Shown piece after piece: positions 1-39,427 of a stretch of 39,427 bases of DNA; within the stretch, counting starts at the first letter, position 1, and every line of letters starts with the position of its first letter. The notes under the pieces were generated by a model. That model saw nothing but the letters and a program-made list of their open reading frames with translations. It was not told the origin of the DNA and did not search any database. Source of the DNA: a virus; the IMG/VR virus record IMGVR_UViG_3300025117_000143, positions 1 through 39,427 of that record. One strand, given 5' to 3'. Both the position numbers and the translations under genes were made by a program.

Positions 1-1
1 T

Positions 2-151
2 AACACCTCTGGGGATAAGTCACACGCTAACACCTCTGGGGATAAGTCACACGCTAACACCTCTGGGTATAAGGCACACGCTAACACCTCTGGGAATTAT
101 GCACACGCTAACACCTCTGGGTATAAGGCACACGCTAACACCTCTGGGGAT
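2..151 (+). repeat. 27-bp tandem repeats, five full units plus a partial
   Basis: Units begin at 2, 29, 56, 83, 110 and 137, each opening AACACCTCTGGG and closing CACACGCT. The first two units are identical; the others differ only in the middle (codons for GDKS, GYKA, GNYA). The period is nine codons, so the repeat is a protein repeat. The array runs off the left end of the window. Confidence 0.97.
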
Positions 152-370
152 GAGGCGATATCTTGTTGTTTAGGCATTCAAGGTAAATCAAGAGCAGAAA
201 AAGGCTGGATTATAATTGTTGATTGGCGACAAGATAATAATTATAACTGGTCTATAAAAGATGTTTACAAGGGTAAAGTTGGTGACAAAATAAAGAATAT
301 GAAAATTAGACCAGATTATTGGTATTGGTTTGAAGATGGAAAGTTAAAAAGAGAAAAAGCGGCGGATTAA
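2..370 (+). CDS. Repeat protein, C-terminal part (5' end outside window)
   Basis: The frame is open from base 2 to a TAA at 368-370, 122 codons with no start, so the 5' end lies outside the window. The first 45 residues are five copies of a nine-residue unit of the form NTSGxxxHA, followed by a non-repetitive tail with AISCCLGIQGKSRAEKGW, a VDWRQD segment and a Trp/Tyr-rich PDYWYWFEDGKL ending. From memory this tail resembles the end of phage repeat proteins of the DUF7666 type, but that assignment is not verified. A small gene follows after a short gap. It may be the far end of the repeat gene that starts at 39094 if the genome is circular, but a simple end-to-start join is out of frame. Confidence 0.7.
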   Translation, partial: NTSGDKSHANTSGDKSHANTSGYKAHANTSGNYAHANTSGYKAHANTSGDEAISCCLGIQGKSRAEKGWIIIVDWRQDNNYNWSIKDVYKGKVGDKIKNMKIRPDYWYWFEDGKLKREKAAD

Positions 371-404
371 TTTCCGCCTTTTTATTTATAGAGAGGGTTA
401 GAGT

Positions 405-602
405 ATGAGTTTAATTAATATACAGTTGGAGCGGTGTCGCTTTTATTTTAAAAAGAAATCATTAGATATTCTCACCTTATCGGTGGGAATTATTTTTATC
501 TTAATCTTTGCCTCTGGGTGCTATTTTCAGGCAAAGACACAGGACTATTTTTTAAAATACCCTGCTTACGAAGAACTCTACAAACAGTGCAGGGGGATTT
601 AG
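405..602 (+). CDS. Small single-span membrane protein
   Basis: A 65-residue protein with a basic N-terminus and one hydrophobic segment at about residues 22-40 (LTLSVGIIFILIFASGCYF). The ASGC at its end resembles a lipobox, but the N-terminal part before it is long for a lipoprotein signal. A GAGGG-like ribosome site lies just upstream. It ends one base before the next gene starts, so the two are probably co-translated. Family not recognised; a membrane-anchored accessory protein is the safest reading. Confidence 0.65.
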   Translation: MSLINIQLERCRFYFKKKSLDILTLSVGIIFILIFASGCYFQAKTQDYFLKYPAYEELYKQCRGI

Positions 603-603
603 T

Positions 604-843
604 ATGATACGCAAAATCAATGACTTAGGAAAAATCTCACCACCCTTTAGGTGGACAGAGGAGGCCTTACATTGTCATAACAGGGGAGGGGTTTGTCGTG
701 GTTGTTTCAATCACGATTTTTTTAAAAGGTCTGAATCTAAACAAAAATGCCAGATGAAAGCGAGTGTGCTGGAACTAGTAAGGGTATTAGGCAGACCAAA
801 CAAAGAGGAAACCCCTTTTCATTGGTCACAGGAGGAATATTAA
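604..843 (+). CDS. Small Cys-rich protein, possible zinc-binding
   Basis: A 79-residue protein with cysteines in ALHCHNRGGVCRGCF and a later QKCQMK, a spacing compatible with metal binding, followed by an amphipathic KASVLELVRVLGRP segment that could be a helix of a small DNA-binding fold. An AGGGGG site precedes the ATG. Its TAA overlaps the next start (TAATG), so it belongs to a small translationally coupled operon leading into replication genes. No family assigned. Confidence 0.7.
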   Translation: MIRKINDLGKISPPFRWTEEALHCHNRGGVCRGCFNHDFFKRSESKQKCQMKASVLELVRVLGRPNKEETPFHWSQEEY

Positions 844-1082
844 TGGATGAATTTAATTACAGGGTCTTTAATCTGGATAAAAATAGTATAACTGGCGGAG
901 CAGATGACCATATTAGAGATTTTATAGCCCAATCTTTTAAAGGTGTAGGAGCTACAGTTTACTCTAAAAAGTATCTGGATGATAAAACAGAGGTTATCAA
1001 AGAAGAAAAGCCAACAATAAAAACAAGAGGTCAGCTATGGGCTGATTATGGTATTGAGTTTACGCATGAGCTTGTTAAATAA
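843..1082 (+). CDS. Small hypothetical protein
   Basis: A 79-residue protein beginning MDEFNYRVFNLDKN. An upstream in-frame ATG exists at 747, but the start at 843 is preferred because AGGAGG lies about 8 bases before it and because it overlaps the stop of the previous gene as TAATG. No recognisable motif. It lies 11 bases before the replication initiator gene and is probably in the same transcript. Confidence 0.7.
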   Translation: MDEFNYRVFNLDKNSITGGADDHIRDFIAQSFKGVGATVYSKKYLDDKTEVIKEEKPTIKTRGQLWADYGIEFTHELVK

Positions 1083-1093
1083 GAGGAATTAAG

Positions 1094-1888
1094 ATGAAAG
1101 AAGGCTGGATAAAAAAGTATAGGTCAATTCAAGACCATTGGCTTTATCCTACAAATGAAGATCGACCATTTACAAAATATGAAGCATGGGACGATCTTTT
1201 ATTTTTAGTTTGTTTTGAAAAAACCACCCAATTAATAAACGGTAGGCCGATTGTAGTAAATCGGGGTGAGTATGTTGCTTCTAATGATTCACTACAAAGC
1301 CGTTGGAAGTGGTCAAATACTAAAGTTAGATCATTTATTGACTTATTAATTAATGAAAAGATGATATCTAAAAGAATTATCAGAAAAAAAACCATCTTAA
1401 ACGTACTGAATTACGATAAATACCAGAACCAAGAAACCATAGAAAAACCAAAGAAAAACCATGAAAAAACCATAGAAAAACCACTAAATAAGAACTCAAG
1501 AATTCAAGAAGATATTACTCTCTCTCTTAATCAAGAAAAAATTGAAATTTTAGAAATTGGTGAATTTGGCAATGTACAAATAACTTATAGAGATTTTGAA
1601 AATTTAAGAGCCTTATATATGGCTGAACCGATAACACAAAACGAATCAGAAAAGTTTACAAAAGAAACTTGCGAAGATTTTGACACTTGGTTATCAAGAG
1701 GACATACAGAACCTAATCATTATGCAGCGTTAAGAAGCTGGGTTAAAAGACATATTACTAAATTAAAGGAAGAACAAGTAAAGAAAAATAGGAGCTATGG
1801 AGGGAATAATGGAACAGGTAAGAGATGTAATGAATCAAATACCAATGCATCAGGAAAATCAGGATGGACACTTAACCCTGATAAATAA
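1094..1888 (+). CDS. Phage replisome organiser / replication initiator
   Basis: A 264-residue protein. Residues 1-115 look like the winged-helix N-terminal domain of phage replisome organisers (KYEAWDDLLFLV, NRGEYVASNDSL, WSNTKVRSFIDLL, KMISKR), the part that binds the origin. A low-complexity Lys/Glu linker follows at about 113-140, then a C-terminal domain that may contact the helicase loader. The gene directly precedes and overlaps a DnaC-like loader, the standard pairing. The linker is encoded by an 11-bp repeat array (1437-1483) whose period is not a multiple of three, so it probably also serves as the origin, as iterons in other phage initiator genes do. AGAGGAA precedes the ATG. Confidence 0.8.
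   Translation: MKEGWIKKYRSIQDHWLYPTNEDRPFTKYEAWDDLLFLVCFEKTTQLINGRPIVVNRGEYVASNDSLQSRWKWSNTKVRSFIDLLINEKMISKRIIRKKTILNVLNYDKYQNQETIEKPKKNHEKTIEKPLNKNSRIQEDITLSLNQEKIEILEIGEFGNVQITYRDFENLRALYMAEPITQNESEKFTKETCEDFDTWLSRGHTEPNHYAALRSWVKRHITKLKEEQVKKNRSYGGNNGTGKRCNESNTNASGKSGWTLNPDK
1437..1483 (+). repeat. 11-bp iteron-like array inside the initiator gene, candidate origin
   Basis: The trinucleotide CCA recurs at 1437, 1448, 1459, 1470 and 1481, exactly every 11 bases, with units CCATAGAAAAA, CCAAAGAAAAA, CCATGAAAAAA and CCATAGAAAAA. Eleven is one helical turn and not a codon multiple, so selection at the DNA level is likely. An AT-rich stretch follows (about 1484-1560), suitable for unwinding. 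Intragenic iterons are known in phage initiator genes; the origin role here is inferred. Confidence 0.65.
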
Positions 1889-2645
1889 TAATTTAAAAAA
1901 ATGTCCAAAATGCGATGATTATCAGGAATTTTTAAGAGAAGAAATTAGAATAAATGATCTGATATTATCACCGCCAAGAGTAATGAAACAGCTTTGTTAT
2001 TGCCAAAAACAGCAATTAGAAAAACAAGAAAAAGAGAAAAAACAAGCCAAACAAAAATCACTTTTGATGGATAGATACAAAGCTGCGGAAATTCCTCCAC
2101 GTTTTTTAAATTGGGATTTTTCAACAATAGACGATACTGAAAATAAAAAAGAATGTCAAAAATACGTGGATTGCTTCGATATGAACTTATTAACAGGCAA
2201 CGGCTTATTTATGATTGGTACAAAAGGAAGAGGTAAGACTACTCTTGCTATTTGTATTTTAAAAGAGCTTATTAATAACGGTTATACCGCAATGATTATA
2301 AGCTTTACTGAAATATTAAACAGAATTACAGCAACTTATACACCCGGATCGCTTATAAAACAGAGCCAAATAATAGACGATTTGCTAAAATTTGACTTTC
2401 TTATTCTGGATGATATCGGCAGGGAATCATACACCGATAAACGCATGGAACTTGCTTTTGAAATAGTTGATAAATTAAACAAAAATAAAAAATGTATAGC
2501 AATTACGGCAAATCCTGAAATGATTGAAAAATTAAAAGATCCTGCCAGGTTTAAATTTTCAGATGAGTTTAAAGCTATTTTAGATCGTCTGGATGAAATG
2601 TGTAAAACAGTTCTTACTTTTAATGGCACTAGTTTTAGGAGTTAA
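1809..2645 (+). CDS. dnaC: DnaC-like helicase loader ATPase
   Basis: A 278-residue AAA+ ATPase that would load the host replicative helicase at the phage origin. Visible are an N-terminal cysteine pair region (CPKC then CYC, about residues 32-62) like the zinc-binding part of some loaders, a Walker A GTKGRGKTT at about 137-145, a Walker B LILDDIGRE at about 197-205, and ITANPE as a sensor-1-like segment. The start at 1809 is preferred over 1797 because GGAGGG lies 4-5 bases before it. It overlaps the replisome organiser by 80 bases in another frame, which implies coupled expression. Confidence 0.9.
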   Translation: MEQVRDVMNQIPMHQENQDGHLTLINNNLKKCPKCDDYQEFLREEIRINDLILSPPRVMKQLCYCQKQQLEKQEKEKKQAKQKSLLMDRYKAAEIPPRFLNWDFSTIDDTENKKECQKYVDCFDMNLLTGNGLFMIGTKGRGKTTLAICILKELINNGYTAMIISFTEILNRITATYTPGSLIKQSQIIDDLLKFDFLILDDIGRESYTDKRMELAFEIVDKLNKNKKCIAITANPEMIEKLKDPARFKFSDEFKAILDRLDEMCKTVLTFNGTSFRS

Positions 2646-2661
2646 AAAAGGAGGTTAACCA

Positions 2662-2766
2662 ATGCTTGGAGTAACTAAAGGCTTTATTAATGCCACAAAT
2701 ACGGCAATTGATAAAATCGACCCGTCAAAATTAAAACTAGTAGCGACTAAAGAAAGCTTGAAGTAG
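2662..2766 (+). CDS. 34-residue small protein
   Basis: A short ORF beginning MLGVTKGFINATN with a perfect AAGGAGG site (2648-2654) at good spacing. Its last codons form the 5' arm of a 15-bp hairpin. No family recognised; the ribosome site and placement after dnaC support it. Confidence 0.55.
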   Translation: MLGVTKGFINATNTAIDKIDPSKLKLVATKESLK

Positions 2767-2785
2767 ACTTCAAGCTTTCTTCTCT
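2750..2785 (+). terminator. Strong hairpin spanning the stop codon of the 34-residue gene
   Basis: AAGAAAGCTTGAAGT (2750-2764) is followed by a two-base gap (end of the TAG) and its exact complement (2767-2781), giving 15 bp. The tail is pyrimidine-rich (TTCTCT) rather than a T-run, so it may be a weak terminator or an mRNA-stabilising end for the replication operon. Confidence 0.5.
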
Positions 2786-2797
2786 GGGGGCTTAAAA

Positions 2798-2854
2798 GTG
2801 GCAATTATGACAAGGATTGCGAGAAAGAAATTAAGGCCACCCAAAAGAGAATAA
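2798..2854 (+). CDS. Possible 18-residue basic peptide
   Basis: A GTG-started frame preceded by GGGGG at 2786-2790 encodes MAIMTRIARKKLRPPKRE. It is too short to judge, but it is strongly basic and its spacing to the ribosome site is acceptable. Confidence 0.25.
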   Translation: MAIMTRIARKKLRPPKRE

Positions 2855-2885
2855 GCAAGATTTTACATGGTTAATAGGAGGTCTT

Positions 2886-3044
2886 ATGTATAAAGAATCC
2901 CCACTAATAAAAGAATCACCCCACTGTGAACACCGCAACATCAAAAAGATGGGCGGTTTTTTAGTTTATGATATGTGCCTTAATTGTGGTTACAGGCTTA
3001 ATTTTAGGATGGAGAAATGCAAAAAATACACTTTGGAATTTTAG
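2886..3044 (+). CDS. 52-residue zinc-ribbon-like protein
   Basis: ATG at 2886 follows AGGAGG at optimal spacing. The product has CEHRN near residue 14 and CLNCG at about 31-35, a CxxxH plus CxxC layout compatible with a small zinc ribbon. It overlaps the next gene by 28 bases. Function unknown. Confidence 0.6.
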   Translation: MYKESPLIKESPHCEHRNIKKMGGFLVYDMCLNCGYRLNFRMEKCKKYTLEF

Positions 3045-3202
3045 CAATCAATAAATACCTTGATATGGTTGATGACAAGACAACAGGCTACAGCGTTTCA
3101 GAAAGCTTATATAATCATTGGGTAAACGTAGCCGAAAGAGAGAGAACTAAGCAAGGTAAAGAGCTTATGGAAAGATTAAAGAGTTATAAAGTAGGAGCGT
3201 GA
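3017..3202 (+). CDS. 61-residue hypothetical protein
   Basis: Starts inside the end of the preceding gene with GGATGGAG just upstream. The C-terminal half is predicted helical and basic (ERERTKQGKELMERLKSYK). No family recognised. Confidence 0.55.
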   Translation: MQKIHFGILAINKYLDMVDDKTTGYSVSESLYNHWVNVAERERTKQGKELMERLKSYKVGA

Positions 3203-3219
3203 AAGAAAGTAGGTAAATA

Positions 3220-3513
3220 ATGGAAAAAGATTGCGATATTTGCACAAATGAACTTAAAGACGGTGGTCATTATTGTAAAGACCTATGCAAAGGCGATGAT
3301 TTTGAACTTAAACTTGGTCAGAAAATAGATGAGCTTGAATCTAAGAACCAGAAGCTGCAAGATAAATTAAATTGTTTAAAAACATCACAAAATTGTGAAG
3401 GTTATAACTGTTATTTTGCTAATAGAGTAAAGGAACTAGAAGCCAAACTCCAAAAATACGAACAGGCATTGAAAGTTCAGAACTCAATCCAAGCCATACA
3501 GGAGGGCAAATGA
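3220..3513 (+). CDS. 97-residue coiled-coil protein with Cys-rich N-terminus
   Basis: The N-terminus holds CDICTNEL and HYCKDLC, possibly a metal site; residues 35-95 are a heptad-like coiled coil (IDELESKNQKLQDKLNCLK, VKELEAKLQKYEQALK). The ribosome site is weak. It overlaps the next gene at its TGA. Function unknown. Confidence 0.6.
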   Translation: MEKDCDICTNELKDGGHYCKDLCKGDDFELKLGQKIDELESKNQKLQDKLNCLKTSQNCEGYNCYFANRVKELEAKLQKYEQALKVQNSIQAIQEGK

Positions 3514-3890
3514 TGCAAGAATTTTTTAAAGCATACGGGATAGAACCTAAATATACATACTATGATTGCAGTACGGTAACTGGCATGTGCGAAAACGAAA
3601 ATATTGATTGTAATGATTGCGGTTTACGAGAACAAAAAGAAACAGACAGACAAATTTCACCCGATAAAATCCTGAAGCTGGAGGAAGTGATAAGCAATAA
3701 ATTTGGACAAACACCCGTTTATAAATTTGAACAATCATCCAGTAAGTATATTTATTGTTACCCAAATATTTTAATGGTTAGGATATCAGGTTATACAAGA
3801 CTGGAAGCTCTTTGTGGTGATAGCGGATTAATGTTTGAGCTATCTGACCAGCTCGATAAAGCAGAAATTAAAAGAATTGTAGAGGAATAA
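3513..3890 (+). CDS. 125-residue hypothetical protein with Cys clusters
   Basis: Two ATGs are adjacent (3510 and 3513); 3513 has better spacing from GGAGGG (3501-3506). The product has cysteines in YYDCSTVTGMC and DCNDCGLRE in its first 45 residues and a mixed alpha/beta remainder. No family recognised. Confidence 0.6.
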   Translation: MQEFFKAYGIEPKYTYYDCSTVTGMCENENIDCNDCGLREQKETDRQISPDKILKLEEVISNKFGQTPVYKFEQSSSKYIYCYPNILMVRISGYTRLEALCGDSGLMFELSDQLDKAEIKRIVEE

Positions 3891-3892
3891 AA

Positions 3893-3925
3893 ATGCTAGT
3901 ACCAATAATGGAGGGGTTTAAATGA
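3893..3925 (+). CDS. Possible 10-residue leader peptide
   Basis: GAGGAA is followed by ATG and ten codons (MLVPIMEGFK); its TGA overlaps the next ATG as ATGA, and its body contains the GGAGGGG of the next gene. Translation of it would pass ribosomes over that site, so it could couple expression. Short enough to be chance. Confidence 0.25.
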   Translation: MLVPIMEGFK

Positions 3926-4128
3926 ACGCCAGAATAACAATACTAGAATTAATGGGGGCTTATAATATAGAAACCTATAAAGACTTAGCAGATATAACAG
4001 GATTCAAGCATGGGTCAATTAAAAACTGGGCATCTGGTAAAATTCACCCCTCCAGTACCGCTATGGTTAAAATAAGGGAGGCGGTTGTATTGTTTCATAA
4101 ACAAAAAGTCAATGACTTTCTTGTCTAA
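3922..4128 (+). CDS. Small XRE-type helix-turn-helix protein
   Basis: A 68-residue protein: residues 14-45 (NIETYKDLADITGFKHGSIK then NWASGKIHPSS) match the helix-turn-helix of phage XRE regulators, with little beyond the DNA-binding domain. GGAGGGG precedes the start. It lies among the small accessory genes, just upstream of a structured leader, and could regulate this region. Confidence 0.65.
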   Translation: MNARITILELMGAYNIETYKDLADITGFKHGSIKNWASGKIHPSSTAMVKIREAVVLFHKQKVNDFLV

Positions 4129-4171
4129 ACCACTAGTAAACACAGACTCGCTAAATTATAATAGTAATACA

Positions 4172-4220
4172 GTCCAAAAGCACCTTTTCAGGATTCGCTG
4201 GTCTTGGACGAAAAGGAGGG
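4172..4220 (+). promoter_or_regulatory. Structured leader that can pair with the ribosome site of the next gene
   Basis: GTCCAA (4172-4177) is complementary to TTGGAC (4204-4209), and CCTTTTC (4183-4189), within that loop, is complementary to GAAAAGG (4210-4216), which is part of the AAAAGGAGGG ribosome site. The two pairings cross. They may alternate between an open and a closed ribosome site. A TATAAT at 4157-4162 could be a promoter -10, but no good -35 is seen. Confidence 0.4.
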
Positions 4221-4232
4221 ATAACTGTCTTT

Positions 4233-4601
4233 ATGAGCAAAGTATCATGTTGTTGTGTTAGTCAAAAAGCAGACATATACAAGATACATCCTACTGTGCA
4301 GGAAGTTCACGAAGAAATTATTTTATATTTAAAACAATGTTGTAAATGCGAAAATCCTGTTATTGAAATAAGACGCATAGACATCTTAGGCCAGATACTA
4401 GAACCTGTTAGATTAAAGGTTAAAAACATTCAAAAGTTTTTAAGTTCAATGGTAGTAATCTGGAAGCCTAAATCAATAAGTTTTAAATCAGAAACAGGCA
4501 AAAAAAACCCATATTATTTTAATAGATACGGCCAAAAACAAAAGGGATACACCTCATTTAGTAACCTACGACTAGGGATGTACGATCCTGACCCATTCTA
4601 A
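4233..4601 (+). CDS. 122-residue hypothetical protein
   Basis: Opens MSKVSCCCVSQK with a Cys-Cys-Cys run and later has QCCKCEN, so it may bind metal or form disulphides. The C-terminal part is Lys/Tyr/Asn-rich. The start is 12 bases from GGAGGG, a little far, and the leader can fold over that site. It is followed by an intrinsic terminator. No family recognised. Confidence 0.6.
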   Translation: MSKVSCCCVSQKADIYKIHPTVQEVHEEIILYLKQCCKCENPVIEIRRIDILGQILEPVRLKVKNIQKFLSSMVVIWKPKSISFKSETGKKNPYYFNRYGQKQKGYTSFSNLRLGMYDPDPF

Positions 4602-4636
4602 AAACTCATAGAAACTCCGTTTTAAAACTATCCTAC

Positions 4637-4670
4637 AGAGAAGGGGAGAAATCCCCTCTCTCTTTTTTTT
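4637..4670 (+). terminator. Intrinsic terminator
   Basis: AGAGAAGGGGA pairs with TCCCCTCTCTC, with a short loop and one bulge, and is followed directly by eight T residues (4663-4670). Confidence 0.85.
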
Positions 4671-4684
4671 ATTTAGGAGGGGAA

Positions 4685-4834
4685 ATGATCCCAGTAATAT
4701 ATCAATCAAAGGTTAATTGGCTGGAAAATACACCAGTATTAAACAAAGACCTTTATAAACATAAAAGTTGCAGTAAAAAATATGTGCCAATTATTACACA
4801 GATAGCAGATAAAATTTATGCTCAAAAAAATTGA
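4685..4834 (+). CDS. 49-residue hypothetical protein
   Basis: ATG at 4685 follows AGGAGGGG (about 4675-4682). The product begins MIPVIYQSKVNWLEN, is basic and has a single Cys. It stands between a terminator and a 210-base non-coding gap, so it may have its own promoter, which I cannot identify. Confidence 0.5.
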   Translation: MIPVIYQSKVNWLENTPVLNKDLYKHKSCSKKYVPIITQIADKIYAQKN

Positions 4835-5044
4835 AGCAAGAATTTAACAATAAATTTAGTAAAAAGAGAAATTATATTTTCTAAGAGTTTTGGAAAATCG
4901 AAACCAATTACGAGATTAAAGCCAAAATTAAGGCTATTTAAGGCGGTTTAAAATACCTCTTAGGATATAAATAAGGAGCCTCCATTTTTAGGGGGCTTCT
5001 TCCATAATAAATATTATCGGACATAAAAAAGGAAGGTCGAGTAA
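4835..5044 (+). other. Non-coding gap with one hairpin
   Basis: AT-rich sequence without a credible gene. A hairpin (GAGCCTCC 4976-4983 with GGGGGCTTC 4991-4999, one bulge) lies near the end but lacks a T-run. GGAAGGTCGAG at 5031-5041, the ribosome-site region of the next gene, recurs upstream of the gene at 5372. Confidence 0.5.
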
Positions 5045-5272
5045 ATGAAAAAAACAACATTGAGGGCATATGGCAATATATGGGCCCTTGACTTTGATGG
5101 TCAAGAAATAACTTGCAATTCAAAGCCTACAGGTAGACAAGCAGGATTCTTAAATTATTTCGATTGCACAGAATGTAAAAATCAAGTTATTGGTGAAGAT
5201 GAGCAATGTAATCGTTTTAAAGATGTGTACGACATAACAGATACAAAAAGATATTGCAGGAACTATGAATAA
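5045..5272 (+). CDS. 75-residue Cys-containing hypothetical protein
   Basis: Cysteines occur in EITCNSK, FDCTECKNQ, EQCNRF and RYCRNYE, five in total, suggesting a small metal-binding or disulphide fold. The GGAAGG in front of the ATG is part of an AAAAGGAAGGTCGAG motif repeated before the gene at 5372. Function unknown. Confidence 0.6.
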   Translation: MKKTTLRAYGNIWALDFDGQEITCNSKPTGRQAGFLNYFDCTECKNQVIGEDEQCNRFKDVYDITDTKRYCRNYE

Positions 5273-5301
5273 GATAGCAGTATCCAACGAATAATTAAAA
5301 G

Positions 5302-5371
5302 CCATACCGGGTAACTCGACCTGCCCGGTGTGGTGAAAATAAGGTCGAGATAAAAGGAAGGTCGAGAAATT
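5302..5371 (+). promoter_or_regulatory. Predicted H-type pseudoknot leader with tandem ribosome-site motif (element A)
   Basis: A 10-bp stem (CCATACCGGG 5302-5311 with CCCGGTGTGG 5324-5333, one G-U) carries the loop sequence CTCGACCT (5315-5322). That loop is exactly complementary to AGGTCGAG at 5342-5349 and again at 5359-5366, just before the ATG at 5372. With the first copy the connecting segments are 3, 1 and 8 bases, the last A-rich, the textbook geometry of an H-type pseudoknot. Pairing with the second copy would cover the ribosome site. A third AGGTCGAG lies at 5034-5041 before the previous gene. Confidence 0.6.
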
Positions 5372-5596
5372 ATGATTAATTATGATGAAATTCAAGAAGG
5401 CGATTTTGTAAAGATAGTTAGTAGTATACCTGCTAGATTTGCTAAAGAAGGAACTGTTTGTAAGGTTGTAGAAAAAACAACTTTGCAAAATAAACCTGCT
5501 GTAAAAATACAACACCCTATATCTAAAGAAATTAACACTTTTTTTGATAACTGCGGGGCAAAAATGCTCGAAAAGTGTATGAGTTATTTAGGATAA
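5372..5596 (+). CDS. 74-residue hypothetical protein, possible SH3-like fold
   Basis: The sequence IQEGDFVKIVSSIPARFAKEGTVCKVVEK resembles small beta-barrel (SH3/KOW-like) proteins in phage accessory regions, but no family is certain. Translation probably depends on the pseudoknot leader at 5302-5371, since GGAAGG forms part of its second motif copy. Confidence 0.6.
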   Translation: MINYDEIQEGDFVKIVSSIPARFAKEGTVCKVVEKTTLQNKPAVKIQHPISKEINTFFDNCGAKMLEKCMSYLG

Positions 5597-5600
5597 AAAT

Positions 5601-5717
5601 ATGAATAGTATAGTTTTTTATTTAAAGCATACTCCTTGGGTTATACACGTAATAAATATACTTTTAATATTTGTTTTGGTATTACCGATATTATTACCCT
5701 TTATAGAGGGTAACTAA
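5601..5717 (+). CDS. 38-residue single-span membrane peptide
   Basis: Starts 4 bases after the previous stop, with GGAT in front. Residues 13-34 (WVIHVINILLIFVLVLPILL) form one transmembrane helix with a short acidic end. Function unknown; co-transcribed with the gene upstream. Confidence 0.5.
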   Translation: MNSIVFYLKHTPWVIHVINILLIFVLVLPILLPFIEGN

Positions 5718-5725
5718 CTAATTAC

Positions 5726-5787
5726 CGGAGCCACCCTCAAGGCTCCGCCCCTTTTGGGGTTAAGTTGAGGGAGAATTGAGGGAAATT
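5726..5787 (+). promoter_or_regulatory. Predicted H-type pseudoknot leader with tandem ribosome-site motif (element B)
   Basis: CGGAGCC (5726-5732) pairs with GGCTCCG (5741-5747); the loop CCCTCAA (5734-5740) is exactly complementary to TTGAGGG at 5765-5771 and at 5776-5782. The second copy contains the GAGGG ribosome site 5 bases before the ATG at 5788. Connecting segments are 1, 0 and 17 bases, ideal for an H-type pseudoknot; the 17-base segment has its own CCCCTTTTGGGG mini-hairpin. Same plan as 5302-5366 with unrelated sequence. Confidence 0.6.
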
Positions 5788-5961
5788 ATGGAAAAAGTAT
5801 TAACCTTAGAGCAGATAAAAGAAATAATAAACAATACAGATTATTGTAGTGGTTGCGATAATCGTAATCAAGAATGTGGAGAGTGTGACGTATGCATGCT
5901 TGATGACATATTAGAATGTCTTTTAAAAGCTCTTAAGCAAGCCCTCAAGGAGGGTGAATAA
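5788..5961 (+). CDS. 57-residue Cys-rich protein, possible metal binding
   Basis: The start at ATG 5788 is chosen over an upstream TTG at 5776, because the TTG is itself inside the ribosome-site motif. The product has CSGCDN, ECGECDVC and ECLL, six cysteines in about 30 residues, consistent with a small zinc-binding protein. Its translation start lies in element B. Its 3' end contains CCCTCAA (5942-5948), the same seven bases as the element B loop, next to the GGAGGG of the following gene. Confidence 0.6.
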   Translation: MEKVLTLEQIKEIINNTDYCSGCDNRNQECGECDVCMLDDILECLLKALKQALKEGE

Positions 5962-5962
5962 G

Positions 5963-6160
5963 ATGGGGATAGATTTTAATGACAATGAATTTACTAAAAT
6001 TGTTATTACAGTACAAGAAAAAATGATAAAAGAAGATCTAAAAACGTTCAATTTTACTTATAAAAATCAAAATTATAAAGCCGAGAGAAGAATAAGACAA
6101 ATTTATGATTTTAATATAACGGAAGCTGATCCGTTAACCCCGCCAGTGCAGGAGGGTTAG
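5963..6160 (+). CDS. 65-residue hypothetical protein
   Basis: Starts at ATG 5963, about 8 bases from GGAGGG; the GTG at 5954 touches the ribosome site and is less likely. CCCTC (5942-5946) can form a 5-bp triloop hairpin with GAGGG, partly hiding that site. The product is charged and helical (DNEFTKIVITVQEKMIKEDL), ending in a Pro-rich tail. No family recognised. Confidence 0.55.
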   Translation: MGIDFNDNEFTKIVITVQEKMIKEDLKTFNFTYKNQNYKAERRIRQIYDFNITEADPLTPPVQEG

Positions 6161-6164
6161 GCGG
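6135..6164 (+). promoter_or_regulatory. Alternative hairpins around the ribosome site of the gene at 6165
   Basis: TAACC (6135-6139) can pair with GGTTA (6155-6159), and CCGCC (6140-6144) with GGCGG (6160-6164). The arms cross with no linker bases, so they are best read as mutually exclusive. Both flank or include GGAGGG (6151-6156), 8 bases before the ATG at 6165. Confidence 0.35.
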
Positions 6165-6260
6165 ATGTTTATAGCTGCTATGTTATTAAGTGTTTCGTGG
6201 TTTATAATCTTGACGAGATTACATCAATGGGCAAGACATAAAAAAGAATCCACTAAATAA
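6165..6260 (+). CDS. 31-residue single-span membrane peptide
   Basis: The ATG lies 8 bases after GGAGGG. MFIAAMLLSVSWFIILTRL is a membrane helix followed by a basic tail (HQWARHKKESTK), predicting the N-terminus outside and the C-terminus in the cytoplasm. Similar in kind to the peptides at 5601 and 34789; function unknown. Confidence 0.45.
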   Translation: MFIAAMLLSVSWFIILTRLHQWARHKKESTK

Positions 6261-6724
6261 CGTACCCCTACCCCACAGCCTAATATTAACGGGGTAAAAA
6301 AGATAACAGCTATTAAAAGACTCTTTCGAATAGAAATATTCTTATTGCAACAAAACCCTATTTCATTGCAATAAGACAAAAGTTATTGCAATGGATAGAA
6401 ATAATTAGCTGATCTGCCAAGTGTAGAAACAGTAACGAGATCGTCAGAGTGGCGATCTTTGAATTAACGAATCCAGAACGCGATCTAAACAATGCGCACC
6501 AGTCTGGATATTTTAAGGAAAATCCTGATAATTGAAAGTTGGCTACACGCCACGTTGTTAGTACAGAGAATGGAAAACACTAGATTATCAGGATTCTTCC
6601 ACCCTATACTTAAAATTAAAGTACCTGTTGTTAGGGGCGTTGTTACTTATAGAACTGAAAGCAAGGCCAACGGCTAGATAACTATAGGTGGCGTTAACGC
6701 CCCACCCTATAAAGTGAGGAATGA
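6261..6724 (+). other. 464-base region rich in inverted repeats, no convincing gene
   Basis: It holds a doubled TACCCC (6263-6268, 6269-6274) that can pair with one GGGGTA (6291-6296), three related TTATTGCAA sites (6341-6393), AGATCG/CGATCT (6438-6458), a 12-bp inverted repeat AATCCTGATAAT (6521-6532) with ATTATCAGGATT (6584-6595), and an imperfect GC-rich hairpin before the next gene (about 6681-6711). The only sizeable ORF (6492-6677) lacks a ribosome site. A structured RNA or a protein-binding or origin region is possible. Confidence 0.5.
6341..6393 (+). repeat. Three alternating inverted copies of TTATTGCAA
   Basis: CTTATTGCAA (6341-6350), CATTGCAATAAG (6364-6375) and TTATTGCAATG (6383-6393). 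The middle copy can pair with the first (10 bp) or the third (11 bp), so the hairpins are mutually exclusive. At the DNA level they look like binding sites with a palindromic ATTGCAAT core. Confidence 0.75.
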
Positions 6725-6955
6725 ATGGAAAAAAAAGATTTAAAACGAGAAATAAAAGAACATAGCGATTATTTACTTGAGCAGATAAGGCTTAGGGATA
6801 AAACAATTAAAACCCTCGAAGCCGAAAACAAGAGGATGAGAGAGCATATCAAACGAGCATTAGAATTTGTCGATGATGATCCAGATAGTGATATAACCTT
6901 AGAGCAGAGAGAACAGGTTGTTTACCAGCTTAATAAAGCACTGGAGGATAAGTAA
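6725..6955 (+). CDS. 76-residue coiled-coil protein
   Basis: GTGAGGA precedes the ATG. Residues 1-50 form a charged coiled coil (LLEQIRLRDKTIKTLEAEN), then an acidic turn (DDDPDSD) and a last helix. No family recognised. The frame stays open for 35 more codons after the TAA. Confidence 0.6.
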   Translation: MEKKDLKREIKEHSDYLLEQIRLRDKTIKTLEAENKRMREHIKRALEFVDDDPDSDITLEQREQVVYQLNKALEDK

Positions 6956-7063
6956 GGTACAAAGAAACTTGATCCAATATTAGCCGAACTTTGGAAAGAT
7001 GGCGAAATATCATTATCTCAAATATTTGATCATTTAAGATTAACCACTAATACAAAAGTATAA
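6956..7063 (+). pseudogene. Open in-frame extension without a start codon
   Basis: Directly after the TAA of the preceding gene the same frame continues for 35 codons to another TAA and reads like protein (KKLDPILAELWKDGEISLS, then QIFDHLRLTT). It has no start codon of its own. It may be the tail of a once longer protein or a gene fragment; read-through is possible but has no other support. Confidence 0.3.
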
Positions 7064-7131
7064 AAAGCCTACAACCTACACATAAGATACATTATAGGAC
7101 TATAGCTATTAGAAATAGTTAGGGGTTATTT

Positions 7132-7497
7132 ATGATAGATATTACCGAAATGTTAAAAAATCGCAAAAGACGTACAGGTTATATCATCATTAATAGACCT
7201 ATAATTCTTTTTTATGAGGAGATCGGCTCAACTAAATATCAATCTTTTGATTCTGATGATCCTAAAGATACATTTGATAATGTCCTGAGCGTAAAAATAA
7301 AAGACGGCTGGATGCGTATATGTTGCATTGATGAGGTGGAAAGAGATTTATTGGAAGCTGATCTTAAAGATTGCAGGAAGCGAACTAAAATTAAGCCTGT
7401 CGGCAATGTTATTAAATTAACTAAAAATACTATAGGCCCTGGTTCAGATGTTAAAGGGCCACCGCCTAACTGTGGTTCTAATGTTCATAAGCAATAA
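7132..7497 (+). CDS. 121-residue hypothetical protein
   Basis: TAGGGGTT precedes the ATG. The first 85 residues look like a mixed beta/alpha domain (RRTGYIIINRPIILFYEE, DGWMRICCIDEVERDLLEADL), the rest a Gly/Pro/Asn-rich tail. An AGCTATT/AATAGTT hairpin with a 3-base loop lies just upstream of the ribosome site. No family recognised. Confidence 0.6.
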   Translation: MIDITEMLKNRKRRTGYIIINRPIILFYEEIGSTKYQSFDSDDPKDTFDNVLSVKIKDGWMRICCIDEVERDLLEADLKDCRKRTKIKPVGNVIKLTKNTIGPGSDVKGPPPNCGSNVHKQ

Positions 7498-7511
7498 TTT
7501 GAGGGGTTTTA

Positions 7512-7838
7512 ATGCTACCAAAAATAAAACCTGTAAGAAACAAAGCATTAAAAGAATATATAAAACAAAGAGATTCAAAATGTATATTCTGCACTAAACC
7601 AAGTAAAGACCCTCATCACATAATAAGACAATCCCATAAAATACTTGACTTAGCTTGGAATATGTTTGGAGTATGCCAGGGATGCCATACAAAAATAGGA
7701 AACAGACAGATAAACCATTTAAAAGAAGTTGAAACTGTAAATCAAAGACTTGAACAATTAGGAATGACTGAGAGATTCAGAACAGACGGCCACCGAATAA
7801 GATTAGATATAGGACCGGAAGAATATAAATATCTATGA
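7512..7838 (+). CDS. HNH endonuclease-like protein
   Basis: A 108-residue protein with Cys24-x-x-Cys27, DPHHI at 33-37, Asn50 and CQGCH at 55-59: the zinc-bound beta-beta-alpha metal core of HNH nucleases, the Cys pairs holding the structural zinc. HNH proteins next to terminase genes often assist packaging cleavage. Here it lies two genes upstream of the small terminase. Its stop overlaps the next start as ATGA. Confidence 0.8.
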   Translation: MLPKIKPVRNKALKEYIKQRDSKCIFCTKPSKDPHHIIRQSHKILDLAWNMFGVCQGCHTKIGNRQINHLKEVETVNQRLEQLGMTERFRTDGHRIRLDIGPEEYKYL

Positions 7839-8137
7839 GCGAATTAGATAAAATATCACAAAGAATCGTAGACCTTGCAGAAGAATATATGGAATTAAAT
7901 ACTACAGCCTTTGGGGCGAGTTTTAAGCTTGATAAAATCATAGTCCTTGATAAACGCCTCAGTAAATTAAACATAGACATAGCAAGGCGCAGATTAGTCA
8001 ATCAACAGCCTGATCTTATAACAGAATACGAAGCCTATTTACAAAATAAATCAATATTAGAGGGCTATAAACTACTAATTGATGCATTAAAGAGCCGATT
8101 AATGGCTTTGATGTCTGAAAACAAATTGAAATTATAG
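7835..8137 (+). CDS. 100-residue helical hypothetical protein
   Basis: ATGA overlap with the HNH gene implies coupled translation. The protein looks wholly alpha-helical and charged (LDKISQRIVDLAEEYMELN, LDKRLSKLNIDIARRRLV). It sits between HNH and small terminase, so a role in packaging is possible but not shown. Confidence 0.6.
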   Translation: MSELDKISQRIVDLAEEYMELNTTAFGASFKLDKIIVLDKRLSKLNIDIARRRLVNQQPDLITEYEAYLQNKSILEGYKLLIDALKSRLMALMSENKLKL

Positions 8138-8258
8138 TAAAAAATAAAATCAAGCTATAGCAATGATCTTATACAAAATGCCTACCGCAGAACACAAGAA
8201 AATAATAAAACATTAGAATATATTTTTTTAGAAAATTCCGAGATGGAAGAAAACCGAG

Positions 8259-8843
8259 ATGGTTAAAAAAAATAAACCCAACTGGATTAAGCTTGAAAAT
8301 GAATACATAACAACTCAAATATCATTAAGGAAATTAAGCGAAAAATATAAAGTGTCTTTTTCAACGATGGGAAAGAAAGCAGCACTTAGTAAATGGGATG
8401 ATAAAAGGAAACAGTTCGGAAACAAATTAGAAACAAAAACTATAGAAAAAACCATTGAGAAGATTTCTGATAATATTTCCGCTAGAAACGCAAGATATTT
8501 AAGTATTTCAGATTTGGCACTTGATGCCGTTGAGGAATATTTAAAAGAAAAAAGATTCAAAACTCATGTTGTGAAAATAAAAGAGTATTGCGAAGGCAAA
8601 CCAGAAGAAGAATATCTTGATGAAGTAGAACTTGAGACACCCGACACAAAAGCTTTTGCAAATATGATTGAATCATTAAATAAAATCCAAAAAGGTCAAA
8701 GACTTGGCGAGGGATTACTTGCAGCGATTGACGTTAAGAGACTAGAACTTGAAAACAAAAAGCTTAAAAAGGAAGAGACTCCGCATGATGAAAATGCAAA
8801 ACTCAAATATTTAGAAGCTTTAAAGAATTTAAAAGATGATTGA
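8259..8843 (+). CDS. terS: Terminase small subunit
   Basis: A 194-residue protein. Residues 8-50 (WIKLENEYITTQISLRKLSE, then KYKVSFSTMGKKAALSKWD) look like the DNA-recognition helix-turn-helix of small terminases, followed by a helical oligomerisation region and a charged C-terminus. It overlaps the large subunit by 8 bases. The subunit would recognise phage DNA and present it to the motor. Identification rests on the N-terminus and position. Confidence 0.8.
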   Translation: MVKKNKPNWIKLENEYITTQISLRKLSEKYKVSFSTMGKKAALSKWDDKRKQFGNKLETKTIEKTIEKISDNISARNARYLSISDLALDAVEEYLKEKRFKTHVVKIKEYCEGKPEEEYLDEVELETPDTKAFANMIESLNKIQKGQRLGEGLLAAIDVKRLELENKKLKKEETPHDENAKLKYLEALKNLKDD

Positions 8844-10158
8844 TTATACTAAATCTAAATATAGCCCAAAAGTCAGAAAGTTCTTAAAAAAAGATCCTCT
8901 TGATTTTAAACCATTTACCTTAATTGACGGCTCTGTTAGAAGCGCAAAAACAGTCAGCATTATATTTAAAATGCCTCAAATTATGGACGCATTAGGAAAT
9001 GATGCGCTTTATTGTTTTTCGGGATATTCCAAAAATACTGTTAGAAATAATGTATTAGTGGAATTATTGCCATATTTAAAGAACTATCATAATGCCGGCA
9101 TTAAATACAATAGCAGTTCAGGCGAGCTTGATATAAAACTTTGGGGTAAATTATATAATTGTTTAGTGGTGGGCGGTGGCAACGCTGGAAGTGAAGCGAC
9201 CATACAGGGCGGAACTTGGAAATTTTGGTATGCTAACGAATTAAGCAAACATCACTATAGTTTTTATAATATGGCTTTGTCCAGATTGTCGGCGGATGAT
9301 GCAAGAGCCTTTGCAGATTCCAACCCGGAAAGTACAAATCACTGGCTATATAAAGAAAAAATAAAGCCTCTTATTGATACAGCACACACCGACCATGATC
9401 AGGTCAAACAGGTTTTTGAATACTGGCATTTTATAATGGACGATAACGCCAATTTAAAGCCTGAATACATAGAGGCACAAAAAAGACTTTATTCCGGTGC
9501 ATTCTATGAAAGAAAGATATTAGGACAGTGGCGTATTGCCGAAGGCTTAGTATATGATACTTTCTCAGATGAAAAACACACGATTACTCATACCGAAATA
9601 ATTAAAAAGATTCAGGCAAAAGAATTTATTGAGTATATTGTTGGCATAGATTGGGGATACACAGAACCAACGGCGGTTGTTTTGATTGGCGTAACTCAAC
9701 AGGGAACTTATTATCTTATAGATGAATTTTATCAGTCGAAAGTACAGCCTGAGAATGTCATTGACTGGCTAAAGAATAAACAATTTGAATATAATATTCC
9801 GGTGATTAGATATACAAATGGTGACAATGCACGGCCTGAATGTAACGACAAAGTAAGGAAAGCAGGCTATACGGTTTATGAAGAAAAGCCGAAGGTTGAA
9901 GATAGTATCACAATTGTAAGGTCGATAATAAACTTTGACAGGTTGATTATATCTGATAAATGCGTAAATACTTCAAACGAGATTCAAACTTACCGCTACC
10001 CATCAGAGGATGAGAGGTTAAAGCATAGCGTTGATCCTGAAAAACCTATCGGGGAGAACGATCACTTGATGGATTCAATGAGATACATACTCAACCTTTA
10101 CGAGCGCAGATTTGGGCGCAAATTATTCGAGGCATACTCAAAGAAAAAGGCTGCATAA
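8836..10158 (+). CDS. terL: Terminase large subunit (PBSX-like)
   Basis: A 440-residue packaging ATPase and nuclease. The Walker A-like GSVRSAKT is at residues 32-39, typical of the PBSX-type family with its variant P-loop. The nuclease half begins with GIDWGYTEPTAVVLIG near residue 269, where the Asp of the RNase H-like fold sits, with further acidic residues in NGDNARPECNDKV and near ENDHLMDSMRY. The length is normal. It follows the small subunit and directly precedes the portal. Confidence 0.93.
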   Translation: MIDYTKSKYSPKVRKFLKKDPLDFKPFTLIDGSVRSAKTVSIIFKMPQIMDALGNDALYCFSGYSKNTVRNNVLVELLPYLKNYHNAGIKYNSSSGELDIKLWGKLYNCLVVGGGNAGSEATIQGGTWKFWYANELSKHHYSFYNMALSRLSADDARAFADSNPESTNHWLYKEKIKPLIDTAHTDHDQVKQVFEYWHFIMDDNANLKPEYIEAQKRLYSGAFYERKILGQWRIAEGLVYDTFSDEKHTITHTEIIKKIQAKEFIEYIVGIDWGYTEPTAVVLIGVTQQGTYYLIDEFYQSKVQPENVIDWLKNKQFEYNIPVIRYTNGDNARPECNDKVRKAGYTVYEEKPKVEDSITIVRSIINFDRLIISDKCVNTSNEIQTYRYPSEDERLKHSVDPEKPIGENDHLMDSMRYILNLYERRFGRKLFEAYSKKKAA

Positions 10159-11586
10159 ATGTTTAATTGGTTCAGAAATTTATTTGTAAAAAAGACTTAC
10201 GAAACAAGGATAAACGGAATGAGCGATATTTTAACAACTTTAGATGTATTCAACCAGGGTATGGATTGGCCTATTGAAAGCCAATGCCAGAGGCTACAAA
10301 AATATGACTTGCTTGAGAAAATGCTTGAGAATAAGCATGAGTCTGTCATATTAGATGACATTAAAAAGATTTATCCTGATGATGACGAATACAAAAAAGT
10401 AAGAATCATTAAACTTGATTATTACAGGGCAACCAATGAAGCTCTGGCAGATTTAGAACATGGCGAAACGCCTGAGTTTTCCTGTACTGATCAAGATTAT
10501 CTTAACGAATTAATGAGGAATACTCAATTTACCGATGTCATAGCCTGCTTTGATTCAGACTTAAAAACATTCGGCAACGCTGTCTTGAAAATCCGCAGGG
10601 AAAACAATAAACCTTTTATAGACAATATTAATCCTCGCTATTGGTTTCCAGTGGTAGAATTACTTAATTATAAAAAGGTTATCGCCCAAGTCATAGCCTT
10701 TGACTATGAGATTGACGGCAAGAAATATTTAAAAATAGAGATTCACAGACCGGGCAGCGTTGAGACAAGGGTCCACTTGCTGAAAAATGATAAAATAGAT
10801 TACGCTATACAAGAGCCTGTAATTGAAGATACAGGGCTGGAATTTAATACTATAATTACCCAGAAATTAACGCCTAATTCTGATGAGATATACTCCGATT
10901 CAGACTTTGAGAAGTATAATTCTATCGTTACGGCAATGGAAGTCGAGCTTTCAAAAATAGGCTACAATCTGGATAAACAAGGTAAGATATTATACGGCCC
11001 AGAAAATGCCACCCAATTTAATGCACAGACAGGCAAATGGGAGTTAAAACTCGATACCTATATACCGCTTGATGGCGATGACAGAGCGCCGGGATTATTA
11101 ACTTTTGACGCTCAAATAACTCAGGCTATAGAATATATTAACAAATTACAAGAGCAGTATTATATTGCCTCTGGCACATCGGCCGCCTTGTTTGCTATGG
11201 ATTCGGCCAATATTTCCAGCGGTACAGCATTAAAAAGATTATTACAGCGCCCACTTTCCAAAGCCTCTAAAGTGGTGCAGAGAATCAAAGAGCCTCTTGA
11301 ATTATCCTTAATATTAGCTTCTGAGCTTGAAAATAAGACTATAAAAGAAATATCAAGTAAATGGAGAGACGGCCTGGTTAATGACGAGACCGAGGACACC
11401 CAAAATTATAATTCAAGAGTTATAACAGGCACTATGAGTAAATTAACAGCTATTCAAAGGCTTGATAATATAACAGAAGATCAGGCAAAGATTGAGCTTA
11501 ATCAAATTCAGGAAGAAAAAAAGCAGGAATCAGCTATAAATCTCGATGATCTTTACGGCAATGAAGGCGGCGGGAATAATGAATAA
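10159..11586 (+). CDS. Portal protein (SPP1 gp6-like)
   Basis: A 475-residue protein that would form the dodecameric ring at the packaging vertex. Its position between terminase and head morphogenesis genes, its length, and segments such as FGNAVLKIRRENNKPFIDNI, with the late SGTAxSALF / SGTALKRL region, fit SPP1-type portals. The start follows the terL stop without a gap; the stop shares one base with the next start. Confidence 0.88.
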   Translation: MFNWFRNLFVKKTYETRINGMSDILTTLDVFNQGMDWPIESQCQRLQKYDLLEKMLENKHESVILDDIKKIYPDDDEYKKVRIIKLDYYRATNEALADLEHGETPEFSCTDQDYLNELMRNTQFTDVIACFDSDLKTFGNAVLKIRRENNKPFIDNINPRYWFPVVELLNYKKVIAQVIAFDYEIDGKKYLKIEIHRPGSVETRVHLLKNDKIDYAIQEPVIEDTGLEFNTIITQKLTPNSDEIYSDSDFEKYNSIVTAMEVELSKIGYNLDKQGKILYGPENATQFNAQTGKWELKLDTYIPLDGDDRAPGLLTFDAQITQAIEYINKLQEQYYIASGTSAALFAMDSANISSGTALKRLLQRPLSKASKVVQRIKEPLELSLILASELENKTIKEISSKWRDGLVNDETEDTQNYNSRVITGTMSKLTAIQRLDNITEDQAKIELNQIQEEKKQESAINLDDLYGNEGGGNNE

Positions 11587-12533
11587 TGAGCAGCCTAAAC
11601 AAAATAATAAGTGAAAACGAGCATGCCGTATTAAGATATTACAGGGAATCCGACAAAGAAATAAAACAAAGAATCCTGCAGGCAGCATTAAAAGGCAGTG
11701 ATAAAAGATACCTCGAAAAGCTACACTCCGAAGTTAAAAAAGAGATCCAAAAGCTTGAGGATAAATTTAAGTATTTTTCTATAGAAGGTACGGCCAAAGC
11801 TTACAAGTCTGGCGTAGACAAAACACAGGCAGAATTTAAGCAGCTAAAGATACCTTTTGAAAAACTGCAGCTTGGTAATTATGCCACATTCGGCGGGATA
11901 CATAAGGAAGCCGTAAAAGTAGCCGCTGAAAATACCTTTAAATCTTATTTTAAAATAACTCAACTTATAGGCCGTGATACATTCGAATATTTTCAAAGAA
12001 CCAACTTCAAAGACACTCAAAAAATACTGCAAGCTCTCGGTCAATTTGTATCTTCTGAAACTATGAGGGATATAGGAGTTACAGGTATAAGGGGTGTAGT
12101 GGTTGGCTCTGAAAGTTGGCAGCAAGCAGTATTAAGAATAGAAAAGGAATTTGCAAAACAGGATATTTTTAAAGTTCCTTACTATACAAAAAAAGACGGC
12201 TCTTTGCATAGAATGGTTTCAGCCAGAGATTACGTAATAGTGGTAGCGATTAATACGACCGCAGAAAGTCATCGAACAGGCACAGCAAATAGGATTCTTG
12301 AAACATTCGGCGATAATGATTTATGCACCATAGTTGGACCTCTTGACGAAAAAACAGCCGAGGCTTGTGCTGATGCAGTTGGTCAATTTTATTCTATTGA
12401 AGGTAGAACGCAAGGCTATCCAACCATAGCAGAGTACGAAGCAGCTGGAGGCTTTCATATTAATTGCCGCCATGACCTTGCAATTGATTTTTCAGTTATT
12501 GAAGAATATGAAAAACAGGGCATAGAGTATTAA
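11586..12533 (+). CDS. Head morphogenesis / minor capsid protein (SPP1 gp7 / Mu F-like)
   Basis: A 315-residue protein with a helical N-terminal half and a C-terminal domain typical of the family, ending DEKTAEACADAVGQFYSIEG and AGGFHINCRHDLAID. Such proteins enter the prohead with the portal and assist assembly. It overlaps the portal stop by one base (TAATG). Confidence 0.85.
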   Translation: MSSLNKIISENEHAVLRYYRESDKEIKQRILQAALKGSDKRYLEKLHSEVKKEIQKLEDKFKYFSIEGTAKAYKSGVDKTQAEFKQLKIPFEKLQLGNYATFGGIHKEAVKVAAENTFKSYFKITQLIGRDTFEYFQRTNFKDTQKILQALGQFVSSETMRDIGVTGIRGVVVGSESWQQAVLRIEKEFAKQDIFKVPYYTKKDGSLHRMVSARDYVIVVAINTTAESHRTGTANRILETFGDNDLCTIVGPLDEKTAEACADAVGQFYSIEGRTQGYPTIAEYEAAGGFHINCRHDLAIDFSVIEEYEKQGIEY

Positions 12534-12552
12534 TTATAATTAAATAAAGTAT

Positions 12553-12581
12553 ATTCCCGCCGTGATTGGTGGGGATTTTTT
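12553..12581 (+). terminator. Probable intrinsic terminator after the packaging genes
   Basis: ATTCCCGCC (12553-12561) pairs with GGTGGGGAT (12568-12576) including G-U pairs, followed by TTTTTT. Confidence 0.65.
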
Positions 12582-12614
12582 AGTATTGATAAATAAGAAA
12601 GAGAGATTCTACTT

Positions 12615-13199
12615 ATGGCAACAGCATCAATGGAAAGAAACAAGATCAGTCCTGAATTACTCAAGAGATTTGAGCAATTAGAGGCAGAAAACAAGAAACT
12701 ATCAAAAGCCCTAAAAGATAGCAATGATGACGCAGCAGGCAAAAGGCATAATCTGAAAGATTTTAAAAAGGCTTTAGCTGAGTCGCTAGGGTTGGCCGAA
12801 GGAGACAAGACAGACGCAGACCTCATAAAAGAGCAAATAGCTGAGATAGCTAAGAAAAACAAAGAGCTTGAGGAAAAATATCTTAACGCCGAGAAGGAAA
12901 AGACACAACTCCAAAAGCTCACAGAGGCCAAAGACCTTGCAGACAAAGCAGGATTAAACAAAGATCTGGCGGTTAAATTAATTGATATTGAAGGAGATCT
13001 TCAGGCTCAAGTTAATGAACTCGCTGAGAAATACCCTGAACTAAAAGTTAAAAAGCCTAATGTTGGCGGGGGAACTCCTCCCGCAGGGGGTGGCAATAAT
13101 GCCCCTGAACTGCAACAGCAGTATGACAAAGCCATGAATGATGGCGATATGGGTTTAGCAATAAGACTTAAAAATAGGATATTTGGCATCACTAAGTAA
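12615..13199 (+). CDS. Scaffolding protein (phage GP20-like)
   Basis: A 194-residue, highly charged coiled-coil protein (KRFEQLEAENKKLSKALKDS, ELEEKYLNAEKEKTQLQKL), a Gly/Pro-rich linker (VGGGTPPAGGGNN) near residues 150-165 and a basic helical C-terminus able to bind capsid protein. This composition and the position right before the capsid gene identify a scaffold. Confidence 0.85.
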   Translation: MATASMERNKISPELLKRFEQLEAENKKLSKALKDSNDDAAGKRHNLKDFKKALAESLGLAEGDKTDADLIKEQIAEIAKKNKELEEKYLNAEKEKTQLQKLTEAKDLADKAGLNKDLAVKLIDIEGDLQAQVNELAEKYPELKVKKPNVGGGTPPAGGGNNAPELQQQYDKAMNDGDMGLAIRLKNRIFGITK

Positions 13200-13216
13200 A
13201 CGAAAGGATAAAAATT

Positions 13217-14167
13217 ATGGCATCAACATCAGCAACAGGAACAGTCTGGAATCTCCCTAATTATATTGGCGAATTATTCCAGATTAGCAGAAAACAAACC
13301 CCGCTTTTAAATATGTTAGGCGGAACCGGAGCTTTACAGCGTGGCGGTTTAGTTAATTCTTTTGAATTTCCTCTTAATCAGACCTATTCATTAGACTCAG
13401 CTTCGCAGCCTGCTATCACTGAAACAGCATCTTTGACAGCTCCTACCTCATCAGTTTATGCAAGATCACAAACAACCAACACAGTGCAGATCTTCCAGAA
13501 AGCTGTTACTATTTCTTACGCTAAAATGTCCAATAACAATGCAATATCTGGCCTTGCTTTAACAGGTCAACAACAGCAAGTTACCAATGAGAAAGACTTC
13601 CAGATTGCAGCCAACTTGGAGCAAATAGCGTTAGATGTAAACTACACTTTCCATAATGGCGCTTATCAACAAGCAGTAAACGCAGGAACAGCAGCTAAAA
13701 CCAGAGGCTTATTGTCTGCCGTATCAACCAACGCAGTTGCAGCAGGCACAACAGTATTGACAAAAGCTTTGATTGATCAATTACTCAAGGCTATGGCTGA
13801 TAACGGTGCTACATTCGGCGACATGTTCATGTTCGTTAACTCATTCCAAAAGCAAAAAGTCAGCGACGTATACAGCTATGTTCCTGATTCAAGAAATGTC
13901 GGCGGTTCAAACATTAAACAGATTGAAACAGATTTCTGTATCGTAAATGTAGTATTTGACCCACACGTTCCGGCAGCTTCACTCGGTATTTATGACATGT
14001 CAGCTATTAAAGCAGTTGGTTGTCCTGTACCTGATAAGGGCGTTTTATTCTATGAAGAATTATCAAAAACAGGCGCCAGCGAATCCGGCCAATTATACGG
14101 ACAAATCGGCCTTGACTATGGCCACGAAACACAACACGGTAAAATCACAGGCTTAACCACAAGCTAG
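13217..14167 (+). CDS. Major capsid protein (SU10/DUF5309-like)
   Basis: A 316-residue protein with no obvious pro-region. Features recalled from SU10-type capsids include the opening region around LPNYIGELFQISRKQTPLLN, and the ending GLDYGHETQHGKITGL. HK97-fold shell function is inferred from family and from its place after the scaffold. AAAGGA precedes the ATG; a GC-rich hairpin follows, which may reduce transcription into downstream genes. Confidence 0.88.
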   Translation: MASTSATGTVWNLPNYIGELFQISRKQTPLLNMLGGTGALQRGGLVNSFEFPLNQTYSLDSASQPAITETASLTAPTSSVYARSQTTNTVQIFQKAVTISYAKMSNNNAISGLALTGQQQQVTNEKDFQIAANLEQIALDVNYTFHNGAYQQAVNAGTAAKTRGLLSAVSTNAVAAGTTVLTKALIDQLLKAMADNGATFGDMFMFVNSFQKQKVSDVYSYVPDSRNVGGSNIKQIETDFCIVNVVFDPHVPAASLGIYDMSAIKAVGCPVPDKGVLFYEELSKTGASESGQLYGQIGLDYGHETQHGKITGLTTS

Positions 14168-14190
14168 TTGATATATTAAGGAACTAATGC

Positions 14191-14212
14191 GCCGGGGATT
14201 TGTTTCCCCGGC
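14191..14212 (+). terminator. GC-rich hairpin after the capsid gene
   Basis: GCCGGGGA (14191-14198) pairs exactly with TCCCCGGC (14205-14212). The tail TTCTTAATG is only weakly T-rich, so termination is probably partial, allowing high capsid and lower downstream expression. Confidence 0.55.
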
Positions 14213-14236
14213 CTTCTTAATGAAAGGATTATTATT

Positions 14237-15385
14237 ATGGCATATTATTCAGGATACGACCTCACAAGATTCAAAAACCCACTCCTTAGAAAAGTATTAG
14301 AGTTAATCATGGATATTTCAGCCGGACATGATCATGACGGCGTTAACTCAAAAGCGGTAACAGTTGGAACAGTTGCAGACGATTCAGTCACTAATGCAAA
14401 GGTGGCGGCTGGAATAGATGCAGCCAAACTGGCGGATGGCTCGGTCTCTAACGCTGAATTTCAATATTTAAATGGCGTTACATCTAATATTCAAACACAA
14501 CTTAACGCAGTATCTGCACAGGTACCAGAGGGAACCCCGGTTAATGCCGTGGCTTCTTCAAAGGTTCTCACTATTGATGGAGTCGCAATTGATGGCGAAA
14601 CCGTTACTTTAGGGAATGCTGTATATGAATTTTGCGCTGATGCAGCTCAATCATTAACAACTCCAACTAATAAAGCGGTAGATATAACAGCAGTGAGTAC
14701 AAAATCGCAAGGTATATTAACCATTGCAGTACAGCCTACAATTGGCGATTATATGACAATAGGCACAAAATTATATACTTTCTGCGCAGTAGCAGCCGCC
14801 ACAGGCGAGGGCGACATTTCAATAGGAACTAATTTAGCCACAGCTAAAACGGCAATAGTTGCAGCTATAAATGGAACAGATGGACATAATACAGCTAATT
14901 CATCCGTCACAGCTTCAGAATTTGCAACTAATGTATGCACTTTAACCGCAAAAATTGGCGGTGTTGCAGGTGATTTAATAGCGTCAACCTCAAGCTTTAC
15001 AAACGGTGGAAACTTATTTGATGCCGTAACTCTTGGCACTACCACACCGGGCGTTGACTGCACTAAAGGCGATGCAAAGACCGCTATACTTGCAGCAGTA
15101 CTCGCTAATGCTACTAAAGACGTATCTTTAACAACCGCAGCAGGAGACACAGCCACAGCGGCAGCGGTGACAAAAGGCGTGGCAGGTGATGCTTTAGTAA
15201 TTGGAGAAACTATGGCGCATGGTGCTTTTGCAGGTGGCGCTACAGCTTTATCCGGTGGCGTTAATGGCACAGTTGGAACTAAGTTGCAAACATTCCAAGA
15301 TACAAGCTATATATATTGTTGCACAGCAGCTAATACAATAGCAGATGCAAATTGGCGCAGAATTTCTTTAGGTTCTGCATACTAG
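14237..15385 (+). CDS. Virion decoration or head-fibre-like protein
   Basis: A 382-residue, Ala/Thr/Gly-rich protein. The N-terminus has HDHDGVNSKAV and repeated Asp-Ala-Lys-Leu turns (VTNAKVAAGIDAAKLADGS), as in trimeric phage fibres. The middle holds two related beta domains (VTLGNAVYEFCA and MTIGTKLYTFCA; GGVAGDLIASTSS and KGVAGDALVIGET). The C-terminus repeats a Trp-Arg end (DANWRRISLGSAY). The place directly after the capsid suggests a head decoration or fibre. Family not certain. Confidence 0.65.
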   Translation: MAYYSGYDLTRFKNPLLRKVLELIMDISAGHDHDGVNSKAVTVGTVADDSVTNAKVAAGIDAAKLADGSVSNAEFQYLNGVTSNIQTQLNAVSAQVPEGTPVNAVASSKVLTIDGVAIDGETVTLGNAVYEFCADAAQSLTTPTNKAVDITAVSTKSQGILTIAVQPTIGDYMTIGTKLYTFCAVAAATGEGDISIGTNLATAKTAIVAAINGTDGHNTANSSVTASEFATNVCTLTAKIGGVAGDLIASTSSFTNGGNLFDAVTLGTTTPGVDCTKGDAKTAILAAVLANATKDVSLTTAAGDTATAAAVTKGVAGDALVIGETMAHGAFAGGATALSGGVNGTVGTKLQTFQDTSYIYCCTAANTIADANWRRISLGSAY

Positions 15386-15390
15386 TAATA

Positions 15391-15412
15391 GGGGGCTTCG
15401 GCCCCTTCTTTT
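15391..15412 (+). terminator. Intrinsic terminator with UUCG tetraloop
   Basis: GGGGC, TTCG loop, GCCCC, then TTCTTTT. The C(UUCG)G tetraloop makes this small hairpin unusually stable. Confidence 0.75.
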
Positions 15413-15426
15413 AATTAGGAGATATT

Positions 15427-15681
15427 ATGAAATTTACAAGCGATCATAAAAGCTTACAGGTTTATCAGGCAAAGAATAGAAGGTTTTTAAACTTTGTTGA
15501 TGGGGCTTATGAAACTAACGACCTCGAAGAAATTGAACTCTTAAAAACAGTTAAAGAAGTATTCTGGCAGGAAGAGCCAGAGATAATACAGGAAGAATTA
15601 ACAGCCGAATCTATTATTGATCTACCAGAAGAAGTTAAGGAAGAGCCTGAGAAACCAAAAAAAGGCAAGAAAAAAGCATAA
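15427..15681 (+). CDS. 84-residue small structural-region protein
   Basis: The N-terminal half (FTSDHKSLQVYQAKNRRFLN, then FVDGAYETNDLEEIELLK) resembles small proteins commonly encoded after phage capsids; the C-terminal third is Glu/Lys/Pro-rich and ends in a run of lysines. Function unknown. It lies between two terminators and so may be a separate transcript or read-through. Confidence 0.65.
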   Translation: MKFTSDHKSLQVYQAKNRRFLNFVDGAYETNDLEEIELLKTVKEVFWQEEPEIIQEELTAESIIDLPEEVKEEPEKPKKGKKKA

Positions 15682-15703
15682 TCTTATTACTTATTTAATG
15701 ACG

Positions 15704-15727
15704 AAAGCCCGCAAGCCGTGGGCTTTT
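15704..15727 (+). terminator. Probable terminator
   Basis: AAAGCCC (15704-15710) pairs with GGGCTTT (15720-15726), loop of 9 bases, followed by a short T-run. Confidence 0.6.
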
Positions 15728-15753
15728 AGATTAACTAAGAAAGGAGCTAAGAA

Positions 15754-16230
15754 ATGACAGCACATGAAAGAACAACGGAACTTTTAGACGTTTATATTAA
15801 GCCTGCTATTGATGCTATTAAGGAAAATACTGATTTAATCCCAGAGTATGACAGTATAACCGGCTTTAATGTAGCGGTTGTGAATGACGCAAACTATGAT
15901 TCATTAACCGGGTACAAAGTTGAGGACGTTAACTCAGATAGTATCAAAGCCAATACCGATACGATAGTTAGCTCTTTAAATGATATTAAAACTAATACTA
16001 ATAGAAGAGTTATAAAGTTTTCCGACTCTGGCTCAGGCAATGACACTTTGACAGCTACAGACTGTACATATTTTTCAATACATAATACTGGCGCTGATTC
16101 TTTGACCGCTGGCATTGGAAGTATTACCGTACCAGTTGCCGCAGGCGCTTCAATGGGCGAGGACTTTGCAGAATTTGACACAGTGGTAATAGTTGCGGTT
16201 GGCGCATACAATTGGCTGGCGAAAGGTTAG
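15754..16230 (+). CDS. 158-residue probable virion protein
   Basis: A strong AAAGGAG site precedes the ATG. The N-terminal half repeats the motif YDSxTGxxVxxVN (near 30-60) and NTDxIxxSLNDIKTNTNR coiled-coil-like turns; the C-terminal 60 residues look like a small beta-sandwich (DSLTAGIGSITVPVAAGASM). No cysteines besides one. Position in the head-to-tail block suggests a virion component. Family not recognised. Confidence 0.6.
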   Translation: MTAHERTTELLDVYIKPAIDAIKENTDLIPEYDSITGFNVAVVNDANYDSLTGYKVEDVNSDSIKANTDTIVSSLNDIKTNTNRRVIKFSDSGSGNDTLTATDCTYFSIHNTGADSLTAGIGSITVPVAAGASMGEDFAEFDTVVIVAVGAYNWLAKG

Positions 16231-16238
16231 GTGTATAA

Positions 16239-16727
16239 ATGGGATACAGTGCAGGCGGTGATACCACAGCGATTGAAAGCAAATTAAGCGCTCTTTCTAA
16301 GGCAATACTACACCCTGAAAAATTATGGGTTGATTTGTTTGACGCAGAGGATACAGACCTTTATGACTTTCATATTCCAGTAGGCACAACTAGTCTCGCT
16401 GCCATATTTAATACTAATTATTATCCCGGTGATGGTTCCTATGAAATAGTACCTTTGAGCGACAGTATAAGCGTATTAGGTAGTATTACTAATGCCGATG
16501 GCGGGTCGCTATATGTTAATACTGTCTCTAAGCTTTTTGAAGTGGGAGCTTCTAGCGGTTTAGGTTTTGGGATAACTGATGGCGTATGCCCTTTTAATAT
16601 TACATTTCAAGGAACTTGGAACGCAGGTAGTAAAGTTATATTCACAATAACCAGCCCGACTACACTGCTCGGTCAAGCCTTAGAAGTATGGGCAGGGACT
16701 TATACTATTACATTTGATGCCGTTTAA
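16239..16727 (+). CDS. 162-residue probable virion protein
   Basis: Starts 8 bases after the preceding stop. Residues 1-30 are helical, the rest is Gly/Ser/Thr-rich beta sequence with aromatic residues (SIVxVLGSITNADGGSL-type strands, ending LEVWAGTYTITFDAV). It is probably a partner of the preceding gene, such as a fibre or decoration subunit. No family recognised. Confidence 0.6.
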   Translation: MGYSAGGDTTAIESKLSALSKAILHPEKLWVDLFDAEDTDLYDFHIPVGTTSLAAIFNTNYYPGDGSYEIVPLSDSISVLGSITNADGGSLYVNTVSKLFEVGASSGLGFGITDGVCPFNITFQGTWNAGSKVIFTITSPTTLLGQALEVWAGTYTITFDAV

Positions 16728-16744
16728 TATAATAAGGTGGAATT

Positions 16745-17248
16745 ATGACAGGAATTGCAATAACGGCTGGCACTAATAGCTTTGTAACAGAAGCCGAGGC
16801 GGTGACTTATTCAGGTCTTATGCTTAATGTTACGGCATGGGTTAGCCCGCTGACAGAAAACCAGAAAAAAGCTTTAATTGCGGCTACGGATAAAATTAAC
16901 AGCAATTTTTCTTTTCAACATCTTAAATATGATCCCGATCAAGCTCTTGAATGGCCTCGCTATGTTCCACAATACAGCACATCACTAGAGGGATCGCCTT
17001 ATATTATAAACGGCGTGGCTTATATATCTACTACACCGATAGATATTAAAAAAGCTACTGTATATGAGGCGGTTGCTTTGCTTGCTGATACTGATAGTAT
17101 ACATGCCAAAAATCAAGCAATGGGGATTAAATCATTAAGCTTGCAAGGTGATTCAGTTACCTATACAGGCTCTAATACAAAGGGCTTACTCAGTAAAGAT
17201 GCTTATAACTTAGTCAGAAAATGGACAGGAGCGCCAAAAGTTGTTTAA
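16745..17248 (+). CDS. Head-tail adaptor, DnaT-like domain
   Basis: A 167-residue protein. The pattern NSFVTEAEAVTYSG, ENQKKALIAATDKIN and QALEWPRYVP matches the so-called DnaT-like family found at phage head-tail joints, where it binds the portal. ATG follows AAGGTGGA. It overlaps the next gene by 8 bases if that gene uses TTG. Confidence 0.75.
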   Translation: MTGIAITAGTNSFVTEAEAVTYSGLMLNVTAWVSPLTENQKKALIAATDKINSNFSFQHLKYDPDQALEWPRYVPQYSTSLEGSPYIINGVAYISTTPIDIKKATVYEAVALLADTDSIHAKNQAMGIKSLSLQGDSVTYTGSNTKGLLSKDAYNLVRKWTGAPKVV

Positions 17249-17534
17249 TCATATGATGAATAACTCAATAACTCTAAAGACTGTCACCTCAAGGGATTCT
17301 TACGACAATCCGACAACCACGTCGAGTACTATTGTCTGCAAGTTAAAGTATAAAAACAGAGTTATTAAAAATTCACAGGGTCAAGATGTTAATGTAATGG
17401 CTGAATTCACGACAGCAACAGCCATTACTATTAATAATCTTGTCACCATATCAGGCAAAGACTGGCAGATATTGCAAGTAACTCCGGTCTATGACTTTGG
17501 TGGAAATATCCTGCATTATAAAGGCTATATTTAG
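17241..17534 (+). CDS. Head closure / head-tail joining protein
   Basis: A 97-residue, beta-rich protein (NNSITLKTVTSRDSYDNPTT, ending GKDWQILQVTPVYDFGG) of the size and position of head stopper proteins. The start is uncertain: TTG at 17241 has GGAG about 9 bases upstream, while ATGs at 17253 and 17256 have no good site. The stop shares bases with the GTG of the next gene. Confidence 0.65.
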   Translation: MFNHMMNNSITLKTVTSRDSYDNPTTTSSTIVCKLKYKNRVIKNSQGQDVNVMAEFTTATAITINNLVTISGKDWQILQVTPVYDFGGNILHYKGYI

Positions 17535-18079
17535 TGTTTATTCTCTTTGGACGCAGCCCTTTTGTTAATAAGATCAAGCCTTATATCCCAGAACTTCAAA
17601 AAAAGTATATAACCGGATCTGTTAATACAATAATTCCCGGCTCTGAATTTTGTTTTCTGGCTGATGCTAAAACGATCAGAGGCATTAAGGAAGATTACAG
17701 CGGGCAAACGATAATCACGGAAATTAATTACAAACGCTTTCTTGATAATGCCAATATAACTAATTACGAGCTATATACATTCACAGGAGGCTCAGAGCCG
17801 ACTTTAAAAGAGAATTACTTATCATTTTATGGCCTGTCTCATTCTATCGCCCTTAATTGGGCGTATAAAAAAGGGTTAAAAATTATTTTAGCCGGAATAG
17901 ATTTGGACGGCTCAATGGAACATTTTGACAGCGAGCAAATATTTAACCCCGTTCAGGGCGTTATTGATGATTGCATAAAACAAATAGAAAACTATCCGGG
18001 AGAAATATTGCAGCTCAATCCTGACAGTAAAATGCGAGTACCTAAAACAACTATTGAAAGGCTTTTATGGCAGATGTAG
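17534..18079 (+). CDS. Glycosyltransferase-like protein inserted in the connector genes
   Basis: A 181-residue protein with a GTG start overlapping the previous stop. The N-terminus FGRSPFVNKIK and the C-terminal segment GLSHSIALNWAYKKGLKIIL plus AGIDLDG (about residues 100-127) resemble the substrate and nucleotide-sugar region of GT42/DUF115-type transferases (Ser-rich loop, helix, then GxD at a strand end). It has no known structural role, yet sits between head closure and HK97 gp10-like genes with overlaps on both sides. It may modify virion or host glycans. Family call is from motif resemblance only. Confidence 0.5.
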   Translation: MFILFGRSPFVNKIKPYIPELQKKYITGSVNTIIPGSEFCFLADAKTIRGIKEDYSGQTIITEINYKRFLDNANITNYELYTFTGGSEPTLKENYLSFYGLSHSIALNWAYKKGLKIILAGIDLDGSMEHFDSEQIFNPVQGVIDDCIKQIENYPGEILQLNPDSKMRVPKTTIERLLWQM

Positions 18080-18384
18080 AAATAAACTGGTTTGGTGAAA
18101 AAGTCGAGACAGAAGTATTAAAAGCAGCGATTCGAGGTCTTAAGAAATGCGGCGAGGCTATTCTCGGCGAGGCTAAAAAACAGGCTCCTGTTGATATCGG
18201 AACACTTGAGAGAAGCGGGACAGTCAACGAAATAAGCGAGGGCGTGGAAATTAGCTTTAATACACCTTACGCCCTTAAACAACATGAAATACATAAATCT
18301 AAAGCTAAATATTTAGAACGCCCATTTAATCAACATAAAGTCAAGGCTCAGGGCTTTGTAAACAGGGAGCTTAATAAATTATGA
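18067..18384 (+). CDS. Neck protein, HK97 gp10-like
   Basis: A 105-residue protein with the family signature EAKKQAPVDIGTLERSGTVN, then TPYALKQHEI and a conserved C-terminal ending ERPFNQHK. Such proteins form the head-tail connector ring. Overlaps both neighbours (13 and 4 bases). Confidence 0.85.
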   Translation: MADVEINWFGEKVETEVLKAAIRGLKKCGEAILGEAKKQAPVDIGTLERSGTVNEISEGVEISFNTPYALKQHEIHKSKAKYLERPFNQHKVKAQGFVNRELNKL

Positions 18385-18758
18385 TTCTTGATGATATAAA
18401 AGCAGCTTTAAAGACCGCATTATTAGGCACTGATACAACTATAAAGCTTAATTATTATGACAGTACCGATAATATTATCATTTTATGGCTTTATGGCGGT
18501 GCTTCCAGTCAGGTGCAGAAAATAGAAACCGTTCAAATAATGGTTAAAAATACCAATATGAGCACAGGGCAGACGCTTATAAAAAGTATTTACGATTTAC
18601 TTTGCCCTATCGCCAGCAAAGAGGCGACGAAATATATAGTTTTAAATAGTAATAAATACATTATCGAGGCTAATCAGCCTCCTTTTTATTTAGAAAAAGA
18701 CGAGCAAAGCCGTCATACATTCGTGTTTAACATTACCGCAATAAGCAAAAGGAGCTAA
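18381..18758 (+). CDS. Tail terminator / Minor_capsid_3-like protein
   Basis: A 125-residue protein with an LxxIKAALKTALLG N-terminus, VQIMVKNTNMSTGQTLIKSI in the middle and a C-terminal FYLEKDEQSRHTFVFNITA, as in tail terminator proteins that cap the tail tube. Placed before the tail tube gene and overlapping the neck gene by ATGA. Confidence 0.75.
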   Translation: MILDDIKAALKTALLGTDTTIKLNYYDSTDNIIILWLYGGASSQVQKIETVQIMVKNTNMSTGQTLIKSIYDLLCPIASKEATKYIVLNSNKYIIEANQPPFYLEKDEQSRHTFVFNITAISKRS

Positions 18759-18761
18759 GAA

Positions 18762-19310
18762 ATGACATTAACAAAACAAGCAGTCGTATTGGGAATTACT
18801 GACGCCAAAATTGCCACAGTAACAACAAATTCAAGCACAACTTACGCCAAGGGTTCTTATGTAGATGCGCCCGGTATCAAAGAGGTTACAGTTTCATTAA
18901 TAGCCGATGAAAAAGAAGCCACAGGCGATGAGACAATTCTTGCTAACTTTATTCTAAAAAAAGGCTATGAGTTGAGCTTCTCCAACGCTATGGTTGATTT
19001 GACAGTTGTGTCAACAATTAACGGCTCAACCGTTGCCTCATCCGGTGGCAATGACACAGAGGTTGCAAGCTTGACCGAATTCTCAACAGATGTTCCGGTC
19101 GAATTTAACTTCCACTTTAAAACCGATTACGTTGACGGCGACACTGCAGACTTCCATATGGAATATTATGTCTGCAAAGGACACATGGATATAATTCCGA
19201 GATCTGGCGATGTTTACGAAATGAGCTTTAAAGGAAAAGCCTATTCTCGCTTATCTGATAAAGCAATAAGATGTATAACAATGAACGAAACAGTTGCAGC
19301 TATAAGTTAA
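18762..19310 (+). CDS. Major tail tube protein
   Basis: A 182-residue protein beginning MTLTKQAVVLGITDAK, beta-rich with alternating Val/Thr strands. It sits three bases after the tail terminator and before the tail chaperone, the invariable place of the tube protein in siphoviruses. AAAGGAGC precedes the ATG and a strong hairpin follows, consistent with high expression. Confidence 0.83.
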   Translation: MTLTKQAVVLGITDAKIATVTTNSSTTYAKGSYVDAPGIKEVTVSLIADEKEATGDETILANFILKKGYELSFSNAMVDLTVVSTINGSTVASSGGNDTEVASLTEFSTDVPVEFNFHFKTDYVDGDTADFHMEYYVCKGHMDIIPRSGDVYEMSFKGKAYSRLSDKAIRCITMNETVAAIS

Positions 19311-19326
19311 CCTAGTTAGAATACTA

Positions 19327-19359
19327 CAGATAGCGGGATAAAACCCGCTATCTGATTTT
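19327..19359 (+). terminator. Strong hairpin after the tail tube gene
   Basis: CAGATAGCGGG (19327-19337) pairs perfectly with CCCGCTATCTG (19344-19354), loop ATAAAA, then ATTTT. Likely an attenuator that keeps tube protein above chaperone levels. Confidence 0.75.
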
Positions 19360-19374
19360 ATTAGAAGGTGAAGA

Positions 19375-19758
19375 ATGACATACGAAGATATTAAAGAGTA
19401 TAAAGAATCTATCGTTATAGACGATAAGACTTTAACCGTTGAATATTCCAATAAATCTCTGGCATGGCTGGAAGATGCTTTGAACCTGACGTTATACGAA
19501 GTAAGGGATTTGCTTTTCGATAAAAAATTAAAAGTAAAAGATCAGGTCATTTTATTATATGCCGGACTTATAAAGCATCACCCAGAAATAAAACTGGCTG
19601 ACCTGCAAAATAGGCCTCAAATAGCTGTCTTATTAAATAATTTATCTGATTCAATAATGGATGCATTTTTCGTTCATATTATCCCGCCTGAAATTATCAG
19701 CGTAATTAAAGAGAATGAGGCAAAAGAAAACGGAAAAAAGCAGGAAGCCCAAAAATAG
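19375..19758 (+). CDS. Tail assembly chaperone, short form (gpG-like)
   Basis: A 127-residue helical protein, the unshifted product, ending KKQEAQK at a TAG. Tail chaperones coat the tape measure and recruit tube protein. Its identity follows from the position between tube and tape measure genes and from the -1 frameshift signal at its end. Confidence 0.85.
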   Translation: MTYEDIKEYKESIVIDDKTLTVEYSNKSLAWLEDALNLTLYEVRDLLFDKKLKVKDQVILLYAGLIKHHPEIKLADLQNRPQIAVLLNNLSDSIMDAFFVHIIPPEIISVIKENEAKENGKKQEAQK

Positions 19759-19949
19759 ATTGGGCTAATTGGCTATGTATTGCAACCTCAGAGTTGCATT
19801 GGAGTATTAAAGAGTTTTGGGATTCTAATCCGAGGCAATTTCAATGTATCTGGTTTACTTACGGCATTAGCAAGGGATATTACGACGAAACAAGCGATAG
19901 CCCAGTTAATGAGGGCAATAAGGTTAAGGCGTTTTTAACTAACTTTTAA
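19375..19949 (+). CDS. Tail assembly chaperone, frameshifted long form (gpGT-like)
   Basis: A -1 shift at A AAA AAG (19734-19740) joins the first 122 codons to a second frame open from 19740 to TAA at 19947-19949, giving about 191 residues. The extension opens AGSPKIDWANWL and is rich in Trp, as are the T domains of other tail chaperones. The second frame has no start of its own. In lambda the G and GT forms are both needed in a fixed ratio. Confidence 0.85.
19734..19766 (+). promoter_or_regulatory. -1 ribosomal frameshift signal: slippery heptamer plus hairpin
   Basis: The heptamer A AAA AAG is in the correct phase (GGA AAA AAG), the most efficient bacterial slippery site. Five bases later AGCCCAA (19746-19752) pairs with TTGGGCT (19760-19766), loop of 7 containing the zero-frame TAG. 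Site, phase, spacing and hairpin all fit. Confidence 0.9.
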
Positions 19950-19959
19950 AGGATAAAAA

Positions 19960-22569
19960 ATGAGTACACAATTAGGCTCTGTTAATGTCAAGCTGGGGCT
20001 TGATGCTTCAAAATACAAAAAAGGTATGTCTGAAGCTCAAAAAGAAATGATTGCTTACGAGCAACAGTCTAAAAAACTACTGGGCTCGATTGAGAATTAC
20101 AAAGTTAATTTAAAGTCGACCGTAGAAGCTAAAAAACAGTGGCAAGCATCACAGGACGAGCTTAAAAAATTAGCTATTGAATTAAAAAATACAGAGAATC
20201 CAAGTAAAAAGCTGCAGAAAGAATTCGATGCCTTAAAAAATTCAACAAAAGCTAGTAAAGACGCATATCTACAAAGCCAAATATCTCTATCTAAACTAAA
20301 GGGAGAATTAACAGCCGCCGGGGTAAATACAGCTAAACTAACCGCCGAGCAGAAAAGATTAAATAATGAATTAAACAACGCTAAAAATAAAGTCAATCAA
20401 CTTGAAGGCGGATTATCAGGTCTTTCTAAAGCTGGAATAGTAGCTGCCTTGGCAGCTTTAGCCTTTGGAATTTATAATGTAGGAAAAGCTTCATTAAAAG
20501 CAGCGGGCGAATTTGAACAGGCAAAAGTATCTTTTGAAGTAATGTTAGGTGATGCCGAAAAAGCTAAGGTACTGTTGGGCGAGCTGCAGAGATTCGCCGA
20601 TCAGTCACCTTTTGCCATGCAGGGCTTGGCGGATAATGCTAAAACTCTATTAAGCTTTGGAGTAGAACTTCAAGAGCTTATGCCGACATTAAAAATGCTT
20701 GGTGATGTCTCGGTAGGTAATGAGCAAAAAATGCAGCAAATGACGCTTGCTTTTGCTCAGGCTTCATCAACCGGGCGTTTAATGGGTCAGGATTTGCTTC
20801 AAATGGTAAATGCTGGCTTTAATCCACTGCAAGAAATATCAAAACGTACCGGCAAGAGCATGAAAGACCTTAAAAAGGATATGGAAAATGGTTCCATATC
20901 CATAGGTATGGTTAAACAGGCTTTTATTGATGCTACAAGCGAGGGCGGCAGATTTTACGGAATGACGCAGAAACAAGCCGATACAATAGTTGGCAAAACA
21001 TCAACTATGAAAGATGGTTTCATGTCTCTGGCAAGAACCATAGGTAATGACTTGGCACCAGCGGCTAAAGCGGCACTTGATTATATAATTAAACTCACCG
21101 GTCAGGCTAACGAATTATTAATTAAACTAATCCGCATGCGGGAAATGGCAAAGGAAAAAAACGCAAGTAATTATATTGATATCAATACTCAGAAATATTT
21201 AGACGCTAAGAAAGTTTTAAGCAATCCTAAATTAAAAGTAGGTGACCCGGAAGCCGATCAGGCATATAGCGATATGCAAACCGCTAAGAGTAATCTTATT
21301 AAATTAAACAAGGAACGCAAGGCTACCGAAAAGATATTAAGGGATTTAACCGCACCTACTAGCACAACCGCTGGAAAAATGAGCTTTGGGGGTGGTGGCG
21401 GAGATGACAAAAAACCAAAAAAAGACAAGGCCGCAGACGCTTACAGAGATCAGCTTAATAATATCCAGACTGAGCAGCATATTCTCAACTTAAAAAATCA
21501 ATATAGAAAACAGGCCGCAGATCTTGGTATTGATATTGAAAATAAATATTATCTTGAAGTAGAAGCCCTTGCGCTAGAAAAAGCAGCAAAAATAAGAGAA
21601 ATAGAGATAAGCGATGCCAAAAACAAAGGCGACTTAAAAAATAGAATTGATGCCTTATATCTTAAAAAAGGCGAAGAATTAACCCTAGAAATAAAAAAGA
21701 AATATGCAGAAGATATAAGGCAGGAAGAAAATAATAGAGGCCAAGAAATACTAAGAGCCTATCAGGAAGATCAACAGAGGCTTAAACAAAACCTTGATAC
21801 TAAATTAAATCTTATTCGGCAATACGAACAGGAAAGAATTGTAATACAGAATTCTAACGAGGTTGAGCAATTCTTAATTAACCAGGGTTATTCTAAAGAA
21901 TCTTCCAGATTTGGAGGTCTTAAGGGTTTATATGAAGAATACAGGCTCAGAGAAAAAGAAATTAACGACACTGCCTTAACGGAATCCGATAAATTACAAG
22001 CCAAAGAGGAACTTAATAAAACCTTCAATGTTAAATTACAGGATCTAACAAGAAAGGCTAATGAGGAATCCGCGGAAAAGTTTAAGGAAATTTGGGGCAG
22101 GGCATATAATGACCTGTTTTCTAAACAGCGTAACTTTGCCGAAATTGCCAAGAAATTAATGCTTGATTTGGCAATGCATTACGCAAAAATTGGCCTTGAA
22201 AACTTCGCTACAGGAGCAGGTAAGGGTTCTGCATGGGGAAAAGCAGCAAATATTGGCCTAAAGGCTTTCAGTTTATTAGGCTTTGCAAATGGCGGTACGC
22301 CTCCCGTTGGTAAAATATCACTCGTTGGAGAGAAAGGCCCTGAATTATTCGTCCCTAAACAATCAGGACGAGTTATTCCTAACGATCAAATTTCAATGGG
22401 TGGAGATCAGCAACCCATTACCGTAATTAACGCGCCACAAATAAAGACAGGGGCAAGCAAAGAAGATGTATTGAGCGCGTTAAGTCAATCTAATAAAGAG
22501 CTGGCCTCAATAATAATTAATTTAAAAAAAAATGACGTAAACGGCTTTAGAACTGCAATGAGGTCTTAA
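19960..22569 (+). CDS. Tape measure protein
   Basis: An 869-residue protein. N-terminal coiled coils (residues 1-150), a hydrophobic segment near 154-180 (GIVAALAALAFGIYNVGKA), the tape-measure domain (QRFADQSPFAMQGLADNAKT, GFNPLQEISKRTGKSMKD) at about 205-340, long charged helices to 740, and the typical end FANGGTPPVGKISLVGEKGP then ELFVPKQSG. At about 1.5 angstrom per residue the length predicts a tail near 130 nm. It sets tail length and is probably ejected ahead of the DNA. Confidence 0.92.
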   Translation: MSTQLGSVNVKLGLDASKYKKGMSEAQKEMIAYEQQSKKLLGSIENYKVNLKSTVEAKKQWQASQDELKKLAIELKNTENPSKKLQKEFDALKNSTKASKDAYLQSQISLSKLKGELTAAGVNTAKLTAEQKRLNNELNNAKNKVNQLEGGLSGLSKAGIVAALAALAFGIYNVGKASLKAAGEFEQAKVSFEVMLGDAEKAKVLLGELQRFADQSPFAMQGLADNAKTLLSFGVELQELMPTLKMLGDVSVGNEQKMQQMTLAFAQASSTGRLMGQDLLQMVNAGFNPLQEISKRTGKSMKDLKKDMENGSISIGMVKQAFIDATSEGGRFYGMTQKQADTIVGKTSTMKDGFMSLARTIGNDLAPAAKAALDYIIKLTGQANELLIKLIRMREMAKEKNASNYIDINTQKYLDAKKVLSNPKLKVGDPEADQAYSDMQTAKSNLIKLNKERKATEKILRDLTAPTSTTAGKMSFGGGGGDDKKPKKDKAADAYRDQLNNIQTEQHILNLKNQYRKQAADLGIDIENKYYLEVEALALEKAAKIREIEISDAKNKGDLKNRIDALYLKKGEELTLEIKKKYAEDIRQEENNRGQEILRAYQEDQQRLKQNLDTKLNLIRQYEQERIVIQNSNEVEQFLINQGYSKESSRFGGLKGLYEEYRLREKEINDTALTESDKLQAKEELNKTFNVKLQDLTRKANEESAEKFKEIWGRAYNDLFSKQRNFAEIAKKLMLDLAMHYAKIGLENFATGAGKGSAWGKAANIGLKAFSLLGFANGGTPPVGKISLVGEKGPELFVPKQSGRVIPNDQISMGGDQQPITVINAPQIKTGASKEDVLSALSQSNKELASIIINLKKNDVNGFRTAMRS

Positions 22570-22571
22570 TT

Positions 22572-22946
22572 ATGACTGCAACATTCAATTTTAACTATAA
22601 ACGCGCCCATCAGATTAGTTCTGAATGGAAAACCATAATTGACGAAATGTACACCGGAGGAGAACAACGCCGGAATCAATGGACTCAATCCCGCAAAAGC
22701 TGGGCTTTAGACTTCGATAAAAATTCTACCGATACGGCTGCAATAATGGCCTTTTTTGATGCTCGCAAGGGACAATACGAAGCTTTTTATTGGACTTGGA
22801 AAGCAACACACCCAGCAACAGGGGAAAGCATGGGAGGCGACGGGGTTCAATATCTTGTCAGATTTGCCAATGACAAGCTCGATATAAGCCACGATATAGG
22901 CGGTTATACAACTTTTAGTATTACATTACAGCAGGTACAAAGCTAA
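22572..22946 (+). CDS. Distal tail protein, DUF2460-like (GTA gp12-like)
   Basis: A 124-residue protein with GGEQRRNQWTQSRKSWALDF and MAFFDARKGQYEAFYWTWKA, matching DUF2460 proteins that begin the tail-tip block in gene-transfer agents and related phages. It starts 2 bases after the tape measure stop and shares a base with the next start. Confidence 0.8.
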   Translation: MTATFNFNYKRAHQISSEWKTIIDEMYTGGEQRRNQWTQSRKSWALDFDKNSTDTAAIMAFFDARKGQYEAFYWTWKATHPATGESMGGDGVQYLVRFANDKLDISHDIGGYTTFSITLQQVQS

Positions 22947-23764
22947 TGAGTAAAGAATTAACAGCCCCGCAAATAGCAGAAGTGCAAGGCTCAGAGGTTA
23001 AAACTCGGATACTTGTTACTATAGAACACCCTGACGAAACAATAAGAATACTTGAGAATGACAGCCTTGCGCTCTTTACACTATCAGGCAATATATATTA
23101 CGCCGGTCAAGTCAAAAGGGGAGAGATCAACACAGATATGGAGGGCGCAGTCGAAAAATGCCCAATAAGTATATCAAATATTAATCAGGCATATTCTCAA
23201 ATAATAGCCGCAAATGGCGATACTCTTACAAACACTAAATGCACAGTCGAGGAAATAATATTTAACGGATTTCCGGCAGATTGGCAGGCTTTGACGGCTT
23301 ACACTACAGGCACAGACCCAGCGGTTAATTTTGTCAGCCCAATAGTTAAAAATAGCTATATTTATGAATGTACAACCGCCGGAACAACGGGCGAAACAGA
23401 GCCAACTTGGCCGACTTCAATTAATGCCTCGGTGGTTGACGGCACAGCAACATGGACATGCAGAAGCCCTATAATTGGCAGTCCTATCGATTTATTTTCA
23501 GGCTTAATGAATAATATTGCGCTCACGGCTGCGGGCTTCTCTTTTGATGTTGAGAGACAGATCGGGGGGTATTCAACCCAAAGCCCCAACTTAACTTATG
23601 ACGTTTTTTGCCAGTACACATTTAAAGACGAGCGATGCGCTTACGCTGGCAATGATACCACTTGTACTAAAACATATACGGCATGCAATAATCATACGCC
23701 ATCTAATGCTGATAGATTCGGTGGTTTTCCTTCGATAGTTAAGCAAATGGTTATTAAAACTTAA
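22946..23764 (+). CDS. Tail hub protein, DUF2163 / lambda gpL-like
   Basis: A 272-residue protein. The N-terminal 105 residues match DUF2163 (VKTRILVTIEHPDETIRI, GAVEKCPISISN). An inserted segment at about 110-172 (WQALTAYTTG, ECTTAGTTGETEPTWPT, VDGTATWTC) looks like a small carbohydrate-binding domain. The C-terminus has four regularly spaced cysteines (FCQYTFKDERCAYAG, TTCTKTYTACN) before RFGGFP. Lambda gpL holds a [4Fe-4S] cluster by four such cysteines; the same is inferred here. Confidence 0.78.
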   Translation: MSKELTAPQIAEVQGSEVKTRILVTIEHPDETIRILENDSLALFTLSGNIYYAGQVKRGEINTDMEGAVEKCPISISNINQAYSQIIAANGDTLTNTKCTVEEIIFNGFPADWQALTAYTTGTDPAVNFVSPIVKNSYIYECTTAGTTGETEPTWPTSINASVVDGTATWTCRSPIIGSPIDLFSGLMNNIALTAAGFSFDVERQIGGYSTQSPNLTYDVFCQYTFKDERCAYAGNDTTCTKTYTACNNHTPSNADRFGGFPSIVKQMVIKT

Positions 23765-23773
23765 GGATTATTT

Positions 23774-24157
23774 ATGAATGAGAAAATTAAGCAGCTCATC
23801 CAACGGGTGGGCGAGCCTTACTGTATGTTTTTTGAGGGTACGGATTTTTACAAGGGGTGCTTTGCGCCCGTCTATTATCTTTATGAAGATGCGCCTCGCT
23901 TTAAGCTTCCATCGGATAATCATAACCGCAACTTTTTATATGGCATGGCTAAGATTAAGGCACATGCTCAGGAAATTAGCGAAAAAGATTTACAACAAGG
24001 GGACATAATAGCCGCTGAATATAACGGGGAGCTGCACGTTGCCGTATATATAGGCAAAAAGCAAATAATCCACGTTTTTAGAGGCTATTTATTACAGATT
24101 AATAAGCTCGAAATGATTAGAAAAGGCATTAAGGGATTTTTTAGGGTGATTATATGA
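23774..24157 (+). CDS. NlpC/P60-like tail-tip peptidase
   Basis: A 127-residue protein. Cys29 in DFYKGCFAPVYYLY takes the place of the catalytic Cys of the NlpC/P60 fold, and the His in ELHVAVYIGKKQIIHV that of the catalytic His; QQGDIIAAEY is the usual strand before it. It corresponds to lambda gpK and GTA gp14, which cut host peptidoglycan or help tip assembly. Overlaps the next gene by 4 bases. Confidence 0.75.
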   Translation: MNEKIKQLIQRVGEPYCMFFEGTDFYKGCFAPVYYLYEDAPRFKLPSDNHNRNFLYGMAKIKAHAQEISEKDLQQGDIIAAEYNGELHVAVYIGKKQIIHVFRGYLLQINKLEMIRKGIKGFFRVII

Positions 24158-27100
24158 TATTTACTGCAATAGGTGTCGCTATAAGCGGCGGAGTTTTAGC
24201 CGGCTCGGCTGCGTTAGGCGCTGGGCTGGCAACAGTGGCTAGTATTGGGATAGCGGCAACAGTGGCTACTCTCGGAGTCCTATCTAGTAAAAATTCTAAT
24301 GCTGGCACCCCTGGGGGTACCTCGCCTAAATATAAATTTGGGGCGCTTCAAACACAGGCAGATAATACTTTGTGTATTCCTATTTGCTACGGTGTTAATA
24401 AACTTGCAGGAAATAGAAACTGGCAAGATACTGGCACAGATACTATAAACACTACAATAGCCTTGTGTGAAGGCGAGATAACTGATATTTCAAACATTAA
24501 AATAAATAATCATGCCATAGCCGATCTTGACCCTGAATGCACATACAGCGAATATCACGGAACATCTAGCCAGACAATAGACGATAGAGTTGGAATATCA
24601 TTAACACAAGCACAAAGAGCCGCCAAAGTAGGCGGCTTAAAACATATTGCTTATTTAGCTATCACCGCAAGAGCAGGCCAAAAAGTCAGCGGAACTTTTA
24701 TGAATGTGACCTGCACGGTCACGGGTAAAAAAGTAAAAATTTATTCGGGGCAGGATACATACTCAACACAATACACTAATAATCCAGCATGGTGTATTTT
24801 TGATTTTCTTATTGGTTATAGCGGTTGCAGGTTGGGTTATAACTCAACCGGTATTTTTGATAATACACTAGTTAAAGAATATTTGGATATTCAAAGCTTT
24901 ATTGATGCGGCGGAGTATTGCAGGGAGATTACAAGCAACTCAAGCGCAATAACTGGAACTGTTAGCACAACCGCAGGCTCAAGGACTTTGACCGGATCTG
25001 GCACGGATTTTGAGGCTGATTTTAGCGTAGGTAGTTATTTTATAGTTAACGGCGAATCCAGACAGGTTGTAAATATAACAGATGCAAATACAGCAACGGT
25101 TGACCTTGCTTACGAAAATACCGCATCAGGACAAACCGCTACGCTAGGAACGCCAAGATTTTCGCTTAATATCATTCTTGACGAGAAAAAGAGCCGCCTT
25201 GATTGGCTGCATGAGCTTTTGATTTGTTGTCAGGGTTTCATGGTTTATCAAAATGGCAAACTCTCCATTAAAATAAATAAAGCTGAGACGGTCTCACAGG
25301 TATTCACTCCAAGCGAAATAATAGCAGGCTCAGAGAAATTCTGGACAACTCCGAGAGAGAATCTTTATGACATTGTCAGGATTCAATATGTAAATCCAGC
25401 TAAAGAATCAGCCAGAATTTTTGCCAGTGCAGAGCTGGCAACTTTTAACAATGAACAACCAATCATTCAAGAGGTGCAGGCTTATGGAGTAACAAACCAT
25501 AAACAAGCGTCAAGGCTGGCATGGTTCTATCTTAATCTTGCTAATACCTGTAATAAGCATATGTACTTTGAAACAGGCAAACAAGGGCTTGACAGAACGG
25601 TTGGCGATGTAATTCAAGTTACTTCTACATTCATGGGTTATACTCTCAAACGCTGGCGCATAGTTGCTATGACAGAAGCGCAAGAGGGTAATATTGGCTT
25701 TACCTGTATTGAATATAACGGGCCTGTTAATGCAACTTATACAACAGCCTTAACCGGAACTAATAACGATCTTACTTATACATCGGTAGCCCAAACATCA
25801 GGCGCCAATAATATAACTATTACTTATCTTAATCCGGGAGCGCCGAGTCAATCCTTAAGCATATCGGTTATAAGTAACGCTATAACTGTAAATCTAGCCA
25901 CTAATGGAAGTAGTCAAATAACTTCTACCGCTGCATTAATTAAGGCAGCAATTGAGGCCAGTGTTGATGCCACTGCATTGGTAACTTTATCTTATCCTAC
26001 AGGCAATGACGGCTCTGGTATAGTAACCGCTATGACCCCGCAAAATTTAACAGGCGGTAATACTGGAATATATACCGATACACTAGGAAGCGAAGAGCCT
26101 GTTATTGATTCGGTTATTGAGCTAGGAAATGAGATCCCAACACAAAGATCAGTCACAAAAGTAGTAGCCGCTAACGATTCTATTAATAAAATAGGAGCCG
26201 ATTATATTGTCCCAGACGCCGCAATAAACGCACAGGATTATATAAATGAGGCCATTAATTCTATCCCGTTAAAAAGCATAGAATCTGGCAGCGTAGCGGG
26301 GTTATCATTGACAGATTTATGCGCCGCTATGACAAGCAATACAACACCAAGCGGGATAGTTACAGCCAGCTCGGTTAATGCAACTTATTCGGCTGATTTA
26401 GTGCCAACTATGACAAGTAATACTGCGCCAAGCGGAGTAGCTTCAGCAAGTTCGGTTTATAGTGCTAGTTTTGCCGCATGGAATGCTTTTGATGGCTCAC
26501 TAGTATTAAATAATGGCTGGGTTACAGTATCAGGTACAAATACAGGCTGGCTGCAATATCAATTTACCAGTTCTAAAAATATTCAAAGATACACAATTCA
26601 AGCAAGAGATAGTGCTAACCCTACAGCCTCGCCAAAGGATTGGACATTAAAAGGTTCTAATAATGGCACAGACTGGACTACATTAGACACACAAACTAAT
26701 CAAACAGACTGGGCTAACTTAGAAAAAAGGACATATTCATTTACTAATAATGCCTTATATATTTACTATAGGCTAGATGTAAGCGCAAATAATGGATTCG
26801 TAACGTATTTAGCTATTGGCGAAGTCGAGTTCATGGAGAAAACCTACGAGGCATATAAAGCTTTTAGTGATTCAAACGCCGATGCCTCTGCTTGTTGGAT
26901 AACTGCATCAGGAACCACAGCCGCAAGTATTACTTATCAATTTGGAAGTGGCCAGACTGTCACCCGTTATTCTATAACCTCCCGTAATGATGCCACTCAA
27001 ACAGTATCGCCAACAGCATGGAAATTATACGGCTCCAATAATGGGAGCGATTGGACTGAGCTAGATTCTAGGTCAGCCATTACCACATGGGCGCAAAATG

Positions 27101-28356
27101 AGACTAAAATATTCGGCTTTACCAATGCAGTATCATACACTTATTACAAGCTTGATATTACAGCTAATAACGGGCATGCCACACTCTTGGCAGTTGGCGA
27201 GATTCAATTTGCCGATGCTTCAAGCTCGGTATTAATAACTTTTGATTCTGACTCTAGCACTATGGATGATTATTATAACGGCCTAATGCTTTTATTTACC
27301 TCTGGCGATTGCTCAACGGAAGCGGCTAAACTCATAACCGATTATATAGGCTCGACAAAAGTTGCCACTGTTAACGCTTTCGAGGGCGATATACAAGTGG
27401 CAGATATTTTCGGAATTCAGGCATATTGTGGCAGGGTTCAGCTTTTAGAAGGTACTTATACAATAAACGGCTCTATTATCGTAAAATCAGGTGTTAAACT
27501 TGAAGGACAAGGTTCTGGAACTATAATAAAAATCGCTGATAATATTAGCGCTATTACAGCTATTAAAGATTCAGTATATCAAAGTAATTTTGTTTCTATA
27601 TCTAATCTATATTTTGACGGTAACAAAAACAATAATGGTTCCACCAATCATCAAGGAATTTATTTATACAGTTCAATAAATTCAAGTATATCTAATACTG
27701 TATTTACTAAGTTTAAATCCAAAGGTATTAATTTAAATTCGTCGCTTAATATTACTTTAAAAAATAATATATCGACTAATAACGATTACGGTTTATATAT
27801 GAATATAAGCACTGGCGGCGAAACCATACTTGAATATAATAAAAATAGCATAATATCAAATAACAATTTTTCTCAAAATAGTTATGGTTGCTCGATAGTA
27901 GATATATCTAATTGCAATATAATCAATAATATTATAGAAGAAAATTATTGGTCTGGAATAGTTATTGGCGCTGGGTTAATAATTGGACGATCTTCTAATA
28001 ATAAATTTGTAAATAATCAAATTAACTATAATGGCACTGATGGCGTATATATAGCTACTTGCGATCATATTGATATTATAGGTAATTCTATGGTTGGAAA
28101 CGGAACTAGCGCAAATAATACGTATAGCAACCTTATAATTGACGCCGATTCCAATTACGCTAATATTCAACATAATACTTCAAGGTCTGTAGCTACTGGA
28201 AATAAACCAAAGTACGGGATACGTATAAATACAGCGGATTGTGATAAAAACTTTGTAGTAAATAATGATCTTAAAGGAGTTGATGCTTACGGTACAGCAG
28301 CCTACTCTGACGCTGGAACGTCAACAAATACAACTTCATCCAATCGTACATCATAA
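24154..28356 (+). CDS. Tail tip / receptor-binding fusion protein (J-like, discoidin, beta-helix)
   Basis: A 1400-residue protein. Residues 1-45 are hydrophobic and Ala/Gly-rich, as in tail-hub proteins; about 60-530 match J/GTA gp15-like tip proteins (PICYGVNKLAGNRNW, YSGCRLGYN, DWLHELLICCQGF), with a small beta insertion near 265-330; 535-650 is a beta domain seen in phage virion proteins. Two F5/8 type C (discoidin)-like domains follow at about 725-893 and 895-1026 (KDWTLKGSNNGTDWTTL; AWKLYGSNNGSDWTEL). Residues 1050-1390 form an Asn-rich parallel beta-helix (FVSISNLYFDGNKNN, NKFVNNQINYNGTDG) as in pectate-lyase-like tailspikes. Sugar binding or degradation is inferred. Confidence 0.85.
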   Translation: MIFTAIGVAISGGVLAGSAALGAGLATVASIGIAATVATLGVLSSKNSNAGTPGGTSPKYKFGALQTQADNTLCIPICYGVNKLAGNRNWQDTGTDTINTTIALCEGEITDISNIKINNHAIADLDPECTYSEYHGTSSQTIDDRVGISLTQAQRAAKVGGLKHIAYLAITARAGQKVSGTFMNVTCTVTGKKVKIYSGQDTYSTQYTNNPAWCIFDFLIGYSGCRLGYNSTGIFDNTLVKEYLDIQSFIDAAEYCREITSNSSAITGTVSTTAGSRTLTGSGTDFEADFSVGSYFIVNGESRQVVNITDANTATVDLAYENTASGQTATLGTPRFSLNIILDEKKSRLDWLHELLICCQGFMVYQNGKLSIKINKAETVSQVFTPSEIIAGSEKFWTTPRENLYDIVRIQYVNPAKESARIFASAELATFNNEQPIIQEVQAYGVTNHKQASRLAWFYLNLANTCNKHMYFETGKQGLDRTVGDVIQVTSTFMGYTLKRWRIVAMTEAQEGNIGFTCIEYNGPVNATYTTALTGTNNDLTYTSVAQTSGANNITITYLNPGAPSQSLSISVISNAITVNLATNGSSQITSTAALIKAAIEASVDATALVTLSYPTGNDGSGIVTAMTPQNLTGGNTGIYTDTLGSEEPVIDSVIELGNEIPTQRSVTKVVAANDSINKIGADYIVPDAAINAQDYINEAINSIPLKSIESGSVAGLSLTDLCAAMTSNTTPSGIVTASSVNATYSADLVPTMTSNTAPSGVASASSVYSASFAAWNAFDGSLVLNNGWVTVSGTNTGWLQYQFTSSKNIQRYTIQARDSANPTASPKDWTLKGSNNGTDWTTLDTQTNQTDWANLEKRTYSFTNNALYIYYRLDVSANNGFVTYLAIGEVEFMEKTYEAYKAFSDSNADASACWITASGTTAASITYQFGSGQTVTRYSITSRNDATQTVSPTAWKLYGSNNGSDWTELDSRSAITTWAQNETKIFGFTNAVSYTYYKLDITANNGHATLLAVGEIQFADASSSVLITFDSDSSTMDDYYNGLMLLFTSGDCSTEAAKLITDYIGSTKVATVNAFEGDIQVADIFGIQAYCGRVQLLEGTYTINGSIIVKSGVKLEGQGSGTIIKIADNISAITAIKDSVYQSNFVSISNLYFDGNKNNNGSTNHQGIYLYSSINSSISNTVFTKFKSKGINLNSSLNITLKNNISTNNDYGLYMNISTGGETILEYNKNSIISNNNFSQNSYGCSIVDISNCNIINNIIEENYWSGIVIGAGLIIGRSSNNKFVNNQINYNGTDGVYIATCDHIDIIGNSMVGNGTSANNTYSNLIIDADSNYANIQHNTSRSVATGNKPKYGIRINTADCDKNFVVNNDLKGVDAYGTAAYSDAGTSTNTTSSNRTS

Positions 28357-28365
28357 GGGGTAACT

Positions 28366-28761
28366 ATGAAAGCAGTAATTTTCGACAAAGAAGGCAAGCT
28401 TTTAGAAGTCATTAAGAACGTCAAAAGCTATACCGAGCAAAATATATACGGTGATTCGGTTATCGAAGGATTAAGCCAAAATGTAACTTTTAAGATATTT
28501 GCCGATGATGCAGAGATAAACATTGATAGCCAAGACATTAAGCCTAATGAGGACTTAAAGAAAGCCAAACTTGCACAGATAGAAGAGTTAAAGCAAAAGG
28601 CCGCGGGTCTGGATTATGTCATCTTGAAAAGATACAGAGAAGAAAAACTCGGCAAAAAGATAGATAAAACTGATGACGATAAATTCATAGCAAAATTGCA
28701 GGAGCAAGAGGGATATATACAAGAGATAAGGCAATTAGGACAGGAATTATTAGCCCTTTAA
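28366..28761 (+). CDS. 131-residue hypothetical protein after the tip gene
   Basis: AAGGGG precedes the ATG. The N-terminal half looks beta (MKAVIFDKEGKLLEVIKNVK), the C-terminal half is a charged coiled coil (KKAKLAQIEELKQKAAGLD, LQEQEGYIQEIRQLGQELL). Its place after the receptor-binding gene suggests a tip partner or assembly factor. Its stop overlaps the convergent gene by 4 bases. Family not recognised. Confidence 0.6.
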   Translation: MKAVIFDKEGKLLEVIKNVKSYTEQNIYGDSVIEGLSQNVTFKIFADDAEINIDSQDIKPNEDLKKAKLAQIEELKQKAAGLDYVILKRYREEKLGKKIDKTDDDKFIAKLQEQEGYIQEIRQLGQELLAL

Positions 28762-29342
28762 TATCTTATTCTTCTATAAATATATTTAGGTACAGTTTTA
28801 GTTATTGTTTTAATTACAGGTTTTTCAACTATCTTTTCTTTGATAATAGGTGGCCTTGTAGCAAAGAATATGGCTACAGATATTGATATTATTACTATTA
28901 AAACTAAAGTTATTATTACTGGAATGTTAAATTTTCTTAATGATTCCTTTTGGAATTTCATATTAAAATATTGTTCTTTCCAATAGTCCAAGTCTTTTTC
29001 TTTTTGTTTTGATAAATCTTCTAAAAGCTGGACTTTACCAGCTTTTTCCATAAAAGGTCTAACATATTCTAACAAGTCTAAAGTTGATTCTTTTTGGACA
29101 CTTTTGGGATTATCTTGGATAGGTTCTGGATTGGTCTGAGAATTTTCCGGGATGGGTTCTATAATTTCCGGGATATTTTGAATTGTTAATGATTCAAGTT
29201 CATCTTTAGTAATAATAATCTTTTTACCCTTAATTCCTGTTTCAGTCTCAAGTTTTCCAAGTGTCATCCAATTGTAAACTGTAGATTTAGGCTGACCTGT
29301 TATATTCATAAAATCTGAAGCAGAAAGTCTTAATTTTTCCAT
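28758..29342 (-). CDS. Membrane-anchored helix-turn-helix protein
   Basis: About 194 residues from ATG 29342; a GTG at 29375 is an alternative start. The order is: N-terminal helix-turn-helix (LSASDFMNITGQPKSTVYNW), a Pro/Glu/Asn linker (IPEIIEPIPENSQTNPEPIQ), a coiled coil (KVQLLEDLSKQKEKDLDYWK), one transmembrane helix (IPVIITLVLIVIISISVAIF), and a basic extracytoplasmic tail. A DNA-binding domain tethered to the membrane could sense an external signal or tether DNA. Opposite in direction to the structural genes and divergent from the next gene. Confidence 0.65.
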   Translation of the reverse strand: MEKLRLSASDFMNITGQPKSTVYNWMTLGKLETETGIKGKKIIITKDELESLTIQNIPEIIEPIPENSQTNPEPIQDNPKSVQKESTLDLLEYVRPFMEKAGKVQLLEDLSKQKEKDLDYWKEQYFNMKFQKESLRKFNIPVIITLVLIVIISISVAIFFATRPPIIKEKIVEKPVIKTITKTVPKYIYRRIRY

Positions 29343-29379
29343 TGGACTATTCCCGTTCTTTTCCCATACTCCCACGCTC

Positions 29380-29407
29380 TTGACAACATACTAACATGAC
29401 CTGTAAA
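29380..29407 (+). promoter_or_regulatory. Candidate promoter for the rightward winged-helix gene
   Basis: TTGACA (29380-29385) is a perfect -35; TGTAAA (29402-29407) with a 16-base spacer is a weak -10. It lies between two divergent regulator genes; ATGCAT and CATGA-type palindromes around 29391-29423 may be operator sites. The transcript would have a leader of about 125 bases. Confidence 0.45.
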
Positions 29408-29541
29408 CTCATGCATGAAATATGAACAAATAAAAAGACACTCTTTGAGGAGTGCTTAAAAAACTTCAAGAACATAATATCAAATTACTCCTCAATGTGT
29501 CAACTACCGTAATGGATTTTTTCAAGGAGGAGTTTAGAGAG

Positions 29542-30024
29542 ATGAATCAGTTTGAGCTGACAACGGCAATTATTAAGAATGTTGGAAATTATGACCTAAA
29601 GGATTGTGCATTTAAAATCCTACTTATTTTCAGTGTCCACTATCCAAACATACTTATAAACAGGAGTACACTGATTAATAAATATGGCTTATCAGAAAGT
29701 TCGGTTGATAGAGGACTAAAAGAGCTGAGAGAAAAAGCCTTCATTTTGAAGGTAAAAGATAAATTAACCCTCAATTTGAATACTCTTAACCTTCAATTTG
29801 AAGGTAATAAAGTCATCAATTTGAAGGCACATGAACAAACAAAATTAATAAATAAATATAATAAAAATAATTTTCAAAAAAACGAGGGAGGAAAATACTC
29901 CGCTTCTGAACAGACAAAAAAACTTATAGAAGAAAAATTAAAGCTTGTTTGTGGTGGTCCTGATTCTGAAACAAAAAAAGAAATTGACAGGATAATTAAT
30001 AAACAATGTCACCCTTATTCATAG
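29542..30024 (+). CDS. Winged-helix DNA-binding protein (replication or regulatory)
   Basis: About 160 residues. The ATG at 29542 is chosen because AAGGAGGAG lies 9-11 bases upstream; an in-frame GTG at 29452 overlaps its own ribosome site. The sequence FKILLIFSVHYPNILINRST, then LINKYGLSESSVDRGLKELR, is a winged helix like the HTH_36 domain of phage replication and regulatory proteins. The C-terminal half is basic and Asn-rich and its DNA carries a palindromic repeat array (29738-29827), an arrangement seen in initiators such as lambda O. Alternatively a transcription factor. Confidence 0.6.
   Translation: MNQFELTTAIIKNVGNYDLKDCAFKILLIFSVHYPNILINRSTLINKYGLSESSVDRGLKELREKAFILKVKDKLTLNLNTLNLQFEGNKVINLKAHEQTKLINKYNKNNFQKNEGGKYSASEQTKKLIEEKLKLVCGGPDSETKKEIDRIINKQCHPYS
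29738..29827 (+). repeat. Four TCAATTTGAA-type palindromic repeats within the winged-helix gene
   Basis: Copies of TCA(A/T)TTTGAA begin at 29741, 29771, 29793 and 29816 (spacings 30, 22, 23). Two are extended palindromes: CCTTCA-TTT-TGAAGG (29738-29752) and ACCTTCAA-T-TTGAAGGT (29789-29805). Spacings close to whole helical turns suggest protein binding sites, either an origin or autoregulatory sites. Confidence 0.6.
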
Positions 30025-30378
30025 CTATTCCTTTATTTTGTAAGTTGTATATTCTATTTTTCTGTATTTATTATTTTTAAATATTTCGGTTATTCTATTA
30101 AATAAATCTTTAAAATTTTCATAACCGCTATTATGAGATAGTTTAAAAACATATAATTCTATATCTTGATATGCTAAATAACCGTTTTTAGTAGGTTTAC
30201 CGCCGCTACACCCATAAAGATAAATATGAATTACGCCGGAATAACAGCCGTAATTACCGCCTTTCCATTTAGTGAAATCTTTAACTATACTGGGTTGTTC
30301 TTTAAAATAACTCGCAAAGGCTATTTCAGTACAAAGTCTAGGGCTGGCTGGCGAAAAATTGTTTATTTCTATAATCAT
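30025..30378 (-). CDS. 117-residue hypothetical protein
   Basis: Last gene of a leftward operon, convergent with the winged-helix gene with no gap. The sequence has Cys and Gly-rich strands (WKGGNYGCYSGVIHIYLYGC) and aromatic residues; no family recognised. Spacing of 2 bases to the upstream gene. Confidence 0.55.
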   Translation of the reverse strand: MIIEINNFSPASPRLCTEIAFASYFKEQPSIVKDFTKWKGGNYGCYSGVIHIYLYGCSGGKPTKNGYLAYQDIELYVFKLSHNSGYENFKDLFNRITEIFKNNKYRKIEYTTYKIKE

Positions 30379-30380
30379 AC

Positions 30381-30671
30381 TTATTCCTCATTTTGTAATT
30401 CTTTTAACTCTTTAACCGTAAATTCTTTATATTTAATAAAATCAAAGGTTTTGCCCTCAATGATTGTATTTTTAGAATTTTTGACAATTAATGCAATATG
30501 GCCATAATCGGCAAGATAATTATTATTTTTAAAAACCGTGTCTTTAGAATTTGAAATATAACAAAAACTGAAGTTTTTACCTGTAATATTTTGACCAGGG
30601 CTTAATCTAATGATTTCTTTGCATTTATCCAGTAGTTTTTCAGCTTTTGGTTTAAAAAGATTTTTAAACAT
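30381..30671 (-). CDS. 96-residue hypothetical protein
   Basis: Member of the leftward operon, three bases from each neighbour. The middle (FSFCYISNSKDTVFKNNNYL) is beta-rich, the ends are charged helices. No family recognised. Confidence 0.55.
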   Translation of the reverse strand: MFKNLFKPKAEKLLDKCKEIIRLSPGQNITGKNFSFCYISNSKDTVFKNNNYLADYGHIALIVKNSKNTIIEGKTFDFIKYKEFTVKELKELQNEE

Positions 30672-30674
30672 TTT

Positions 30675-31016
30675 TTATTCCTCAATATTAATAACTATTT
30701 TGCCCGATAGAAAAATAATGCCTTTAACTTTTTTAAGCTCATTATTTATCTCAACATAGCTTTCGCATGGGAGTATGCTAGATAGTGGCCTCCCGCTTAT
30801 TTCGTATTTTTTATTTGCTAATACCTTAGCCTTATTTAGACAATCAGTGCATTTATTGGTATTATGACATTCTGAACCATATTCACATTGCACATATTGA
30901 CCACAACCGCATTGAAAATTAACTAATCTAATTCCAAAACCAGAAAATTTATCAATACTTGGGAATCTTTCTTTTATTTTTTTAAAATCAGGACATTCCT
31001 TGCATTTATTCATCAT
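30675..31016 (-). CDS. 113-residue Cys-rich hypothetical protein
   Basis: Ten cysteines (NKCKECPDF, FQCGCGQYVQCEYGSEC, NKCTDCLNK and LPCESY) suggest two zinc sites in the N-terminal 70 residues; the end (KVKGIIFLSGKIVINIEE) is a beta hairpin. Two adjacent ATGs (31016, 31013). It overlaps the upstream gene's TGA. Function unknown. Confidence 0.6.
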   Translation of the reverse strand: MMNKCKECPDFKKIKERFPSIDKFSGFGIRLVNFQCGCGQYVQCEYGSECHNTNKCTDCLNKAKVLANKKYEISGRPLSSILPCESYVEINNELKKVKGIIFLSGKIVINIEE

Positions 31017-31192
31017 TCTCGCTCCTCAATCTTTTCAGTAATATTAATTTCAAAAATTTTATTTCCATTATGACATCGCATGAAATAAACAGGATCTTTG
31101 CCATTTTTATAGCCTGTTTCAATAGGAATTAATAGGCTAACATTATAGCCATTATCATTCAGTAATTTTGCCATTTCTCCTATATCTGCCAT
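31013..31192 (-). CDS. 59-residue hypothetical protein
   Basis: Begins MADIGEMAKLLNDNGYNVSL after TAGGAAAT and follows the AbrB-like gene by 9 bases. An alpha/beta sequence with one Cys and His (MRCHNGNKIFEINI). Its TGA overlaps the next start. Function unknown. Confidence 0.55.
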   Translation of the reverse strand: MADIGEMAKLLNDNGYNVSLLIPIETGYKNGKDPVYFMRCHNGNKIFEINITEKIEERE

Positions 31193-31201
31193 ATTTCCTA
31201 A

Positions 31202-31351
31202 TTACTCCTCAATCTTTTCTAAGATTATCTTATTATCTTGAATTTTCATTTTAAAACCAGTACCAGCTTTTATTTGCATGGCTTCGCATATTGGTTTAGG
31301 AATGATAATACCGGTACTTAGACTTATTTTAATTGCTTTAATTAAACTCAA
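31202..31351 (-). CDS. Small AbrB/SpoVT-like DNA-binding protein
   Basis: A TTG-started 49-residue protein with GGAGG about 6 bases upstream. The segment IKISLSTGIIIPKPICEAMQ then IKAGTGFKMKI matches the swapped-hairpin AbrB fold (GxxxIPKxIxxxxxIxxGxxxxI). It is first in a leftward operon of five small genes and may regulate it. AbrB-like proteins are also antitoxins, but no clear toxin motif is seen downstream. Confidence 0.65.
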   Translation of the reverse strand: MSLIKAIKISLSTGIIIPKPICEAMQIKAGTGFKMKIQDNKIILEKIEE

Positions 31352-31392
31352 TTTTAACCTCCATAATATAAATTATTTCTAGAATTATAATA

Positions 31393-31420
31393 ATTATAAC
31401 AAAGATGATAATAAAATCAA
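31393..31420 (-). promoter_or_regulatory. Promoter of the leftward AbrB-like operon
   Basis: On the minus strand TTGATT (31420-31415), a 16-base spacer, and TATAAT (31398-31393), about 40 bases before the TTG start. A second TATAAT at 31389-31384 lies further downstream. Confidence 0.6.
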
Positions 31421-31422
31421 TC

Positions 31423-31447
31423 ACAGCCTTTAGGGCTGTCTTTTTTT
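31423..31447 (+). terminator. Intrinsic terminator before the lysis genes
   Basis: ACAGCC (31423-31428) pairs with GGCTGT (31434-31439) and is followed by C and seven T residues. It stops rightward transcription just before the XhlA-like gene, so lysis genes may need their own promoter or antitermination. Confidence 0.75.
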
Positions 31448-31464
31448 ATGAAAGGGGAAACTTA

Positions 31465-31683
31465 ATGCACGACTGCAAATATGAGCAAAACATTATTGAA
31501 ATGTCAGAGAATATTGCTTCTATTAGACAGGCTATTATTGGTAACGGCACTAAGGGACTCAATGACAGGGTTTCTGATTTAGAAAAAGATAACCAAAAAC
31601 ATAATATATTCTTTGCCGGTGTTTTTGCCGTTGGTGGTGTATGTGGTTACTTAATTGATTTAGCAATAAAGGTATTCAAATGA
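31465..31683 (+). CDS. XhlA-like holin-associated membrane protein
   Basis: A 72-residue protein from ATG 31465, chosen because AAAGGGGAA lies upstream; in-frame codons back to 31405 pass through the terminator hairpin. A coiled coil (IASIRQAIIGNGTKGLNDRV) is followed by one C-terminal transmembrane helix (FFAGVFAVGGVCGYLIDLAI), the XhlA/haemolysin layout common beside endolysins. Overlaps the endolysin start by 4 bases. Confidence 0.75.
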   Translation: MHDCKYEQNIIEMSENIASIRQAIIGNGTKGLNDRVSDLEKDNQKHNIFFAGVFAVGGVCGYLIDLAIKVFK

Positions 31684-32168
31684 TTATAACTCCTGAAAAA
31701 TTACATCAATATTTAAAAACTAATCTTTATCCAATCCCTAAAGATTATATGGCAACTAATAACTTTGGTTGGTGGGAATTAACAATCAATCAGATTGAGT
31801 TGCCTTCCCTTGACGTTTTAAAGAATCTTTTGTCTATTGTTGTTATCTTACAAGTCTACAGGGATAAAGTCTTTAAAAAACCAATAACAATAACCTCTGG
31901 TTGGAGGTCTGAACATTATAATGCAAAAATAGGCGGTGCTAAAAATAGTTTTCATGTGCAGGGATTAGCTCTTGATTTTACCGTTAAGGCTATGAAGCCT
32001 GAAGATGTATTTATGATATTTGATAAAACTTTTTATGGTGGGCTAGAATTAGCCCCATCGTGGACTCACATAGATAATCGTGGAAGGATAGCAAGGTTTA
32101 ATGATAAAAATATTACGCTCGCACATCATTTTAACCTTACTGAACACGATAAAGTCTTTAAGAAATAG
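31680..32168 (+). CDS. M15-family endolysin (peptidoglycan peptidase)
   Basis: A 162-residue peptidase. Zinc ligands visible are His92 and Asp99 in SFHVQGLALDF and His130 in SWTHID; Arg76 in TSGWRSEHYN precedes them. Members of the family cut peptide cross-links of the cell wall. No signal peptide or binding domain, so release depends on a holin. Its last 68 bases overlap a small gene in another frame. Confidence 0.88.
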   Translation: MIITPEKLHQYLKTNLYPIPKDYMATNNFGWWELTINQIELPSLDVLKNLLSIVVILQVYRDKVFKKPITITSGWRSEHYNAKIGGAKNSFHVQGLALDFTVKAMKPEDVFMIFDKTFYGGLELAPSWTHIDNRGRIARFNDKNITLAHHFNLTEHDKVFKK

Positions 32169-32274
32169 CTTAATTATAACTTTATGCTGGCTATTAGAAG
32201 TATCAAAATGTCCTGAATATATAACTGATAAAGCTTTTGAAATACATGAAATGTTAGACTTACCATATTTATGA
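32101..32274 (+). CDS. 57-residue membrane protein overlapping the endolysin end
   Basis: ATG at 32101 follows AAGG by five bases and starts inside the endolysin gene in another frame. The product begins MIKILRSHIILTLLNTIKSL and has a hydrophobic stretch SLIITLCWLLEV at about residues 20-35, then an acidic helical tail ending MLDLPYL. A small membrane gene nested at the end of an endolysin recalls spanin or holin genes, but it has no lipobox and no proven family. Confidence 0.5.
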   Translation: MIKILRSHIILTLLNTIKSLRNSLIITLCWLLEVSKCPEYITDKAFEIHEMLDLPYL

Positions 32275-32284
32275 AAGGGGACTT

Positions 32285-33076
32285 ATGGAATTAGTAGGAA
32301 ACCCAAGTAATGAGCATTTAGGAGAAATAGAGAAATGGAGGGGAAGAAATAAAAAACATCAAACAACTAAAGTAGTCCAGATAAATGACACTCATATTCC
32401 TTACCACGACCCAAAAACACTTAAAGCAATATTTGATTTTTTAGATTATTTTAAGCCGGATAAATTAATAATAGCCGGTGATTTTTTAGATTTTTATGAG
32501 CTGTCTAAATTCGATAAAAATCCTGCAAGAAAGTTTAGTTTACAAGATGAGTTAGACATAGCATATAAAATCTTGAAAGGTTTTAAAGAGCTTGTACCTG
32601 AAATACACTTTATTAGCGGTAATCATGAGCAAAGATTAAGACGTTTCTTATGGAAAAATCCAGAACTCTCTAGCTTAAAAGTTCTGGAAATTGCAAAGTT
32701 ATTAAATTTAGATTTACTCGATATACATTATCACGAACATAATTTTATATACAACGATTTTATATTTACTCATGGGGGAATAGTTCGGAAACATTCAGGC
32801 TATTCAGCTAAGGCAGAATTAGACAAGCATGGAACATCTGGAAGTTCAGGACATACTCACCGCTTAGGAAGTGCATACAAAACAGATCATCGAGGTACAA
32901 TTACTTGGTTTGAGAATGGCTGTACTTGCTTGCTAGAACCTGAATATATACAAGGCATACCAGATTGGCAGCAAGCAATCTCAGTATTTTACTTTGATGA
33001 TAATAGATTTTCACCTTTACAAATTCCAATCATCAAGAATCAGTTTATTTTTGACGGCCGGAGGTTTGGAAAATGA
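32285..33076 (+). CDS. Calcineurin-like metallophosphoesterase
   Basis: A 263-residue enzyme with the metal-binding series DTH (35-37), GDFLD (65-69), GNHE (112-115), a His in THGG near 163 and GHTH near 189. These proteins hydrolyse phosphomono- or diesters with two metal ions; the substrate is unknown. It lies 10 bases after the small membrane gene in the late lysis block, an unusual place, and overlaps the next gene. Confidence 0.88.
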   Translation: MELVGNPSNEHLGEIEKWRGRNKKHQTTKVVQINDTHIPYHDPKTLKAIFDFLDYFKPDKLIIAGDFLDFYELSKFDKNPARKFSLQDELDIAYKILKGFKELVPEIHFISGNHEQRLRRFLWKNPELSSLKVLEIAKLLNLDLLDIHYHEHNFIYNDFIFTHGGIVRKHSGYSAKAELDKHGTSGSSGHTHRLGSAYKTDHRGTITWFENGCTCLLEPEYIQGIPDWQQAISVFYFDDNRFSPLQIPIIKNQFIFDGRRFGK

Positions 33077-33306
33077 TCTTTGAAGATGGACAAGTCTACT
33101 ATGAAGAAGGTGATAAATGCGTAAATTGTGAGCATTTAGCCTACTGTGAAATACCTGATTTTATAAAAGACACTAAGGAGGATTTCGGCATAGATATTGA
33201 ATGGACCAGTGAGGACTGTTCACATTTTAAATTATTAAAAGATGAAATAACAGGCGATTATCTCGCAGAAGTATTATTAAAAGCTATGAAAGAAAAGGAG
33301 AGCTAA
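33073..33306 (+). CDS. 77-residue Cys-containing hypothetical protein
   Basis: ATGA-type overlap with the phosphoesterase. CVNCEHLAYC near residues 16-25 and DCSHF near 49 may bind zinc; the protein is acidic. It may be a partner of the phosphoesterase. Family not recognised. Confidence 0.6.
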   Translation: MIFEDGQVYYEEGDKCVNCEHLAYCEIPDFIKDTKEDFGIDIEWTSEDCSHFKLLKDEITGDYLAEVLLKAMKEKES

Positions 33307-33309
33307 CCT

Positions 33310-33579
33310 ATGGAAATGTTTAAACAGATTTTTTTTATGTTATTACCATTCCTAAAACCAGCAATTTGTAAGCTGATTGATGCATTAGTCAAAATTGCTG
33401 AAGAAAAATACACAGCATATAAAGCCGGCAAAGATAAAAAAGCTTTTGTACTCAAGCAAATTGATGCTTATTTTAAAGCTCATCCTGAGCAATTTAACAA
33501 GCTTAAAGAAAAGTTCCAAGATAAACTAGACCAAGTTATAGACGATATGCTCGAGGAGGCTGTTAAAAGGCTTACATAA
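33310..33579 (+). CDS. 89-residue helical protein, possible holin-related
   Basis: AAGGAGAGC precedes the ATG. Residues 4-27 are hydrophobic (FKQIFFMLLPFLKPAICKLI), followed by charged helices rich in lysine. Position at the end of the lysis block suggests a membrane-associated lysis factor, but this is inference. Confidence 0.55.
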   Translation: MEMFKQIFFMLLPFLKPAICKLIDALVKIAEEKYTAYKAGKDKKAFVLKQIDAYFKAHPEQFNKLKEKFQDKLDQVIDDMLEEAVKRLT

Positions 33580-33586
33580 ATCCCTA

Positions 33587-33663
33587 GCCTATCGGGGAAT
33601 GATAGGCAATTCATTCGATCCTCCTTTACTCGCCCTGATTATTTATTTAGTCAGGGTTTTTTT
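33587..33663 (+). terminator. Hairpin plus intrinsic terminator at the end of the late genes
   Basis: GCCTATC (33587-33593) pairs perfectly with GATAGGC (33601-33607). Then CCCTGA (33633-33638) pairs with TCAGGG (33651-33656) followed by seven T residues: the likely end of the late operon. Confidence 0.8.
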
Positions 33664-33742
33664 ATTAAACTTAATTTATCTTAAAGATTTATAAAATATT
33701 ATCAACTTAAGGGATTGATTTTTGTTTAAATGGGTATAATAT

Positions 33743-33766
33743 AAAAAAGGGCGTGAGAGTAACGCC
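33743..33766 (-). terminator. Leftward terminator of the small leader-peptide transcript
   Basis: Read leftward, GGCGT (33766-33762) pairs with ACGCC (33754-33750), followed by C and six T residues. Five base pairs is short but the T-run is good. Confidence 0.55.
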
Positions 33767-33805
33767 AATTACTCCCACTTTACCAGCCCAATTAATGAGA
33801 GACAA

Positions 33806-33916
33806 TTATTTAAAGAGCTTTGTTATTATTGCAATACAAGGCTCTTTATTCGTTAGTGCAATAATTAAAAGAGCGATAGTAAAACAATACTCTTTAGTAC
33901 TAAGTTGAACTCTCAA
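33806..33916 (-). CDS. 36-residue hydrophobic peptide with optimal ribosome site
   Basis: A TTG-started frame encoding a peptide that begins MRVQLSTKEYCF and has a hydrophobic core (TIALLIIAL, then CIAIITKLF). AAGGAGGTGA, a full match to the 16S tail, lies 8 bases before it. It shares the opening MRV, an LSxK segment and a hydrophobic middle with the 42-residue peptide at 34789, so the two may be related. Could be a toxin-like or membrane regulatory peptide. Confidence 0.5.
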   Translation of the reverse strand: MRVQLSTKEYCFTIALLIIALTNKEPCIAIITKLFK

Positions 33917-33932
33917 TGGCCTCACCTCCTTT

Positions 33933-33965
33933 CTAGTAGTGATACGAGCTTAAACAGATAGGCAT
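33933..33965 (-). CDS. 10-residue leader peptide
   Basis: GAGGAGG followed by ATG and the codons for MPICLSSYHY, with the TAG just ahead of the AAGGAGGTGA of the next peptide gene. Such a placement suggests coupling or attenuation. Confidence 0.45.
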   Translation of the reverse strand: MPICLSSYHY

Positions 33966-34025
33966 TTCAATCCTCCTCGCAAAAACTACTATTTAGAGAT
34001 GCAGGGCTTACCCTTTAATTTTCAA

Positions 34026-34068
34026 TGTTCAGCATGAACAATTATACAAACAAAATTTACATGAACAA
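34026..34068 (-). promoter_or_regulatory. Leftward promoter overlapped by a palindromic operator
   Basis: On the minus strand: TTGTTC (34068-34063), 16 bases, TATAAT (34046-34041). The expected start falls in TGTTCA-GCA-TGAACA (34026-34040), a perfect 6+6 palindrome. A second TGTTCATG half-site coincides with the -35. Binding of a repressor there would shut off the leader-peptide transcript. Confidence 0.6.
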
Positions 34069-34094
34069 CCCCGGATAAAACCGGGGGCTTTTTT
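34069..34094 (+). terminator. Strong rightward terminator
   Basis: CCCCGG (34069-34074), loop ATAAAA, CCGGGG (34081-34086), then GC and six T residues. It isolates the leftward promoter from rightward transcription. Confidence 0.8.
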
Positions 34095-34113
34095 ATTGTC
34101 AATTTTTTACTCT

Positions 34114-34148
34114 ATATATGGAGTAATTTTAACTTTTACTCCATATAT
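34114..34148 (+). repeat. 13-bp inverted repeat at the end of the leftward 130-residue gene
   Basis: ATATATGGAGTAA (34114-34126) is the exact complement of TTACTCCATATAT (34136-34148), loop 9 bases, AT-rich flanks. The T-run TTTTTT to its right (34152-34157) suits rightward termination; leftward it lacks a T-run. Confidence 0.6.
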
Positions 34149-34540
34149 TAATTTTTTATGCTTAAATCCAGCTTTTTACCCTGCATAACTGAATTTATAA
34201 AAGTACCAGGCCATAGTTGTATATCTGAATCTTCCAGATAAAATTTACAATCTTTAAATCCTAATAACCCTACTCTCATACACTGGATATTATAACTTTT
34301 AAATAGATTATAGAATATTTTCTTTAAACTAGGGCTTAATTTAGTCTTACTTAAAAGTTTATCGTTACTCATAGCAAGTAATTCATCTTCTATATAGGCC
34401 ATTATTCCATTACTGGCCATATTATTCATTAATTCATTAGCTACAGAATAAAGAATATACTTAGTTAATTCTTCTTTAGAAATATTACTTTCAATTTCTG
34501 CATTATTAAATGCAAGTGTTGTATTTTTTATATTAATCAT
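34148..34540 (-). CDS. 130-residue hypothetical protein
   Basis: Starts MINIKNTTLAFNNAEIESN with AAAGG about 10 bases upstream. Mostly helical with a Met-rich middle (MNNMASNGIMAYIEDELLAM) and a compact end (GFKDCKFYLEDSDIQLWPGT). It stands alone on the minus strand between terminators. No family recognised. Confidence 0.55.
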   Translation of the reverse strand: MINIKNTTLAFNNAEIESNISKEELTKYILYSVANELMNNMASNGIMAYIEDELLAMSNDKLLSKTKLSPSLKKIFYNLFKSYNIQCMRVGLLGFKDCKFYLEDSDIQLWPGTFINSVMQGKKLDLSIKN

Positions 34541-34722
34541 TCTAACAAAGCCTTTATATTTTATTTCCTATAAATATATAAAACACAAACAAATATAAAA
34601 TTAACTCACATATTTTCGGTTTTACTAATTTTTAGAAAATAAGTACAAAATTATGTAACAATTTATAACAACCGAGGATATGTTAAGTTTACTAATTCAT
34701 TTTCATGAAATCATGTCATAGT

Positions 34723-34755
34723 AAGAAAAACGGCCATTTTGAGCCGTCTTTTTCT
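34723..34755 (+). terminator. Nearly symmetrical terminator
   Basis: AAGAAAAACGGC pairs with GCCGTCTTTTTCTT across the loop CATTTTGA. A-run on the left and T-run on the right could make it work in both directions. TTTCATGAAA (34711-34720), a perfect palindrome, lies just upstream. Confidence 0.65.
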
Positions 34756-34788
34756 TGTTATTATTTTATTTCAAGGAAGGAATAAATT

Positions 34789-34917
34789 ATGCGTGTCAGG
34801 GAAATCGAATTGTCAAAAAAAACTAAACTGAGTATTACAGATTTAGTCATTATTTTTATAGCTGTAAAAAAGGTTTTTGGGGAGGCTGTAGCATTAGAAA
34901 TTACAAGGAGGCATTGA
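34789..34917 (+). CDS. 42-residue single-span membrane peptide
   Basis: AAGGAAGG lies 8 bases before the ATG. The peptide has a charged start (MRVREIELSKKTKLSIT), a hydrophobic centre (DLVIIFIAVKKVF) and a basic end (ITRRH). The stop lies in an 8-bp hairpin (34906-34925). Size and location beside a candidate small RNA recall type I toxin loci, but this is inference. Confidence 0.5.
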   Translation: MRVREIELSKKTKLSITDLVIIFIAVKKVFGEAVALEITRRH

Positions 34918-34941
34918 TGCCTCCTGACAATATGTTATAAT
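34914..34941 (+). promoter_or_regulatory. Promoter of the candidate small RNA
   Basis: TTGATG (34914-34919), a 16-base spacer, TATAAT (34936-34941). The -35 overlaps the stop and hairpin loop of the preceding peptide gene. Transcription should begin at about 34948-34950. Confidence 0.55.
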
Positions 34942-34947
34942 ATTTAT

Positions 34948-35032
34948 AACCCCTTTTGGGGAACTGTGATAACTTGGTGAAAGGATGCCGTTATGTCAGG
35001 AACGACAAAGACCAAGCTACCACAGTTTTTTT
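34948..35032 (+). ncRNA. Candidate 85-nt small RNA
   Basis: The RNA would begin with the mini-hairpin CCCCTTTTGGGG (34950-34961). A long terminator stem follows: AACTGTG, TA, CTTGGT (34962-34978) with ACCAAG, TA, CACAGTT (35011-35027), broken by two A-C mismatches, then seven T residues. The 32-base loop holds TGTCAGGA (34994-35001), the exact complement of TCCTGACA (34922-34929) at the end of the peptide mRNA. No coding frame. Family not recognised. Confidence 0.55.
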
Positions 35033-35034
35033 AT

Positions 35035-35274
35035 TTAAGACATATCGAATATTCTTGGTTCTTTTGTCTTAACGTCTATAAAAAATATTTGTTCATCATC
35101 AATAAAATCTATTAAATCAAGATGCAATTCCCCATCTTCAAGATATAACCATTCTATAAAGCCACCACTCGTTGATAAAATGTCAATAGGTTTTCCGGTT
35201 CTCAAATCAATACCATCCCAACTATAAACAGGTAAACAAATCAATAAGCATAGTATTAAAATAATCTTTCTCAT
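35035..35274 (-). CDS. Secreted small protein, DUF5334-like
   Basis: A 79-residue protein with a clear signal peptide (MRKIILILCLLICLPVYS) and a mature start WDGIDLRTGKPIDI recalling DUF5334 proteins (WDGxDxxTG). It overlaps the repressor stop by ATGA, so it is made with the repressor in the silent state. It may act in the envelope as a lysogenic-conversion or exclusion factor; that is inference. Confidence 0.65.
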   Translation of the reverse strand: MRKIILILCLLICLPVYSWDGIDLRTGKPIDILSTSGGFIEWLYLEDGELHLDLIDFIDDEQIFFIDVKTKEPRIFDMS

Positions 35275-35639
35275 TTCTTAATTGCTATCCTTATCCCTTC
35301 CATTATCCCAAGCATTCTTTCTTTAACTTTCTCATCACCTGTTTTTATATATTCTTCTATGATGCTTTCTAATTCAGGGGGGATATGGCCTTGTATTTCT
35401 TTACAGAGGGTTTCGTATTCAGAAATAAACATAGGCTCTATCCCATTAAGAAGCCAATCTATATTTAAATTTGGAATGTTTCGTTTTAACGAGGCTAATT
35501 TGTCACTACCAATTTTCTTATTAGGATTGTCGAGAATATCACTTATATAACCTGATGAAGTATCCATGGCTTTCGCCAGGTCGGATTTTTTCATTTTCTT
35601 TTCTATCATTAGTCTATTAAGACGTTCACTGATATTCAT
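35271..35639 (-). CDS. CI-like repressor (XRE family)
   Basis: A 122-residue protein from ATG 35639, with AAAGG 7 bases upstream; an in-frame start 10 codons earlier is less likely as it would place the start in the operator region. The helix-turn-helix (KKSDLAKAMDTSSGYISDIL, then DNPNKKIG) is at about residues 17-50; the C-terminal part is helical and lacks a visible LexA-type peptidase, so induction would not be by RecA cleavage. Divergent from the early rightward genes. Confidence 0.78.
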   Translation of the reverse strand: MNISERLNRLMIEKKMKKSDLAKAMDTSSGYISDILDNPNKKIGSDKLASLKRNIPNLNIDWLLNGIEPMFISEYETLCKEIQGHIPPELESIIEEYIKTGDEKVKERMLGIMEGIRIAIKK

Positions 35640-35658
35640 TTTTATACCTTTGTAAAAA

Positions 35659-35723
35659 TAACGAAACATTTTAGGAATTTTAACGAAAAATATGTTGACT
35701 TTTTTCGTAATTGCGAATAAACT
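35659..35723 (+). promoter_or_regulatory. Rightward early promoter with operator repeats
   Basis: TTGACT (35695-35700), 17-base spacer, TAAACT (35718-35723). Half-sites TAACGAAA at 35659 and 35681 and inverted TTTCGTAA at 35703; ACGAAAAA (35683-35690) and TTTTTCGT (35701-35708) make a perfect 8-bp inverted repeat that brackets the -35. This is a typical repressor-controlled early promoter. Confidence 0.75.
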
Positions 35724-35789
35724 AAAAGTATCAAAAATAGAAAAACAATTTTAGTAATATTAACACAAAAAAATGAAAGGAGTACAACT

Positions 35790-35942
35790 TTGGAAAGATT
35801 AGCTCTAAAACTACCAGAATCCCTGAAGGAGGATTTTCAGATCATTGCCATTAAATTAAAGAAATCAATGACTGAAATAATTATCGAGCTTGTAGTTGAT
35901 TTCGTTAAAAAGAATAAACATCTAATTAAAAAATCAGCTTAA
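35790..35942 (+). CDS. Small ribbon-helix-helix-like protein
   Basis: A TTG start with AAAGGAG 6 bases upstream gives a 50-residue protein: a short strand (LALKLPESL) then two helices (KEDFQIIAIKLKKSMTEIII and beyond), the layout of RHH DNA-binding proteins. It is first in the rightward early operon, the place of Cro-type regulators. Confidence 0.6.
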   Translation: MERLALKLPESLKEDFQIIAIKLKKSMTEIIIELVVDFVKKNKHLIKKSA

Positions 35943-36004
35943 TCATACTAAAACAAAATATAAATAAAATTGCCTAACAAGAGAATTTATAGAAGGAGGA
36001 AAAA

Positions 36005-36139
36005 CTGACAGAACTAGAATATTTAAGAAAATACAGACAGGTACATTGTAATTGCATACACAAATGTATCGAGATAATTAAAAAACAAGAAAAAGAGATT
36101 AAGGGTCTTAAATTAAAAATAGAAAGGGAGAATATATAA
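36005..36139 (+). CDS. 44-residue protein with a probable CTG start
   Basis: AGAAGGAGG is followed 5 bases later by CTG and a frame with no Met codon inside, opening TELEYLRKYRQVHCNCIHKC. Upstream in frame there is a TAG before any ATG, GTG or TTG. It is helical with three cysteines. One base separates it from the next gene. Confidence 0.5.
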   Translation: MTELEYLRKYRQVHCNCIHKCIEIIKKQEKEIKGLKLKIERENI

Positions 36140-36140
36140 C

Positions 36141-37004
36141 GTGTCAGTATTACAAATTAGACCAACAGAAAGAAAAGAAAATATTATTTCATTATTACAA
36201 GGTATCTTTGAAGGTCACGAGTTTTCATACCAAACAGATAACAATGGAAAAGTTTGGTTTGTTGCAAAAGATGTATGTGAAATCCTAGGAATAAAAAATG
36301 CTTCTCAGGCAATAGAAAGATTAGACGAAGATGAAAAGCTGATCTATACATTACATATATCAGGTCAAAACAGAGAAGTATTAACCATTAACGAATCAGG
36401 CTTATACTCTTTAATAAGTACATCAAGGAAAGCAACTGCAAAAAGATTTAAGAAGTATGTCAATGGTATTGTTTTACCTGAAATACGCAAAACAGGTTCA
36501 TTTAATGCACAACCTAAACCAGCTTTGACCTTAGTTGAAAGCGTTAAGCTTATGCTTGTTGAGCTTGAAGGTAAAGACATCATTATTCAAGAAAAGAACT
36601 TACTTATTGAGAAAAAAGACAACGAGATAGCAGCCATTAAACCAGTTGTTGATTTTGTTGACAGCTCATTTATTCCAAATAAGAACTCATTACCTTTAAA
36701 AGTTTTTGCCAAGATTCATGGTTTTGTCTATCCGAATAGTAAAAATGTAGCATTAAAAGGTAGTGACAGCATTTACGAACTTTTAAAAGGTCAAGTCAGT
36801 GGCTTTGAAAAGATTAAATATTTAATGTGGAATGGTGAGCCTTTAGCTGAATACGATAGCAACAATGGCAAAGGTTATTTTGAGTTAAAGTATTATGAAG
36901 AAGGCTTTGCTCCAAGTCCAAGAATAACACCAAAAGGTCAAATAGCAGTATTTAAGAAATTAGCTAGATATGGCATTCATCCAGCAAAGGAAAATAACAA
37001 ATAA
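36141..37004 (+). CDS. BRO-N domain antirepressor
   Basis: A 287-residue protein with a GTG start 10 bases after GGGAG. Residues 25-120 are a BRO-N domain (VWFVAKDVCEILGIKNASQA, VLTINESGLYSLISTSRKAT, KRFKKYVNGIVLPEIRKTG). A coiled linker at 128-155 leads to a C-terminal domain different from the common KilA-C type. Such proteins relieve repression or control early genes. Confidence 0.85.
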   Translation: MSVLQIRPTERKENIISLLQGIFEGHEFSYQTDNNGKVWFVAKDVCEILGIKNASQAIERLDEDEKLIYTLHISGQNREVLTINESGLYSLISTSRKATAKRFKKYVNGIVLPEIRKTGSFNAQPKPALTLVESVKLMLVELEGKDIIIQEKNLLIEKKDNEIAAIKPVVDFVDSSFIPNKNSLPLKVFAKIHGFVYPNSKNVALKGSDSIYELLKGQVSGFEKIKYLMWNGEPLAEYDSNNGKGYFELKYYEEGFAPSPRITPKGQIAVFKKLARYGIHPAKENNK

Positions 37005-37122
37005 AAAAAGACCTTAATGGCCTTTAAACAAACTTCAAAACCATTATAGCAAAACTAAATTAAAAATCAACCCTGCTAGTCAGGGAGAGCAACCGCTTAC
37101 TCAAAAAATGAGGATTCATAAA

Positions 37123-37401
37123 ATGGCACAAAAGGATTTTAAAACATTCCTGAACTCACTAACAGACTACGAAAAAACTTATGAATTAAATAGCTTTTGG
37201 GATTCATACGGTGGCAAAGTTGAATCTGGCGATTGGTCAAAACAAGAGTTTATAGAAATGTTTGAAAGTCATATCAATGAGGCAAGGCAGAGAAGCAAAG
37301 AATTACAGGCAACACTTGAAAGAATGTCTTACAAAATATCAGAAATGTTCGTCAAAAGGAATTCAAAAAAAGTAAGAAACACCAAAAAGAGGGCATGGTA
37401 A
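37123..37401 (+). CDS. 92-residue helical hypothetical protein
   Basis: ATG 37123 is preferred over 37108 because AGGA lies 8 bases before it. The sequence is helical and basic at the end (KRNSKKVRNTKKRAW). A CCCTG/CAGGG hairpin (37071-37085) precedes it. No family recognised. Confidence 0.55.
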   Translation: MAQKDFKTFLNSLTDYEKTYELNSFWDSYGGKVESGDWSKQEFIEMFESHINEARQRSKELQATLERMSYKISEMFVKRNSKKVRNTKKRAW

Positions 37402-37578
37402 ATGAAAATAATTTTAAGTACATCAGACGAAACAGACAACGGCCTCGGAATAGTCAGTGAATATGTTGAACAGTTAGAAGATAGATATTTTTACATAGAT
37501 TTTTTAGGAAACAGGGTTGAGATCACTGAGGCAGAATTTAACCAGATGGCAGACATAGAACTAAAAGAAGTAGCTTAG
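37402..37578 (+). CDS. 58-residue acidic hypothetical protein
   Basis: Starts right after the previous stop (MKIILSTSDETDNGLG). Acidic, alternating strand and helix (DRYFYIDFLGNRVEITEAEF). A DNA-mimic or regulator is possible by charge, but nothing identifies it. Ends at the structured gap. Confidence 0.5.
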   Translation: MKIILSTSDETDNGLGIVSEYVEQLEDRYFYIDFLGNRVEITEAEFNQMADIELKEVA

Positions 37579-37814
37579 ATTTCCCCTCTCTGGTCTACTA
37601 AGGCCAGACAAGGCAAATCGGCCACCCTTGAAAATTGAATAAGTCAGTTTCCACAGGTTATGTGCTTAAAACCTGCAGCGGTCAGTATGTGGAGTAACAG
37701 CTGGGCGTGTCAAATACGGTATGAGTTGAGTTTATGTTAGGAAAACATAAGTTTAAAGGTAGGCTTTTGCGTGTGGCTTGAGCCTAGCCTTAAACTTATA
37801 GAAAGGCGGTGTAT
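37579..37814 (+). other. 236-base structured non-coding region
   Basis: Visible pairings: CTGG/CCAG (37590-37607); CCACA (37651-37655) with TGTGG (37688-37692) enclosing CAGGTT/AACCTG (37654-37675); TTATGTT (37732-37738) with AACATAA (37744-37750); and a large stem 37747-37765 with 37781-37799 (ATAAGTTTAA and TAGGCT against AGCCTA and TTAAACTTAT). The last two share 37747-37750, so they are alternatives. The ribosome site of the next gene follows at once. A regulatory RNA leader is likely. Confidence 0.5.
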
Positions 37815-38006
37815 ATGAGTTACGATCAATATTTAGACAGAATGATTGAAGATTACAACAAAGGATGTGAACCTGAACGGATTGAGCCAAGCTCAGAATA
37901 TCATTCAGGAGATTACAACTGCAACCACTGCGATCACACAGACTGTGAATACTGGAAAGAGTACAACGATTTTGAAGTAATAGAGGATGAAGAACCATTA
38001 AAGTAA
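37815..38006 (+). CDS. 63-residue acidic zinc-finger-like protein
   Basis: ATG 37815 is 6 bases after AAAGGCGG; a GTG at 37809 is too close. CNHCDHTDCEYW near residues 36-47 looks like a metal site in an otherwise acidic protein. Located just ahead of the recombination genes. Function unknown. Confidence 0.6.
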   Translation: MSYDQYLDRMIEDYNKGCEPERIEPSSEYHSGDYNCNHCDHTDCEYWKEYNDFEVIEDEEPLK

Positions 38007-38028
38007 AGTAAATCGGAGAACTATTTAA

Positions 38029-38712
38029 ATGAATATTTATCAAAAACTTATTGAAGTTAGAAAAGTAGCACCATACCTTAAAAAAGAAAACAAAAGTTTT
38101 CAGTACAGCTATGTATCAAGCAGTCAGGTTTTAATTGCACTTAAAGAAAAAATGGATGATCTGGGATTGCTTTTAATTCCTAGTGTAGAATCTGCCAGAT
38201 ACGCTGATATACTGCATGGCAAGAACTCAAAAGGAAATGAAACAGTTGAGATACTAACAGAATTAGATATGACATTCACTTGGGTCAATGCTGATAACCC
38301 AGAAGAAAAGATATCAGTTAAATGGTATGGACAAGGAATAGACACAACAGGAGAAAAGGGAGTAGGAAAGGCTCTCACATATGCAGAAAAATATTTTATG
38401 TTGAAATTCTTTAATATTCCAACAGATAAAGACGATCCAGACAGTAAGCAATTAAACCCGAATGGAGAAAAGACAGAAAGCAGATTTCAGCAACCAAATA
38501 AACCTGATATTAAACCTGTTTCAGGGAAAGATAATATTGAATACTTTAACGATTCAAACATAAAAAACTTTAAAACATTGGTATCTAAACACCCTGAAAT
38601 TGAACAACAGGTTAAAAAAGAATTTGGAGTAACAAGCACTAAAGAGTTTAAAAAATCAGACTTTGCAAAGGTTATGAATAGAGTAAATGAGCTTAAAAAG
38701 GAGATAGCATGA
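38029..38712 (+). CDS. erf: ERF-family single-strand annealing recombinase
   Basis: A 227-residue protein. Residues 1-140 match ERF annealing proteins (LIEVRKVAPYLKKENKSFQY, YVSSSQVLIALKEKMDDLGL, GEKGVGKALTYAEKYFMLKF with the DKDDPDS end). The C-terminal third is a variable helical domain. It anneals homologous strands in recombination and in circularisation; no exonuclease partner is visible. Overlaps ssb by ATGA. Confidence 0.88.
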   Translation: MNIYQKLIEVRKVAPYLKKENKSFQYSYVSSSQVLIALKEKMDDLGLLLIPSVESARYADILHGKNSKGNETVEILTELDMTFTWVNADNPEEKISVKWYGQGIDTTGEKGVGKALTYAEKYFMLKFFNIPTDKDDPDSKQLNPNGEKTESRFQQPNKPDIKPVSGKDNIEYFNDSNIKNFKTLVSKHPEIEQQVKKEFGVTSTKEFKKSDFAKVMNRVNELKKEIA

Positions 38713-39008
38713 ACACTACCTGTTTAACTGGCCGATTGGGAAATAATCCAGAGTTAAAATATTTCGATTCTGGAAAAGTAAAAGCTTCATTCAGTATTGC
38801 CGTTAAAGGTAAAAAGAAAGATGAAGCCCACTGGATAAACATTGAAGCGTGGGATAAAACAGCAGAATTAATAGGAGAACACTTTAAAAAAGGCTCACAA
38901 ATAGGAATACAAGGACGGCTACAAGTTGATAATTGGGAAAAAGATGGAGAAAAAAGAAGTAAGGTTTATGTAGTAGCTGAACAGATTGATTTCTTAGACC
39001 CAAAATAA
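38709..39008 (+). CDS. ssb: Single-stranded DNA-binding protein
   Basis: A 99-residue OB-fold protein (MNTTCLTGRLGNNPELKYFD, WINIEAWDKTAELIGEHFKK, GSQIGIQGRLQVDNWEKDGE). It stops after the OB fold and lacks the acidic DxxPF-type tail by which host SSB recruits partners. AAGGAG precedes the ATG and overlaps the erf end; the pairing of erf and ssb is standard. Confidence 0.92.
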   Translation: MNTTCLTGRLGNNPELKYFDSGKVKASFSIAVKGKKKDEAHWINIEAWDKTAELIGEHFKKGSQIGIQGRLQVDNWEKDGEKRSKVYVVAEQIDFLDPK

Positions 39009-39026
39009 ATACTCTCTATTTTTAGT

Positions 39027-39061
39027 GGGGCGGTTTTCGACATTATCGCCCCTTTTTTTTT
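39027..39061 (+). terminator. Intrinsic terminator after ssb
   Basis: GGGGCG (39027-39032) pairs with CGCCCC (39047-39052), followed by eight T residues. Confidence 0.85.
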
Positions 39062-39093
39062 CTTTAAGGTAGTTAATAGAAGGAAGATTGTAA

Positions 39094-39427
39094 ATGAGAA
39101 TTTCAAAAAAAGTAAAAGAATTTTTAACTAAAAATAATATCAGCTATGAAATCAGAAATGGGCAGATATACATTGATGGCGATTTAGATTTAAGGTATGA
39201 AAAACTATTGCCTGATGGATTTAATTGTGTAGTTACTGGTTACTTATATTTAAGCAGCCTTACATCAATGAATGATGTCTTTAATCCAACAGTAGGCGGT
39301 TACTTAGATTTAAGAAGCCTTACATCAATGAATGATGTCTTTAATCCAACAGTAGGCGATAGCTTATATTTAAGCAGCCTTACATCAATGAATGATGTCT
39401 TTAATCCAACAGTAGGCGGTTACTTAG
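39094..39427 (+). CDS. Beta-solenoid-like repeat protein, N-terminal part (runs off the window)
   Basis: A frame of 111 codons still open at the window end; AGAAGGAAG lies upstream. After a 48-residue start (MRISKKVKEFLTKNNISYEI) come 20-residue units of the form YLYLSSLTSMNDVFNPTVGG, a Leu-rich periodicity as in solenoid repeats. I have seen similar proteins in gut-type phages but cannot name a function. The remainder is outside the window or, if circular, near base 1. Confidence 0.75.
   Translation, partial: MRISKKVKEFLTKNNISYEIRNGQIYIDGDLDLRYEKLLPDGFNCVVTGYLYLSSLTSMNDVFNPTVGGYLDLRSLTSMNDVFNPTVGDSLYLSSLTSMNDVFNPTVGGYL
39241..39427 (+). repeat. 60-bp tandem repeats, three units plus the start of a fourth
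   Basis: Units begin at 39241, 39301, 39361 and 39421; they differ at only a few bases, confined to codons 1, 3, 5 and 20 of the unit. The third quarter (TCAATGAATGATGTCTTTAA) is identical in all. Near-identity points to recent expansion or gene conversion. Confidence 0.97.

Follow-up and report, generated by a model that had tools for sequence, protein, structure and literature searches.

The window analysed here is the whole of a virus record of 39,427 b (35.5% GC), in which genes for a DnaD-like helicase loader, an IstB/DnaC-type ATPase, the large terminase and the portal were identified. Two IMG/VR contigs from the same phage aside, neither of which covers the region described below, relatives of its terminase share ~30% identity at best. 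Two short elements, designated A (5301-5371) and B (5726-5787), lie directly upstream of ORFs 5372 and 5788 (Table 1). In each, a hairpin (stem S1) carries a loop word complementary to two identical downstream sites (pairing S2), the second of them within ~20 nt of the start codon.

Table 1. Features of elements A and B and of the adjoining genes
Feature	Position	Strand	Remarks
GGTCGAG, third copy	5035..5041	+	ribosome site of upstream ORF 5045
Element A, hairpin	5301..5334	+	S1 13 bp (5301-5313/5322-5334), L1 = A5314, L2 = 0
Element A, loop word CTCGACC	5315..5321	+	
Element A, target copy 1 GGTCGAG	5343..5349	+	
Element A, target copy 2 GGTCGAG	5360..5366	+	between SD (AAGGAAGG) and ATG 5372
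ORF behind element A	5372..5596	+	74 aa, no relatives found
Element B, S1 5' arm CGGAGCC	5726..5732	+	read directly
Element B, linker L1	5733..5733	+	single A, read directly
Element B, loop word CCCTCAA	5734..5740	+	5' strand of S2
Element B, S1 3' arm GGCTCCG	5741..5747	+	L2 = 0
Hairpin CCCC-TTTT-GGGG	5748..5759	+	in loop L3, flush with S1
Element B, target copy 1 TTGAGGG	5765..5771	+	decoy upstream of ribosome site
Element B, target copy 2 TTGAGGG	5776..5782	+	contains SD GAGG(G), 5 nt before ATG
ORF behind element B	5788..5961	+	57 aa, Cys-rich, no relatives found

In element B, S1 is followed by the CCCCTTTTGGGG hairpin, TTAAG, the first TTGAGGG, AGAA, the second TTGAGGG, AAATT and the ATG at 5788. 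The first-pass annotation of this DNA had described the stem, the loop and both TTGAGGG copies, placing the second within the ribosome site of 5788, and was correct to the base; the linkers of 1 and 0 that it gave were likewise read directly from the sequence. Because re-measurement of A gave L1 = A5314 and a 3' linker of 0, the junctions of A are those of B, and in both elements L1 = 1 and L2 = 0 exactly around a 7-bp S2.

By their scores both ORFs are coding-like in frame. For neither did PHROGs, Pfam, IMG/VR or the GenBank phages yield a relative, nor did GTDB contigs for ORF 5788, and a search covering ORFs 5045, 5372 and 5788 across IMG/VR, GTDB contigs and GenBank phages returned none. 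The target word of element A, GGTCGAG, has just three occurrences across the window (5035, 5343, 5360), every one at a ribosome site; the copy at 5035 is a possible long-range partner of the element A loop, 280 nt upstream of it.

Several other features were noted nearby. A possible ORF for a 38-aa membrane peptide (5601-5717), with a weak coding signal, ends 8 nt upstream of element B and overlaps a hairpin TTACCCT/AGGGTAA. The word CCCTCAA recurs at 5942-5948, as had been claimed, and pairs there within a hairpin of 5 bp (CCCTC-AAG-GAGGG) at the following ribosome site (5942-5954), which is an ordinary local hairpin. A further ribosome site lies within a plain hairpin at 6128-6165 (TTAACCC...GGAGGGTTA). 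Since the sites at 5942-5954 and 6128-6165 are also in hairpins, this block of the genome is rich in RNA-structured starts. Between 6240 and 6740, ~490 bp without long ORFs are strongly foldable (minimum energy -129.9) and contain 12-bp arms AATCCTGATAAT/ATTATCAGGATT, TTATTGCAATG repeats and a GGGGCGTT...AACGCCCC stem; Rfam gave no match to this region, which is possibly a structured RNA or an origin. No competing feature was seen on the minus strand.

Occurrence against chance and relation between A and B

The occurrence of A and B is not due to chance and lies far above expectation. In 322 dinucleotide shuffles of the whole window, a k=7 two-copy descriptor plus start codon matched 0.047 times per window, whereas the real window contains A, B and a single match, made of A and T only, on its minus strand. 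When the 53 gene leaders alone were shuffled 3000 times, 0.0077 elements were expected per genome; two were observed, and none of the 3000 shuffles contained two or more. Shuffling each element's own leader reproduced the arrangement in 6/20000 cases for B and in 0/20000 for A. The possibility raised in the first-pass annotation, that a shuffled-sequence control might produce such arrangements as often, thus falls away, as the 53-leader shuffles give ~0.008 per genome against the two seen.

The accompanying statement that A and B share no sequence was slightly wrong. Both end in GAAATTATG (at 5366 in A and 5782 in B), and the score of their alignment exceeds those of all 500 shuffles; after removal of the start region, 9/500 shuffles reach it. 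As residual similarity remains, A and B are perhaps old duplicates, and on this alignment their common descent is possible, if unproven.

The same plan in other phages

No homologue of the A/B locus was found in the sequence collections. Exact-word scans with the word of element B returned 20 loci, none of which was arranged in this way beside a start. A version built on AGGAGG was rejected, since forward and reversed (control) searches of 398 Bacillota genomes gave about equal numbers and 30 loci held no convincing stems. Within 1.2 Mb of terminase-related phage loci, a descriptor with GC-containing words had no match in the 609 kb of low-GC DNA. One of the terminase-related loci (L192) carries a 14-bp stem with L1 of one base, L2 of zero and two copies of ACGGAGG, of which the second serves as SD for a ParB/methyltransferase ORF. 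Four further loci with the same plan were fetched with word patterns, so that their number is no estimate of frequency: L274, at 30% GC, precedes a free-standing HNH endonuclease ORF; L137 has the CTCGACC word found in A, ahead of a putative replication gene, judged from its start; L154 and L295 precede tail-chaperone-like genes. The element of L274 lies within a more elaborate leader (5016-5132), enclosed by an outer GCATGG/CCATGC stem and accompanied by a second hairpin.

L154 led to Streptomyces phage VWB, in which the gap separating the structural protein p27 from gp45 holds a hairpin with loop GCGCGGGTC; GACCCGCGC follows twice downstream, its second copy lying between SD and ATG. Twenty junctions between major tail protein and chaperone genes were then chosen for the similarity of their proteins to the VWB tail protein, RNA playing no part in the choice. 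Tail junctions with the plan came from phages that infect Streptomyces, Arthrobacter, Microbacterium, Curtobacterium, Gordonia and Mycobacterium. Under strict limits (a word of 7 nt, S1 of at least 7, at least 2 sites, at most 1 wobble per site), 8/20 junctions passed and 0/8000 shuffles did; under a looser test, 14/20 had at least 2 sites, the shuffled-downstream controls giving 0 to 2% each. From group to group the words bear no relation to one another (CCCACGC, CCCGCGC, GACCCGCGC, AGGCCCAGCCA, AGGCYGGGTCCA, GGCCCCCG, CCCGCAC, ACCAGG), and the hairpin often has a T-rich tail. The plan was absent from two junctions of Streptococcus and Lactococcus phages, from the gapless junction of Gordonia phage Nadeem and from five Bacillota tail-tube/chaperone junctions. 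In the window itself, a gap at 19310-19375 lies between ORFs 18762 and 19375, which from gene order are probably the tail protein and the chaperone; it holds a terminator-like ATAGCGGG/CCCGCTAT hairpin and no two-copy pseudoknot.

Covariation of both stems was found in seven actinophage analogues, which are related to each other. In these, S1 has double-sided changes at 10/14 positions, and position 4 of S2 goes from T-A to C-G in concert, in the loop as in both copies; pairing is kept in 49/49 cells for copy 1 and 47/49 for copy 2. L1 lengthens with S2 (1-2 nt at 7 bp, 4 at 9 bp, 5 at 11 bp) and the 3' linker is constant at 0 or 1, which matches the expectation for coaxial H-type folding. In Soul22, Amelia and Chickaboom, wobbles occur in copy 2 beside a perfect copy 1, in agreement with a favoured first site. 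As the window locus has no homologues, this covariation belongs to the analogues; it backs the class and not element B directly.

The earlier proposal that structure rather than sequence is conserved is upheld by the same layout in A and B, by the shuffle controls and by phages that keep the plan in other letters with covariation; it slightly overstated the independence of A and B from each other in sequence. The first-pass annotation had suggested a scan of phage genomes with a structure-only descriptor; in 3.6 Mb of other phage DNA, a generic descriptor stayed near its controls, and the excess in leaders was small (8 matches, where the control searches gave 2 and 5). For this reason we make no claim that the plan is widespread; away from the window and the tail junctions it is rare.

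Folding, proposed action and alternatives

In A, B and the analogues alike, the loop is complementary to sequence 3' of the stem, and the linkers permit coaxial stacking, as in an H-type pseudoknot. The element structure is well supported, and from it we infer a rheostat function. We consider it reasonably probable (about two chances in three) that A and B are cis-acting intercistronic H-type pseudoknots with two exclusive targets, which control translation initiation at the downstream ORF. The hairpin loop would pair with one of the two identical downstream sites at a time, presumably forming a pseudoknot in either case. Pairing with copy 1 would leave the ribosome-binding site open, and is taken to be the default ON state; this copy is nearer, which should make the loop cheaper in entropy, and it would be transcribed first. 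Pairing with copy 2 would hide the SD or the SD-to-start spacer. Since the two states would be mutually exclusive, their balance would set downstream translation: relative stability, given by linker length and wobble pairs and possibly shifted by a factor, would determine output of the downstream relative to the preceding ORF, and the setting of a ratio would be the purpose of the arrangement.

Predicted energies differ between the elements. In A, S1 (-23.5) dominates over the matching nested fold (-13.4). In B, S1 is broken and copy 2 trapped in the nested minimum-energy fold (-27.8); S1 with the small hairpin reaches -20.8, and adding energies by hand, with the pseudoknot penalty assumed to be ~9.6, puts the pseudoknot at ~-30 kcal/mol, a rough value no more than comparable to that of the nested fold. 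Because these energies permit the pseudoknot and the ribosome-site-hiding nested hairpin alike, element B may be a true switch.

Element B might also be a switch without a pseudoknot, in which CTCC of the S1 3' arm pairs with GGAG beside copy 2 and hides the ribosome site. The extended complementarity of CCCTCAAGGCTCC and GGAGAATTGAGGG and the nested minimum-energy fold speak for this, yet in A the nested fold loses to S1, and the two copies and the zero linker of the analogues would be left unexplained; we regard it as decidedly improbable. Somewhat less improbable, although still unlikely, is an operator gated by a protein or ligand, where a phage or host factor represses translation in the manner of T4 gp32 or locks the OFF state as in the SAM/SAH or preQ1 riboswitches. 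Classic operators include H-type pseudoknots that cover or adjoin ribosome sites (PMC3014915, PMC7367207, PMC10931766), but the genes controlled here vary in function, no Rfam family matches, and from phage to phage the words of loop and target show no relation, so that there is no conserved sequence-specific pocket.

That the hairpin serves mainly as a terminator or 3'-end protector of the upstream gene, with the loop matches secondary, has very little to commend it, even though the hairpin directly follows the upstream stop codon, a T-rich tail is frequent at tail junctions and a stem-loop to the right of the major tail gene of cluster O mycobacteriophages has been read as a terminator (PMC4351075). 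A and B have no T-run and were not flagged as terminators, the only sites flagged being 4642-4661 and one on the minus strand, and a terminator has no need of loop-to-site complementarity in two covarying copies. Chance, or simple duplication of ribosome-site sequence, has a negligible claim. The two copies in A do lie within a 15-nt direct repeat (87% alike), and GAAATTATG occurs in both elements; duplication would account for two copies and not for a matching loop within a stem, and the shuffle controls (0.008 expected per genome against 2) already refute this explanation.

Beyond A and B themselves, a wider proposal is put forward tentatively, at somewhat less than even odds: that an RNA rheostat working without any factor arose or was retained repeatedly in tailed phages of Bacillota and Actinobacteria. 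In it, a single hairpin loop would choose between a decoy and the ribosome site by way of mutually exclusive pseudoknots and so fix protein ratios, for instance that of tail tube to tail chaperone, geometry alone being conserved. If true, this would add to phage translational control a class in which two targets compete, and an RNA explanation for the unequal amounts of tail tube and tail chaperone made from one transcript. As geometry alone is kept, sequence-based RNA discovery would overlook the plan; the anatomy of the elements provides a structure-only descriptor for finding further cases.

Comparison with known systems

Translational control by pseudoknots is already known from T4 gene 32, rpsO, the alpha operon and the SAM/SAH and preQ1 riboswitches. 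Gene 32 of T4, T2 and RB69 likewise has an H-type pseudoknot in a phage mRNA leader that affects translation of the next gene, and the NMR structure of the T2 pseudoknot has two coaxial stems (PMC3014915). That knot, however, is 67 nt upstream and serves to nucleate the binding of gp32 to UUAA(A) repeats, with no second target and no pairing to the ribosome site, whereas the targets of A and B are at the ribosome site and ORF 5788 has no PHROGs or Pfam match. In the SAM/SAH and preQ1 (types I-III) riboswitches, as proposed here, a loop pairs with an SD-bearing 3' strand in a flush coaxial knot (PMC7367207, PMC11625349); they differ in having a single target, a conserved ligand pocket and metabolic genes. 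At the Rfam gathering threshold, there was no match to these or other riboswitches, and a relaxed scan of 4550-7150 gave only three unrelated families, none over B.

The E. coli rpsO (S15) and alpha-operon (S4) operators also act on translation through a fold equilibrium at the ribosome site (PMC10931766), but have a single target and a ribosomal-protein recognition motif and are not from phages; ORF 5788 has no Pfam or PHROG match, and Rfam gave no match to such operators. Hairpins at the ribosome-binding sites of phage homing endonucleases (I-TevI, mobE, segB) are likewise translation-limiting phage RNAs, and the L274 element precedes an HNH ORF; these hairpins are plain and hold the RBS, with no decoy copy or knot (PMC3014915), and ORF 5788 is not an endonuclease according to PHROGs and Pfam. 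The GC-rich hairpin with a T run that marks an intrinsic terminator is absent from A and B. The mycobacteriophage stem-loop after the major tail gene occupies the same genomic place as the actinophage elements, and was described only as a likely terminator, complementarity of its loop to two sites being unmentioned (PMC4351075). The combination of one loop, two competing identical targets and conservation of geometry only was not found in Rfam or in the literature searched, mostly that outside subscription journals. Set beside these systems, A, B and their analogues look like an undescribed RNA device that tunes translation of the next gene and recurs in phages of very different bacteria.
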